A program made the position numbers and the translations under genes. The notes below the pieces were generated by a model. The model was not told the origin of the DNA. It worked only from the letters and a program-made list of their open reading frames with translations, and did no database searches. From Bacteroidaceae bacterium (GTDB lineage: Bacteria > Bacteroidota > Bacteroidia > Bacteroidales > Bacteroidaceae): a stretch of DNA of 40,883 nt. Positions 1 through 40,883 of this stretch are shown piece after piece. Position 1 is the stretch's first letter. Each line of letters opens with the position of its first letter. Location of the stretch: assembly GCA_017455585.1 (NCBI GenBank), contig JAFSZU010000012.1, positions 1 to 40,883 on the forward strand, written 5' to 3'.

Positions 1-794
1 CGCGCCGCATTTACCGTTCCCTGGACACGCGCCAGAACAGCAAGGCACACTATGTGGCCCTGCGTCACTTGGCGGAGATTGCCATGCTGCAAGGGGATTA
101 TGAGCATGTGCCCGATTTGGTGGACACGGCTTTTGCCAGTGCCGAGGCGGTGTTCTTCCAGGCATTGAGGCAGAAGGATGCGTACCACCGCGCCAATCTG
201 GAGCAGGAGCGTCAGGCAGAACGCCTCGTCTATCACAACCGTCTGGCACTGTGGGCACTGGCGGCGGTAACGGTCATTGCCGTGCTGGTCATCGCTTTCA
301 TCGTCACCCTCAATCGCCACCGACGGGCGATGCAACAGCAACGTCTGCTGCAACAGCAGCGTGAGGCACGCCAAGCCGCCGACCGCCAGCAACGCGAGGC
401 ACGCGAGGCGGCACGCCAGCTGGAACAGCAGGAAGCCATGATCCACCTGCTGCAGAACTTCATCATCGAGAAAAGCGAGGTCATCCAGCGGCTGCGCACC
501 GAGGGCAACCAGAAGATACGCCTCAGCCAGCAGGACTGGAAGGAGGTGGAGCAGACGCTGGACAGCATCACCGGCGGCTTCGTGCAGCGGCTGCGCAAGG
601 CACACCCCACCTTCCAGGAGGAAGATATCCAGCTGTGTATGCTCACCCGCATGAACCTGACCAATCAGGCCATTGCCGCCATCTACCTCATCACCGTCTC
701 TGCCGTGAAGCATCGCAAGCTCAAACTGAAGAAGGACGGTTTCGGCGAGACCGACCCCTCGCGCCCCTTAGATGCCGTGCTGGCCGACATATAA
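1..794 (+). CDS. Membrane-anchored TPR-like regulator with C-terminal HTH, 5' truncated
   Basis: The reading frame is open at the window edge, so the N-terminus is missing; the first in-frame codon begins at base 3. Visible order: short helical, TPR-like stretch; one membrane segment (LALWALAAVTVIAVLVIAF, about bases 240-305); a long Gln/Arg/Glu-rich coiled coil (about 305-520); and a C-terminal region with the phrase EEDIQLCMLTRMNLTNQAIA followed by VSAVKHRKLKLKK. That ending resembles the LuxR-like helix-turn-helix at the end of Bacteroidota TPR regulators, where the helical repeats lie outside the membrane and the DNA-binding part inside. The target and the signal cannot be read from the sequence. 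The following gene starts 13 bases downstream on the same strand. The family call is an inference from architecture. Confidence 0.7.
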   Translation, partial: RRIYRSLDTRQNSKAHYVALRHLAEIAMLQGDYEHVPDLVDTAFASAEAVFFQALRQKDAYHRANLEQERQAERLVYHNRLALWALAAVTVIAVLVIAFIVTLNRHRRAMQQQRLLQQQREARQAADRQQREAREAARQLEQQEAMIHLLQNFIIEKSEVIQRLRTEGNQKIRLSQQDWKEVEQTLDSITGGFVQRLRKAHPTFQEEDIQLCMLTRMNLTNQAIAAIYLITVSAVKHRKLKLKKDGFGETDPSRPLDAVLADI

Positions 795-807
795 CGAATG
801 AGCATCC

Positions 808-1647
808 ATGAGATACCGTCTGATCCTATTTCTCCTGACCCTGGCGAGCGCCCTATGGGCGGACTCCATGCAGATGTGGCAACCGCGCCCCATCCTCAGC
901 ACCGTGCCTACGCTGCATGTCACTGCGGTGACGCTGGGCGAGGAGGAAACCGTCGTGGTGCTGGGCGCGCAGCCCCCCATTTCCTCACATCTCTCATCTC
1001 TTATCCCTCATCTTTCATCTGCCGCTTTTGCCTCCGACGAGGCAGACCATCACTATCCTCTGCTCCGCACAGCACAGACAGACTCCACGCTCACGCTGGT
1101 ATTCAGCGCCCTGCCCCAGGACACACGTCTCCTGGACGTGGTCATAGACAGCACGCACCGTTGGATGGGCATTCACAGCGGCATCCGTGCGCTGCGTCTG
1201 CCAGCCGCACATCCACAGTTCGATGCCGATGCCACCGTGCCGGATTCCATCAATGATATCATACAGGCTAACACGCTGGAAGAGATGCTCACAGACGACA
1301 CACTCTATGCATTCGTGCGACAGCAACTGCCGTTGTTCCGAGACTATGTGGCCTGGAAGTGGAAACTCGCACCTCACGAAGCTTTCCTGCTCCAGCGCGA
1401 ACACGAGCATCTGGAACAGATGAGAAACGGACAAACTGCCAGCGGCACCCACGACCCGGCACAGCCCCACGACTCCGTCCCACTGCCGCCCATCAGAAGA
1501 CAACTGCCACACGGACCCAAGCCACCTCGCCCCAACCTCCTGCAAAGACTCTTCGGACACAAAGAGGAAGGCACTCCCCCGAACAGCAAACGCCCCCGCC
1601 CCGTCTCCCACTTCGAGCAGAAGATGTTGCAGGAGATGCGCAAATAG
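808..1647 (+). CDS. Secreted protein of unknown function
   Basis: 279 residues. The ATG at 808 gives a clear signal peptide (MRYRLILFLLTLASALWA, cleavage probably after WA), so the product is exported. The rest is not a family I recognise. It has a short Ser/His/Leu-rich stretch (ISSHLSSLIPHLSS, about residues 58-71) created by a run of 7-base repeats in the DNA at 985-1019, and a basic, Pro-rich C-terminal third ending FEQKMLQEMRK. An overlapping ATG at 798 in another frame lacks a signal sequence and was not chosen. It lies between the regulator fragment and the large MG2-type gene on the same strand (36 bases to the next start), so the three may be co-transcribed. No function is assigned. 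Confidence 0.75.
   Translation: MRYRLILFLLTLASALWADSMQMWQPRPILSTVPTLHVTAVTLGEEETVVVLGAQPPISSHLSSLIPHLSSAAFASDEADHHYPLLRTAQTDSTLTLVFSALPQDTRLLDVVIDSTHRWMGIHSGIRALRLPAAHPQFDADATVPDSINDIIQANTLEEMLTDDTLYAFVRQQLPLFRDYVAWKWKLAPHEAFLLQREHEHLEQMRNGQTASGTHDPAQPHDSVPLPPIRRQLPHGPKPPRPNLLQRLFGHKEEGTPPNSKRPRPVSHFEQKMLQEMRK
985..1019 (+). repeat. 7-base tandem tract inside a secreted-protein gene
   Basis: Five consecutive 7-base units in register: TCACATC, TCTCATC, TCTTATC, CCTCATC, TTTCATC. The tract is translated as part of the gene at 808-1647 and stands out from the GC-rich coding around it. Confidence 0.75.
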
Positions 1648-1683
1648 CATTCACGAACCAGCCATCTAATAAGTCATTGCCCT

Positions 1684-4600
1684 ATGAGACCTAGCCTATT
1701 CATTCTTATTTCTTATTTCTTATTTCTTATTTCACCCGCCGTGGCCCAGAACACCTTCACCGCTCGCATCGTGGATGCCGAGAGCGGCGACCCGCTGCCG
1801 CTGGTGAGTATCTATATCTCCGAGGAGAAAGGCACGCTGACCAACTTCGACGGCGAGTTCAGCATCATGGCAGACTCCACCGACCTGCTGCGCATCACGT
1901 GTGTGGGGCGGCAGAGCATCGCCCTGTATGCCAGCCAACTACCCCAGGTGCTGCGTATGAAGATGCTGTCTGCCACGCTGTCCGAGGTCACCGTGAGTGC
2001 CGTGGAGGGCAAGCTCCTGGAGGTGGCACGACGCATGGAGAAGGCCTACGGGCGGCGCAAGTACAAGGAGGCGCAGTACTTCTACCGTCAGACCTCCGTG
2101 CTGGCGCAGAAGCAAGATATCGTGGAGGCATTCATCGGTGCCAAGGCTGCCGTGAACCTGCGGGGTCTGGAGTTCCTGACGGGCCGCCACGGGCGACTCA
2201 GCGAGGCGGCGTGGGCCCAGTCTGCCATCAACGAGATGAACCTGCACCACGTCCTGGAGCTGGGTCCCATGACCAAAGACGCGGCCTTCTGGCACAGCCT
2301 CGTCACGCCGCTGCCCGCCAGAGAACCCTCCACCAGCTGGGGAGGATTCGTCGGGAAGGAGCTTGGACGTGCCATCGAGTACCTGCAGAAGCACTACATC
2401 ATCACCATCGACGAGATGGACGGCGAGGACCAGCAGCTCTACCGCATCCAGCTGCGCCGCCGCGAGGACGAAACCATGAAGGCACCCATCATGACCGGCA
2501 CGCTCTACGTGGATCGCCCCACGCTCTCTGTGCTGGCCTTCGACGGGCAGGTGGAGAACATGATAATCCGCTTCAGCAAGGGAGAGCTGCGCAGTGCCAC
2601 CACCATTCCCGTCAATCTGGAGTTCCACATCGACTACCGCTATGACCGCAAGTTCCCCGAGGTGGCAGACCTGTCCATGCAGGCCCGCTGGGGTGACTTC
2701 CAGACGCGCACCCTGCTCTTCAACGTGGAGGGGCAGAAGCACCTAAAGAAGAAAAAAGGTACGCACGCGCGAGAGAACATGCTCACCAGCATCGCAACCG
2801 TGGGCTATGACAGCACTTTCTGGGCCAACAACGAGGTGGTGAAGCGCACGGCAGAGGAAGCCGCCATCGCCGCCGGAACGGTGGATCGCCAACAGGCACG
2901 CCTCGACAGCGTGGCCACCGCGCAAGCGGCCATGCCCCCATTAGAGCGGCTGGCAGACCGCCTCACCCGCTTCGGACAGGCCATCCCGCAGGAGAAGGTC
3001 TATGTCCACATGGACAACACCTGCTACTTCCTGGGCGACACCATCTGGTTTGCCGCCTACACACGCCGCACCAACGAGGACAAGCCCAGCCGCATCAGCC
3101 GCGTGCTCTATGCCGAGCTGTGGAACCACGATGGCTACCTGGTGGAGCGCAAGCTGGTGGAGATGAAGGAAGGGCGGGGTCGCGGCTTCTTCGCCCTGCC
3201 AGACACCCTCTACAGCGGCTACTTCGAGCTGCGAGCCTATACCCGCTGGCAGCTCAACTGGGGGCAGACAGAGCACTACCACACATGGCCCACCGAGTAC
3301 TGGTTCTACAACAAGGCGATGGCCAAGGACTTCTTCCGCGACTACGAGAAACTCTATTCCCGTGTCTTCCCCGTCTATGACAAGCCCAAACAGAAGGGTG
3401 AGTTCTACCGTGACATGACCCTGCGCCCCCTGCGACGCTACTTCAAGTCGGCTCCCAAGCCCGCCGAGCTGCGCCTCTCGCTCTTCCCCGAGGGCGGCAA
3501 CCTGGTGGCCGGCGTGCCATGCCGCGTGGCCTTCGAGGCCGCGACCAGCGAGGGGGAAGTGGTCGAAGGCTCGGTGAGTCTTCAAATGAAAAAGGGAAAA
3601 ATAAAAATGAAGAATGAACGGGGCGAAGAGGTGGAGAGCGTGGAAACGGAGAACCGCGGGCGCGGCACCTTCATCTTCACACCCGAGGAAGGAGAGAAAT
3701 ACGAGGTCGTGTTCACGGCTCATGACCCCGGAACGAATGGAAAAAGGGAGACCGTCTCGCAGACCATCAAGGATGTGAAGGCCGAGGGTGTCGCACTGCA
3801 AGCGAATCTCGACAGCCTCACCGGCCAGTGGAACGTCACCCTCTACGCCGCCGGACAAGCGGCCCGGCAGCCCCTGGGTCTCACCGTGATGCACGAGGGA
3901 CAGGTGAAGTTCTTTGAGTGCATAGTGCATAGTGCAGAAGTGCATAGTGCAGAAGTGCATAGTGATACCTTTGCAGATGGAAATTTAGAGTCACAGCAAT
4001 CACTATGCACTATGCACTCCAGCACTATGCACTCCAGCACTATGCACTCAACATCCCTTTCCCCTGGCATCCACCAAGTTACCGTCTTCGACTCCATCGG
4101 TCACATCTATGCCGACCGCCTCTTCTTCGTCACCGCCCCCGACCTGGCACAACCCACATTGATGCTCTCTGGCCTGAAAGACCAGTACCAGCCCTACGAA
4201 CAGGTGAACCTTGACATCACCTCATCACACCTCATGCCCGGACAAACCGTGTCGCTGGCCGTGCGCGACGCCGCCCTGCAGGACTACACCTTCGACAGCG
4301 GCAATATCATGACAGAGATGCTGCTGGCCTCAGAGATCAAGGGCTTTGTGCCACAACCGGATTATTTCTTCGAAGCCGACGATGCGGAGCACCGCCGCGC
4401 CCTGGATCTGCTCATGCTGACCCAGGGCTGGCGGCGCTTCAACTGGCAGGACATGGCCGTCAAGGGCGCATGGGACATCACACATCCCGCCGAACACACG
4501 CAGATGGTCACCGGCACCGTCAACCGCTACTACGCAGACACCAGCGGCTTTGACCCCAACTACGATGCAGTCCAGGCAGAGCACGCTGCTTTCCAGATGT

Positions 4601-6054
4601 CCATGGCCACCAACCTCTTCGGCGAGACCGTGCAGATGGGCGACGGCAGTGCCATCGTCTATGGCAATGACGGCTACCAGCCCTACAACCATTTCGCCAA
4701 CAACCGCTCCTACGGCAACCGCAACTTCGGGTGGAACCTGAATACTTTTGAGGAGAACAAGATGCAGAACGGATACTTTGGTTCTTCCAGCTCCTTCTCC
4801 TCCTTCCAGCTGCAACGCCCCGAATGGCGTAACACCGACTACAACGTCCTCAACTTCAAGACCGCAGACTCCTACCGCCAACGGCGCAAGGACAAGATGA
4901 ACGAGGCCGCCCGCCGCTACGTGGAGGAAGGAACGGTCAAGAAGGACGTGACGGTGCACGCCGAATTCGTGGATGCCGAAGACCCCAAAGACTACCTCAT
5001 CGGCGAGACGCAGACCCAGAACGGTCGCTTCCAGATCGACCTGCCCCGCTTCGAGGGACAGTGCATCTTCTTCCTCGCGGCCAGCGACACCACCAAATGG
5101 AAGAAGAAGGAACGCCACAACTGGGTGAAGGTGGACCCCACCGACGAGTACTCCTCCTCGCCCGCCTACCCCGAATACTATGTCCGCCTGAACTTCCCCT
5201 ATCCCCGCTGGGTGAAACCCTACACCTTCTATCAGGTACACAACGCCCTCATAGAACCGCTACCCTCGCGCTCAGACAGCAACCTCTCCTTCGGCAGTAC
5301 CTCTTTCCCCTCACCGCGCTCTGTTCGCGGCGGTACGTCCGCCGCGTCACCCGCCGCCTCCAAGCGCCGCCTACTCACCGACGGCACCAACCTCCTCAGC
5401 GAAGTCACCATCCGCGCCCGCCACGGAGGCCTCCGCCGCATCGACTACAGCAAGCCCGCTTACGTCATCGATGCCTACAATGCCCTCAACCTGGGCATGG
5501 ACGCCGGCCTCATCGACTACACCTTCAGCGCACATGAAGTGGGGCAGAAAGCCGCCGCCGCCCTCATCGGAGATATGGGCATGGAGCGCCACTACGACAT
5601 CAGCACCAGCGGAGACAGCCGCCCAGGCCTGAACCGAGGCCCACTGGAAGAGCGACGCTACAACCTGCTGCCCTATATCGACAAGATGTATATCTACACC
5701 GACTACTCGCCGCGCCGCGAAGGAGATGAACGCTACGAACAGGACAACCAGCCCAGCGTGAGAATTGACTTGCGCCGTTACCCCGACCAGAGCCAGCGCG
5801 TCACCTACATCGACCGCCGGTATATCCTGCCCGGCTTCGCCTACCAAGAGGACTTCTACCACCCCGACTACCAGCGCACACCACCCACAGAGGCCACGAA
5901 GGACTACCGCCGCACTCTCTACTGGAACCCCGACCTGCAGCTGGATGCCAACGGTCGCGCACACATCCACTTCTTCACCGGCACCCGCGCCGCCACACTC
6001 CACGTGGATGCCGCAGGGCAGACTGCCGCAGGAGATCTTCTCTTCTGCCAGTAG
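1684..6054 (+). CDS. Large secreted MG2 / carboxypeptidase-regulatory-like protein
   Basis: 1456 residues. The signal peptide (residues 1-21) has a hydrophobic core written by four perfect copies of a 7-base repeat. Residues about 22-100 are a carboxypeptidase-regulatory-like beta-sandwich (FTARIVDAESGDPLPLVSI, then GTLTNFDGEFSI). Around residues 430-540 lies a macroglobulin-type MG2 stretch (EKVYVHMDNTCYFLGDTIWF). The C-terminal part ends with a RTLYWNPDLQLDANGRA motif and another beta-sandwich. Bacteroidota proteins of this layout sit at the cell envelope and are often described as TonB-receptor-associated or alpha-2-macroglobulin-like; their substrate is generally unknown. Oddities are in-frame low-complexity inserts: residues about 634-645 (7-base tract), about 745-789 (paired inverted tracts) and a GC-rich hairpin at 5326-5346. 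I see no obvious TonB plug or 22-strand barrel, so a receptor role is doubtful. Confidence 0.8.
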   Translation: MRPSLFILISYFLFLISPAVAQNTFTARIVDAESGDPLPLVSIYISEEKGTLTNFDGEFSIMADSTDLLRITCVGRQSIALYASQLPQVLRMKMLSATLSEVTVSAVEGKLLEVARRMEKAYGRRKYKEAQYFYRQTSVLAQKQDIVEAFIGAKAAVNLRGLEFLTGRHGRLSEAAWAQSAINEMNLHHVLELGPMTKDAAFWHSLVTPLPAREPSTSWGGFVGKELGRAIEYLQKHYIITIDEMDGEDQQLYRIQLRRREDETMKAPIMTGTLYVDRPTLSVLAFDGQVENMIIRFSKGELRSATTIPVNLEFHIDYRYDRKFPEVADLSMQARWGDFQTRTLLFNVEGQKHLKKKKGTHARENMLTSIATVGYDSTFWANNEVVKRTAEEAAIAAGTVDRQQARLDSVATAQAAMPPLERLADRLTRFGQAIPQEKVYVHMDNTCYFLGDTIWFAAYTRRTNEDKPSRISRVLYAELWNHDGYLVERKLVEMKEGRGRGFFALPDTLYSGYFELRAYTRWQLNWGQTEHYHTWPTEYWFYNKAMAKDFFRDYEKLYSRVFPVYDKPKQKGEFYRDMTLRPLRRYFKSAPKPAELRLSLFPEGGNLVAGVPCRVAFEAATSEGEVVEGSVSLQMKKGKIKMKNERGEEVESVETENRGRGTFIFTPEEGEKYEVVFTAHDPGTNGKRETVSQTIKDVKAEGVALQANLDSLTGQWNVTLYAAGQAARQPLGLTVMHEGQVKFFECIVHSAEVHSAEVHSDTFADGNLESQQSLCTMHSSTMHSSTMHSTSLSPGIHQVTVFDSIGHIYADRLFFVTAPDLAQPTLMLSGLKDQYQPYEQVNLDITSSHLMPGQTVSLAVRDAALQDYTFDSGNIMTEMLLASEIKGFVPQPDYFFEADDAEHRRALDLLMLTQGWRRFNWQDMAVKGAWDITHPAEHTQMVTGTVNRYYADTSGFDPNYDAVQAEHAAFQMSMATNLFGETVQMGDGSAIVYGNDGYQPYNHFANNRSYGNRNFGWNLNTFEENKMQNGYFGSSSSFSSFQLQRPEWRNTDYNVLNFKTADSYRQRRKDKMNEAARRYVEEGTVKKDVTVHAEFVDAEDPKDYLIGETQTQNGRFQIDLPRFEGQCIFFLAASDTTKWKKKERHNWVKVDPTDEYSSSPAYPEYYVRLNFPYPRWVKPYTFYQVHNALIEPLPSRSDSNLSFGSTSFPSPRSVRGGTSAASPAASKRRLLTDGTNLLSEVTIRARHGGLRRIDYSKPAYVIDAYNALNLGMDAGLIDYTFSAHEVGQKAAAALIGDMGMERHYDISTSGDSRPGLNRGPLEERRYNLLPYIDKMYIYTDYSPRREGDERYEQDNQPSVRIDLRRYPDQSQRVTYIDRRYILPGFAYQEDFYHPDYQRTPPTEATKDYRRTLYWNPDLQLDANGRAHIHFFTGTRAATLHVDAAGQTAAGDLLFCQ
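1703..1730 (+). repeat. Four perfect 7-base repeats encoding a signal-peptide core
   Basis: Four identical TTCTTAT units plus a partial fifth, read as ILISYFLFLIS in the signal peptide of the MG2-type protein. Because 7 is not a multiple of 3, gain or loss of one unit would shift the frame 20-40 bases after the start codon. Confidence 0.85.
3584..3618 (+). repeat. Purine-rich 7-base tract in frame within the MG2-type gene
   Basis: Five units in register: AAATGAA, AAAGGGA, AAAATAA, AAATGAA, GAATGAA. Translated as a Lys-rich run (QMKKGKIKMKNE). It is AT-rich within GC-rich coding sequence. Confidence 0.7.
3916..4049 (+). repeat. In-frame inverted pair of 7/8-base tandem tracts
   Basis: Left arm 3916-3964 is built from GTGCATA and GTGCAGAA units. 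Right arm 4001-4049 is built from the complementary CACTATG and CACTCCAG units. Both arms are 49 bases and share the inverted core AGTGCATAGTG; 36 bases separate them. The whole element is open in the host frame and inserts a Ser/His-rich stretch containing AEVHSAEVHS and TMHSSTMHSS just before a conserved-looking beta-strand (GIHQVTVFDSIG). Confidence 0.85.
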
Positions 6055-6119
6055 GCCCCGGCACCCACGGTACCGCTCATAAGTTTACTGTGCTGCTTTT
6101 TGCAGGAAAGCACCTCGTG

Positions 6120-8483
6120 TCAGCTCACACGTGTGACGGACTCTATGCCGTCAATCTTGCGCAGGTTCTTGATGATGAGGCTGAGGTCCTGTGTATCATG
6201 CACGCTGAGTTCAATGTCTCCCTGGAAGATGCCGTCGTTGGCAGCAATGGAGAGACTGTGGACGTTGACGTTGAGCTGGCTGGTGATGACGTCTGCAAGG
6301 CTGCGGATGATGCCCACGCGGTCAATGCCCTCCATGCGCAGTGTGGCGGGGAAACTGAGTTGCTTGTGTGTATCCCAGAAGACGGCGAGGATGCGGTTGC
6401 CGTCCACGTTCTTGAGTTTGTCTGCGATGTCGCAACGCCGCTTGTGGATGATGACGCGGTTCTGCTGGTCGATGTATCCCAGCACCTCGTCTCCGGGGAT
6501 GGGATGGCAGTGCGGGCACATGGTGACACGGGTGATGTTCTCCTCGTTGAGGTAGAGCGGCTTCTTGCGATCCACGACGATGGCGGGCTGCTTCTCTGCC
6601 TCGGTGAGCGCATCAGCGCCTTGGGCATCGGCCTCCTGCGGGTTTTCCTTATGTTTCTTGCGTTTGTAGAAAGGGATGTAGCGCGTCCATCCCTTGGTGG
6701 CGTGTCTGCGATCCTCCTCGGATGCGTGCTGGATAGCCTGCACGTCTTCGTCTGTGAGGATGACGGTTTGTGCACCCACGCCCTGGAAGAGCTCCTCGCG
6801 CGTCTCTATCATGTGTCGCATGCAGAGACGGTCAAGCACAAGGCTGTTTTGCTCCAGCTCGTGTTCCTGGCACCAGACAGCCAGCATCTCTTCTCCAACC
6901 TTCTGGTGTTCACGCCGCTGGCGACGCAGGATGACCTCGATCTTGCCGCGCGCCTTGGCGGTAGTGGCGAACTGCACCCAGTCGGGTTTCACGCGCACGT
7001 CCTTGGAGGTGAGGATTTCCACCTGGTCGCCGCTCTTGAGCACGTGGTTGATGGGAACGAGCTGGTGGTTGACCTTGGCACCCATGCAATGCGTGCCCAC
7101 GACGGTATGTATGCTGAAGGCAAAGTCCAGTGCCGTGCTGCCCGCGGGCATGGTGCGGAACTCGCCCTTGGGCGTGATGACCAGAATCTCGGAGCTGTAG
7201 AGGTTGAGCTTGATGGTGGACAGGAAGTCCATGGCCGAGGGCTGTGGGTCATCCAGGATTTCCTTGATGGTGGAGAGCCACTTCTCCAGCTCTGTCTCGC
7301 TGGCTGTGGTGTCCTTGGTTCCCTCCTTGTATTTCCAGTGGGCGGCGAAGCCACGTTCTGCCATGTCGTCCATGCGCCGGGAACGGATCTGCAGTTCTAT
7401 CCACCGTCCCTGTGGGCTCATGAGTGTGGTGTGGAGGGCCCGGTAGCCATTGGACTTGGGTGTGGAGAGCCAGTCGCGGAAGCGGTCTGGGTGTGCCTTG
7501 TAGATGCTTGTGCATGCGGCGTAGATCTGGAAGCAGTCTGCCACCTCAGTGTCCTCGGCATGGGGGTCGAAGACGATGCGCACAGCCAGCAGGTCGTAGA
7601 TTTCCTCGAAGCCCACATGCTTATTCCTCATCTTGGCCCAGATACTGTAGGGGCGCTTGATGCGTGCATTGATGTCATAGGTCAGTCCCATGCGGTCGAG
7701 TTTCTGGCGGATAGGCTGGATGAAGCTCTTGAACACGTCGTCGAGGTGGGGTCGCAGCTCGTTGAGTCGTGCGCAGATGTCGGCGTGGGCCTCGGGGTGT
7801 TCATACTGGAAGCTGAGGTCTTCCAGTTCTTCCTTGATGAGATTAAGTCCGAGCCGATGCGCCAGAGGGGCATAGATATACAAGGTCTCACCGGCAATCT
7901 TGTACTGCTTGTGTGGCGGCTGCGAGCCCAGTGTGCGCATATTGTGGAGACGGTCGCTGATTTTGATGAGTATGACACGGATGTCATCGCTCATGGTCAG
8001 CAGCAGTTTCTTGAACGACTCGGCCTGTGCCGATGCCTTGTCGCCGAAGATGCCACCGGAGATCTTGGTGAGTCCATCGACAATCTGTGCAATCTTCTCG
8101 CCGAAGATGTTGCTGATGTCCTCCACCGTGTAGTCTGTGTCCTCCACCACATCGTGCAACAAAGCAGCGCAGATGCTGGTACTGCCCAGCCCTATCTCGC
8201 CGCAGACGATCTGCGCCACGGCCAGCGGGTGGGTGATATAGGGCTCACCGGATAGGCGACGCACGCCGGCATGTGCCTTGTTGGCGAAGTTGAATGCCTT
8301 GGTAATCAGCTCCACCTTCTTGCGGTGGGGCGAAGCCTTGTAGGTCTCTATAAGGCGGTCAAACATGGATTGCACCAGTTCGTTATCTTTGGCAGACTCA
8401 TCCCCCTCTATATCCGTCCACGGCTTAGGAGTCAAGTCGAGGGGAACAGTTTCATTAGATTGGTAGTTTTCTTTCTCTTCCAT
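6120..8483 (-). CDS. rsh: Bifunctional (p)ppGpp synthetase/hydrolase, RelA/SpoT family
   Basis: 787 residues, full length for the family. It makes and degrades the alarmone (p)ppGpp that drives the stringent response in the cytoplasm. N-terminal hydrolase HD domain: THPLAVAQIV at 84-93 and LLHDVVEDT with His110-Asp111. The synthetase domain follows (YDLLAVRIVFDP, then SNGYRALHTTLMSPQG with the conserved Tyr-Arg-Ala-Leu-His), then a TGS domain (VITPKGEFRTMPAGSTALDFAF) and a C-terminal ACT domain (about 710-787, beginning near FPATLRMEGIDRVGIIRSL). Both catalytic halves look intact, so a bifunctional enzyme is likely. It is last in the run parA-parB-DUF5683-mltD-rsh; the mltD stop lies 47 bases upstream of its ATG. 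It converges with the MG2-type gene across a 65-base gap. Confidence 0.95.
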   Translation of the reverse strand: MEEKENYQSNETVPLDLTPKPWTDIEGDESAKDNELVQSMFDRLIETYKASPHRKKVELITKAFNFANKAHAGVRRLSGEPYITHPLAVAQIVCGEIGLGSTSICAALLHDVVEDTDYTVEDISNIFGEKIAQIVDGLTKISGGIFGDKASAQAESFKKLLLTMSDDIRVILIKISDRLHNMRTLGSQPPHKQYKIAGETLYIYAPLAHRLGLNLIKEELEDLSFQYEHPEAHADICARLNELRPHLDDVFKSFIQPIRQKLDRMGLTYDINARIKRPYSIWAKMRNKHVGFEEIYDLLAVRIVFDPHAEDTEVADCFQIYAACTSIYKAHPDRFRDWLSTPKSNGYRALHTTLMSPQGRWIELQIRSRRMDDMAERGFAAHWKYKEGTKDTTASETELEKWLSTIKEILDDPQPSAMDFLSTIKLNLYSSEILVITPKGEFRTMPAGSTALDFAFSIHTVVGTHCMGAKVNHQLVPINHVLKSGDQVEILTSKDVRVKPDWVQFATTAKARGKIEVILRRQRREHQKVGEEMLAVWCQEHELEQNSLVLDRLCMRHMIETREELFQGVGAQTVILTDEDVQAIQHASEEDRRHATKGWTRYIPFYKRKKHKENPQEADAQGADALTEAEKQPAIVVDRKKPLYLNEENITRVTMCPHCHPIPGDEVLGYIDQQNRVIIHKRRCDIADKLKNVDGNRILAVFWDTHKQLSFPATLRMEGIDRVGIIRSLADVITSQLNVNVHSLSIAANDGIFQGDIELSVHDTQDLSLIIKNLRKIDGIESVTRVS

Positions 8484-8530
8484 AGCTTTAGGTGTTATTC
8501 TCCATGAGGAGGGATAAGGAGGTGGGACCG

Positions 8531-9826
8531 TTATCTCACCCTGATTTTCTGTCCGGCCTTGATATTGTTGCCTCTGATGCCGTTGAGACTTCGCAACTTG
8601 GCCACGGTGGTGCCGTTTCTCTTTGCGATGGCTCCGAGACTGTCGCCGCGCCGGACGGTAACCGTCGTGCCGCCGCGTGCCGCTGCCCGTCCGCGCCGTC
8701 CTCTGCCGCTGGCATACTGACCCTGTGCCACCTCCACCTCACTGCGGCTGGTCAACAGTTCCGTGGCGTGGTAGGTGTAGATGCTGTCACCCGCAGCCAC
8801 GAAGGCAGCCATGGCCGGTGTGGGCAGGCGCAGTGTGCACTCGTGGCTGTCGCCGGGGATGAGGCTGGTGCGGTACTGCGGATTCAGTGCTCTCAACTCC
8901 TCGGCTTTGACATTGCAGAGTGCCACCACCTGGTCCATGTGCAGGTTGCGTGTCACCGTGACGGTGTCCGTCGAGGCAGGCAGCTGTGCGGCTGCCGGGC
9001 AGATATTGTGGTCGCAGTAGTGGTTCATGATGTAGTTGGCGGCGATGAAGGCCGGCACATAGCCGCGTGTCTCGGCGGGTAAGTAAGGGTAGATACGCCA
9101 GTAGTCCTTCTCGCCGCCAGCCCGGGCAATGGCTTTGCGCACATTGGCCGGTCCGCAGTTGTAGGAGGCAATGACGAGTGTCCAGTCCCCGAAGATGTCA
9201 TAGAGGTCGTGCAGGTAGTGGGCGGCGGCGTAGCTGGCCTTGATGGGGTCTCGCCGCTCATCGATGAGGCTTGTGACTTCAAGCCCGTACTGCTTGCCCG
9301 TGGTGATCATGAACTGCCACAGCCCCACGGCTCCGGCACGGCTGACAGCGGTTGGGTTCAGCGCCGATTCTATGACGGGCAGGTATTTCAGTTCCAGCGG
9401 CATCTGGTAGGCTTCCAGTGCCTCCTCAAAGATGGGCGTGTAGAAATTGCTGGCTCCCAGGATGATGCTCACACTGCGCCGCAGCCGACCGGCATACTGG
9501 TCGATGAACTTGCGCACCACCTCATTGTAGGGCATCTCTATCACGTTGGGCAGACGTCCCAGGCGGCGGATGTATGTCTCACGGTCGAATTCGGGGTTCG
9601 TGCCTTCTGTGCAATCACCCTCGGCAGAGAGGTAGTTCTTGTTGTTCCACTCCAGCAAGAGACTGTCCAGCTCGGCTTCCATGCCGTCGGGCAGACTGAT
9701 GTCGTCGGGCGAGAGGGCCGGCTGTTCATCGTCATCTTCCACCTCTTGCGCGCAGAGGGTGGCAGGCAGGAGGCATGGAGTAAGAAATAAGAAATAGGAA
9801 ATAAGAAATAAGAATATATGTCTCAT
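8531..9826 (-). CDS. mltD: Lytic transglycosylase (MltD-like) with LysM
   Basis: 431 residues from the ATG at 9826; a longer frame upstream lacks a signal sequence and overlaps the preceding gene, so it was rejected. The signal peptide (MRHIFLFLISYFLFLTPCLL) is written partly by a 7-base repeat. The SLT domain spans about 125-285: ELKYLPVIESALNPTAVS with probable catalytic Glu153, GAVGLWQFM, then SYAAAHYLHDLYDIFGDW and IASYNCGPANVRKAI. A LysM peptidoglycan-binding repeat closes the protein (VTVRRGDSLGAIAKRNGTT to the end), and a weaker LysM-like stretch precedes it. The enzyme class cleaves the MurNAc-GlcNAc bond in periplasmic peptidoglycan. Its place between DUF5683 and rsh next to parAB is a familiar Bacteroidota arrangement. 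The symbol reflects domain similarity, not proven orthology. Confidence 0.88.
   Translation of the reverse strand: MRHIFLFLISYFLFLTPCLLPATLCAQEVEDDDEQPALSPDDISLPDGMEAELDSLLLEWNNKNYLSAEGDCTEGTNPEFDRETYIRRLGRLPNVIEMPYNEVVRKFIDQYAGRLRRSVSIILGASNFYTPIFEEALEAYQMPLELKYLPVIESALNPTAVSRAGAVGLWQFMITTGKQYGLEVTSLIDERRDPIKASYAAAHYLHDLYDIFGDWTLVIASYNCGPANVRKAIARAGGEKDYWRIYPYLPAETRGYVPAFIAANYIMNHYCDHNICPAAAQLPASTDTVTVTRNLHMDQVVALCNVKAEELRALNPQYRTSLIPGDSHECTLRLPTPAMAAFVAAGDSIYTYHATELLTSRSEVEVAQGQYASGRGRRGRAAARGGTTVTVRRGDSLGAIAKRNGTTVAKLRSLNGIRGNNIKAGQKIRVR
9782..9816 (-). repeat. 7-base tandem tract encoding the mltD-like signal-peptide core
   Basis: Five units on the + strand: AAGAAAT, AAGAAAT, AGGAAAT, AAGAAAT, AAGAATA. 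The complement is the same unit, by rotation, as TTCTTAT at 1703-1730, and both encode LISYFLFL in a signal peptide. Confidence 0.85.
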
Positions 9827-9849
9827 AGGCGGTGAAGCGGGTATAAGTG

Positions 9850-10593
9850 TTAGAAGTTCAGTCGCACAGCCATACCGAGTCCCGTCTCGTGGCACAGAGA
9901 GGCTGGCGTGTTCTGCCGGAGGTTGGGGCTGAGTGTCGTGGGACGGCTGTTGATGACGGCTGGCGTCACTTGCAGCGAGAGGTCCTCGGAGATGTCGAAG
10001 GAGGATAGCTCGGCATCCACGTAGGCATCGATGACGGAGATAACATAGACACCGATGAAGGCGAAGATGCTCATGTCACGGTATTTGCGGAAGTAGTTCT
10101 TCTTGTTCTTGAAGATTTCCTTGAACTGGTCTTCGCGCCCGGCAATGCTATAGTTCAGGGGGAGCATCTTCTCGTATGACTTGGTGTTGGGGTCGCTGTC
10201 CATGATGTCGAGGTATGCCTGTGAGTAGTCCCGCAGCATCATGTTGTTCCATGAGAGGGCGTAGGCGCAGCCGAGGAATCCCCCATAGATGATGGGCAGC
10301 TTCCAGTATTTGTGGTTGTAGATTTGCCCGGCACCGGGAATCACCAGTGCCAGCCAGAGGGCTCGGGTGGGGTCGGGGGTCTTGTGCATCCGATGGGTTC
10401 GGACGGCTTGAATGGCTTGTGCCGCCAAGCTATCTGCCGCCACAGGGGGGATGGCCAGCAATGAATCTGTTCCAGCATTGCCCGATCGCAGCAACAGCAC
10501 AGAGTCTGGTGCAATCGGGAACTCATCCTCCACTTCCTGGCTATGAGCCATGAGCGGAAGTAAGAGTAAAAGGAGGATGATTTTCAGGTTCAT
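9850..10593 (-). CDS. DUF5683 family protein
   Basis: 247 residues from the ATG at 10593 (MNLKIILLLLLLPLMAHS, a signal peptide); an in-frame codon further upstream would add a non-signal extension. The domain body starts with ALWLALVIPGAGQIYNHKYW and GGFLGCAYALSWNNMM, which are membrane-inserting segments typical of DUF5683, and continues through YFRKYRDMSIFAFIGVYVIS and DAYVDAELSSFDIS. The family occurs in Bacteroidota beside parB; its role is unknown, and the neighbourhood suggests a link to chromosome segregation or cell-envelope work. The mltD-like start lies 23 bases downstream of its stop, consistent with one transcript. Confidence 0.85.
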   Translation of the reverse strand: MNLKIILLLLLLPLMAHSQEVEDEFPIAPDSVLLLRSGNAGTDSLLAIPPVAADSLAAQAIQAVRTHRMHKTPDPTRALWLALVIPGAGQIYNHKYWKLPIIYGGFLGCAYALSWNNMMLRDYSQAYLDIMDSDPNTKSYEKMLPLNYSIAGREDQFKEIFKNKKNYFRKYRDMSIFAFIGVYVISVIDAYVDAELSSFDISEDLSLQVTPAVINSRPTTLSPNLRQNTPASLCHETGLGMAVRLNF

Positions 10594-10662
10594 TGCGTTT
10601 TGTGTGGGAGGGGGAAGGGGCGCGCAAATATGCGCTACACCCAACCAGGTTTGAGATGTGTG

Positions 10663-10709
10663 TTGTTAACCTGTAACGTGTTAACGTGTTAACGTGTTAA
10701 CGTGTCACG
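10663..10709. repeat. 8-base tandem array at the parB stop codon
   Basis: Three perfect GTGTTAAC units (10678-10701), flanked by diverged copies TTGTTAAC (overlapping by one base the next), CCTGTAAC and GTGTCACG. The last copy contains the parB stop codon. Each perfect unit includes the palindrome GTTAAC. It occupies part of the parB to DUF5683 gap. Confidence 0.8.
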
Positions 10710-11598
10710 CTTTCAGCTTGTCCAGCAGTGCCACGATGCGTTCCAGGTCCTCTTCGTTGGAGAAGGGGATGGTGATTTTGCCGCGCCCTTTCTCGGAGCA
10801 GGTGAACTGCACGCGCGTCTTGAAGCAGTCGGAGAGGCTGTTGCGCAGCGAGGCATATTGCTCGGAGAGCCGTCCTTGCCGTGGGCGCAGTTTCTGCCCG
10901 CCGGTGTTGACGGTCTCGCCCTCCATCAGCCGCTTGACCATATCCTCCACCTTGCGCACACTCAGGTGCTGCCGCTGAATCTCGCCGAAGACCTTCAGCT
11001 GCAGGGAGGGGTTGTCCAGCGAGAGGAGGGCGCGCGCGTGACCCATATCCACCTCGCGGTTTTGGAGAGCCATCTGTATGGTGGCGGGCAACTTCAGCAG
11101 ACGCAGGTAGTTGGTGATGGTGGCGCGCTTCTTTCCCACGCGCTCCGAGAGGCGGTCCTGTGTGAGGTCATACTGCTCCAGCAGGTGCTGATAGGCCAGT
11201 GCTATCTCTACGGCATTCAGGTCCTGACGCTGGATGTTCTCGATGAGCGCCATTTCCATCACGTTCTCGTCATCGGCCGTGCGGATATAGGCGGGAATGG
11301 CGGTGAGCCCTGCCATCTGCGAGGCGCGCCAGCGTCGCTCACCGGCGATGATCTCGTAGGTGCCGTCCTCCATCTGCCGGAGGGTGATGGGCTGGATGAT
11401 GCCTATCTCGCGAATGCTGTCGGCCAGTTCCTGCAGCGTCTCCTGGTCAAACTCGCGGCGCGGCTGTTTGGGGTTGGGGTGGATGCGGTCCAGTGCTATC
11501 TCGTTGATGCTGCTGGAGCCTTGCGTGCGCACTTCTTCGGTGCTGATAAGGGCGTCGAGTCCGCGGCCCAGTGCGGGGTATTTCTTGTGTGGTGCCAC
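10705..11598 (-). CDS. parB: Chromosome partitioning protein ParB
   Basis: 297 residues. ParB loads at parS sites near the replication origin as a CTP-dependent clamp and works with ParA to segregate the chromosome. The start is a GTG at 11598 giving MAPHKKYPALGRGLDALIS, a normal ParB beginning. The N-terminal CTP-binding domain has IHPNPKQPRREF and the GERRWRA motif (residues 86-92). A helix-turn-helix parS-binding domain follows (LTQDRLSERVGKKRATITNY), with VDMGHARALLSL beyond it. The C-terminal dimerisation part ends in a Lys/Glu-rich helix. Its ATPase partner lies just upstream, separated by 120 bases filled with 7-base tandem tracts. I found no parS consensus in the window. Confidence 0.95.
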   Translation of the reverse strand: MAPHKKYPALGRGLDALISTEEVRTQGSSSINEIALDRIHPNPKQPRREFDQETLQELADSIREIGIIQPITLRQMEDGTYEIIAGERRWRASQMAGLTAIPAYIRTADDENVMEMALIENIQRQDLNAVEIALAYQHLLEQYDLTQDRLSERVGKKRATITNYLRLLKLPATIQMALQNREVDMGHARALLSLDNPSLQLKVFGEIQRQHLSVRKVEDMVKRLMEGETVNTGGQKLRPRQGRLSEQYASLRNSLSDCFKTRVQFTCSEKGRGKITIPFSNEEDLERIVALLDKLKA

Positions 11599-11621
11599 TT
11601 CTGTTTATATTTTTAATGTAT

Positions 11622-11739
11622 AATGAAGAAATAAGAATGAAGAAATAAGAATTCTCATGATCAAATCCATCTCTCTCTATTACTCATTCTCCATTTTTCA
11701 TTCTTATTTATTCATTCCTCATTCTTCATTCTTATTTAT
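11622..11739. repeat. Paired, inverted 7-base tandem tracts between parA and parB
   Basis: Left arm 11622-11649: AATGAAG, AAATAAG, AATGAAG, AAATAAG. Right arm 11684-11739: eight units of TCATTCT, TATTTAT and close variants, in perfect 7-base register. The arms are complementary in composition (for example AATGAAGAAATAAGAA against TTCTTATTTATTCATT). The right arm runs into parA and supplies its last residues (NKNEE and stop). Confidence 0.85.
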
Positions 11740-12486
11740 TATCTCCTGCGCCAGCGCCAGATGGTTGCGTGCTCCCGCACTGTCGGCATCATAGAGGATG
11801 GCGGGGATTCCGTGGCTGGGTGCCTCGGAGAGTTTCACGTTGCGGGTGATGACCGTCTTGAAGACCAGTTCCTGGAAGTGACGCTGCACCTCGTCCTTGA
11901 TCTGGTTGGCCAGACGCAGACGCGAGTCATACATCGTCAGCAGGAAGCCTTCGATTTCCAGTGCAGGATTCAGTTTCTGCTTGATGATCTTGATGGTATT
12001 CAGCAGCTTGGAGATGCCTTCCAGTGCAAAGTACTCACACTGCACGGGGATGATGACCGAGTCGGCAGCCGTCAGCGCGTTGACCGTGATCAGTCCCAGC
12101 GATGGCGAGCAGTCGATGAGGATGTAGTCATAGTCCGAGAGCAGTGGCCGCAGCACGCGGCGCATCACCTGTTCGCGGCCGTCCAGGTTCAGCATCTCTA
12201 TCTCTGCGCCCACGAGGTCGATGTGGCTGGGGATGATGTCCAGACCCGGGACGTCGGTCTCGTAGATGGCCTCGCGGGCGTCTTTCTGTCCGATGAGGCA
12301 GTCATAGATGCTGGTCTCTACCTCCTGTATGTTCACCCCGAGGCCGCTGGAGGCGTTGGCCTGCGGGTCGGCATCGATGAGCAGCACGCGCTGTTCCAGG
12401 GTTGCCAGGGATGCAGCCAGGTTCATGCTCGTGGTGGTCTTGCCCACGCCACCTTTCTGATTGGCTAATGCAATTATCTTTCCCAT
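11719..12486 (-). CDS. parA: Chromosome partitioning ATPase ParA (Soj)
   Basis: 255 residues. ParA is a deviant-Walker ATPase that binds the nucleoid and, with ParB, moves replicated origins apart. The start MGKIIALANQKGGVGKTTTS carries the deviant Walker A (KGGVGKTT, residues 11-18). LLIDADPQANAS is the Walker A' region and YDYILIDCSPSLGLIT the Walker B region. The length is normal for chromosomal ParA without an N-terminal HTH. The last codons (NKNEE, stop) fall inside a 7-base repeat tract. It is the first gene of the parA-parB-DUF5683-mltD-rsh run. A -7 box at 12557-12564 and an AT-rich near-palindrome at 12526-12545 lie in its leader. Confidence 0.95.
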   Translation of the reverse strand: MGKIIALANQKGGVGKTTTSMNLAASLATLEQRVLLIDADPQANASSGLGVNIQEVETSIYDCLIGQKDAREAIYETDVPGLDIIPSHIDLVGAEIEMLNLDGREQVMRRVLRPLLSDYDYILIDCSPSLGLITVNALTAADSVIIPVQCEYFALEGISKLLNTIKIIKQKLNPALEIEGFLLTMYDSRLRLANQIKDEVQRHFQELVFKTVITRNVKLSEAPSHGIPAILYDADSAGARNHLALAQEIINKNEE

Positions 12487-12525
12487 GTTATCTTCGTCTA
12501 TGGTTGATGATTCACTTTTACCTTA

Positions 12526-12545
12526 CCTATTATATATATAGTAGG
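12526..12545. promoter_or_regulatory. AT-rich near-palindrome in the parA leader
   Basis: CCTATTATATATATAGTAGG reads almost the same on both strands (two mismatched pairs). It lies 40 bases upstream of the parA ATG and downstream of the probable -7 box, a position that fits an operator. Binding by any protein is inference. Confidence 0.35.
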
Positions 12546-12556
12546 CATTGAGGGTG

Positions 12557-12564
12557 CAAAGATA
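12557..12564 (-). promoter_or_regulatory. Probable parA -7 promoter box
   Basis: On the minus strand this reads TATCTTTG followed by C, matching the Bacteroidota -7 consensus TAnnTTTG. I see no good TTG at the usual -33 distance, so confidence is moderate. Confidence 0.5.
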
Positions 12565-12761
12565 GGTATTTCCACCGACATATTTGCATTTTTAATCCTT
12601 TTTATGCTTCCATTTCACATTTTCTTGCTATCTTCGCCCCGCAAATAAAATGAAAATCGATCATTGAACAACGGAATCATAGCAGAAAGGAAACAGAAAG
12701 AGCGGAAAGATTTCTGTGTATTTCAGATCGTTTCTGTGATTTCCGTTGTCGGGAATTGATC

Positions 12762-13214
12762 ATGGACAGTTCAGACACAGACCAGCGCTTTATGCGGTTG
12801 GCCTTGGCCGAGGCCGAGGAGGCTGCTCGCCAAGGAGAGATTCCCGTCGGTGCTGTCGTGGTGGCGCGCGGACAGGTGATAGCCCGCGCCCACAACTTGA
12901 CGGAGCGCCTCACCGATGTCACAGCCCACGCCGAGATGCAAGCCATCACGGCCGCTGCAACAGCCCTCGGCGGCAAGTACCTGACCGACTGCACGCTCTA
13001 CGTCACCCTGGAACCCTGTGTGATGTGCGCCGGTGCCATCGGCTGGAGCCAGTTGGGCCGTCTGGTCTATGGTGCCTCCGACGAGAAACGCGGCTACACG
13101 CGCTTTGCGCCACGGGCGCTGCACCCCCGCACCGAGGTCTGTGCAGGTGTCCTGGCAGCCGAGAGCACAAGCCTTGTGCAGCAATTCTTCAAGAAAAAGC
13201 GGTCCGGAACGTAA
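12762..13214 (+). CDS. tadA: tRNA-specific adenosine deaminase TadA
   Basis: 150 residues from the ATG at 12762 (MDSSDTDQRFM); a TTG six bases upstream is possible but unnecessary. TadA converts the wobble adenosine of tRNA-Arg(ACG) to inosine. The zinc and catalytic motifs are intact: TAHAEMQAI with His56 and Glu58, and LEPCVMCAGAI with Cys86 and Cys89. GAVVV near residue 30 and the basic end (QQFFKKKR) also fit the family. It diverges from parA across a 275-base gap that holds a weak -7 box (TATCTTCG at 12629). Related deaminases (guanine or cytosine) have different surroundings of the HAE motif, so TadA is the best call. Confidence 0.93.
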   Translation: MDSSDTDQRFMRLALAEAEEAARQGEIPVGAVVVARGQVIARAHNLTERLTDVTAHAEMQAITAAATALGGKYLTDCTLYVTLEPCVMCAGAIGWSQLGRLVYGASDEKRGYTRFAPRALHPRTEVCAGVLAAESTSLVQQFFKKKRSGT

Positions 13215-13233
13215 CTTTTTTGCTTCTTCTTCG

Positions 13234-13262
13234 TTTTATTTCTCTAAGAAGCACTATCTTTG
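13234..13262 (+). promoter_or_regulatory. Promoter of the outer-membrane barrel gene
   Basis: A perfect -7 box TATCTTTG at 13255-13262, with a T-rich -33-like TTTT at 13234-13237, 36 bases before the ATG at 13298. Confidence 0.6.
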
Positions 13263-13297
13263 CGCCGCGATTAAGCTGATCTTATTCCCCCGTTAAA

Positions 13298-14386
13298 ATG
13301 AAAGGATTTTTTGTTTTTCTATTCATGTCTTTAGCAGCTGCCTCGCAAATCCACGCGCAGGAGGGGCAGTCTTCTCCATTCTTTCGCCACGTAGATGTAG
13401 GCCTCACGGCGGGCACGCTGGGCGTGGGCCTGGAGGTGGCAGCACCTGTCACCCGTTTCATGGACGTCCGCACGGGTTTCACCTATATGCCGCATTTCGA
13501 GGTCAAGATGGATTTCCCCATACAAGTCTATAACACCGACGGCACACCCAATGCCGGCCGCTTTCAGCGCATGGCCGACCTGATGGAGGAAGTCTCCGGA
13601 TTCCGCGTCGATGACCAGGTTGACATGATCGGGACACCGCGCTTCAACAACTTCAAGTTCCTGCTGGACTTCAAGCCACTGCGCAACAAGAACTGGACAT
13701 TCACTGCCGGCTTCTATCTCGGCAGCCGCCATATCGCCAAGGCATATAACACCACAGAGGATATGCCTTCGCTCTTTGCCGTCTCGCTCTTCAACCACAT
13801 GCGCGACGTCTATATCAACGGCGGAACCATCAACGGCAATCCCATTGCCCCAGAAATGGGGGAGCAACTGCGCAACTTCGGGGCGTTGGGCATTCACGTG
13901 GGGGCATACGCTCATGATGTGCTGTATCCCGAAGATGTCTATAATAATGAATGGCTGATGAGCGACCCAGCCAACCCCGACAATCCCCAGAACATTGAGA
14001 ACGGCGGCAACGGCTTCGAGGCCGGGGAACTCGTCATCCACCATGCCAACGACCCCAACGACCCCTTGCACAAGACCGGAGAGCCGTATCTGATGCAGCC
14101 CGACGAGACCAGCATGGTCAAGGCCCGCATCCGCGTCAACGCCTTCCGCCCCTATCTGGGATTCGGCTATGGCGGGCGGCTGCTCAAGGGGGATGACCGT
14201 TATCATGTCCACTTTGAATGTGGAGCCCTCTTCTGGGGCGGCACGCCGGCCATCGTCACCCATGACGGCACCAATCTCTCCAAGGACGTCACAGACATCT
14301 CCGGCAAAGTGGGCCGCTATGTCGATTTCTTCTCTGCCTTCAAAGTCTATCCCCTGCTCAGTCTGCGCCTCACCCGCCGCTTCTGA
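13298..14386 (+). CDS. Predicted outer-membrane beta-barrel protein
   Basis: 362 residues. A signal peptide (MKGFFVFLFMSLAAASQIHA) is followed by alternating amphipathic strands: HVDVGLTAGTLGVGLEVAAP, FMDVRTGFTYMPHFEV, NWTFTAGFYLGSRHIA, FRPYLGFGYGGRLL. It ends in a terminal Phe (LLSLRLTRRF), the usual outer-membrane insertion signal. The middle (about residues 180-270) is Asn/Asp/Pro-rich and may form a surface or periplasmic loop. No specific transporter or adhesin motif is seen, so substrate and partners are unknown. It has its own -7 promoter box 36 bases upstream and is followed by a 320-base gap before nhaA, so it is probably monocistronic. Confidence 0.75.
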   Translation: MKGFFVFLFMSLAAASQIHAQEGQSSPFFRHVDVGLTAGTLGVGLEVAAPVTRFMDVRTGFTYMPHFEVKMDFPIQVYNTDGTPNAGRFQRMADLMEEVSGFRVDDQVDMIGTPRFNNFKFLLDFKPLRNKNWTFTAGFYLGSRHIAKAYNTTEDMPSLFAVSLFNHMRDVYINGGTINGNPIAPEMGEQLRNFGALGIHVGAYAHDVLYPEDVYNNEWLMSDPANPDNPQNIENGGNGFEAGELVIHHANDPNDPLHKTGEPYLMQPDETSMVKARIRVNAFRPYLGFGYGGRLLKGDDRYHVHFECGALFWGGTPAIVTHDGTNLSKDVTDISGKVGRYVDFFSAFKVYPLLSLRLTRRF

Positions 14387-14436
14387 CCATGCAATCACAC
14401 CCGCGCGTGAAGACAAATGACTCCGAGGAGGCGACC

Positions 14437-14516
14437 GTGTTGATTATTCGGTCATGATGGAATGATTATTCCATCATGACCGAATAATCATTCCATCATC
14501 ATGGAATAATCAACAC
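14437..14516. repeat. Palindromic 22-base-family repeat upstream of nhaA
   Basis: A near-perfect stem of 23 base pairs (14441-14463 with 14468-14490, loop GATT) has the core ATTCGGTCATGATGGAAT and its complement. A third, diverged copy follows (14491-14510). The ends GTGTTGATTATT and AATAATCAACAC form a 12-base outer inverted repeat. The same core recurs as three direct copies at 31629-31694. No run of T follows, so it is not a typical terminator. The rest of the 320-base gap 14387-14707 holds the nhaA promoter and nothing else I recognise. Confidence 0.85.
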
Positions 14517-14623
14517 ACGTGGGTGAGTATGCCAGAAGACACGGCGTCGCGGTCTTGATGGTATGATGGCGGATAATCATATTTTTTAACACAAGAATCG
14601 CACGATAATCCAAATAATATAAG

Positions 14624-14631
14624 TACTTTTG
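14624..14631 (+). promoter_or_regulatory. Probable nhaA -7 promoter box
   Basis: TACTTTTG followed by CA, preceded by TAAG exactly as at the dgt promoter. The -33 region is weak. The leader of about 75 bases contains a small hairpin (GTGACA at 14642 with TGTCAC at 14659). Confidence 0.55.
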
Positions 14632-14707
14632 CACCCGGTTTGTGACAGGACGCAAGCGTGTCACGCCACGCCCTAGACAGTATTATTAACGAAAACACCC
14701 CATATAC

Positions 14708-16078
14708 ATGTCTGATCAGATTCAGGAAACCTCTCTTGGCGGTCTCATCCGTCGCTATGTCAGCACCAGTGGGTTGCTGATAGGTGCCACTGCGCTGGCA
14801 CTGCTCTTTGCCAATCTGCCCTCCACCCGCGAGACCTACGCCAGCCTCTGGCAACAGCAGGTCTCACTCAGCATCGGGTCGTTCAACGTCTTCAGCCACG
14901 GCGGTCACGCCTTGACGCTGATGGATTTCATCAATGACTTCCTGATGTTCTTCTTTTTCCTCAGCGTGGGTCTGGAAATCAAGCGCGAGATCCTCTGCGG
15001 CGAACTCAGCAGCCGCCAGAAGGCCCTGCTGCCCATCATCGGTGCCTGCGGCGGCATGTTGATGCCGGTCATCGTCTTCTTCTGCGTCTGTCTGGGACAC
15101 CCGCTCATGGAGCGCGGCTGTGCCATCCCCATGGCCACCGACATCGCCTTTTCGCTCGGCGTGCTGAGCATGTTCGGCAAGCGCGTGCCCATAGGGCTGA
15201 AGGTCTTCCTCGCCGCATTGGCTGTGGCCGACGACCTCGGAGGCATCATCGTCATTGCCCTGTTCTACTCCCAGGGCCTCGCATGGCCATATCTGCTCGG
15301 CGCCGCCGCCATCGTGGCCATCCTGCTCATCGGCAACCGCTGGGAAGTGCGGGCCAAGGCGTTCTACATGTCCCTCGGCCTCATCCTCTGGTACATGGTG
15401 CTCAACTCCGGCATCCATGCGACCATCGCCGGTGTCGTCCTGGCCTTCTGCATTCCCGCCAATCTGGGCAAGGGCACACGATACTATCTCCATAGCATCC
15501 AGCACGTCATCAACGGCTACCCTGACATCGAGAACGCCGACGCTGCCGACCAACGCCGTGCCATGGTCCTAGACAAGAGTGACATCCAGATGCTGCGACG
15601 CATCGAGAAGGCGTCGGACTATCTCATCTCGCCGCTTCAGGACATCGAAGACCAGCTGGCCCTGCCCATCAACTATGCCATTATCCCCGTCTTTGCCTTT
15701 GCCAATGCCGGCGTGGACTTTGCCGGCATGTCACTCATGAACCTCTTCTCCGGTGTCGCACTCGGTGTCTTCCTGGGACTGCTCATCGGCAAGTTCACAG
15801 GCGTGCTCGCCGCCGCATGGATCAGCATCAAGCTCGGTGTCTGCCAGATGCCCGCCGGAGCCAACTGGCACTCGCTGGCCAGCGTCTGCATGATATGCGG
15901 CATCGGATTCACCGTCTCCATGTTCATTGCTGCTCTCTCCTACCCCACACACCTCGGCCCCGACGCTGCCGTGATGCTCAACGAGGCCAAGCTCGGCATC
16001 CTCTGCGGAACACTCGCCTCGGCCCTCACCGGCAGCCTCATGCTGCACCTGACACTGCCCAAGAACGCCACCGCATAA
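14708..16078 (+). CDS. nhaA: Na+/H+ antiporter NhaA
   Basis: 456 residues, slightly longer than the E. coli type. NhaA is an inner-membrane antiporter that expels Na+ in exchange for protons at alkaline pH. The family signature is intact: ATDIAFSLGVLSM (residues 143-155, the unwound helix IV) and ALAVADDLGGI with the essential Asp175-Asp176. Other family phrases are FFFFLSVGLEIKREI near residue 82 and GIGFTVSMFIAALSYP near the end. About 11-12 membrane segments can be seen. The ATG at 14708 follows a 70-base leader with its own promoter box. The gene is followed by a stable hairpin (16083-16139) and then the tRNA pair. Confidence 0.95.
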   Translation: MSDQIQETSLGGLIRRYVSTSGLLIGATALALLFANLPSTRETYASLWQQQVSLSIGSFNVFSHGGHALTLMDFINDFLMFFFFLSVGLEIKREILCGELSSRQKALLPIIGACGGMLMPVIVFFCVCLGHPLMERGCAIPMATDIAFSLGVLSMFGKRVPIGLKVFLAALAVADDLGGIIVIALFYSQGLAWPYLLGAAAIVAILLIGNRWEVRAKAFYMSLGLILWYMVLNSGIHATIAGVVLAFCIPANLGKGTRYYLHSIQHVINGYPDIENADAADQRRAMVLDKSDIQMLRRIEKASDYLISPLQDIEDQLALPINYAIIPVFAFANAGVDFAGMSLMNLFSGVALGVFLGLLIGKFTGVLAAAWISIKLGVCQMPAGANWHSLASVCMICGIGFTVSMFIAALSYPTHLGPDAAVMLNEAKLGILCGTLASALTGSLMLHLTLPKNATA

Positions 16079-16082
16079 AACC

Positions 16083-16139
16083 CGGCATCGCCACACCCTG
16101 CAACCCTTCATAGCGAGGGTCAGACGTGTGGCGATGCCG
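16083..16139 (+). terminator. Long hairpin after nhaA
   Basis: A perfect 14-base-pair stem (CGGCATCGCCACAC at 16083-16096 with its complement at 16126-16139) encloses a second small stem (ACCCT 16103-16107 with AGGGT 16116-16120). It starts four bases after the nhaA stop codon. A run of six T begins about 12 bases beyond the stem, so termination is likely but the spacing is looser than usual. Confidence 0.55.
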
Positions 16140-16188
16140 TCAAATAGATGTTTTTTGAGTGAACTGAAACAATTTTTCAAGAAAATCC

Positions 16189-16219
16189 TTGGTCAAATCA
16201 AATAAAAGGCGTACCTTTG
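16189..16219 (+). promoter_or_regulatory. Promoter of the tRNA pair
   Basis: TTG at 16189-16191 and TACCTTTG at 16212-16219 with a 20-base gap, an ideal Bacteroidota promoter, 23 bases before the first tRNA. Confidence 0.75.
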
Positions 16220-16241
16220 CAACCGTCTTACAGCAAAAACC

Positions 16242-16322
16242 GCGCCTGTGGTGGAATGGTAGACACGCCAGACTTAGGATCTGGTGCCGCGAGGCGTGAA
16301 AGTTCGAGTCTTTTCAGGCGTA
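16242..16322 (+). tRNA. tRNA-Leu (anticodon TAG)
   Basis: Cloverleaf: acceptor GCGCCTG pairs with CAGGCGT (one G-T pair), anticodon stem CCAGA/TCTGG with loop CTTAGGA, a long variable arm typical of class II tRNA (GCCGCGAGGC), and T loop TTCGAGT. The 3' CCA is not encoded. It reads CUN leucine codons, mainly CUA. Confidence 0.95.
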
Positions 16323-16359
16323 CCGTCCATCGAAGACCAAAGAGACAAAAAGAATAGTC

Positions 16360-16433
16360 GTCGGCATAGCTCAGCTGGTTAGAGTATCACCTTGACATGG
16401 TGGGGGTCCTTGGTTCGAGTCCAAGTGTCGACA
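16360..16433 (+). tRNA. tRNA-Val (anticodon GAC)
   Basis: Acceptor GTCGGCA pairs with TGTCGAC, anticodon stem TCACC/GGTGG with loop TTGACAT, T stem CTTGG/CCAAG with loop TTCGAGT. CCA is not encoded. It lies 37 bases after tRNA-Leu and is probably co-transcribed with it. Confidence 0.95.
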
Positions 16434-16437
16434 CAAA

Positions 16438-16475
16438 AAGAAATCTAAACTGCCACGTGGCAGTTTAGATTTCTT
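16438..16475. terminator. 38-base perfect palindrome, bidirectional terminator candidate
   Basis: Every base from 16438 to 16475 pairs with its mirror; the centre is CCACGTGG. It is flanked by A-run on the left and CGTTTT on the right, so it could end the tRNA transcript on + and the GH3 transcript on - (GH3 stop at 16496). The centre shares CCACGTGG with parS-like sequences, but the flanks do not fit. Confidence 0.7.
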
Positions 16476-16495
16476 CGTTTTACACAGAGATACCG

Positions 16496-19132
16496 CTACT
16501 CCAGTGTCACCTCAAGGCGTTTCAGATCCTCGGGACGCGAACTGGTGCCATAGAGCAGCTCGTAGCGTCCGGCATGGGTGTGGACAGTATTTGTCTGCGG
16601 GTCAAAGAGTTCGAAGGTCTTGGCAGTGAGCGGGATCTGGACACTGGCAGTCTGTCCGGCCTTCACAGCCACGCGCTGGAAGGCACGCAGCGATTTCAGC
16701 GGACCCTCTGCATCGGTCAGGTCGCGGACATAGAGCTGCACAACCTCCGTGCCGTCGCGCTTGCCCGTGTTGGTTACAGGCACCGTCAGCGTGCCCTTTA
16801 AACTTTCAACTTTAAATTTTAAACTTTCAACTTGTGCCTCGCCTACGGCGAAGGTGGTGTAGCTGAGGCCGTAGCCGAAGGCAAAGAGCGGGTCGGAGAA
16901 GTAGCGATAGGTACGCCCCTTCATGGAATAATCCTCATAGTCGGGCAGTTGCTCGGTGTTGCGATAGAAGGTCACAGGCAGTTTGCCGCTGGGATTGACC
17001 TGTCCGAAGAGCACATCGGCCACTGCCGTGCCGCCTTCCTGTCCGGCATACCACGCCTGGACGATGGCATCGCACGTCGCCGTCTCAGGTGTCAGCGCGA
17101 TGGCAGAGCCCGAGCAGTTGACGAAGATGACGGTCTTGCCGGCGGCTTTCAGTGCCTTCAGGAAGTCACGCTGCACACGCGGCAGCTCGATGCTCGTGCG
17201 GTCGCCACCCTTGAAGCCTTCGATGCTCACAGGCATCTCCTCGCCTTCGAGAGCGGGCGAGATGCCTCCCACGAAGATGACTTTCTGGATGCCTTTGAGC
17301 TGGGCAATGAGTGCATCGTAGTCGATGAGCTGCTCCTGCGCCACGTCAATCTTCATGTTGGCACCCCATGTCTTGACAAACTCGTAGCGTATCTCGATGT
17401 CGTAGCTCTTGCCGGCTTCTGTCTGGAGGGACGTGCGGGTGGGGGTGGTGCGCCAGGAATGCACGCGCTGCTTGCGCTCGCCATTGACATAGACCTCATA
17501 GTGTCCGCAGCCCTCCACGTTGATGACATATTCGCCACCCGTCTTCGGGGTGAAGGTGGTCTCGTACTTGGCCGAGAAATCCTCGATGGCCACGCCGGGC
17601 GCAAAGTTGTGCATACCCGCTGTGGTCACGGCCACGGGTATGGTATATTGCTGTGTGGTCACGGCCGGACCTTCCATCTTGGTGTTGTTCCAGAAGGTGC
17701 CGCGCAGTCCCTTCTTGCCTCCAGAAGCGCACTCCGTGGCCAGTCGGCTGTCCATCACCAATGTGTTGGTCAGGTCGCAACCCGGGAAATACACTAATTT
17801 ACCATTTGACCATTTACCATTTACCATTTTATCTCTTTTCACCTTCAACTTCCCACAGATGCCGTCGAGGATGGTCACGGTGTGGTTGGGCGTGCCGTTG
17901 TAGTTGCCCCACATCATGGGGGCATTGTCGGCGTTGGGGCCGATGACGGCGATGCGCTCCTTGCCGGCTTTCAGCGGCAGCACATCACCTTTGTTCTGCA
18001 GCAGCACAATCGTCTGGCGCGCCATATCAAGTGCCTTCTGGGCACTCTCCTTGGTGGACATGGCGGAATAGGGAATCTTGGACCACTCCACGAGCGACGG
18101 GTCATCCATCTCTCCCAGGTCAAAGCGACCCTCCAAGAGGCGCACCACATGCTTATCAACTTCTTTCTCAGTGATGAAGCCGCGGTGAACGGCCTCGGGA
18201 ATGGAGCGGTAGGGGTAGTCAAAGCCACACTCCACATCGGTGCCAGCCAGGACGGCCTTGGCAGAAGCGTGTGTGGAATCGGACGAACTCTTGTGCGAGG
18301 TGTAGAAGTCGCTGACGGCACCGCAGTCGCTGACTACCAAGTACTTGAATCCCCACTCGTCGCGCAGGATTTGCTGGAGCAGACGCGCGTTGCCGCAGCA
18401 CGGCTCATCGTCCAAGCGCTGATAGGCACACATCACCTCGCGCACCTTGGCATCCTCCACCAGCGTCTTGAACGCGGGCAGATAGGTTTCCCACATATCG
18501 CGCACGCTCACATCCGTCAGGTTGGCCGTGTGGCGCGTGTATTCCGGGCCGCTGTGCACGGCATAGTGCTTGGCGCAGGCCCATAGTTTGCGGTACTTCG
18601 CGTCCTCGGGGCCTTGCAGACCGCGCACCACCTGCGTGCCCATCACGCTGGTCAGGTAGGGGTCTTCGCCGTAGGTCTCCTGTCCGCGTCCCCACCGAGG
18701 GTCACGGAAGATATTGACGTTGGGTGTCCACACGCTCAGTCTGTGTAACTTCTCGTCCTCGCCGCCGTCCTCGTGCATACGCTTGTTGTACTGCGCACGG
18801 AACTCGGTGCTGGCCACGTCGAACACCTTATATAAAAGGTCGGGGTTGAAGGAGGCGGCCATGGCCACGGGTTCGGGAAATACGGTCACGTTGCCCATAT
18901 TGGCAGCACCGTGCAGGGCCTCGCTCCACCAGAAGAACTTCTTGATGCCGAGGCGAGGGATGGCCGGGCTCTCGTCGAGCATCAACTGCGCCTTCTCTTC
19001 CAGAGTCAGGCGGCCACAAAGGTCTTTGGCGCGCTCCTTGGCACTCAACGCCGGGTTCTGATACGGTAATTGCTGTGCGCTCATGCACAAGCTGATGGCC
19101 ACTGCCATCGCCGAAAAAAGGATTCTCTTCAT
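16496..19132 (-). CDS. Glycoside hydrolase family 3 with PA14 insert
   Basis: 878 residues from the ATG at 19132, which gives a signal peptide (MKRILFSAMAVAISLCMSA); seven extra upstream codons were rejected. Retaining exo-glycosidase acting in periplasm or outside. The GH3 N-terminal barrel has RDPRWGRGQETYGEDP (143-158), KHYAVHSG (188-195) and YLVVSDCGAVSD with nucleophile Asp269. The second domain is split by a PA14-like insert (about residues 475-590, with GGEYVINVEGCGHYEVYVNG), and a fibronectin III-like end follows. SDC in place of SDW and the PA14 insert resemble Prevotella xylan-type beta-xylosidases, but beta-glucosidase is possible. No polysaccharide-utilisation susC/susD pair is near. 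Two 7-base tracts are translated in frame at about residues 434-446 and 766-777. Confidence 0.9.
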   Translation of the reverse strand: MKRILFSAMAVAISLCMSAQQLPYQNPALSAKERAKDLCGRLTLEEKAQLMLDESPAIPRLGIKKFFWWSEALHGAANMGNVTVFPEPVAMAASFNPDLLYKVFDVASTEFRAQYNKRMHEDGGEDEKLHRLSVWTPNVNIFRDPRWGRGQETYGEDPYLTSVMGTQVVRGLQGPEDAKYRKLWACAKHYAVHSGPEYTRHTANLTDVSVRDMWETYLPAFKTLVEDAKVREVMCAYQRLDDEPCCGNARLLQQILRDEWGFKYLVVSDCGAVSDFYTSHKSSSDSTHASAKAVLAGTDVECGFDYPYRSIPEAVHRGFITEKEVDKHVVRLLEGRFDLGEMDDPSLVEWSKIPYSAMSTKESAQKALDMARQTIVLLQNKGDVLPLKAGKERIAVIGPNADNAPMMWGNYNGTPNHTVTILDGICGKLKVKRDKMVNGKWSNGKLVYFPGCDLTNTLVMDSRLATECASGGKKGLRGTFWNNTKMEGPAVTTQQYTIPVAVTTAGMHNFAPGVAIEDFSAKYETTFTPKTGGEYVINVEGCGHYEVYVNGERKQRVHSWRTTPTRTSLQTEAGKSYDIEIRYEFVKTWGANMKIDVAQEQLIDYDALIAQLKGIQKVIFVGGISPALEGEEMPVSIEGFKGGDRTSIELPRVQRDFLKALKAAGKTVIFVNCSGSAIALTPETATCDAIVQAWYAGQEGGTAVADVLFGQVNPSGKLPVTFYRNTEQLPDYEDYSMKGRTYRYFSDPLFAFGYGLSYTTFAVGEAQVESLKFKVESLKGTLTVPVTNTGKRDGTEVVQLYVRDLTDAEGPLKSLRAFQRVAVKAGQTASVQIPLTAKTFELFDPQTNTVHTHAGRYELLYGTSSRPEDLKRLEVTLE
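16801..16835 (-). repeat. 7-base tandem tract inside the GH3 gene (C-terminal)
   Basis: Units AACTTTC, AACTTTA, AATTTTA, AACTTTC, AACTTGT in register. On the coding strand they give a peptide with period seven (VESLKFKVESLK) in a linker before the fibronectin-like domain. Confidence 0.8.
17794..17830 (-). repeat. 7-base tandem tract inside the GH3 gene (middle)
   Basis: Units of ACCATTT (17801, 17816, 17823) with one 8-base unit GACCATTT at 17808, keeping the gene in frame. The translation is MVNGKWSNGKL, at the junction before the PA14 insert. Confidence 0.75.
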
Positions 19133-19178
19133 ACGTAATAAGTAGGTGTTCACAATAAGTTACTCATGTCTTTTTTTC

Positions 19179-19409
19179 ACCACAGATTACACAGATTACG
19201 CGGATTCTATTCTGCATGCTGCCATCAGTTTTTATTTATCATTTCACAGATTTCAGAGCGAAACGCACCGCATGTTTCGAGTAACACGAGAGTTGGAAAA
19301 CACTCAGCACCTGCGTAAAGTACTGCACAGGAATCTGTGAAATGAGAATAAGAATTGCACAGATAAGCAGCTCGGTGGAATCTGTTTAATCTGTGCAATC
19401 TGTGGTTTA
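19179..19409. repeat. Nested inverted repeats upstream of the GH3 gene
   Basis: Outer arms 19179-19206 and 19378-19409 are imperfect complements built from a 9-base unit (ACCACAGATT, ACACAGATT, then CGCGGATT). Inner arms 19240-19252 and 19331-19344 share ATTTCACAGATT and its complement. The 75-base centre has no gene. This fills most of the 308-base gap 19133-19440 between asnA and GH3; no promoter box was recognised there. Confidence 0.7.
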
Positions 19410-19440
19410 TATTAAAAAGTTCGTTCTGAGATAAGTCATG

Positions 19441-20478
19441 TTATATCAGCGGTATGCCGGCCTGACGGCACTCGGCACGCATCTCTTCGGGCCAGATGCT
19501 GGACTGTGTCTCGCCAATGTGCGCTTTGTGCAGCAGCACCATGCACAGACGGCTCTGTCCCAGACCGCCGCCGATGCTCAGCGGTAACTCACCATGCAAC
19601 AGGCGCTGGTGGAAGTAGAGGCTGCGGCGCTCCTCCTTGCCCTGCAAGGCCAGCTGGCGTTCCAGCGCTTCCTTATCGACACGGATGCCCATGGAAGACA
19701 GCTCGATAGATCGGTTCAGCAGCGGATACCAGACCAGCAGGTCACCGTTGAGGCCGCAGAACCCATCCTCGTTCGGCGTGGACCAGTCATCGTAGTCCGG
19801 TGCTCGCAGGTCATGCTCCTTGCCGTCGCCCAACTTGCCGCCGATGCCGATGATGAACACGGCACCGTAGGCCTTGCAGATAGCGTCCTCACGCTGCTTG
19901 GGCGTCAGGTCCGGATATTGGCGGCGCAACTCCTCGCTGTGGATGAAGTGCACCTCCTCGGGCAGGAAAGGTGTGAGTTGCGGGTACATCTCACTGAGGT
20001 AGTATTCGGTACGGAGGATGCAGCCATAGATGCGGTTGACGGTGCGGCGCAGGTACTTGAGCGTGCGGTCTTCGCGGGTCATGGTGCGCTCCCAGTCCCA
20101 CTGATCGACATAGATGCTGTGAATATTGTCCAGTTCCTCGTCGGCACGCACGGCATTCATGTCCGTGATGACGCCGAAACCAGGTTGCACATGATATTCT
20201 GCCAGCGTGTTGCGCTTCCACTTGGCCAGTGAGTGAACGATTTCCGCGGGCGCGTCGCCCATATCCTTGATGGGGAACGTCACGGCACGCTCCACACCAT
20301 TGAGGTCATCGTTCAAACCGAGTCCTTTCAACACAAAGAGGGGAGCCGTGACACGACGCAACCTCAGCTCACTACTCAGTGAGCTGAGAAAGAAGTCTTT
20401 GATTTTCTTGATGGCCAGCTCAGTCTGCTGCAAATCCAGTGCTGCCCGATAACCTTCTGGTTTGATGAGTTTGCTCAT
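19441..20478 (-). CDS. asnA: Aspartate-ammonia ligase (asparagine synthetase A)
   Basis: 345 residues from the ATG at 20478 (MSKLIKPEGYRAALDLQQTE); the longer frame begins inside the promoter and was rejected. AsnA makes asparagine from aspartate, ammonia and ATP in the cytoplasm and is built on a class II aminoacyl-tRNA-synthetase core. Family phrases: RVTAPLFVLKGLGLNDDLNG, VSFPIKD-like TFPIKDMGDAPAEIVHSLAKWKR, HSIYVDQWDWE, and near the end SIGGGLGQSRLCMVLL, the motif 3 arginine region. Length is normal. A strong promoter (20509-20539) precedes it, so it is expressed separately from pyrH, whose stop lies 90 bases upstream. Confidence 0.95.
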   Translation of the reverse strand: MSKLIKPEGYRAALDLQQTELAIKKIKDFFLSSLSSELRLRRVTAPLFVLKGLGLNDDLNGVERAVTFPIKDMGDAPAEIVHSLAKWKRNTLAEYHVQPGFGVITDMNAVRADEELDNIHSIYVDQWDWERTMTREDRTLKYLRRTVNRIYGCILRTEYYLSEMYPQLTPFLPEEVHFIHSEELRRQYPDLTPKQREDAICKAYGAVFIIGIGGKLGDGKEHDLRAPDYDDWSTPNEDGFCGLNGDLLVWYPLLNRSIELSSMGIRVDKEALERQLALQGKEERRSLYFHQRLLHGELPLSIGGGLGQSRLCMVLLHKAHIGETQSSIWPEEMRAECRQAGIPLI

Positions 20479-20508
20479 ATTTGTACTTTTCTTTGTCTTT
20501 TTGCGCCG

Positions 20509-20539
20509 CAAAGGTACGGCTTTTCTTTCACGCTGACAA
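20509..20539 (-). promoter_or_regulatory. asnA promoter
   Basis: On the minus strand: TTG at 20539-20537, 20-base gap, TACCTTTG at 20516-20509, followed by CGGCG. A textbook Bacteroidota promoter 30 bases before the ATG. Confidence 0.8.
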
Positions 20540-20568
20540 GGAAAACCCAAAATTATTTAGCAAAATGC

Positions 20569-21279
20569 TCACCGATGAACAAGGGTTCCTATTTCTTCGC
20601 CCGCCATCACGCGGGCAAGGTTACCATAGATATCCATGTTGAAGACATAGATGGGCAGGTTGTTCTCCTTGCACATCGTGGTGGCAGTGAGGTCCATTAC
20701 CTTCAAACCACGATTGTAGATTTCATCGAAAGTGATGTCGGTGAACTTGGTGGCAGAGGGATCTTTTTCGGGGTCGGCGGTATAGACTCCATCCACGCGC
20801 GTACCTTTTAACATCACGTCGGCCTCTATCTCGATGCCGCGCAGCGAGGAACCCGTGTCGGTGGTGAAGTAGGGATTGCCAGTGCCCGCACTGAAGATGG
20901 CTACTTCGCCCTGTTCCATTGCCTCGATGGCGCGCCATTTGGTGTAGAACTCGCCGATGGGTTCCATGCGGATAGCCGTGAGGACGCGGCTCTTGACGCC
21001 GATGGCACCGAGTGCCGAACTGAGAGCCAAGGAGTTAATGACGGTGGCGCACATGCCCATTTGGTCGCCCTTGACACGGTCAAAGCCCTTTCCGGCTCCC
21101 GTGAGGCCACGGAAGATATTGCCGCCGCCGATGACGATACCGATCTGCACGCCCATATCGTGGACGTCCTTGATTTGTTGTGCATACTCGGCCAGACGCT
21201 GTTCGTCGATACCATAACGTTGCGTGCCAATCAGGCTTTCGCCAGAGAGTTTGAGAAGAATGCGATGGAATTTTGCCAT
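20569..21279 (-). CDS. pyrH: UMP kinase PyrH
   Basis: 236 residues, typical length. It phosphorylates UMP to UDP, the committed step toward UTP and CTP, as a cytoplasmic hexamer of the amino-acid-kinase fold. Motifs: LLKLSGESLIG (residues 8-18), GIVIGGGNIFRG (about 48-59), DQMGMCATVINSLAL, AGTGNPYFTTDTGSSLRGIE and TRVDGVYTADPEKDPSA. The start MAKFHRILLKL is standard. It is upstream of asnA on the same strand; the 59-base gap to pssA is filled by a 9-base tandem array that must also contain its promoter or leader. Confidence 0.96.
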   Translation of the reverse strand: MAKFHRILLKLSGESLIGTQRYGIDEQRLAEYAQQIKDVHDMGVQIGIVIGGGNIFRGLTGAGKGFDRVKGDQMGMCATVINSLALSSALGAIGVKSRVLTAIRMEPIGEFYTKWRAIEAMEQGEVAIFSAGTGNPYFTTDTGSSLRGIEIEADVMLKGTRVDGVYTADPEKDPSATKFTDITFDEIYNRGLKVMDLTATTMCKENNLPIYVFNMDIYGNLARVMAGEEIGTLVHR

Positions 21280-21286
21280 AGTGTTT

Positions 21287-21340
21287 TATAGGTCTTATAA
21301 GTCTTATAGGTCCTATAGGTCTTATGAGTCATATAGGTTT
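21287..21340. repeat. Six-copy 9-base tandem array between pssA and pyrH
   Basis: Units TATAGGTCT, TATAAGTCT, TATAGGTCC, TATAGGTCT, TATGAGTCA, TATAGGTTT, in perfect 9-base register. It fills the whole gap upstream of the pyrH start and touches the pssA stop. Confidence 0.85.
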
Positions 21341-22037
21341 ATAATGAGAATTGCCAGCTGATGAGGGAGAGGGTGATATACCACAAGATGATGCAGGGGA
21401 TGGCCGTGAGACCCAGCGGAGAGAGGCAAAGACACCCGATGAGGAAGATGTATTTCACGCGGTTGTCCCGCCAGCTGAGATTCTTGAACTTCAATGCAAA
21501 GAGAGGCACTTCAGCGATGAGGAAGAAGCATGCCGCCAGCATAAAGAGGAGGAGGAACACAGCATTGAAGCGGGGTGAGCACAGGAATGACCGTTCTGCC
21601 ACGATGAGCGAGGCCCAGAACAGGGCGTTGGCCGGGGTAGGCAAACCGATGAAGCTGGTCAACTGCCGGTCGTCCAGGTTGAATTTGGCCAGTCGCAGAG
21701 CCGAGAAGGCGGCCAACAGGAAAGCTGTATAGGGCAGATAGCCCGACAGCGGTTGCAGCCAAGCGGGATACAGGACCATCCCGAACAGCTGGAAGAGCAT
21801 GGCCGAGGGAGCCACGCCGAAGGTGACAACATCGGCCAGCGAGTCCAGTTCCTTACCAATGGGGGAACTGATGTGCAAGGCACGTGCAGCCATCCCGTCG
21901 AAGAAGTCAAAGACGGCACCCGCCACAATCATCAACAAAGCCCACTCAAATCGGGCATGAAAAGCAGCGCCCGTGGCCATGCAACCGCAGATGAGGTTGC
22001 AACATGTCAGGGCGTTAGGGAAGTTCAGTAATTTCAC
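21339..22037 (-). CDS. pssA: CDP-diacylglycerol-serine O-phosphatidyltransferase
   Basis: Phosphatidylserine synthase, an inner-membrane enzyme that joins CDP-diacylglycerol and serine; the next enzyme, Psd, is encoded just upstream. The CDP-alcohol phosphatidyltransferase motif is present as DGMAARALHISSPIGKELDSLADVVTFG, that is D-G-x2-A-R-x8-G-x3-D-x3-D with the usual aspartates. Several membrane helices follow. I chose the GTG at 22037, giving MKLLNFPNALTCCNLICG, the normal beginning for this family (232 residues). The frame is open upstream to a TTG at 22085, which would add 16 residues (containing RIVKLSNRQIVK) encoded by an 8-base repeat; that start cannot be excluded. Confidence 0.88.
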   Translation of the reverse strand: MKLLNFPNALTCCNLICGCMATGAAFHARFEWALLMIVAGAVFDFFDGMAARALHISSPIGKELDSLADVVTFGVAPSAMLFQLFGMVLYPAWLQPLSGYLPYTAFLLAAFSALRLAKFNLDDRQLTSFIGLPTPANALFWASLIVAERSFLCSPRFNAVFLLLFMLAACFFLIAEVPLFALKFKNLSWRDNRVKYIFLIGCLCLSPLGLTAIPCIILWYITLSLISWQFSL

Positions 22038-22069
22038 GATTTGACGATTTGACAATTTGACAATTCGCA
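22038..22069. repeat. 8-base tandem tract at the pssA start
   Basis: Units GATTTGAC, GATTTGAC, AATTTGAC, AATTCGCA, immediately next to the proposed GTG start codon of pssA and filling the gap after psd. Confidence 0.75.
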
Positions 22070-22100
22070 GACACGCACTTGACAAGATAGCGATGCCTCC

Positions 22101-22805
22101 TCAATCCTCAAGTTTCAATTTAGCAATCACGGTCTCATTGCCTGTTGCGCGCTGTCCCACCTCCACAAAAACCTCTGTGCCAAGGGGTAGATAGACATCA
22201 ACGCGGGAGCCGAACTTGATGAATCCCAAGTGTTCATCAATGTAACATTCTTCACCCTCACTCTTATAGGTGACAACGCGCCGGGCCACAGCACCGGCAA
22301 TTTGTCTCACCAGCACGTCCGTACCCTCTGGCGTCTCTATCACAATCGTGGAACGCTCATTGTCCGTACTGGCTTTGGGCAGCCACGCGGCTTGGAAGCG
22401 GCCATTGTGATGACGCACCAGCTTGACCGTGCCGTCAACTGGCACCCAGTTGGCATGAACGTTGAAAAGGCTCATGAATATGCTGACCATCAGGCGACGG
22501 TCATGGAAATACTCGTTCTCATCCACTTCTTCCACCACTACCACTCGGCCGTCACAAGGTGCAATGACAATACCCTCTGTATCTTCTTGATACCGACGGA
22601 TTGGACAACGGAAGAAGTTCACGACAACCAAATAGACAATGGCCGACAGGATTACTGCAGCCCAGAACGGAAAACTGTCATAGCCAAAAGCATAGCCGAA
22701 GAGTAAGCATAAAACAACCAACGCCACGCACCCCCAAATCAAGGTGTGCGTTCCCTCGCTGTGCAGTCGGATATTCTTCTTTATTTTCTTAAGGCGTTTG
22801 ACCAT
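22101..22805 (-). CDS. psd: Phosphatidylserine decarboxylase
   Basis: 234 residues. It decarboxylates phosphatidylserine to phosphatidylethanolamine at the inner membrane, directly after the PssA step; the two genes are 63 bases apart. It is the short type related to archaetidylserine decarboxylase. The self-cleavage site is in [11 protein letters not shown], with Gly199-Ser200; the serine becomes the pyruvoyl cofactor. Two hydrophobic segments (about residues 20-65) anchor the N-terminus, and [12 protein letters not shown] is a conserved family stretch. The leader contains a small hairpin (ACCCAT 22822-22827 with ATGGGT 22832-22837) at the expected 5' end of the mRNA. Confidence 0.94.
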
Positions 22806-22846
22806 CTAAAGACGGAATAATACCCATAAAGATGGGTTTTACGTCA

Positions 22847-22876
22847 CAAAAGTAGTGTTTTTCCTAATAAGCGCAA
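22847..22876 (-). promoter_or_regulatory. psd promoter
   Basis: On the minus strand: TTG at 22876-22874, 19-base gap, TACTTTTG at 22854-22847. It diverges from the dnaE promoter with less than 20 bases between the two -33 elements. Confidence 0.75.
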
Positions 22877-22893
22877 AAAAAAACGAATCTTTT

Positions 22894-22924
22894 TTGCGTG
22901 TTCGGGGAAAGAATTGTACTTTTG
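22894..22924 (+). promoter_or_regulatory. dnaE promoter
   Basis: TTG at 22894-22896 within a T-run, 20-base gap, TACTTTTG at 22917-22924, 34 bases before the ATG. Confidence 0.8.
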
Positions 22925-22957
22925 ACCCCGTTTTCAGAAGTATATTCACTTTGCCCT

Positions 22958-25900
22958 ATGCACGACTTTGTACATCTGCATGTCCACACGCAGTACTCGT
23001 TGCTTGACGGCCAAGCCAGTATTCCGAGACTGGTTGATAAGGCTATTAAGGATGGTATGCGGGGTATGGCCGTGACCGACCATGGAAACATGATGGGGAT
23101 GAAAGAGTTCTTCAACTATGTCAAGAAGAAGAACAGTGCGCGCAAGGAAGAAGGGCTGGAGCCTTTCAAGCCTATTTTCGGTTGTGAGATGTATGTGGCC
23201 GAACGAACACTTTATGATCGTGACAAGGACCTTGACCGCAACCGATATCATCTTATCGTGCTGGCAAAGAACGAAGTAGGTTATCACAATCTGGTAAAAC
23301 TGGTTTCCAAGTCCTGGACCGACGGCTTCTATAACCGGCCTCGAACCGACCACGATGAGCTCAAGAGCCATGCCGAAGGTCTCATCGTCTGCTCGGCTTG
23401 CCTGGCCGGAGAAGTGCCACGTCTGATTCTCAAAGGTGACATCAAGGGAGCTGAGGAGCGTATTCTCTGGTATAAAAGCATCTTCGGGGAGGATTACTAT
23501 CTAGAGCTGCAACGCCATGAGGTGACAAATCCCACACAACGCGCCAATCGCGAGACCTATCCTTTGCAGCAGCAGGCAAATGCCGTTATCATCGAACTGG
23601 CCCACAAACACGGTATCAAGTTGGTGTGTACCAACGATGTGCATTTTGTCGATGAAGACAACGCCGAGGCACACGACCGTCTCATCTGCCTGGGCACCAG
23701 CAAGGACTTGGACGACCCGAACCGTATGCTCTACAGCAAACAGGAGTGGTTCAAGACGCGCGAAGAGATGAACAATATCTTCGGCGACGTGCCCGAGGCA
23801 CTCACCAACACGCTTGAAATACTTGACAAGGTGGAAACCTACAGCATTGACCATGCGCCCATCATGCCCAACTTTGCCATTCCCAAGAGCTTCGGCACCG
23901 AGGAATCATACCATCAGCGTTTCACCGATGAACAGCTCTTCGAGGAATTCACGCGTGACGAGAACGGGCGTGAGGTGTGCAGCCGCGAGGAGGCAGAGAA
24001 AAAGGTCAAGCGCTTGGGAGGCGTGCAGAAACTCTATCGTCTGAAACTGGAGGCCGATTATCTGGGGCACCTCGCATACGCGGGCGCAAAAAAAATATAT
24101 GGTGAGCCGCTCTCTGAGGAGGTTGTGGAACGCATCAAGTTCGAACTGCATGTGATGAAGACGATGGGCTTCCCGGGCTACTTCCTTATCGTACAGGATT
24201 ATATCAACGCGGCACGCTATGAGCTGGGCGTGAGTGTGGGACCTGGACGTGGCTCGGCAGCCGGCAGTGTGGTGGCCTACTGTCTGGGCATCACCAAGGT
24301 GGATCCCATCAAATATGACCTGCTGTTCGAACGCTTCCTGAATCCTGACCGCATCTCGTTGCCTGATATTGACGTGGACTTTGACGACGACGGCCGTGGC
24401 AAGGTGTTGTCTTGGGTCACCCAGAAATATGGCGAGGATAACGTGGCACATATCATCACATACGGCACCATGGCCACCAAGTCCTCTATTCGTGACGTAG
24501 CGCGCGTTCAGAAGGTGCCGCTCGACGTCTCGAATGCACTGCTCAAGGCCATTCCTGATCGTCTGCCCGATGCCCCTGACGGCAAGCCGCGCAAGATGAA
24601 CCTCACCAACGCTATCGCCTGTGTGCCCGAGTTGCAACAGGCTGCCGCTTCACCCAACCCCATGATGCGCGACACCATCCGCTATGCCCAAATGCTGGAA
24701 GGCAATGTCCGCAACACTGGCGTGCACGCCTGCGGCGTTATCATCTGCCGCGATGCCATCAGTGACTGGGTGCCGGTCTCCACAGCAGAGGACAAGGAGA
24801 CAGGCGAGAAGCTCATCTGCACACAGTATGAGGGTTCGGTGATTGAAGACACGGGACTCATCAAGATGGACTTCCTGGGTCTGAAGACGCTCAGTATCAT
24901 CAACGAAGCCCTGCAGAATATCCATGACAGTCTGGGCATTGACATTGATATCGACCGCATCGACATCGAGGATCCGGCAACCTACCAGCTCTATTGCGAC
25001 GGCCGCACCATTGGCACATTCCAGTTTGAATCCACGGGTATGCAGAAGTACCTGCGCGAGCTCCAGCCCTCGACCTTTGAGGACCTGATTGCCATGAACG
25101 CGCTCTATCGCCCGGGACCCATGGACTATATCCCCGATTTCATTGACCGCAAGCAGGGTCGCAAGCCCGTGGAATATGACATCCCCTGCATGGAGAAGTA
25201 CCTGAAGGATACCTATGGCATCACCGTTTATCAGGAACAGGTGATGCTGCTCTCCCGCCAGCTGGCCAACTTCACCCGTGGCGAAAGCGATACCCTGCGC
25301 AAGGCCATGGGTAAGAAACTCAAGGACAAGCTGGATCACATGAAGCCTCAGTTCATTGAGCAGGGTCAGGCCAACGGCCACGACCCCAAAATCCTGGAGA
25401 AGATTTGGGCCGACTGGGAGAAGTTCGCATCCTACGCCTTCAATAAGAGCCACGCCACCTGCTACTCCTGGGTCGCCTACCAGACTGCTTATCTCAAGGC
25501 CAACTATCCAGCCGAATACATGGCCGCTGTCATGAGCCGCAGCCTGGACGACATCAATGAAATCACCAAGTTAATGGCTGAGTGCAAATCACTGGGCATC
25601 AAAACACTCGGCCCCGATGTCAATAAGAGTCGTCAGAAGTTCAGTGTGGATGACGAGGGTAACATCCGCTTCGGCCTCGGAGCCATCAAGGGACTGGGGG
25701 ATTCAGCAGTGGACGCAATTATCAGCGAACGTGAGCGGGGCGGCGATTTCCAGAATCTCTTTGATTTCATACAACGTGTGAGCATCCCAGCCGTGAAGCG
25801 CAACGGTGTGGAGAGTTTGGTCCTCAGCGGTGCTATGGATGCCCTTACTGACATCCGGCGTGAGCAGTTCTTCACCCACACCGCGAAAGGTGAACTATTC

Positions 25901-26677
25901 CTGGACGCCTATGTCCGCTACGGCACCCTCTACCAAGAGAGCAAGGCATCGGCCGAAGCATCGCTCTTCGGAGACTTCGATGCCGTGGAAGTGGCAACAC
26001 CGCCTATTCCGCAAGAGTTCATGGAATGGAGCGCGCTGGAGCGTCTGAACAAGGAACGCGATCTTGTGGGTATCTATCTCTCGGCTCATCCGCTCGACGA
26101 GTTCTCCATCATCCTCAATGATGTGTGCACAACACGTGTTGTTGAACTCAACGACCGCCAAAAGTTGGTGGGACAGGACATCACTTTCGGAGGCATCGTC
26201 ACCGCCGTCAAGACTGGAGTGGGGAAGAGCGGACAACCCTACGGCATCCCGACCATCGAAGACTATTCGGGCACATACGAGCTACCACTGTGGGGGCAGG
26301 ACTGGGCCACCTGGGGCATGTATATGACGGTGGGCGCATCGCTCTTCATCACTGCACGCATCCAACCTGGCCGCTACAATGCCAACCGCATAGAGACAAG
26401 TATCGGTAAGATAGACTTCTTGTCTGATATCAAGGACCAATTGATAGAAAGTATCACTATTACCGCATCGCTGGCCAACTTGAACGATGACATTGTGCTC
26501 TCTCTCTCCGAACTCATTGACAACAGTCCTGGCAACGCCGCGCTGTATTTCCATATTATTGACCCGGAAGGCCACATGAACCTGACCCTGCGCAGCCGCA
26601 GCAAGCAAGTGTCCGTGCGGCGTGAACTCATCGAATATATCCAAGGCCAAACCGCGCTGGCATATAGGATCAATTGA
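22958..26677 (+). CDS. dnaE: DNA polymerase III alpha subunit DnaE
   Basis: 1239 residues from the ATG at 22958 (MHDFVHLHVHTQYSLLDG); an in-frame codon 60 bases upstream overlaps the promoter. It is the replicative polymerase catalytic subunit. The N-terminal PHP domain begins with HLHVHTQ and contains VTDHGNMMGM. The catalytic palm has GPGRGSAAGSVVAYCLGI and PDIDVDFDDDGRG with the metal-binding aspartates. NALYRPGPMDYIPDFIDRK, TVYQEQVMLLSRQLA and the helix-hairpin-helix region follow. A C-terminal OB-fold begins near VGQDITFGGIVTAVKTG. No proofreading exonuclease insert of the PolC type is seen. The stop codon lies at the beginning of the 98-base 7-mer tract that leads into trxA. Confidence 0.97.
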   Translation: MHDFVHLHVHTQYSLLDGQASIPRLVDKAIKDGMRGMAVTDHGNMMGMKEFFNYVKKKNSARKEEGLEPFKPIFGCEMYVAERTLYDRDKDLDRNRYHLIVLAKNEVGYHNLVKLVSKSWTDGFYNRPRTDHDELKSHAEGLIVCSACLAGEVPRLILKGDIKGAEERILWYKSIFGEDYYLELQRHEVTNPTQRANRETYPLQQQANAVIIELAHKHGIKLVCTNDVHFVDEDNAEAHDRLICLGTSKDLDDPNRMLYSKQEWFKTREEMNNIFGDVPEALTNTLEILDKVETYSIDHAPIMPNFAIPKSFGTEESYHQRFTDEQLFEEFTRDENGREVCSREEAEKKVKRLGGVQKLYRLKLEADYLGHLAYAGAKKIYGEPLSEEVVERIKFELHVMKTMGFPGYFLIVQDYINAARYELGVSVGPGRGSAAGSVVAYCLGITKVDPIKYDLLFERFLNPDRISLPDIDVDFDDDGRGKVLSWVTQKYGEDNVAHIITYGTMATKSSIRDVARVQKVPLDVSNALLKAIPDRLPDAPDGKPRKMNLTNAIACVPELQQAAASPNPMMRDTIRYAQMLEGNVRNTGVHACGVIICRDAISDWVPVSTAEDKETGEKLICTQYEGSVIEDTGLIKMDFLGLKTLSIINEALQNIHDSLGIDIDIDRIDIEDPATYQLYCDGRTIGTFQFESTGMQKYLRELQPSTFEDLIAMNALYRPGPMDYIPDFIDRKQGRKPVEYDIPCMEKYLKDTYGITVYQEQVMLLSRQLANFTRGESDTLRKAMGKKLKDKLDHMKPQFIEQGQANGHDPKILEKIWADWEKFASYAFNKSHATCYSWVAYQTAYLKANYPAEYMAAVMSRSLDDINEITKLMAECKSLGIKTLGPDVNKSRQKFSVDDEGNIRFGLGAIKGLGDSAVDAIISERERGGDFQNLFDFIQRVSIPAVKRNGVESLVLSGAMDALTDIRREQFFTHTAKGELFLDAYVRYGTLYQESKASAEASLFGDFDAVEVATPPIPQEFMEWSALERLNKERDLVGIYLSAHPLDEFSIILNDVCTTRVVELNDRQKLVGQDITFGGIVTAVKTGVGKSGQPYGIPTIEDYSGTYELPLWGQDWATWGMYMTVGASLFITARIQPGRYNANRIETSIGKIDFLSDIKDQLIESITITASLANLNDDIVLSLSELIDNSPGNAALYFHIIDPEGHMNLTLRSRSKQVSVRRELIEYIQGQTALAYRIN

Positions 26678-26770
26678 AAATTGAAAATTAAAAATTGATA
26701 ATTGAAAGGTTCCCCTAAACACTAAACACTAAACTTTAAACTTTAAACTTTAAACTCTAAACTTTATAAC
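26673..26770. repeat. 98-base tract of fourteen 7-base units between dnaE and trxA
   Basis: Fourteen 7-base units in unbroken register: ATTGAAA-type units (26673-26707), one unrelated unit GGTTCCC, then CTAAACA, CTAAACA, CTAAACT, three TTAAACT, CTAAACT and TTATAAC. It starts in the last codons of dnaE and ends three bases before the trxA ATG. No other signal was recognised in the gap. Confidence 0.9.
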
Positions 26771-26773
26771 ATT

Positions 26774-27091
26774 ATGGCATTACAAATCACTGACCAAAAC
26801 TTTGAGGAGCTGCTTGCCGAGGGCAAACCCATGCTCATAGATTTCTGGGCTATCTGGTGTGGCCCTTGCAAAAAGATTGGACCTTACATCGAGGAACTCG
26901 CCGAGAAATATGGCGACCAAGTCATTATCGGCAAGGTCGATGTGGACGAAAACGATCAACTTGCTATCCGCTTCGGCATCCGTAATATCCCAACCGTACT
27001 CTTCCTCAACAAGAACGGCGAAATCGTGGACAAACAGGTGGGCGCAGCACCCAAGGCTGCCCTTGAAGCCAAACTGCAGAGCGTGCTTTGA
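26774..27091 (+). CDS. trxA: Thioredoxin
   Basis: 105 residues, the standard length. It reduces disulphides in cytoplasmic proteins. The active site is FWAIWCGPCKKIGP with Cys29 and Cys32; the cis-proline loop (RNIPTVLFLNKNG) and the glycine-containing end (GAAPKAALEAKL) are in place. No signal peptide is present. The dnaE-trxA order is common in Bacteroidales. It is flanked on both sides by 7-base tandem tracts (26673-26770 and 27118-27148), which may serve as transcript spacers; I see no -7 box in front of it, so co-transcription with dnaE is likely. Confidence 0.97.
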   Translation: MALQITDQNFEELLAEGKPMLIDFWAIWCGPCKKIGPYIEELAEKYGDQVIIGKVDVDENDQLAIRFGIRNIPTVLFLNKNGEIVDKQVGAAPKAALEAKLQSVL

Positions 27092-27117
27092 ATGTACAAC
27101 TGCACAATTTGACAGAC

Positions 27118-27148
27118 AATGGTAAATTGTAAATCGTAAATCGTAAAT
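27118..27148. repeat. 7-base tandem tract ending at a start codon
   Basis: Units AATGGTA, AATTGTA, AATCGTA, AATCGTA, then AATATGG, whose ATG is the start codon of the following gene. Confidence 0.8.
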
Positions 27149-27469
27149 ATGGAAGACGATTTCCTTAAGGAGGCACAGGATGACGTGCAGACGGTGGCCT
27201 TTATCCGCAGCTACCTGCCGCAGGACGTGAAAGAGCGTTTCACGGACGATGACCTGTTCTACTTCATCGACCTGCTGGCTGACTACTACGTGGAGAGCGG
27301 GCTCCTGGATGCCGAACCCGATGCCGACGGTTGCATAGAACTGGACACCGAGGCCATTGCCGCCGCCATTGCCGAGCGCGCCAAGAAGGAGAAATATGGT
27401 GATTTCTCACCCGAAGACCTGATTTGGGTTGTGCAAGGCGAACTGGAATACGGCGAACAGGACGCATGA
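27149..27469 (+). CDS. Small acidic protein of unknown function
   Basis: 106 residues, strongly acidic (MEDDFLKEAQDDVQTVAF, later ELEYGEQDA), soluble, no signal peptide, predicted mostly helical. Phrases such as FTDDDLFYFIDLLADYYVES and KYGDFSPEDLIWVVQGELEY look like a conserved Bacteroidota family rather than a chance frame. I know of no function. Its ATG is the last element of a 7-base tract, and its TGA overlaps the ATG of the following LuxR-type gene (ATGA), so the two are translationally coupled and may work together. Confidence 0.8.
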   Translation: MEDDFLKEAQDDVQTVAFIRSYLPQDVKERFTDDDLFYFIDLLADYYVESGLLDAEPDADGCIELDTEAIAAAIAERAKKEKYGDFSPEDLIWVVQGELEYGEQDA

Positions 27470-28080
27470 TTCCACGCATCGCCATCATCAACGGCAACAC
27501 ACTCGAAGCTACGGGTCTGAAGTCCATCATCACCGACATCGCCCCCATGGTGCAGGTCGGTGTGTATGCCAATGTCGATGAACTATTAAGCGAACGAGAC
27601 GAAGAAATGCCTTTTGTGCATTTCTTCGTCTCGTCGCAGATACTGGTCAGCCAGCCCGATTTCTTCCTGGAGCACATCCGTCAGACAATTGTGCTGATCA
27701 CTCAAGCGCCAAGAAGTAACCTCCTGGCTAACTTCCGCACCCTCAATACCTCCGCATCTGAACACGAACTGGTGAAGATTATCCTCGAACTTCACCAGTC
27801 GGCTCATGGCAGATCAAACATGGGTGGATTCCATCATGGCGACATCCCCGAACTCGACATCATGGGGCCTTCTGTGGACATCAGCCCTCGCGAAACCGAG
27901 GTTCTAGCCCTCGTGGCTCGCGGATTCCTCAACAAGGAGATAGCCGACCGGCTGTGTATCTCTTTGCCCACTGTCATTTCCCATCGCAAGAACATTTGTG
28001 AGAAGCTGCACCTTCGTTCGGTCTCTTCCCTGACAATCTATGCCGTCACACACGGCATTGTCAACATTGAAGAGATATAA
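27466..28080 (+). CDS. LuxR-type regulator with degenerate receiver-like domain
   Basis: 204 residues from the ATG at 27466, which overlaps the previous stop by four bases. The C-terminal LuxR/NarL helix-turn-helix is clear (residues about 140-204): ISPRETEVLALVARGFLNKE, then IADRLCISLPTVISHRKNIC. The N-terminal 125 residues begin like a response-regulator receiver (PRIAIINGNTLEATGLKSII), but the acidic pocket reads INGN and the phosphorylation-site strand reads PFVHFFVSSQIL with no aspartate. It probably does not accept phosphate in the classical way; it may respond by ligand or protein contact, perhaps to the coupled small protein. No kinase gene is adjacent on this strand. Confidence 0.85.
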   Translation: MIPRIAIINGNTLEATGLKSIITDIAPMVQVGVYANVDELLSERDEEMPFVHFFVSSQILVSQPDFFLEHIRQTIVLITQAPRSNLLANFRTLNTSASEHELVKIILELHQSAHGRSNMGGFHHGDIPELDIMGPSVDISPRETEVLALVARGFLNKEIADRLCISLPTVISHRKNICEKLHLRSVSSLTIYAVTHGIVNIEEI

Positions 28081-28126
28081 AGTGTAGTGGTTGCATGTGC
28101 AAACACAAATACATGACCAAAAGAAT

Positions 28127-28831
28127 ATGATAGGAACAATTGTCAATAGCTGCGCCATTATTGTGGGTTCTCTCATAGGGGCACTGTTGCACCGTGGCAT
28201 CAAGGATCAATACAAGGAGACACTATACACAGGTCTTGGCCTGGCCTCACTCGCCATCGGCCTCAACGCCACCATGACCAATTTGCCCAAGAGCCAGTAT
28301 CCCGTGCTTTTCATTGTGTCTCTGGCTATCGGAGGCATCATAGGTACCCGCCTTGACATCGACGGTCATTTCAAGCGACTGGTGAACAGGCACTCTGAAA
28401 GCGGCCGGACATCACATTTGGGTGATGGCCTCAGCACCGCTATCCTGCTGTATTGCATCGGACCGCTCTCCATGTTGGGCCCCGTCATCTCCGCATTGAA
28501 AGGCGACCACACTTTTCTTTTCACCAATGCCACCCTCGACTTTGTGAGCAGCACCTTGTTTGCATCCACCTATGGAATCGGTATGGTATTAGCTGCCCCT
28601 GTATTATTTTTGTGGCAGGGTCTGTTCTATACCGTGGCAAGCATCAGCAGCAGTGCTATCAGCGAGGCCTTGATGGCCGAACTGCTTATCGTCGGAGGAC
28701 TCATGATTACAGGCAGCGGTCTGGGACTCCTGCACCTGAAAGACTGCAAGACGCTGAATCTGCTGCCTTCACTTTTGGTACCTGTCATCTGGTTTCTTAT
28801 GGTCGCATTGATCAGCTTCTGGGCAGGGTGA
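28127..28831 (+). CDS. DUF554 family membrane protein
   Basis: 234 residues from the ATG at 28127 (MIGTIVNSCAIIVGSLIGAL), the usual DUF554 beginning; an upstream in-frame codon would add 12 non-family residues. Six to seven membrane segments are visible, including ETLYTGLGLASLAIGLNA, VLFIVSLAIGGIIGTRLDID and LPSLLVPVIWFLMVALISFW. DUF554 proteins are inner-membrane proteins, often suspected to be transporters; substrate unknown. It is 46 bases after the LuxR-type gene and converges with the histidine kinase gene, sharing the last 20 bases. Confidence 0.88.
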   Translation: MIGTIVNSCAIIVGSLIGALLHRGIKDQYKETLYTGLGLASLAIGLNATMTNLPKSQYPVLFIVSLAIGGIIGTRLDIDGHFKRLVNRHSESGRTSHLGDGLSTAILLYCIGPLSMLGPVISALKGDHTFLFTNATLDFVSSTLFASTYGIGMVLAAPVLFLWQGLFYTVASISSSAISEALMAELLIVGGLMITGSGLGLLHLKDCKTLNLLPSLLVPVIWFLMVALISFWAG

Positions 28832-30002
28832 CGGTGAAGGTGGTGCCGTGTCCCGGATTGCTTGTTGCACTGATGGTGCCGCCGTGCTTCAAGAGGATTT
28901 GCCGACAGAGACAGAGCCCTATTCCTGTACCAGCGTGTTTGGTGGTGAAGAACGGGATGAAGGCGTGAGCGAGGATGTCGGGTGTCATGCCAGAGCCGTT
29001 ATCACAGACGGTGAGGGTGTTGTCGGGCAGCGAGTTTATCACCACTTCTGTGGCTCCGCTCTCGAGAGCATTCTTGATGAGATTGATGATTACCTGCTCT
29101 ATCTGGGTGCGGTCGGCAAAAATGACTCCGTCACCTTCGGTCTTGATTTGCGGAAATAGAATCTTCAGGTCCTCATACAATTCACAGACAGGGAACACTG
29201 TTCTCTCCGGTGCTTTGATGCGTGTGAGCTGACGATAGCTCTCCACGAAGGCGAGGAGAGAATGGCAGCGGCGGTTGATGACGGCCAAGGAAGCCTCCTT
29301 GTCGGCCTCCGAGGTGACAGCATGTTCTACACTTTTAGCAAAGACCTTATCATCTTCAGCATCTGTTGTCCTCCGGACAGACGCAGGAGCGGCCAGAATC
29401 TCACAGATAGAAATGATGGGGGTGAGGGAATTCATGATCTCATGGGTGAGCACACGGATGAGCTGCTGCCACGCTTCCATTTCCTGTCGCTGCATCAGCA
29501 AGGAAACATCCTTCATGGCTACAATGAGGCGGCGTTGGCCGTCGATGCGCAGCAGTACTGTGGAGAGAGCACAGCCGTCCACCACTTCCTCATGTCGGGC
29601 GATGGCAGCGAGGATGGAAGGTGGGAGACAATCTGCGGGTTCTGTGCTCTCTCTCTGACGGGAAAGCTGGGAGATGATGGTTTTCCCTGCATGATTCATC
29701 CAGTCGATGCGGCCGTCTATGGAGCAGACAAAGAGTGCGGTATCCACGTTCTCTGTCAGCTGCCGTAGATATTGCAGCTGGCGTTCAACCTCTGAAAGAC
29801 GTTGATGCAGCGCTGCATTCTCCTGCCCGGTCTCATAGTAGGCAAAGCGCAGACGGCTGATGCGGCCATAAAGCGACAGACACAGCAACAGCAACATCAC
29901 ACCAACGGCGAAGGTGGTGAAGGGCAGCTGGTATTGCAGACAGATAGCCAACGCCGCCACCAAGGCAATAATTCCCAGCACATATAACAGATACGACTTC
30001 AT
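28812..30002 (-). CDS. Sensor histidine kinase, NtrY/AtoS-like
   Basis: 396 residues. Two membrane helices at the N-terminus (LLYVLGIIALVAALAICL and FAVGVMLLLLCLSLY) with almost no loop between them suggest sensing within or near the membrane. A coiled coil (residues 58-85) and a PAS-like domain (VDTALFVCSIDGRIDWMNHA) follow. The phosphoacceptor is in RVLTHEIMNSLTPI (His187). The ATPase domain has NLIKNALESGA (N box), CDNGSGM (G1), FFTTK (F box) and GTGIGLCLCRQIL (G2), ending with GTTFTVTLPRS. It lies 10 bases downstream of the NtrC-type regulator, its probable partner. The signal is unknown. Confidence 0.92.
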   Translation of the reverse strand: MKSYLLYVLGIIALVAALAICLQYQLPFTTFAVGVMLLLLCLSLYGRISRLRFAYYETGQENAALHQRLSEVERQLQYLRQLTENVDTALFVCSIDGRIDWMNHAGKTIISQLSRQRESTEPADCLPPSILAAIARHEEVVDGCALSTVLLRIDGQRRLIVAMKDVSLLMQRQEMEAWQQLIRVLTHEIMNSLTPIISICEILAAPASVRRTTDAEDDKVFAKSVEHAVTSEADKEASLAVINRRCHSLLAFVESYRQLTRIKAPERTVFPVCELYEDLKILFPQIKTEGDGVIFADRTQIEQVIINLIKNALESGATEVVINSLPDNTLTVCDNGSGMTPDILAHAFIPFFTTKHAGTGIGLCLCRQILLKHGGTISATSNPGHGTTFTVTLPRS

Positions 30003-30012
30003 TGTTATTCCG

Positions 30013-31383
30013 TCATTGTTGCTTCAGCTTTCTGTATAATGCAAAACGGGTGATACCCAGCAGATCGGCGGCCTGACTGATATTGCCCCCGGCAATGCGC
30101 ATGGCCCGTTCAATGGCCTCCTGCTCCAGACGCTCAAGGTTCAGCGTATCGTGGCGCGGGCCGCGGCTGGCAGGCTCTTTCAGTGTGAAGTCCGCCGCAC
30201 ACAGTCCGCCACCTTTGGAGAGCAACACGGCGCGTTCCACGGCGTGCATCAGTTCCCTGACATTGCCCGGCCATGTGTGGCGCAGCAGCTTCTGACGTGC
30301 ATCGCGGTTAATGCCGTTTGACACCTTATTATATTTACGCGCGTACACGCGTAGAAAATGTTCTGCCAGCAGGACGATGTCCTCGCCACGGTCGCGCAGC
30401 GGCGGGATGGTGATCTCAATGGTGTTGATGCGGTAGAGCAGGTCCTGGCGGAAGCGCCCCTCCTCTACCTCGCTGTGTATGTCGGCATTGGTGGCGGCGA
30501 TGAGGCGTATGTCAATGGGCGTAACCTGCGTGCTGCCGAGACGCGAAATCTCACGGCGTTCCAGTGCTGCCAGCAGCTTTGTCTGCAGGGAGAGCGGCAG
30601 ATTGCCTATCTCGTCAAGGAACAGCGTGCCGCCCGAGGCCGCTTCCATGCGTCCCGCCTTGGCCTTGCGGGCATCGGTGAACGCACCCTTCTCGTAACCG
30701 AAAAGTTCACTCTCGAAGAGCTGCTCGGGCACAGCACCGAGGTCGATGCTGACGAATGGCTTCGTGGCCCGCCCGGAAAGGGCACACAGCTGGCGGGCAA
30801 TGACGTCCTTGCCTGTCCCGTTCTCACCAAGAATCAGCACATTGGCATCCGTCGCCGCCACCTGCTTCACCGTCTGCAAGACCCTTTTCATGGCAGGACT
30901 CTCGCCTATGATGGTGGGCGGCACAGCCCCCGCGAAGGGCGACGCTGCCACCTCCATACGCTCTGCCAGCTCCCGAGCGCGGTGACGCTCGCGGCTCAAT
31001 TTGATGCCGGCAAAGAGAGTGGCCAGCAGACGGCTGTTCTCCCACGGCTTGCTGATGAAGTCCGTGGCCCCGCTCTTGATGGCGCGCACGGCCTTGTCGG
31101 TATCACTGTAGGCGGTTATCAAGATGACCACGGCCTGTGGGTCGCGCTGCAAGATGTGCAGCAGCCACTCATAGCCCTCATCGCCGCTGATGGCATCACG
31201 GTGGAAATTCATGTCCAGCAGCACCACATCCGGGTGCAACTGATCGTAGAAAAAATCTATCTGCTCCGGATTTGCCGTCACGCAGATTTCCTCCACCAGC
31301 GGCTTCAGCAGCAGGTTCAGGGCGAAGAGGATATCCTCATTGTCATCAATGACGAGAATCTTACCTTGTGGGTTATCTTTCAT
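30013..31383 (-). CDS. Sigma-54-dependent response regulator, NtrC family
   Basis: 456 residues from the ATG at 31383 (MKDNPQGKILVIDDNEDIL); a longer open frame upstream lacks receiver homology and runs through the promoter. The receiver domain has Asp12-Asp13 in the acidic pocket, phosphorylation site Asp57 (VVLLDMNF), and the lysine in FISKPWE. The AAA+ domain has Walker A GENGTGKD (186-193), the sigma-54 contact loop GAFTDA (233-238, a GAFTGA variant common in this phylum) and FLDEIGNLPLSLQTKLL. A Fis-type HTH ends the protein (GGNISQAADLLGITRFALYR). Phosphorylated by the downstream kinase, it should activate sigma-54 promoters. Repeated sites 70-165 bases upstream of its start could be its own binding sites. 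Confidence 0.94.
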   Translation of the reverse strand: MKDNPQGKILVIDDNEDILFALNLLLKPLVEEICVTANPEQIDFFYDQLHPDVVLLDMNFHRDAISGDEGYEWLLHILQRDPQAVVILITAYSDTDKAVRAIKSGATDFISKPWENSRLLATLFAGIKLSRERHRARELAERMEVAASPFAGAVPPTIIGESPAMKRVLQTVKQVAATDANVLILGENGTGKDVIARQLCALSGRATKPFVSIDLGAVPEQLFESELFGYEKGAFTDARKAKAGRMEAASGGTLFLDEIGNLPLSLQTKLLAALERREISRLGSTQVTPIDIRLIAATNADIHSEVEEGRFRQDLLYRINTIEITIPPLRDRGEDIVLLAEHFLRVYARKYNKVSNGINRDARQKLLRHTWPGNVRELMHAVERAVLLSKGGGLCAADFTLKEPASRGPRHDTLNLERLEQEAIERAMRIAGGNISQAADLLGITRFALYRKLKQQ

Positions 31384-31433
31384 TGCAGGAAACAGTCTTT
31401 GCAGATTCTTTTGCGCTATTCTTTGTTTGGCCG

Positions 31434-31441
31434 CAAAGTTA
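31434..31441 (-). promoter_or_regulatory. Probable promoter box of the response-regulator operon
   Basis: On the minus strand TAACTTTG followed by CGG, a TAnnTTTG box about 50 bases before the ATG. The -33 element is not convincing. Confidence 0.5.
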
Positions 31442-31459
31442 AGAAGAAATATCCGTTTG

Positions 31460-31546
31460 CGTATCATCTCGCACAACATAATACACCAAAGAACCTTTGC
31501 ACGCATCATTTTGTGCGAAAACGCACACTTACGCATGATTTCGTCC
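31460..31546. promoter_or_regulatory. Three related sites upstream of the NtrC-type operon
   Basis: Related sequences at 31460 (CGTATCATCTCGCACAA), 31502 (CGCATCATTTTGTGCGAAA) and 31532 (CGCATGATTTCGTCC) are spaced 42 and 30 bases, close to whole helical turns. The middle one is joined to GTGCGAAAACGCAC, a perfect inverted repeat. Such clusters are typical of activator sites; assignment to this regulator is inference. Confidence 0.4.
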
Positions 31547-31628
31547 AAGACCCGCTCCTTTTTGCTTGAAGACCTATTCTTCGGGCATAGTCCCCCAAGC
31601 GTTTTACCCGATAAGCACGGGCGTTTTG

Positions 31629-31700
31629 ATTATTCGGTCATGATGGAATAATTATTCGGTCATGATGGAATAATCATTCGGTCATGATGGAATAATCAAC
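31629..31700. repeat. Three tandem copies of the 22-base palindromic repeat upstream of dgt
   Basis: Units begin at 31629, 31651 and 31673; each contains ATTCGGTCATGATGGAATA and is separated by TAAT or ATC. A terminal ATCAAC matches the end of the copy near nhaA. The remainder of the 539-base gap 31384-31922 contains the response-regulator promoter and sites, the dgt promoter, and about 100 bases (31700-31790) in which I see nothing. Confidence 0.88.
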
Positions 31701-31792
31701 ATGGTCACATCTTCGGGGTCATTCCTTTTAGTCTGTGACGCTTTCCGGGCGTTGGTGGTACGATTATAATCATAAAATAATTGACGTTATCC

Positions 31793-31823
31793 TTGGACAA
31801 TTCAATGAATCTAAGTACTTTTG
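31793..31823 (+). promoter_or_regulatory. dgt promoter
   Basis: TTG at 31793-31795, 20-base gap, TACTTTTG at 31816-31823, preceded by TAAG as at nhaA. About 95 bases of leader follow before the ATG. Confidence 0.8.
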
Positions 31824-31922
31824 CAGCATGATTGCAATGAGTGCAGTGGGACTCTTGCCATACAATGATAGATAATAAATCGCATGATTATCCGCAATCA
31901 CATAAATTGATAATATACTTTG

Positions 31923-33281
31923 ATGAATTGGACACAACTACTGAGCAGCAAGCGACTCGGTCTGGAAAACCAGCAGCAACACCGTGACGACCGCACCGAA
32001 TTCCAGCGGGACTATGACCGACTCATTTTCTCGGCATCTTTCCGCCGACTGCAGAATAAGACACAGGTGTTCCCGCTCCCAGGCAGTATCTTTGTGCACA
32101 ACCGCCTCACACACAGCCTGGAGGTGTCCAGCGTGGGGCGTTCACTGGGCAACGATGTCTCGCGTCTGCTACTGGAACGCCACCCGGAGTTGCACGACAC
32201 CCATTTCACAGAACTGGGAAGCATCGTCTCTGCCGCCTGCCTGGCCCACGACTTGGGTAACCCGCCCTTCGGCCACTCTGGCGAGAAAGCCATAGCCACC
32301 TTCTTCAGTGAGGGCGGCGGCCGCTGGCTGCAGACCTACGAGGATGAGGAAACGGGTGACCGCCTCACGCCCATCCAGTGGAATGACATGACGCACTTCG
32401 AGGGCAACGCCAATGCTTTCCGGCTGCTCACACACCACTTTGACGGCCGGCGCCCGGGAGGCTTCGTCATGACCTACAGCACCCTGGCCAGCATCGTCAA
32501 ATATCCATTCTCCAGCAATCTGGCGGGTGAGCACCAGAAGTTCGGCTTCTTCGAGGCCGAACGCGAGGACTACCTGCGTATCGCCCGTGAACTGGGCATC
32601 CCTGCCCTGCCCTCTCCCTCCGGCACCGTCCGCCACGCACGCTTTCCCCTTGTCTATCTCGTGGAAGCAGCAGATGATATATGCTATGAAATCATGGACA
32701 TCGAAGATGCACACAAACTGCGCATCCTCTCCACCGCCGACACCCACGAGCTGCTTATGGCTTTCTTCCATCCCCAGCGGCGTGACGAGATTGCCCGGCA
32801 CCTTTCGCGGCTGGATGTGCGCGATGTCAACGAACAGGTGGTGTACCTGCGTTCCTGCGCCATCAACTGCCTGGAGGGCGAGTGCGTCCGGGCATTCGTC
32901 GATAATGAACAGTCCATCCTTGACGGCCGCTTTGAGGGTTCGCTCATACAACACATCTCAGACACCCCACGCCGTGCCTACGAGCAGTGTATTCATAATA
33001 GTTTCGACCACATCTATCACTCAAGGGAGGTCGTAGATATAGAGTTGGCGGGATTCCGTATCATAACGGCACTCACAGAATTGATGGTGGAAGCCGTCAT
33101 GCACCCGCATCGTGCCTATTCACAACTCCTGCTCAACCGTGTCTCTCGCCAGTATCAAATCCACGCACCACGCCTCTATGACCGCCTCATGGCCGTTCTC
33201 GACTACATTTCCGGCATGACAGACGTTTATGCCCTGGACCTCTACCGCAAACTCAACGGCATGAGTTTCCCGAATATATAA
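31923..33281 (+). CDS. dgt: Deoxyguanosinetriphosphate triphosphohydrolase
   Basis: 452 residues from the ATG at 31923 (MNWTQLLSSKRLG); a TTG just before it is less likely. It hydrolyses dGTP (possibly other dNTPs) to the nucleoside and triphosphate, adjusting dNTP pools. The HD metal-binding set is present: RLTHSLEVSS with His64, and ACLAHDLGNPPFGHSGE with His109-Asp110, plus the N-terminal RDYDRLIFSASFRRLQNKTQ typical of the family. SYDRL and LVYLVEAADDICYEIMDIED supply the remaining ligands. It has its own promoter and converges with the wbqC-like gene with three bases between stops. The palindromic 22-base repeat array lies upstream of the promoter. Confidence 0.93.
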   Translation: MNWTQLLSSKRLGLENQQQHRDDRTEFQRDYDRLIFSASFRRLQNKTQVFPLPGSIFVHNRLTHSLEVSSVGRSLGNDVSRLLLERHPELHDTHFTELGSIVSAACLAHDLGNPPFGHSGEKAIATFFSEGGGRWLQTYEDEETGDRLTPIQWNDMTHFEGNANAFRLLTHHFDGRRPGGFVMTYSTLASIVKYPFSSNLAGEHQKFGFFEAEREDYLRIARELGIPALPSPSGTVRHARFPLVYLVEAADDICYEIMDIEDAHKLRILSTADTHELLMAFFHPQRRDEIARHLSRLDVRDVNEQVVYLRSCAINCLEGECVRAFVDNEQSILDGRFEGSLIQHISDTPRRAYEQCIHNSFDHIYHSREVVDIELAGFRIITALTELMVEAVMHPHRAYSQLLLNRVSRQYQIHAPRLYDRLMAVLDYISGMTDVYALDLYRKLNGMSFPNI

Positions 33282-33284
33282 TCC

Positions 33285-33860
33285 TTATTGCATCAATGAG
33301 TGATTCAGATAGAGAATGCTTTCCGGTCCGAGATTGCAGAGCAGGTCTATGATGCTCAGGTTCGACAGAAAACCGTTTCTATGTGTGAATACTTGATAGT
33401 AGGGTGCAAGAAAAGCCGTTTCCGGGAAAGTGGCATTCAGATAGGAATCGGCAAGGCGGACAGGCGTGTTGAGGTCTATCAGGTTAGAAACGAGAATATG
33501 CAGTTCCTGATTGAAGTCAAGAAGAAAACTGTAACGACGAGATTGATAGAAGGGAGCTAAATCATCTGCATAATACTCAAAGAAAGGACTTTTGCCATAA
33601 GCGGTCTGCAGGGCACTCCAGTGATGATGCTGCCAGTTGCCGTGATCGCTGAGTCGGATGTCCTTGACAGGCGTGTGTGGCGGTGCCGCACACACCGGAA
33701 TCACCAAATCTTGTGCACCATGCGGCATGGCAATACGACATCGGTTACGCCATGTCTGCTTGACATAGTACTGATGCTGATCAATCAAAGCAGCATCGGC
33801 ATGTGCCAGTGCCACATAGTATGAAACAGGGGCGAGATAAGCAGTAGGAAGGGTGAGCAA
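33285..33860 (-). CDS. WbqC-like family protein
   Basis: 191 residues from the TTG at 33860 (MLTLPTAYLAPVSYYVALA), which matches the usual WbqC-like beginning; the frame is open to a TTG at 33905 that overlaps the previous stop as TTGA, giving 206 residues with an N-terminus (IFNFQLSTFNF) encoded by a 7-base repeat. Motifs: TAYLAPVSYY, DQHQYYVKQTWRNRCRI and GAQDLVIPV, as in WbqC-like proteins, a family found in surface-polysaccharide clusters and in Bacteroidota housekeeping regions; the activity is not established. It is the last gene of the nadA-to-wbqC run on this strand. No signal peptide is convincing. Confidence 0.82.
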   Translation of the reverse strand: MLTLPTAYLAPVSYYVALAHADAALIDQHQYYVKQTWRNRCRIAMPHGAQDLVIPVCAAPPHTPVKDIRLSDHGNWQHHHWSALQTAYGKSPFFEYYADDLAPFYQSRRYSFLLDFNQELHILVSNLIDLNTPVRLADSYLNATFPETAFLAPYYQVFTHRNGFLSNLSIIDLLCNLGPESILYLNHSLMQ

Positions 33861-33867
33861 GGGAGGG

Positions 33868-33902
33868 AGAAAGTTGAAAGTTGAAAGTTGAAAATTAAAT
33901 AT
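33868..33902. repeat. 7-base tandem tract at the wbqC-like start
   Basis: Units AGAAAGT, TGAAAGT, TGAAAGT, TGAAAAT, TAAATAT in register, between the methyltransferase stop and the proposed TTG start. The unit TTGAAAG is also used in the GH3 tract at 16801-16835. Confidence 0.8.
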
Positions 33903-35194
33903 CAATGGGTTCTCTCTACTTTGAGCAGTAGGCGTTGCTGGCCGAGCGTGGTGGCAATGAATTGATGCTGTCCTCCCTCGCGCAGACGCAGCTGTCGGCG
34001 CAAGGCGGCCACAGAAATAGGAAAGCCACGGACAGTGAGGTCGGCTGCCGTGATGCCCGCAAGCAGACGGCGCAAATCTTGTTTGGAGAAGGTGGCACTG
34101 TCCATGATGCGCCAGATGCGGCCAGGGAAGTCGGTGATAAGTTGTTGAGATGTATAAAGATGTGACTGTGATGCCAGTTTATACACGGGAAATCGCTGGC
34201 AAACGGTCTTGAAGGCTCCAGCCTTCAATATACTGGAGTTAGGCTCATAGAGATAAGTGGAAAGCGACCCGGCTAACTGAAGGGGTGCTGCCGCTTCCTC
34301 TGCACGCGTAAAAGTGAATGAGGACATTATATCCGCAGTCAACAGGTCGATGCAATAAACAGGACAGGTTTCTGGGGACGGGGCTTGCTCCGAATCTTGT
34401 CTGTTCAATCTGTTTTGATGATTGCCTCGCATCAGAAAAAGAAGTTCCTTGCACTCGCCACAGACGCTGACAATGTGTACTTCCACAATGTCGCGCAACG
34501 CCATGAGGGCAGCAGTGACATCCAGCATGGGTGACAACTTGATAAGAATGAAGTCAGCTGTTGCACGCAATAGGTCTTGCAAGGAACATACATCAGGCGC
34601 ACATTCTTCTATGCGTGCCACTTTGTGCCCTGCTGCGTCTCGGCGTGCAGGATCGATAAATATGACTGTTAATTTCTTTTCAAGGGAAGGGCTACACTGG
34701 TAGAGCGGAGCGGAGAAAGAATCCAGCGTTTCTTCTGCCTCAGCGCAACGGACTTCTGCATCCGCCAGTCCCAAAAGCGGAAAGTTATGACGGGCAAGAT
34801 TGCATAGCTGTTCTTGTTGTTCAACGTAGATTGCGCGCTCAAACAGAGGAGCAATAGCAGTGAAATCTATACCCAGGCCACCAGTGAGGTCCAGAAATGT
34901 GGAAAAAGAATCATTGGAAATAGAATCATGATGATGCAGGGACTCCACAACCCGACGCTTATAGGCCGCGGTGACCTCGCTGGAACATTGCTCCAGAGCG
35001 AGGCGAGGAGGAAAAAGGAGGCCGTCAGTGGCCGCCCACGTCGGAAGTTTATGGGCGGCCAACTGACGACCTTCTATCTGAATGAGTGCTGTGCGCAAAT
35101 CTACACCGGCCGGTACAGGACGAAATGCCAACTGTCGCACGTCATCATGAACGTGTGCACGAATGTAGTCAAGCGTGGCAGCATTAACTTTCAA
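33902..35194 (-). CDS. THUMP-like class I SAM-dependent methyltransferase
   Basis: 430 residues. The only usable start is a TTG at 35194 (MKVNAATLDYIRAHVHDDVR), ten bases after the tlpA-like stop; an in-frame TAG lies directly upstream. The SAM-binding motif I is FLDLTGGLGIDFTAIA (about residues 104-119), followed by AIYVEQQEQL and the motif IV-like TVIFIDPARRD. The C-terminal 100 residues (ATFSKQDLRRLLAGITAADL and after) match the THUMP-like domain of this Bacteroidota family. The domains suggest RNA methylation; target base and RNA are unknown. Two partly repetitive 7-base units (35186-35206) lie at its start. Confidence 0.85.
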   Translation of the reverse strand: MKVNAATLDYIRAHVHDDVRQLAFRPVPAGVDLRTALIQIEGRQLAAHKLPTWAATDGLLFPPRLALEQCSSEVTAAYKRRVVESLHHHDSISNDSFSTFLDLTGGLGIDFTAIAPLFERAIYVEQQEQLCNLARHNFPLLGLADAEVRCAEAEETLDSFSAPLYQCSPSLEKKLTVIFIDPARRDAAGHKVARIEECAPDVCSLQDLLRATADFILIKLSPMLDVTAALMALRDIVEVHIVSVCGECKELLFLMRGNHQNRLNRQDSEQAPSPETCPVYCIDLLTADIMSSFTFTRAEEAAAPLQLAGSLSTYLYEPNSSILKAGAFKTVCQRFPVYKLASQSHLYTSQQLITDFPGRIWRIMDSATFSKQDLRRLLAGITAADLTVRGFPISVAALRRQLRLREGGQHQFIATTLGQQRLLLKVERTH

Positions 35195-35204
35195 CCTTCA
35201 ACTA

Positions 35205-36323
35205 TTATTTTACTGTTTTAAGCAACTCCTCAACCTTCTCGGAAAGCTTATCGCCGCGCAGGTCGCGGGCTACGATTTTGCCATCCTGAATGAGCACGGT
35301 GGCAGGAATGGCACGGACGCTGTAGGTCTTGGCACCAGCGCAGTCCCATCCTTGCAAATCGCTGATTTGCGGCCAAGTGATACCTAAGTCGGCAATGGCC
35401 TTCTTCCACGCTTCGGCATCATTGTCAAGACTGACACCGATAATCTCGAAACCATGTTTGTGGAATTTCTCGTATGCTGCCTTCACATGTGGCATCTCAG
35501 CGCGGCACGGACCACACCAGCTGGCCCAGAAGTCAATGAGCAGCAATTTGGCATCCTTGGCCACCTCGGCCACAGAGTTCTCGCCACCGTCGGGTGTAGC
35601 AGCCACAATGTCCTTGAAGGGTTGACCCACTGCGGTTGCGGCCTTCTGCTCATAGAGTTCCTTTGTCTTCTGAATGTCAGGCGTGATGTCATCTTCGGGT
35701 ATAGCGGCCAATTCTTCATTCACAAACTCATCGTCAAAGGCCGATGCAAATTCAGTGAGATAGGTCTGACCTGCCACATTCTGGATGTTGTTGGCCACAA
35801 AATCCTTATAGAGTCCAAGCATCTTATCTTGCAGTTCATCGAGTTGTTTCTCAGCAGCATCCTTGGCTTCCTGAGTGGCAGCAGTATCGCTGAGTACAGC
35901 AAATATTTCTTGTCCCTGCTGGTTCAGTTGTTGTGTCTCCTTGTTGAGTGCCGTGAGTGATTCGTTGGCAGGTGTGCCACTGATCTCGGAAACAGCATTC
36001 TCTGCTGTATCAATGCGGACGGTGATGGCTGCATTCTCCAAGGCAATCTGTGCGGCAATGGAGAGGTCTGGATTGGCGTTGGACGACCAGATGACATAAC
36101 ACATGATGGCAGTGTCCTGCGTGCCTGTGAAGGCGAATTTGCCGTTCTTGATAACAGTGCTTTGCAAGGTATCTACACCCTGACGCCCTATGAAACGGGC
36201 AAGAATGACGGTGTCGCCGTCTTCGCCGCCGTTGGCAGAACCTGTGATTTTGTAACCGCCTTGCTGGCAGGCTGCCACGCATAGCATCAGTGCCAGCGCA
36301 GCGAGAGAAAGAATCTTTTTCAT
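35205..36323 (-). CDS. TlpA-like thioredoxin-fold lipoprotein with DUF4369
   Basis: 372 residues. The lipoprotein signal peptide ends in LCVAAC (Cys19), so it is anchored in the envelope. Residues about 25-115 match DUF4369 (YKITGSANGGEDGDTVILAR, NGKFAFTGTQD). A helical, Gln/Glu-rich middle follows. The C-terminal thioredoxin fold (about 235-372) has IDFWASWCGPCRAEMPHV with the CxxC pair, EIIGVSLDNDAEAWKKAI and the cis-proline motif RAIPATVLIQDGKI. Proteins of this type act as envelope thiol-disulphide reductases. It sits 62 bases after the trmH-like gene and 10 bases before the methyltransferase, on one probable transcript. Confidence 0.93.
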   Translation of the reverse strand: MKKILSLAALALMLCVAACQQGGYKITGSANGGEDGDTVILARFIGRQGVDTLQSTVIKNGKFAFTGTQDTAIMCYVIWSSNANPDLSIAAQIALENAAITVRIDTAENAVSEISGTPANESLTALNKETQQLNQQGQEIFAVLSDTAATQEAKDAAEKQLDELQDKMLGLYKDFVANNIQNVAGQTYLTEFASAFDDEFVNEELAAIPEDDITPDIQKTKELYEQKAATAVGQPFKDIVAATPDGGENSVAEVAKDAKLLLIDFWASWCGPCRAEMPHVKAAYEKFHKHGFEIIGVSLDNDAEAWKKAIADLGITWPQISDLQGWDCAGAKTYSVRAIPATVLIQDGKIVARDLRGDKLSEKVEELLKTVK

Positions 36324-36385
36324 TTTTGCTTTGAATTAAAAATTGGGTTTGTTATCAGTAATCATTACTTTTTTATAAATCATAA

Positions 36386-36916
36386 TCATAATGTGAATTG
36401 AACAAAATGCCAGATGATGATGCCGGCGGTGACACTCACATTCATCGAATGCTTGGTGCCAAACTGCGGAATCTCCAGGCAACCATCACAGGCATCCACC
36501 ACCTGTTGCTGCACACCCTTCACTTCATTACCAAGTACGACGGCATATTTCTGCGAGAAGATTGGATGAAAGTCCTGCAACATGGTGCTTCCCTCGCATT
36601 GTTCCACAGCCAATAGCGTATAACCCTCTGACTTCAGCCAAGAGACAGCTTCCATGGTATCAGCAAAGTGCCGCCAAGCCACACTGTCCTCTGCACCCAA
36701 AGCCGTCTTGTGGATCTCGGAATTCGGTGGAGTAGCCGTGATGCCACAGAGCACCACGCCTGTGATGCGGAATGCGTCTCCCGTGCGAAATACCGACCCT
36801 ACATTATAGAGTGACCGCACACTGTCCAGCACAACCACCAGCGGCAGTTTCTCCGACTCACGGAACTGCTCAACGGTCATGCGACCCATCTCGGTAATCT
36901 TCAACTTACGATACAT
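36386..36916 (-). CDS. TrmH/SpoU family RNA 2'-O-methyltransferase
   Basis: 176 residues from the ATG at 36916, which overlaps the preceding cotH-like stop by one base (TGATG), a translational-coupling arrangement. SPOUT-fold motifs: VVVLDSVRSLYNVGSVFRTGD (motif 1, with the conserved Asn and Arg), VVLGNEVKGVQQQVVDAC (motif 2) and LEIPQFGTKHSMNVSVTAGI (motif 3 with the conserved Ser-Met-Asn-Val). It transfers a methyl group to the ribose of a tRNA or rRNA nucleotide. It lacks the extra N-terminal RNA-binding domain of RlmB, so a small TrmH- or TrmL-like enzyme is more likely; the target cannot be told from sequence. Confidence 0.9.
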   Translation of the reverse strand: MYRKLKITEMGRMTVEQFRESEKLPLVVVLDSVRSLYNVGSVFRTGDAFRITGVVLCGITATPPNSEIHKTALGAEDSVAWRHFADTMEAVSWLKSEGYTLLAVEQCEGSTMLQDFHPIFSQKYAVVLGNEVKGVQQQVVDACDGCLEIPQFGTKHSMNVSVTAGIIIWHFVQFTL

Positions 36917-38286
36917 CAATCCTTAATAATGACTTTAGTGGTTGATATGCTATTATCATTATAGGTTGTCTCCTTGACATTTAAACCTTTGAAAGGTTTG
37001 GAATTGCGCACGCCAGCCAAGTTGATATATTCAACCTTCACAACTTTCTTGTGAGCCATATCAAGGCCATTGACAGCAACTGGAATAACTGAAGGCAAGT
37101 TGTTATTGAACCATTCCACGTTGGCAAGCAGCGAGGATTTCAGTTTCTCTTTCCTCTCTTCCAGCGTCGCATTATTGGAATAACTCCACCTTGTCTTTTC
37201 TTTCTCAAAAGCTTCATCAAGAGGCAACAAATGCTCATCAATGTACTCCATCCATGATTCTATCTCATGGGGATAAAACTCTTCCCATGCGTTTCTCACT
37301 GCATAACAGAAATCCTCATCCTTAATCAGTTCGCCTATCCAGTGCGGAGTGAAAGCATAGGATGTCTTCATACGGAAAGTGTAGTCGGTTTTCTCACGCT
37401 GACTGCACACCAAGTCCCACAAAGGTCCAGCCACCCAACGGGCATCATCCGCCATATCCTTGTGCAGATAAAAACTGCCGTGAAAACCGTCGCTATTGTC
37501 TAACACCTCCTGAATGATAAAATACCGCGCCATGGCATCCACATCGACCAGCTGTTCCCACGTGCTGTTGGTTTTATCCTCGTCATAGATGGCCGTATTG
37601 ATTGCTGTAAATTCATTAATCAGCCATTGTTTCTGAGCCGAAGACAATGTATCGGGCGAGTGGTAAGTAAAGCGTGCTTTCCATTTAGAGGTCTCTTGAA
37701 TGAATATTTGATTACTTTCTATATAATTGTCCACTTCCACAAGCCAACCGTATGGAATAGTGCTCTCATCTTCATTTCTGTCTGGCTGTTCATAAATATC
37801 AAGGCGGTTCTTGCCAATGCGGTTCGTTTCCGTGAGAAAATACAATCCTATGTAATCGTCATTGAGAATCACCTCCACGGGTTGTGTAGAAGGAGTCCAG
37901 TCCATCCCCATTATTTTACCCAGTTGCAAACCAACTATCGTAGCCTCATTGAATTTGAGCAAAGCCCAGTGCTTGTTCTTTTTCATCCCCAGCAACGGAG
38001 CCTTTTCAGCCAATTTTATTTTATAGGGTTTCTTATCACCTTTCCACGATGAATGTCCTCTGCCACGTATTTCCAAAGCCAATGGACTCTCCTCGGAACC
38101 AATATTCATCGTAGAATTCTTCGAGTCAAAGATGAAATATGTCCCTGTTATATAAACCGTTTTAGAAGTGATGGCCTTTTTGTTTTCGGTATTGATGTGA
38201 ATGACTGGCAGTGTATTTGTCTGCCCCTTCACGCTCAACGCTGAAAACAAAGAGATGGCAATACTCAGAATAATACCCTGAATCAT
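36916..38286 (-). CDS. Secreted CotH-like kinase family protein
   Basis: 456 residues with a signal peptide (MIQGIILSIAISLFSALSVKG). CotH family phrases: ALEIRGRGHSSWKGDKKPYK, LLGMKKNKHWALLKFNE, DDYIGLYFLTETNRIGKNRL, YFIIQEVLDNSDGFHGSFYL and GPLWDLV. CotH proteins are atypical, secreted kinase-fold enzymes; the metal-binding WDxD-type motif here reads WDLV, lacking the second acidic residue, so activity is uncertain. The C-terminus (VEYINLAGVRNSKPFKGLNV, then TTKVIIKD) resembles the tail of many Prevotella secreted proteins. Codon and base composition are clearly AT-richer than the neighbours. It begins 19 bases after nadA and is coupled to trmH by TGATG. Role in this organism unknown. Confidence 0.85.
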   Translation of the reverse strand: MIQGIILSIAISLFSALSVKGQTNTLPVIHINTENKKAITSKTVYITGTYFIFDSKNSTMNIGSEESPLALEIRGRGHSSWKGDKKPYKIKLAEKAPLLGMKKNKHWALLKFNEATIVGLQLGKIMGMDWTPSTQPVEVILNDDYIGLYFLTETNRIGKNRLDIYEQPDRNEDESTIPYGWLVEVDNYIESNQIFIQETSKWKARFTYHSPDTLSSAQKQWLINEFTAINTAIYDEDKTNSTWEQLVDVDAMARYFIIQEVLDNSDGFHGSFYLHKDMADDARWVAGPLWDLVCSQREKTDYTFRMKTSYAFTPHWIGELIKDEDFCYAVRNAWEEFYPHEIESWMEYIDEHLLPLDEAFEKEKTRWSYSNNATLEERKEKLKSSLLANVEWFNNNLPSVIPVAVNGLDMAHKKVVKVEYINLAGVRNSKPFKGLNVKETTYNDNSISTTKVIIKD

Positions 38287-38305
38287 CTTTTATTTCCTCG
38301 CATAA

Positions 38306-39259
38306 TCATAATCCAAGCCGGGCACTCATTTCAAGCATTCGCTGAATGGGCTTGATGGCAAGCGTAGCCACTTCAGTGTCCACCGTCACCACGGGTTGCT
38401 CGTCCTTCAGACAACGATAGAGTTTCTCCAGTGTCACCAACTTCATGTATTCACACTCATTACAGCCACAAGTGCTGTCATCGGGCGGTGCAGGAATAAA
38501 CGTCTTCTGGGGAGCTTTCTTCTGCATCTCATGCAGGATGCCGCTCTCTGTGGCCACGATGAACTCCGTAGCTTCATCAGCAATGGCAAACTTCAGGAGC
38601 GCTGCAGTGCTGCCCACCTTGTCGGCCAACTTCACCACAGGACCCTTGCACTCAGGATGCACAAGAACCTTGGCTGCCGGGTGCTCTGACTTCAAAGCCA
38701 GTATCTTCTCCACACTGAAACGGGCGTGAACGTGACAGGCTCCGTTCCAGAGCAGCATGTTACGACCCGTGAGAGAGTTGATGTAGTTTCCCAGGTTCTG
38801 GTCTGGACCGAAGATGATGGGTGTGTCCGCGGGCAATGCCTCCACAATCTGCCGCGCGTTGGAGCTGGTCACCACCACATCTGTCACCGCCTTGGTGGCT
38901 GCAGTGGTATTGACGTAGCTCACCACCGTGTGGCCGGGATGCGCTTTGACAAACGCGGCAAATTCATCTGCCGGACAACTCTCTGCCAGCGAGCAGGTGG
39001 CCGTCTCATCGGGCACAAGCACCTTCTTATCCGGGCAGAGGATGGCTGCTGTCTCTCCCATGAAGTGGACACCGCAGAGCACGATAATGTCGGCATCTGT
39101 CTTGGCTGCTTCCTGTGCCAACGCCAGGCTGTCTCCAATGAAGTCAGCTATGTCCTGTACTTCGCCGTTCACATAATAATGCGCCATGATGACGGCGTTC
39201 TTCTCTTTGGCCAGACGGCGTATCTCTGCCTTCAGCGCTGTATTGCTTTTCGACATCAT
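38306..39259 (-). CDS. nadA: Quinolinate synthase NadA
   Basis: 317 residues. NadA condenses iminoaspartate with dihydroxyacetone phosphate to quinolinate, an early step of NAD synthesis, using a 4Fe-4S cluster. Motifs: IMAHYYVNGEVQDIADFIGDS, IIVLCGVHFMGETAAILCPD with the first cluster cysteine, WNGACHVHARF with the second, and STCGCNECEYMK near the end with the third. The start is the first of two adjacent ATG codons (39259). It is first in the minus-strand run with cotH, trmH, tlpA, methyltransferase and wbqC. No nadB or nadC gene is in the window. Confidence 0.96.
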   Translation of the reverse strand: MMSKSNTALKAEIRRLAKEKNAVIMAHYYVNGEVQDIADFIGDSLALAQEAAKTDADIIVLCGVHFMGETAAILCPDKKVLVPDETATCSLAESCPADEFAAFVKAHPGHTVVSYVNTTAATKAVTDVVVTSSNARQIVEALPADTPIIFGPDQNLGNYINSLTGRNMLLWNGACHVHARFSVEKILALKSEHPAAKVLVHPECKGPVVKLADKVGSTAALLKFAIADEATEFIVATESGILHEMQKKAPQKTFIPAPPDDSTCGCNECEYMKLVTLEKLYRCLKDEQPVVTVDTEVATLAIKPIQRMLEMSARLGL

Positions 39260-39342
39260 ATCAATAACAATGTTTATTATTTATTCTCAGAAAAAAAAGT
39301 AATGATAATAATAATAGGATGTCTATTCTGTTGATAACGCCG

Positions 39343-39350
39343 CAAAGGTA
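39343..39350 (-). promoter_or_regulatory. nadA -7 promoter box
   Basis: Minus-strand TACCTTTG followed by CGGCG, the same sequence as at asnA, about 85 bases before the ATG. Confidence 0.65.
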
Positions 39351-39551
39351 CATATTTCCAGTGGAATAGTGTGTCAATAATTTAAAAAAATTAGTTGAAA
39401 ACTATATTTATGGTTATTTTATTTATGCACAACTGCCTGGATAGTCACGTCACATATATACTTTTCATCAATAATTCCTCCTTTATTATTAGCTTTTCGC
39501 ACACTTTTCAACAGCTTTATAAACAAAGAATATAATTTATAAGCTATTTAC

Positions 39552-39582
39552 TTGTCTATTCCAGAAAAAGTAACTATCTTTG
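39552..39582 (+). promoter_or_regulatory. purN promoter
   Basis: TTG at 39552-39554, 20-base gap, TATCTTTG at 39575-39582, 46 bases before the first ATG. Confidence 0.8.
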
Positions 39583-39627
39583 CCGTCAATAGAATGTGCA
39601 AGCAAGTAATGCACTTATGAATTGTGA

Positions 39628-40218
39628 ATGATGAATATAGCTATCTTTGTGTCTGGCAGTGGCACCAATTGTGAGAACATAATCCGTTATTTTCAAGATT
39701 CTGAGCAGGTGAAGACAGTGCTTGTTGTCAGTAACCGCGCCGATGCTTATGCGTTGGAGCGTGCTCGACGACTGGACGTTCCCGCTGTTGTAGTACCTAA
39801 AGCGCAATTGGCTGATCAGGCTATCATGTTGCCGCTATTGCGGCAGTATGCAGTGGAGTTCATCGTGCTGGCTGGCTTTCTGCCAATGGTGCCGGATTAT
39901 CTCATTGATGCCTATCCACGCCGTATTGTTAATATTCATCCCGCGCTGCTCCCGCGCCATGGTGGCAAGGGGATGTGGGGACATCATGTTCATGAGTCTG
40001 TTTATGCAGCTCATGATACAGAAACGGGCATCACGATCCATTACGTGACACCCGTTTGTGATGGTGGTGAGATTATTGCGCAATTCCGTACATCCTTATC
40101 ACCCGAGGATACGCCGGAAGTCATTGCTGCCAAGGTGCATGAGCTGGAAATGGCGTACTATCCGCAAGTGTTGGAAAGACTATTCAATACGGCTCGGACT
40201 TCATCTGCTGCGGTCTGA
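39628..40218 (+). CDS. purN: Phosphoribosylglycinamide formyltransferase PurN
   Basis: 196 residues, typical length. It transfers a formyl group from 10-formyl-tetrahydrofolate to GAR in purine synthesis. Motifs: MNIAIFVSGSGTNCENII (substrate phosphate loop), SNRADAYALERA, FIVLAGFLPMVPDYLID, and the catalytic set in VNIHPALLPRHGGKGMWGHH (Asn and His) and HYVTPVCDGGEIIAQ (Asp). Two adjacent ATG codons begin the gene; either could serve. It has its own promoter. Its last 61 bases overlap the 3' end of cutC on the other strand, and its likely terminator hairpin lies inside cutC. Confidence 0.95.
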   Translation: MMNIAIFVSGSGTNCENIIRYFQDSEQVKTVLVVSNRADAYALERARRLDVPAVVVPKAQLADQAIMLPLLRQYAVEFIVLAGFLPMVPDYLIDAYPRRIVNIHPALLPRHGGKGMWGHHVHESVYAAHDTETGITIHYVTPVCDGGEIIAQFRTSLSPEDTPEVIAAKVHELEMAYYPQVLERLFNTARTSSAAV

Positions 40219-40871
40219 CGTTGTCCGTCAGGAAGAGATATGGAGCAGGAGCCGTGGATTTCCATGGCTCCTGTTTCTTTGATAATCCTTTTGACATTAT
40301 GACGATTGACACCGCCACCGGGCATGATGGTGACGGGGTGATGGAGCGATGCGGACATAAGGATGAGTTGGCGCAGAACGGCTATGCCGTCTTCTGCTGT
40401 GGAAGCACCACCAGAGGTAAGGATTCGCGCCACCCCCAGCGTACTGAGTTGTTGCAGCGCTTCTGTTTTGTCTGGCACAAGGTCAAAGGCACGATGGAAA
40501 GTGAAAGGCAGACCTCCTGCGGCCTGCACCAGACGAGTAGTAACAGGTAGGTCGATAGTGCCCCCTGGTGTGAGGGCACCGCAGACGATGGCGGAGGCAC
40601 CTGCGTCCACTGCATTGCAGATGTCCTGCTCCATCACTTGTACCTCAGCTTCTGTATAGACGAATTCACCCTCGCGGGGGCGGATGAGGACATGAATGCG
40701 CAAGTCGGGGAAGCTTCGGTGCAGCACGCACAGCGTACCCAGAGAGGGTGTGAGACCATCCAATGAAAGTGCCGAGCACAGTTCTATTCTGTCTGCGCCA
40801 CCCTCCACAGCAGCCAGAGCTGAAGCCAGCGAGCCACAACACACTTCAAGACATTTACTATACTTTTTCAC
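40158..40871 (-). CDS. cutC: CutC family protein
   Basis: 237 residues. The start is a GTG at 40871 (MKKYSKCLEVCCGSLASALA), the only option because an in-frame TAA lies 12 bases upstream. TIM-barrel family phrases: ADRIELCSALSLDGLTPSLG, RIHVLIRPREGEFVYTEAE, ASAIVCGALTPGGTID, LPFTFHRAFDLVPD, ILTSGGASTAEDGI and IMPGGGVNRHNVKRI. CutC was first linked to copper handling in E. coli; its true biochemical role is unsettled. The C-terminus from base 40218 down to 40158 is read on the strand opposite the end of purN. Confidence 0.93.
   Translation of the reverse strand: MKKYSKCLEVCCGSLASALAAVEGGADRIELCSALSLDGLTPSLGTLCVLHRSFPDLRIHVLIRPREGEFVYTEAEVQVMEQDICNAVDAGASAIVCGALTPGGTIDLPVTTRLVQAAGGLPFTFHRAFDLVPDKTEALQQLSTLGVARILTSGGASTAEDGIAVLRQLILMSASLHHPVTIMPGGGVNRHNVKRIIKETGAMEIHGSCSISLPDGQRQTAADEVRAVLNSLSNTCG
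40246..40273 (+). terminator. purN terminator hairpin inside cutC
   Basis: Left arm CAGGAGCCGTGGA pairs with TCCATGGCTCCTG (13 pairs, one G-T), followed by TTTCTTT. It lies 28 bases after the purN stop, within cutC coding sequence. A smaller hairpin (CTGACG/CGTCAG) precedes it at 40215-40231. Confidence 0.6.
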
Positions 40872-40883
40872 TGCGAATTACAC

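Follow-up and report, generated by a model that had tools for sequence, protein, structure and literature searches.

The gap between dnaE and trxA in this stretch of DNA carries tandem units of seven bases, and the same period recurs at other sites with different units. The question is what process keeps the period while the units change. The window (the whole stretch that was analysed, 40,883 nucleotides) is contig C33 of a genome of 2.82 Mb in 201 contigs, about 80% complete. Since the closest named relatives of its TrxA are Bacteroidaceae/Prevotellaceae bins, many of them rumen-derived and the nearest (90%) from water-buffalo rumen, the host is probably an uncultured rumen Bacteroidales species.

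Tandem tracts of the window and the spectrum of periods

Tracts were searched for with Tandem Repeats Finder and a separate lag scan, both in the window and in a larger set of 60 stretches of the same genome within 849 kb. Twenty of these stretches (L009–L028) were selected by match to a dnaE-trxA query, so the counts for 849 kb are enriched in tracts; the main counts were repeated on the 40 stretches (L029–L068, 467,373 bases) chosen by contig number alone, referred to below as the unbiased set. A codon-based gene model gave 31 genes in the window and 630 in 849 kb and left 13% of the DNA intergenic. The model trims some N-termini, so a few intergenic tracts are probably coding, among them those at 1703 and 9781; it was trained on this genome, so its intergenic calls are poor in other families. 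The tracts of the window were as follows.

984–1020: degenerate tract with 80% matches, inside ORF 808–1647
1703–1733: TTCTTAT array, 4.4 copies, encoding the hydrophobic N-terminus of ORF 1684–6054, signal-peptide-like by appearance
3917–4049: dispersed ACTATGC element, a conserved core flanked by (AGTGCAT)n on the left and (ATGCACT)n on the right, lying in frame in ORF 1741–6054
9781–9814: TAAGAAA array, 4.9 copies; read on the minus strand, it gives the signal-peptide-like MRHIFLFLISYFLFL in a transglycosylase/LysM protein
10674–10705: 8-base array TAACGTGT, 4 copies
11622–11740: inverted pair, seen by eye, in the parB-parA gap: two copies of AATGAAGAAATAAG, then TCATTCT arrays reaching the parA stop
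16796–16833: CTTTAAA/CTTTCAA array in a variable-length stretch between two domains of a GH3 gene
17797–17829: ATTTACC array within the GH3 gene, belonging to an insertion of 14 residues (42 bp)
21286–21343: 9-base array TTATAGGTC, 6.6 copies
22031–22065: 8-base array ATTTGACR, 4.4 copies
26672–26707, plus strand: 5' array of the dnaE-trxA gap, AATTGAA-type, 5.1 copies, overlapping the dnaE stop codon
26715–26763, plus strand: 3' array of the same gap, CTAAACA/CTAAACT/TTAAACT, 7.0 copies (Tandem Repeats Finder)
27118–27148, plus strand: AAATCGT-type array, 4 copies, immediately upstream of the start of the gene that follows trxA
33869–33893: AAAGTTG array, 3.6 copies, near the start of a WbqC-like gene (minus strand)

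The two methods agreed on the tracts of the window. At a score of at least 14, the scan found eight tracts at lag 7, two at lag 8, one at lag 9, two at lag 15, none at lags 3–6 and 10–13, and four at lag 14, which overlaps lag 7 as lags were taken singly; the null means were 0.00–0.01 per lag (100 local first-order Markov resamples). The 8-base and 9-base sites of the initial annotation (10674, 22031 and 21286) were all recovered. Its site at 985 exists only in degenerate form and lies inside a gene, and its site at 3584, an A-rich stretch with AATGAA copies, was reported by neither method. The annotation had also placed the family at gene borders. The dnaE-trxA tracts and that at 27118 do lie in gaps, whereas those at 984, 1703, 9781, 16796 and 17797 are in reading frames, and the array at 33869 may be as well, as an N-terminal extension of the WbqC-like gene. 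The tracts at 1703 and 9781 both encode signal-peptide-like N-termini built of TTCTTAT arrays; at the former, five aligned homologs of ORF 1684–6054 carry other sequence.

The tracts are genuine and exceed chance expectation by far. For the unbiased set, at a score of at least 16 and with one period assigned per tract, there were 45 tracts of period 7 against none of periods 2–6. Periods 8, 9, 10 and 11 gave 9, 4, 1 and 2 tracts, periods 14, 15 and 22 gave 9, 6 and 24, and counts at other periods above 15 were smaller. Three third-order Markov resamples of the intergenic part yielded zero tracts at this score; with the threshold lowered to 14, two period-3 tracts appeared in the set. The comparison of period 7 with periods 5–10 that the initial annotation had proposed thus came out in its favor (45 vs. 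0, 0, 9, 4 and 1), and its observation that the period is kept while the units differ is borne out. The spectrum has a sharp lower edge at seven. A process working in steps of about seven, as had been suggested, is thus supported; the templating machine suggested with it was not found.

Density varied strongly within the genus. This genome had 55 period-7 tracts in 467 kb. G015 had 13 (99 kb) and G016 three (100 kb), G018 and G010 together had two (99 kb), and G011 and G004 had none (100 kb each); the trxA loci of 80 named records held five in 481 kb. This spread among congeners, with none in 100 kb at one end and over 100 per megabase at the other, offers a handle for studying the process.

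Probable duplication in place with a minimum step near seven

We consider it likely, with some reservation, that the tracts are heptanucleotide simple sequence repeats that arose by slippage, sequence being duplicated in place in steps of no fewer than about seven bases. The initial annotation knew of no named class with these properties; such a class exists in the heptanucleotide long simple sequence repeats (PMC4679880, PMC4692102). In most genomes they are described as more abundant than any other category of long simple sequence repeat (PMC4679880, citing Mrazek 2007). Slippage with a minimum step near seven is a general proposal of Mrazek and co-workers, cited through PMC4679880. The tracts share two features with this class: they are tandem units of seven, longer and commoner than chance, and seven dominates the other short units, though short lag-9 duplications rival those of lag 7. 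The annotation had held that slippage would not produce a constant period with differing units. This does not follow: each local seed yields its own unit, so one step acting on different seeds gives varied units with a single period.

The step can be seen in the shortest duplications. With long tracts masked, exact two-copy duplications in intergenic DNA of this genome were counted against a Markov expectation (observed/null): 1523/1432 at lag 3, 396/317 at lag 4, 91/81 at lag 5, 30/20.8 at lag 6, 47/5.6 at lag 7, 8/2.2 at lag 8 and 6/0.2 at lag 9. The ratios for lags 3–6 were 1.06, 1.25, 1.12 and 1.44, against 8.4 for lag 7. Lag-7 duplications stood at 15/2.2 in five congeners and at 14/9.1 in three other families with poor gene calls. 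This measure demands longer matches as the lag grows. Under an equal criterion of 8–13 matched bases, lag 9 (28/1.0) was on a par with lag 7 (25/1.8) and lags 10–12 were also in excess; with 7–13 matched bases in the unbiased set, lag 9 (51/3.3) exceeded lag 7 (25/3.8). At least 11 of 21 short lag-9 cases were variants of one unit, ACACAGATT, which is part of a dispersed element. Because lag 9 rivals lag 7 at equal match length, the firm statement is limited to the lower edge at seven and to the fact that long arrays have period 7 far more often than any other. The edge of the duplication spectrum is in itself a measurable quantity.

Neighboring units were more alike than expected. Across 45 period-7 arrays, adjacent units differed at 178 positions against 202.1 ± 8.1 after shuffling of units (1 of 1000 shuffles as low). 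Units two apart showed no extra likeness (172 mismatches vs. 164.7 shuffled). Arrays of period 14 alternate two units.

The dnaE-trxA gap was compared among relatives. The initial annotation had read it as fourteen units in unbroken register; it holds instead the two arrays listed above, of 5.1 and 7.0 copies, the second ending 10 bp upstream of the trxA start. The short stretch between them matches neither unit, so register cannot be traced across the gap; the scanned starts lie 43 bases apart (6 × 7 + 1), a phase that is not strictly defined between unlike units. A hairpin was considered for this gap and rejected, the folding z-scores being −0.58 as DNA and +0.46 as RNA. dnaE precedes trxA in 79 of 80 loci, and arrays of 7 or 8 bases were marked in three. 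Units were read by eye in the 25 nearest loci (L151–L175). A single TAAAC-type unit precedes trxA in L152, L159 and L166, and two in L169. The closest locus, L151, has a degenerate 7-base run under the threshold and L153 has four 7-base units, while L167 repeats the two-array layout of the window, with ATTGAAC-type units at the stop codon and TTTAAAC-type units before the start. The more distant L188 carries an 8-base array followed by 7-base units. Three other species thus carry arrays at this place. Several of the nearest relatives, L154, L157 and L160 among them, showed no TAAAC-type motif by eye. The gap after trxA, also read by eye, holds an 8-base array in G010, a 9-base array in G019 and a short 7-base array in G005. 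We read both gaps as places of repeated local growth from seeds, although with one genome per species loss is possible as well.

On this reading, an array would grow from a local seed by slippage during replication, at different sites with different units. According to an old proposal, seven is favored as the length of DNA held by the polymerase. The edge at seven could arise where the slipped primer end moves far enough for the loop to escape polymerase contact, proofreading or repair, and the direction of change would be growth rather than loss. Arrays would survive where sequence is free, that is, in gaps upstream of genes, N-terminal leader stretches and variable loops, and some may have spread from place to place in the lineage, as the ACTATGC element with its inverted array ends and fixed core appears to have done. 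Loss of mismatch repair was ruled out as the cause of the abundance since mutS and mutL are both present in the genome.

Slippage is favored by the period spectrum, the excess of lag-7 duplications, the likeness of adjacent units, the uneven density among congeners and the one or two TAAAC-type units that stand at dnaE-trxA in some relatives; these units and the similarity of neighbors fit slippage as the cause of changes in unit number, each species being represented by a single genome. Several observations speak against it. The absence of the TAAAC-type motif from several of the nearest relatives, the lack of extra likeness between units two apart and the short lag-9 duplications, as common as those of lag 7 or commoner, have been given above. 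Further, inverted pairing of arrays is not predicted by slippage, over-representation of AAAGTTG shows that the units were not drawn at random from local seeds, and variation at one unit position is common to many loci.

Inverted pairs and dispersed elements

Tracts were often mirrored within a gap. Where 20 bp or more of the gap remained, 24 of 68 intergenic period-7 tracts had an inverted mate in the same gap at a score of at least 16 against 3.1 expected; both arms count, so the 24 correspond to about 15 gaps. Direct mates were found for 6 of 68 (2.6 expected). The unbiased stretches gave 11 of 27 for inverted mates (7 gaps; 1.45 expected) and 2 for direct ones (0.95 expected). In total, 39 inverted pairs, a few of them overlapping, were listed in 101 sources, 36 in this genome; the unit length was 7 in 26 pairs, 8 in five and 9 in eight, and the cores measured 12–115 bp. 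The parB-parA pair of the window lies outside this list. Six hand-picked pairs fold, with z from −4.0 to −11.9 against mononucleotide shuffles.

Such pairs suggest that the arrays could be the ends of small foldback-like mobile elements, in which array, short core and inverted array would form a hairpin moved by an enzyme acting in trans, the solitary arrays being their remains. The clearest case is the ACTATGC element, which has inverted ends, is short and occurs in many dispersed copies, as expected of a MITE. It was found at 14 or more near full-length places in this genome, a lower bound because 14 of 23 candidates were scored, and its core is common to the 13 copies that were fetched. In 60 other congeneric genomes, eight matched in the array part only and the core was not found (for G074, where 14 of 23 candidates were likewise scored, this absence is incomplete). 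In ORF 1741–6054, a conserved gene, the element sits in frame at a loop; seven aligned homologs lack it, and three of these seven carry other sequence there. A paralog of this ORF on C170 carries the element at the identical place, so one of the two copies probably came by inheritance and not by a fresh insertion. At the one insertion site examined by eye, no target-site duplication was seen. Cores were also alike in two 8-base pairs on L035 and in L011/L016/L123.

Taken as an account of the arrays in general, mobile elements are nevertheless an unlikely explanation. From locus to locus, the cores of AATTATG and AAAGTTG pairs are mostly unlike (by eye), the dnaE-trxA gap does not fold, and the pairs of L045 and L046 lie partly within probable N-terminal coding sequence (by eye). 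The two arms of a pair resemble each other no more than arms taken from different pairs (0.45 of swaps beaten, n = 23), which likewise leaves arm-to-arm copying without support. A search for Y1_Tnp gave zero matches in this genome at its completeness of about 80%, and a match in 16 of 47 genomes; mobilization of the RAYT/IS200 type was rejected on this ground. REPINs, which are moved by RAYTs (PMC3116915), are also dispersed and consist of short inverted repeats around a spacer, as part of the tracts do; they are single palindromes, whereas the repeats described here are tandem arrays in a genome without a Y1 transposase match. The BrickBuilt MITE of Porphyromonas gingivalis resembles the arrays in that it belongs to Bacteroidales, is intergenic and has tandem units within an element with inverted ends (PMC4596501).

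An all-vs-all comparison of masked gaps found no core common to the tract-bearing gaps and gave, among the clusters listed, other dispersed repeats. One is a CGGAAA-rich, hairpin-like intergenic repeat (L063 2242–2501, L064 8730–8935, L010 13877–14095, L058 688–1103), often beside AGTTGAA arrays and within the largest gap cluster (53 gaps, among the clusters listed). Nine-base arrays of ACACAGATT form the inverted ends of other dispersed elements (L011 542–702, 18603–18942; L059 10481–10599; L012 16032–16153; and others), and a related stretch was seen in another family (L092).

Placement, unit vocabulary and the variable position

Period-7 tracts were mainly intergenic in 83 of 121 cases in 849 kb and in 36 of 55 in the unbiased set. 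Counting the intergenic tracts of period 7 or 14 with both neighbors known (n = 95), 83 lay between co-directional genes, 11 in divergent gaps and 1 in a convergent gap, although convergent gaps make up 10.5% of gap length (P = 0.0003); the unbiased stretches gave 39, 5 and 0 (n = 44, P = 0.0025). Period-22 arrays were unlike them in this respect, with 22 co-directional, 6 divergent and 10 convergent (n = 38). Many tracts begin at the upstream stop codon or finish at the downstream start codon (60 of 82 gaps viewed). On the coding strand, 45 tracts were C-richer and 36 G-richer, without an overall preference. Seven not being a multiple of three, provision of stop codons in all frames was considered as a function and rejected upon reading the catalog, where many arrays have no coding-strand stop. 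Depending on its place, an array changes the gap between two genes, a probable signal peptide or a loop of a protein.

The arrays of period 7 fell in 29 unit classes. AAAGTTG alone accounted for 23 of 55 arrays in the unbiased set and 40 of 121 overall, against only 0.28% of background intergenic heptamers. The unit families that we defined cover 121 of 140 arrays of period 7 or 14, and one of the 19 TTTAAAC-type arrays falls in the unbiased set. Deviations, counted against each array's own majority, were concentrated at one unit position. In AGTTGA-R, position 7 held 64 of 123 (37 of 60 arrays), followed by position 5 with 25; the same position held 13 of 24 in AATTCA-Y, 24 of 48 in AATGAA-N and 10 of 19 in AATTGA-R, and position 1 held 28 of 45 in D-GTTTAA. 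GAAATAA and TAAATCG, with 4 and 2 deviations, are too small to judge. The unbiased set gave, for position 7, 36 of 65, 8 of 15, 15 of 24 and 5 of 10 in AGTTGA-R, AATTCA-Y, AATGAA-N and AATTGA-R, respectively; D-GTTTAA is represented there by one array only.

A single array can be followed between species inside a coding gene. The insertion of the GH3 gene that contains the ATTTACC array is common to this genome and G015 and absent from five other aligned homologs. Between the two genomes, four within-unit differences fall at one unit position and a fifth at the array edge. Codons changed for the same residue in 1 of 8 cases inside the array and in 328 of 674 over the gene, the former being a small number.

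Avoidance of convergent gaps, the concentrated variation and the GH3 array could all be explained if selection kept the arrays as leader or regulatory sites at which the ribosome or a protein recognizes the core every seven bases. We regard this as improbable. Close species differ in whether a given gap holds an array, unit families overlap only partly between array-rich congeners, 38 of 121 period-7 tracts are not mainly intergenic, and neither strand is preferred.

The variable position itself has three candidate origins: units may be exchanged between arrays, the core may be constrained, or a template may be read loosely. Templating is retained because slippage alone accounts neither for the recurring vocabulary nor for the single variable position. 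One such reading would be a sequence-directed process that keeps rewriting arrays with six bases specified and the seventh read loosely, the step of seven being a property of a template, guide or binding protein. The same core and free position would then recur at dozens of loci and persist between species even inside a coding gene, and still the chances of such a process seem slim to us. Heptamers could also be written by an enzyme that uses a short repeated template, for instance a reverse transcriptase; if it copied reiteratively and read one base loosely, units with a mostly fixed core and a single free position would result. This genome and the array-rich G015 each carry a reverse-transcriptase-like gene, similar by eye:

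L273 1249–2586: reverse-transcriptase-like gene of this genome
L272 1195–2721: reverse-transcriptase-like gene of G015

Neither an array nor a dimer of the seven unit cores tried was found within about 1.5 kb of these two genes, so a template beside them was rejected. The array-poor G011 and G004 have a reverse transcriptase match as well, and the many unit families would require many templates; such an enzyme is very improbable. An artefact of metagenome-bin assembly, conceivable for so fragmented and incomplete a genome, can practically be dismissed, as independent assemblies of other species carry arrays in the dnaE-trxA gap and two assemblies agree in the unit layout and core of the GH3 array.

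The preferred reading, slippage with a minimum step near seven, thus concerns a repeat class that is already known, here often in mirrored pairs, also inside genes, and varying mainly at one base. Mirrored arrays and one mainly variable position per unit are constraints on any mechanism. Published heptanucleotide repeats are likewise often intergenic and uneven between close relatives (PMC4679880, PMC4692102), whereas this genome has several unit families, inverted pairs and period-22 arrays alongside. TAACTGA direct repeats of Beggiatoaceae, Cyanobacteria and a few Bacteroidetes are also intergenic heptamers, mostly near start codons in one genome, and Cyanothece strains differ in them by indels in 7-nt increments (PMC4679880); they form a system of a single motif, which is absent from the 29 classes found here. 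Heptamers with variable positions have been published as GGGGA(C/T)T in Nostoc and, in Xanthomonas, as GGGAATC or, in the variable form, GGGANTN (PMC4692102). They resemble the present arrays in that most positions are fixed and one or two free and that length and sequence differ between close relatives, but they are G-rich and quadruplex-forming (PMC4692102), whereas the present arrays are A/T-rich. A literature search over titles and abstract openings gave no description of mirrored heptamer arrays or of a shared variable position for Bacteroidales.

Some further features were noted in the window. ORF 1741–6054 has a second insertion of ~30 residues relative to seven homologs (window 5254–5365), in which no tandem array was noticed. 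Two tRNA genes (16242–16322 and 16360–16433) adjoin the GH3 gene. They were the only matches to Rfam covariance models at gathering score in the window, L016, L036 and L123, and a known structured RNA family was accordingly rejected for the tracts. Arrays of period 22 with palindromic cores occur in the window at 14441–14512 and 31629–31698 (TCATGATGGAATAATCATTCC) and at other loci of this genome (CACGTCCGCACGTG). They number 44 in 849 kb, all mainly intergenic, and the 23-nt minisatellite unit of BrickBuilt (PMC4596501) is closer to them than to the heptamers.
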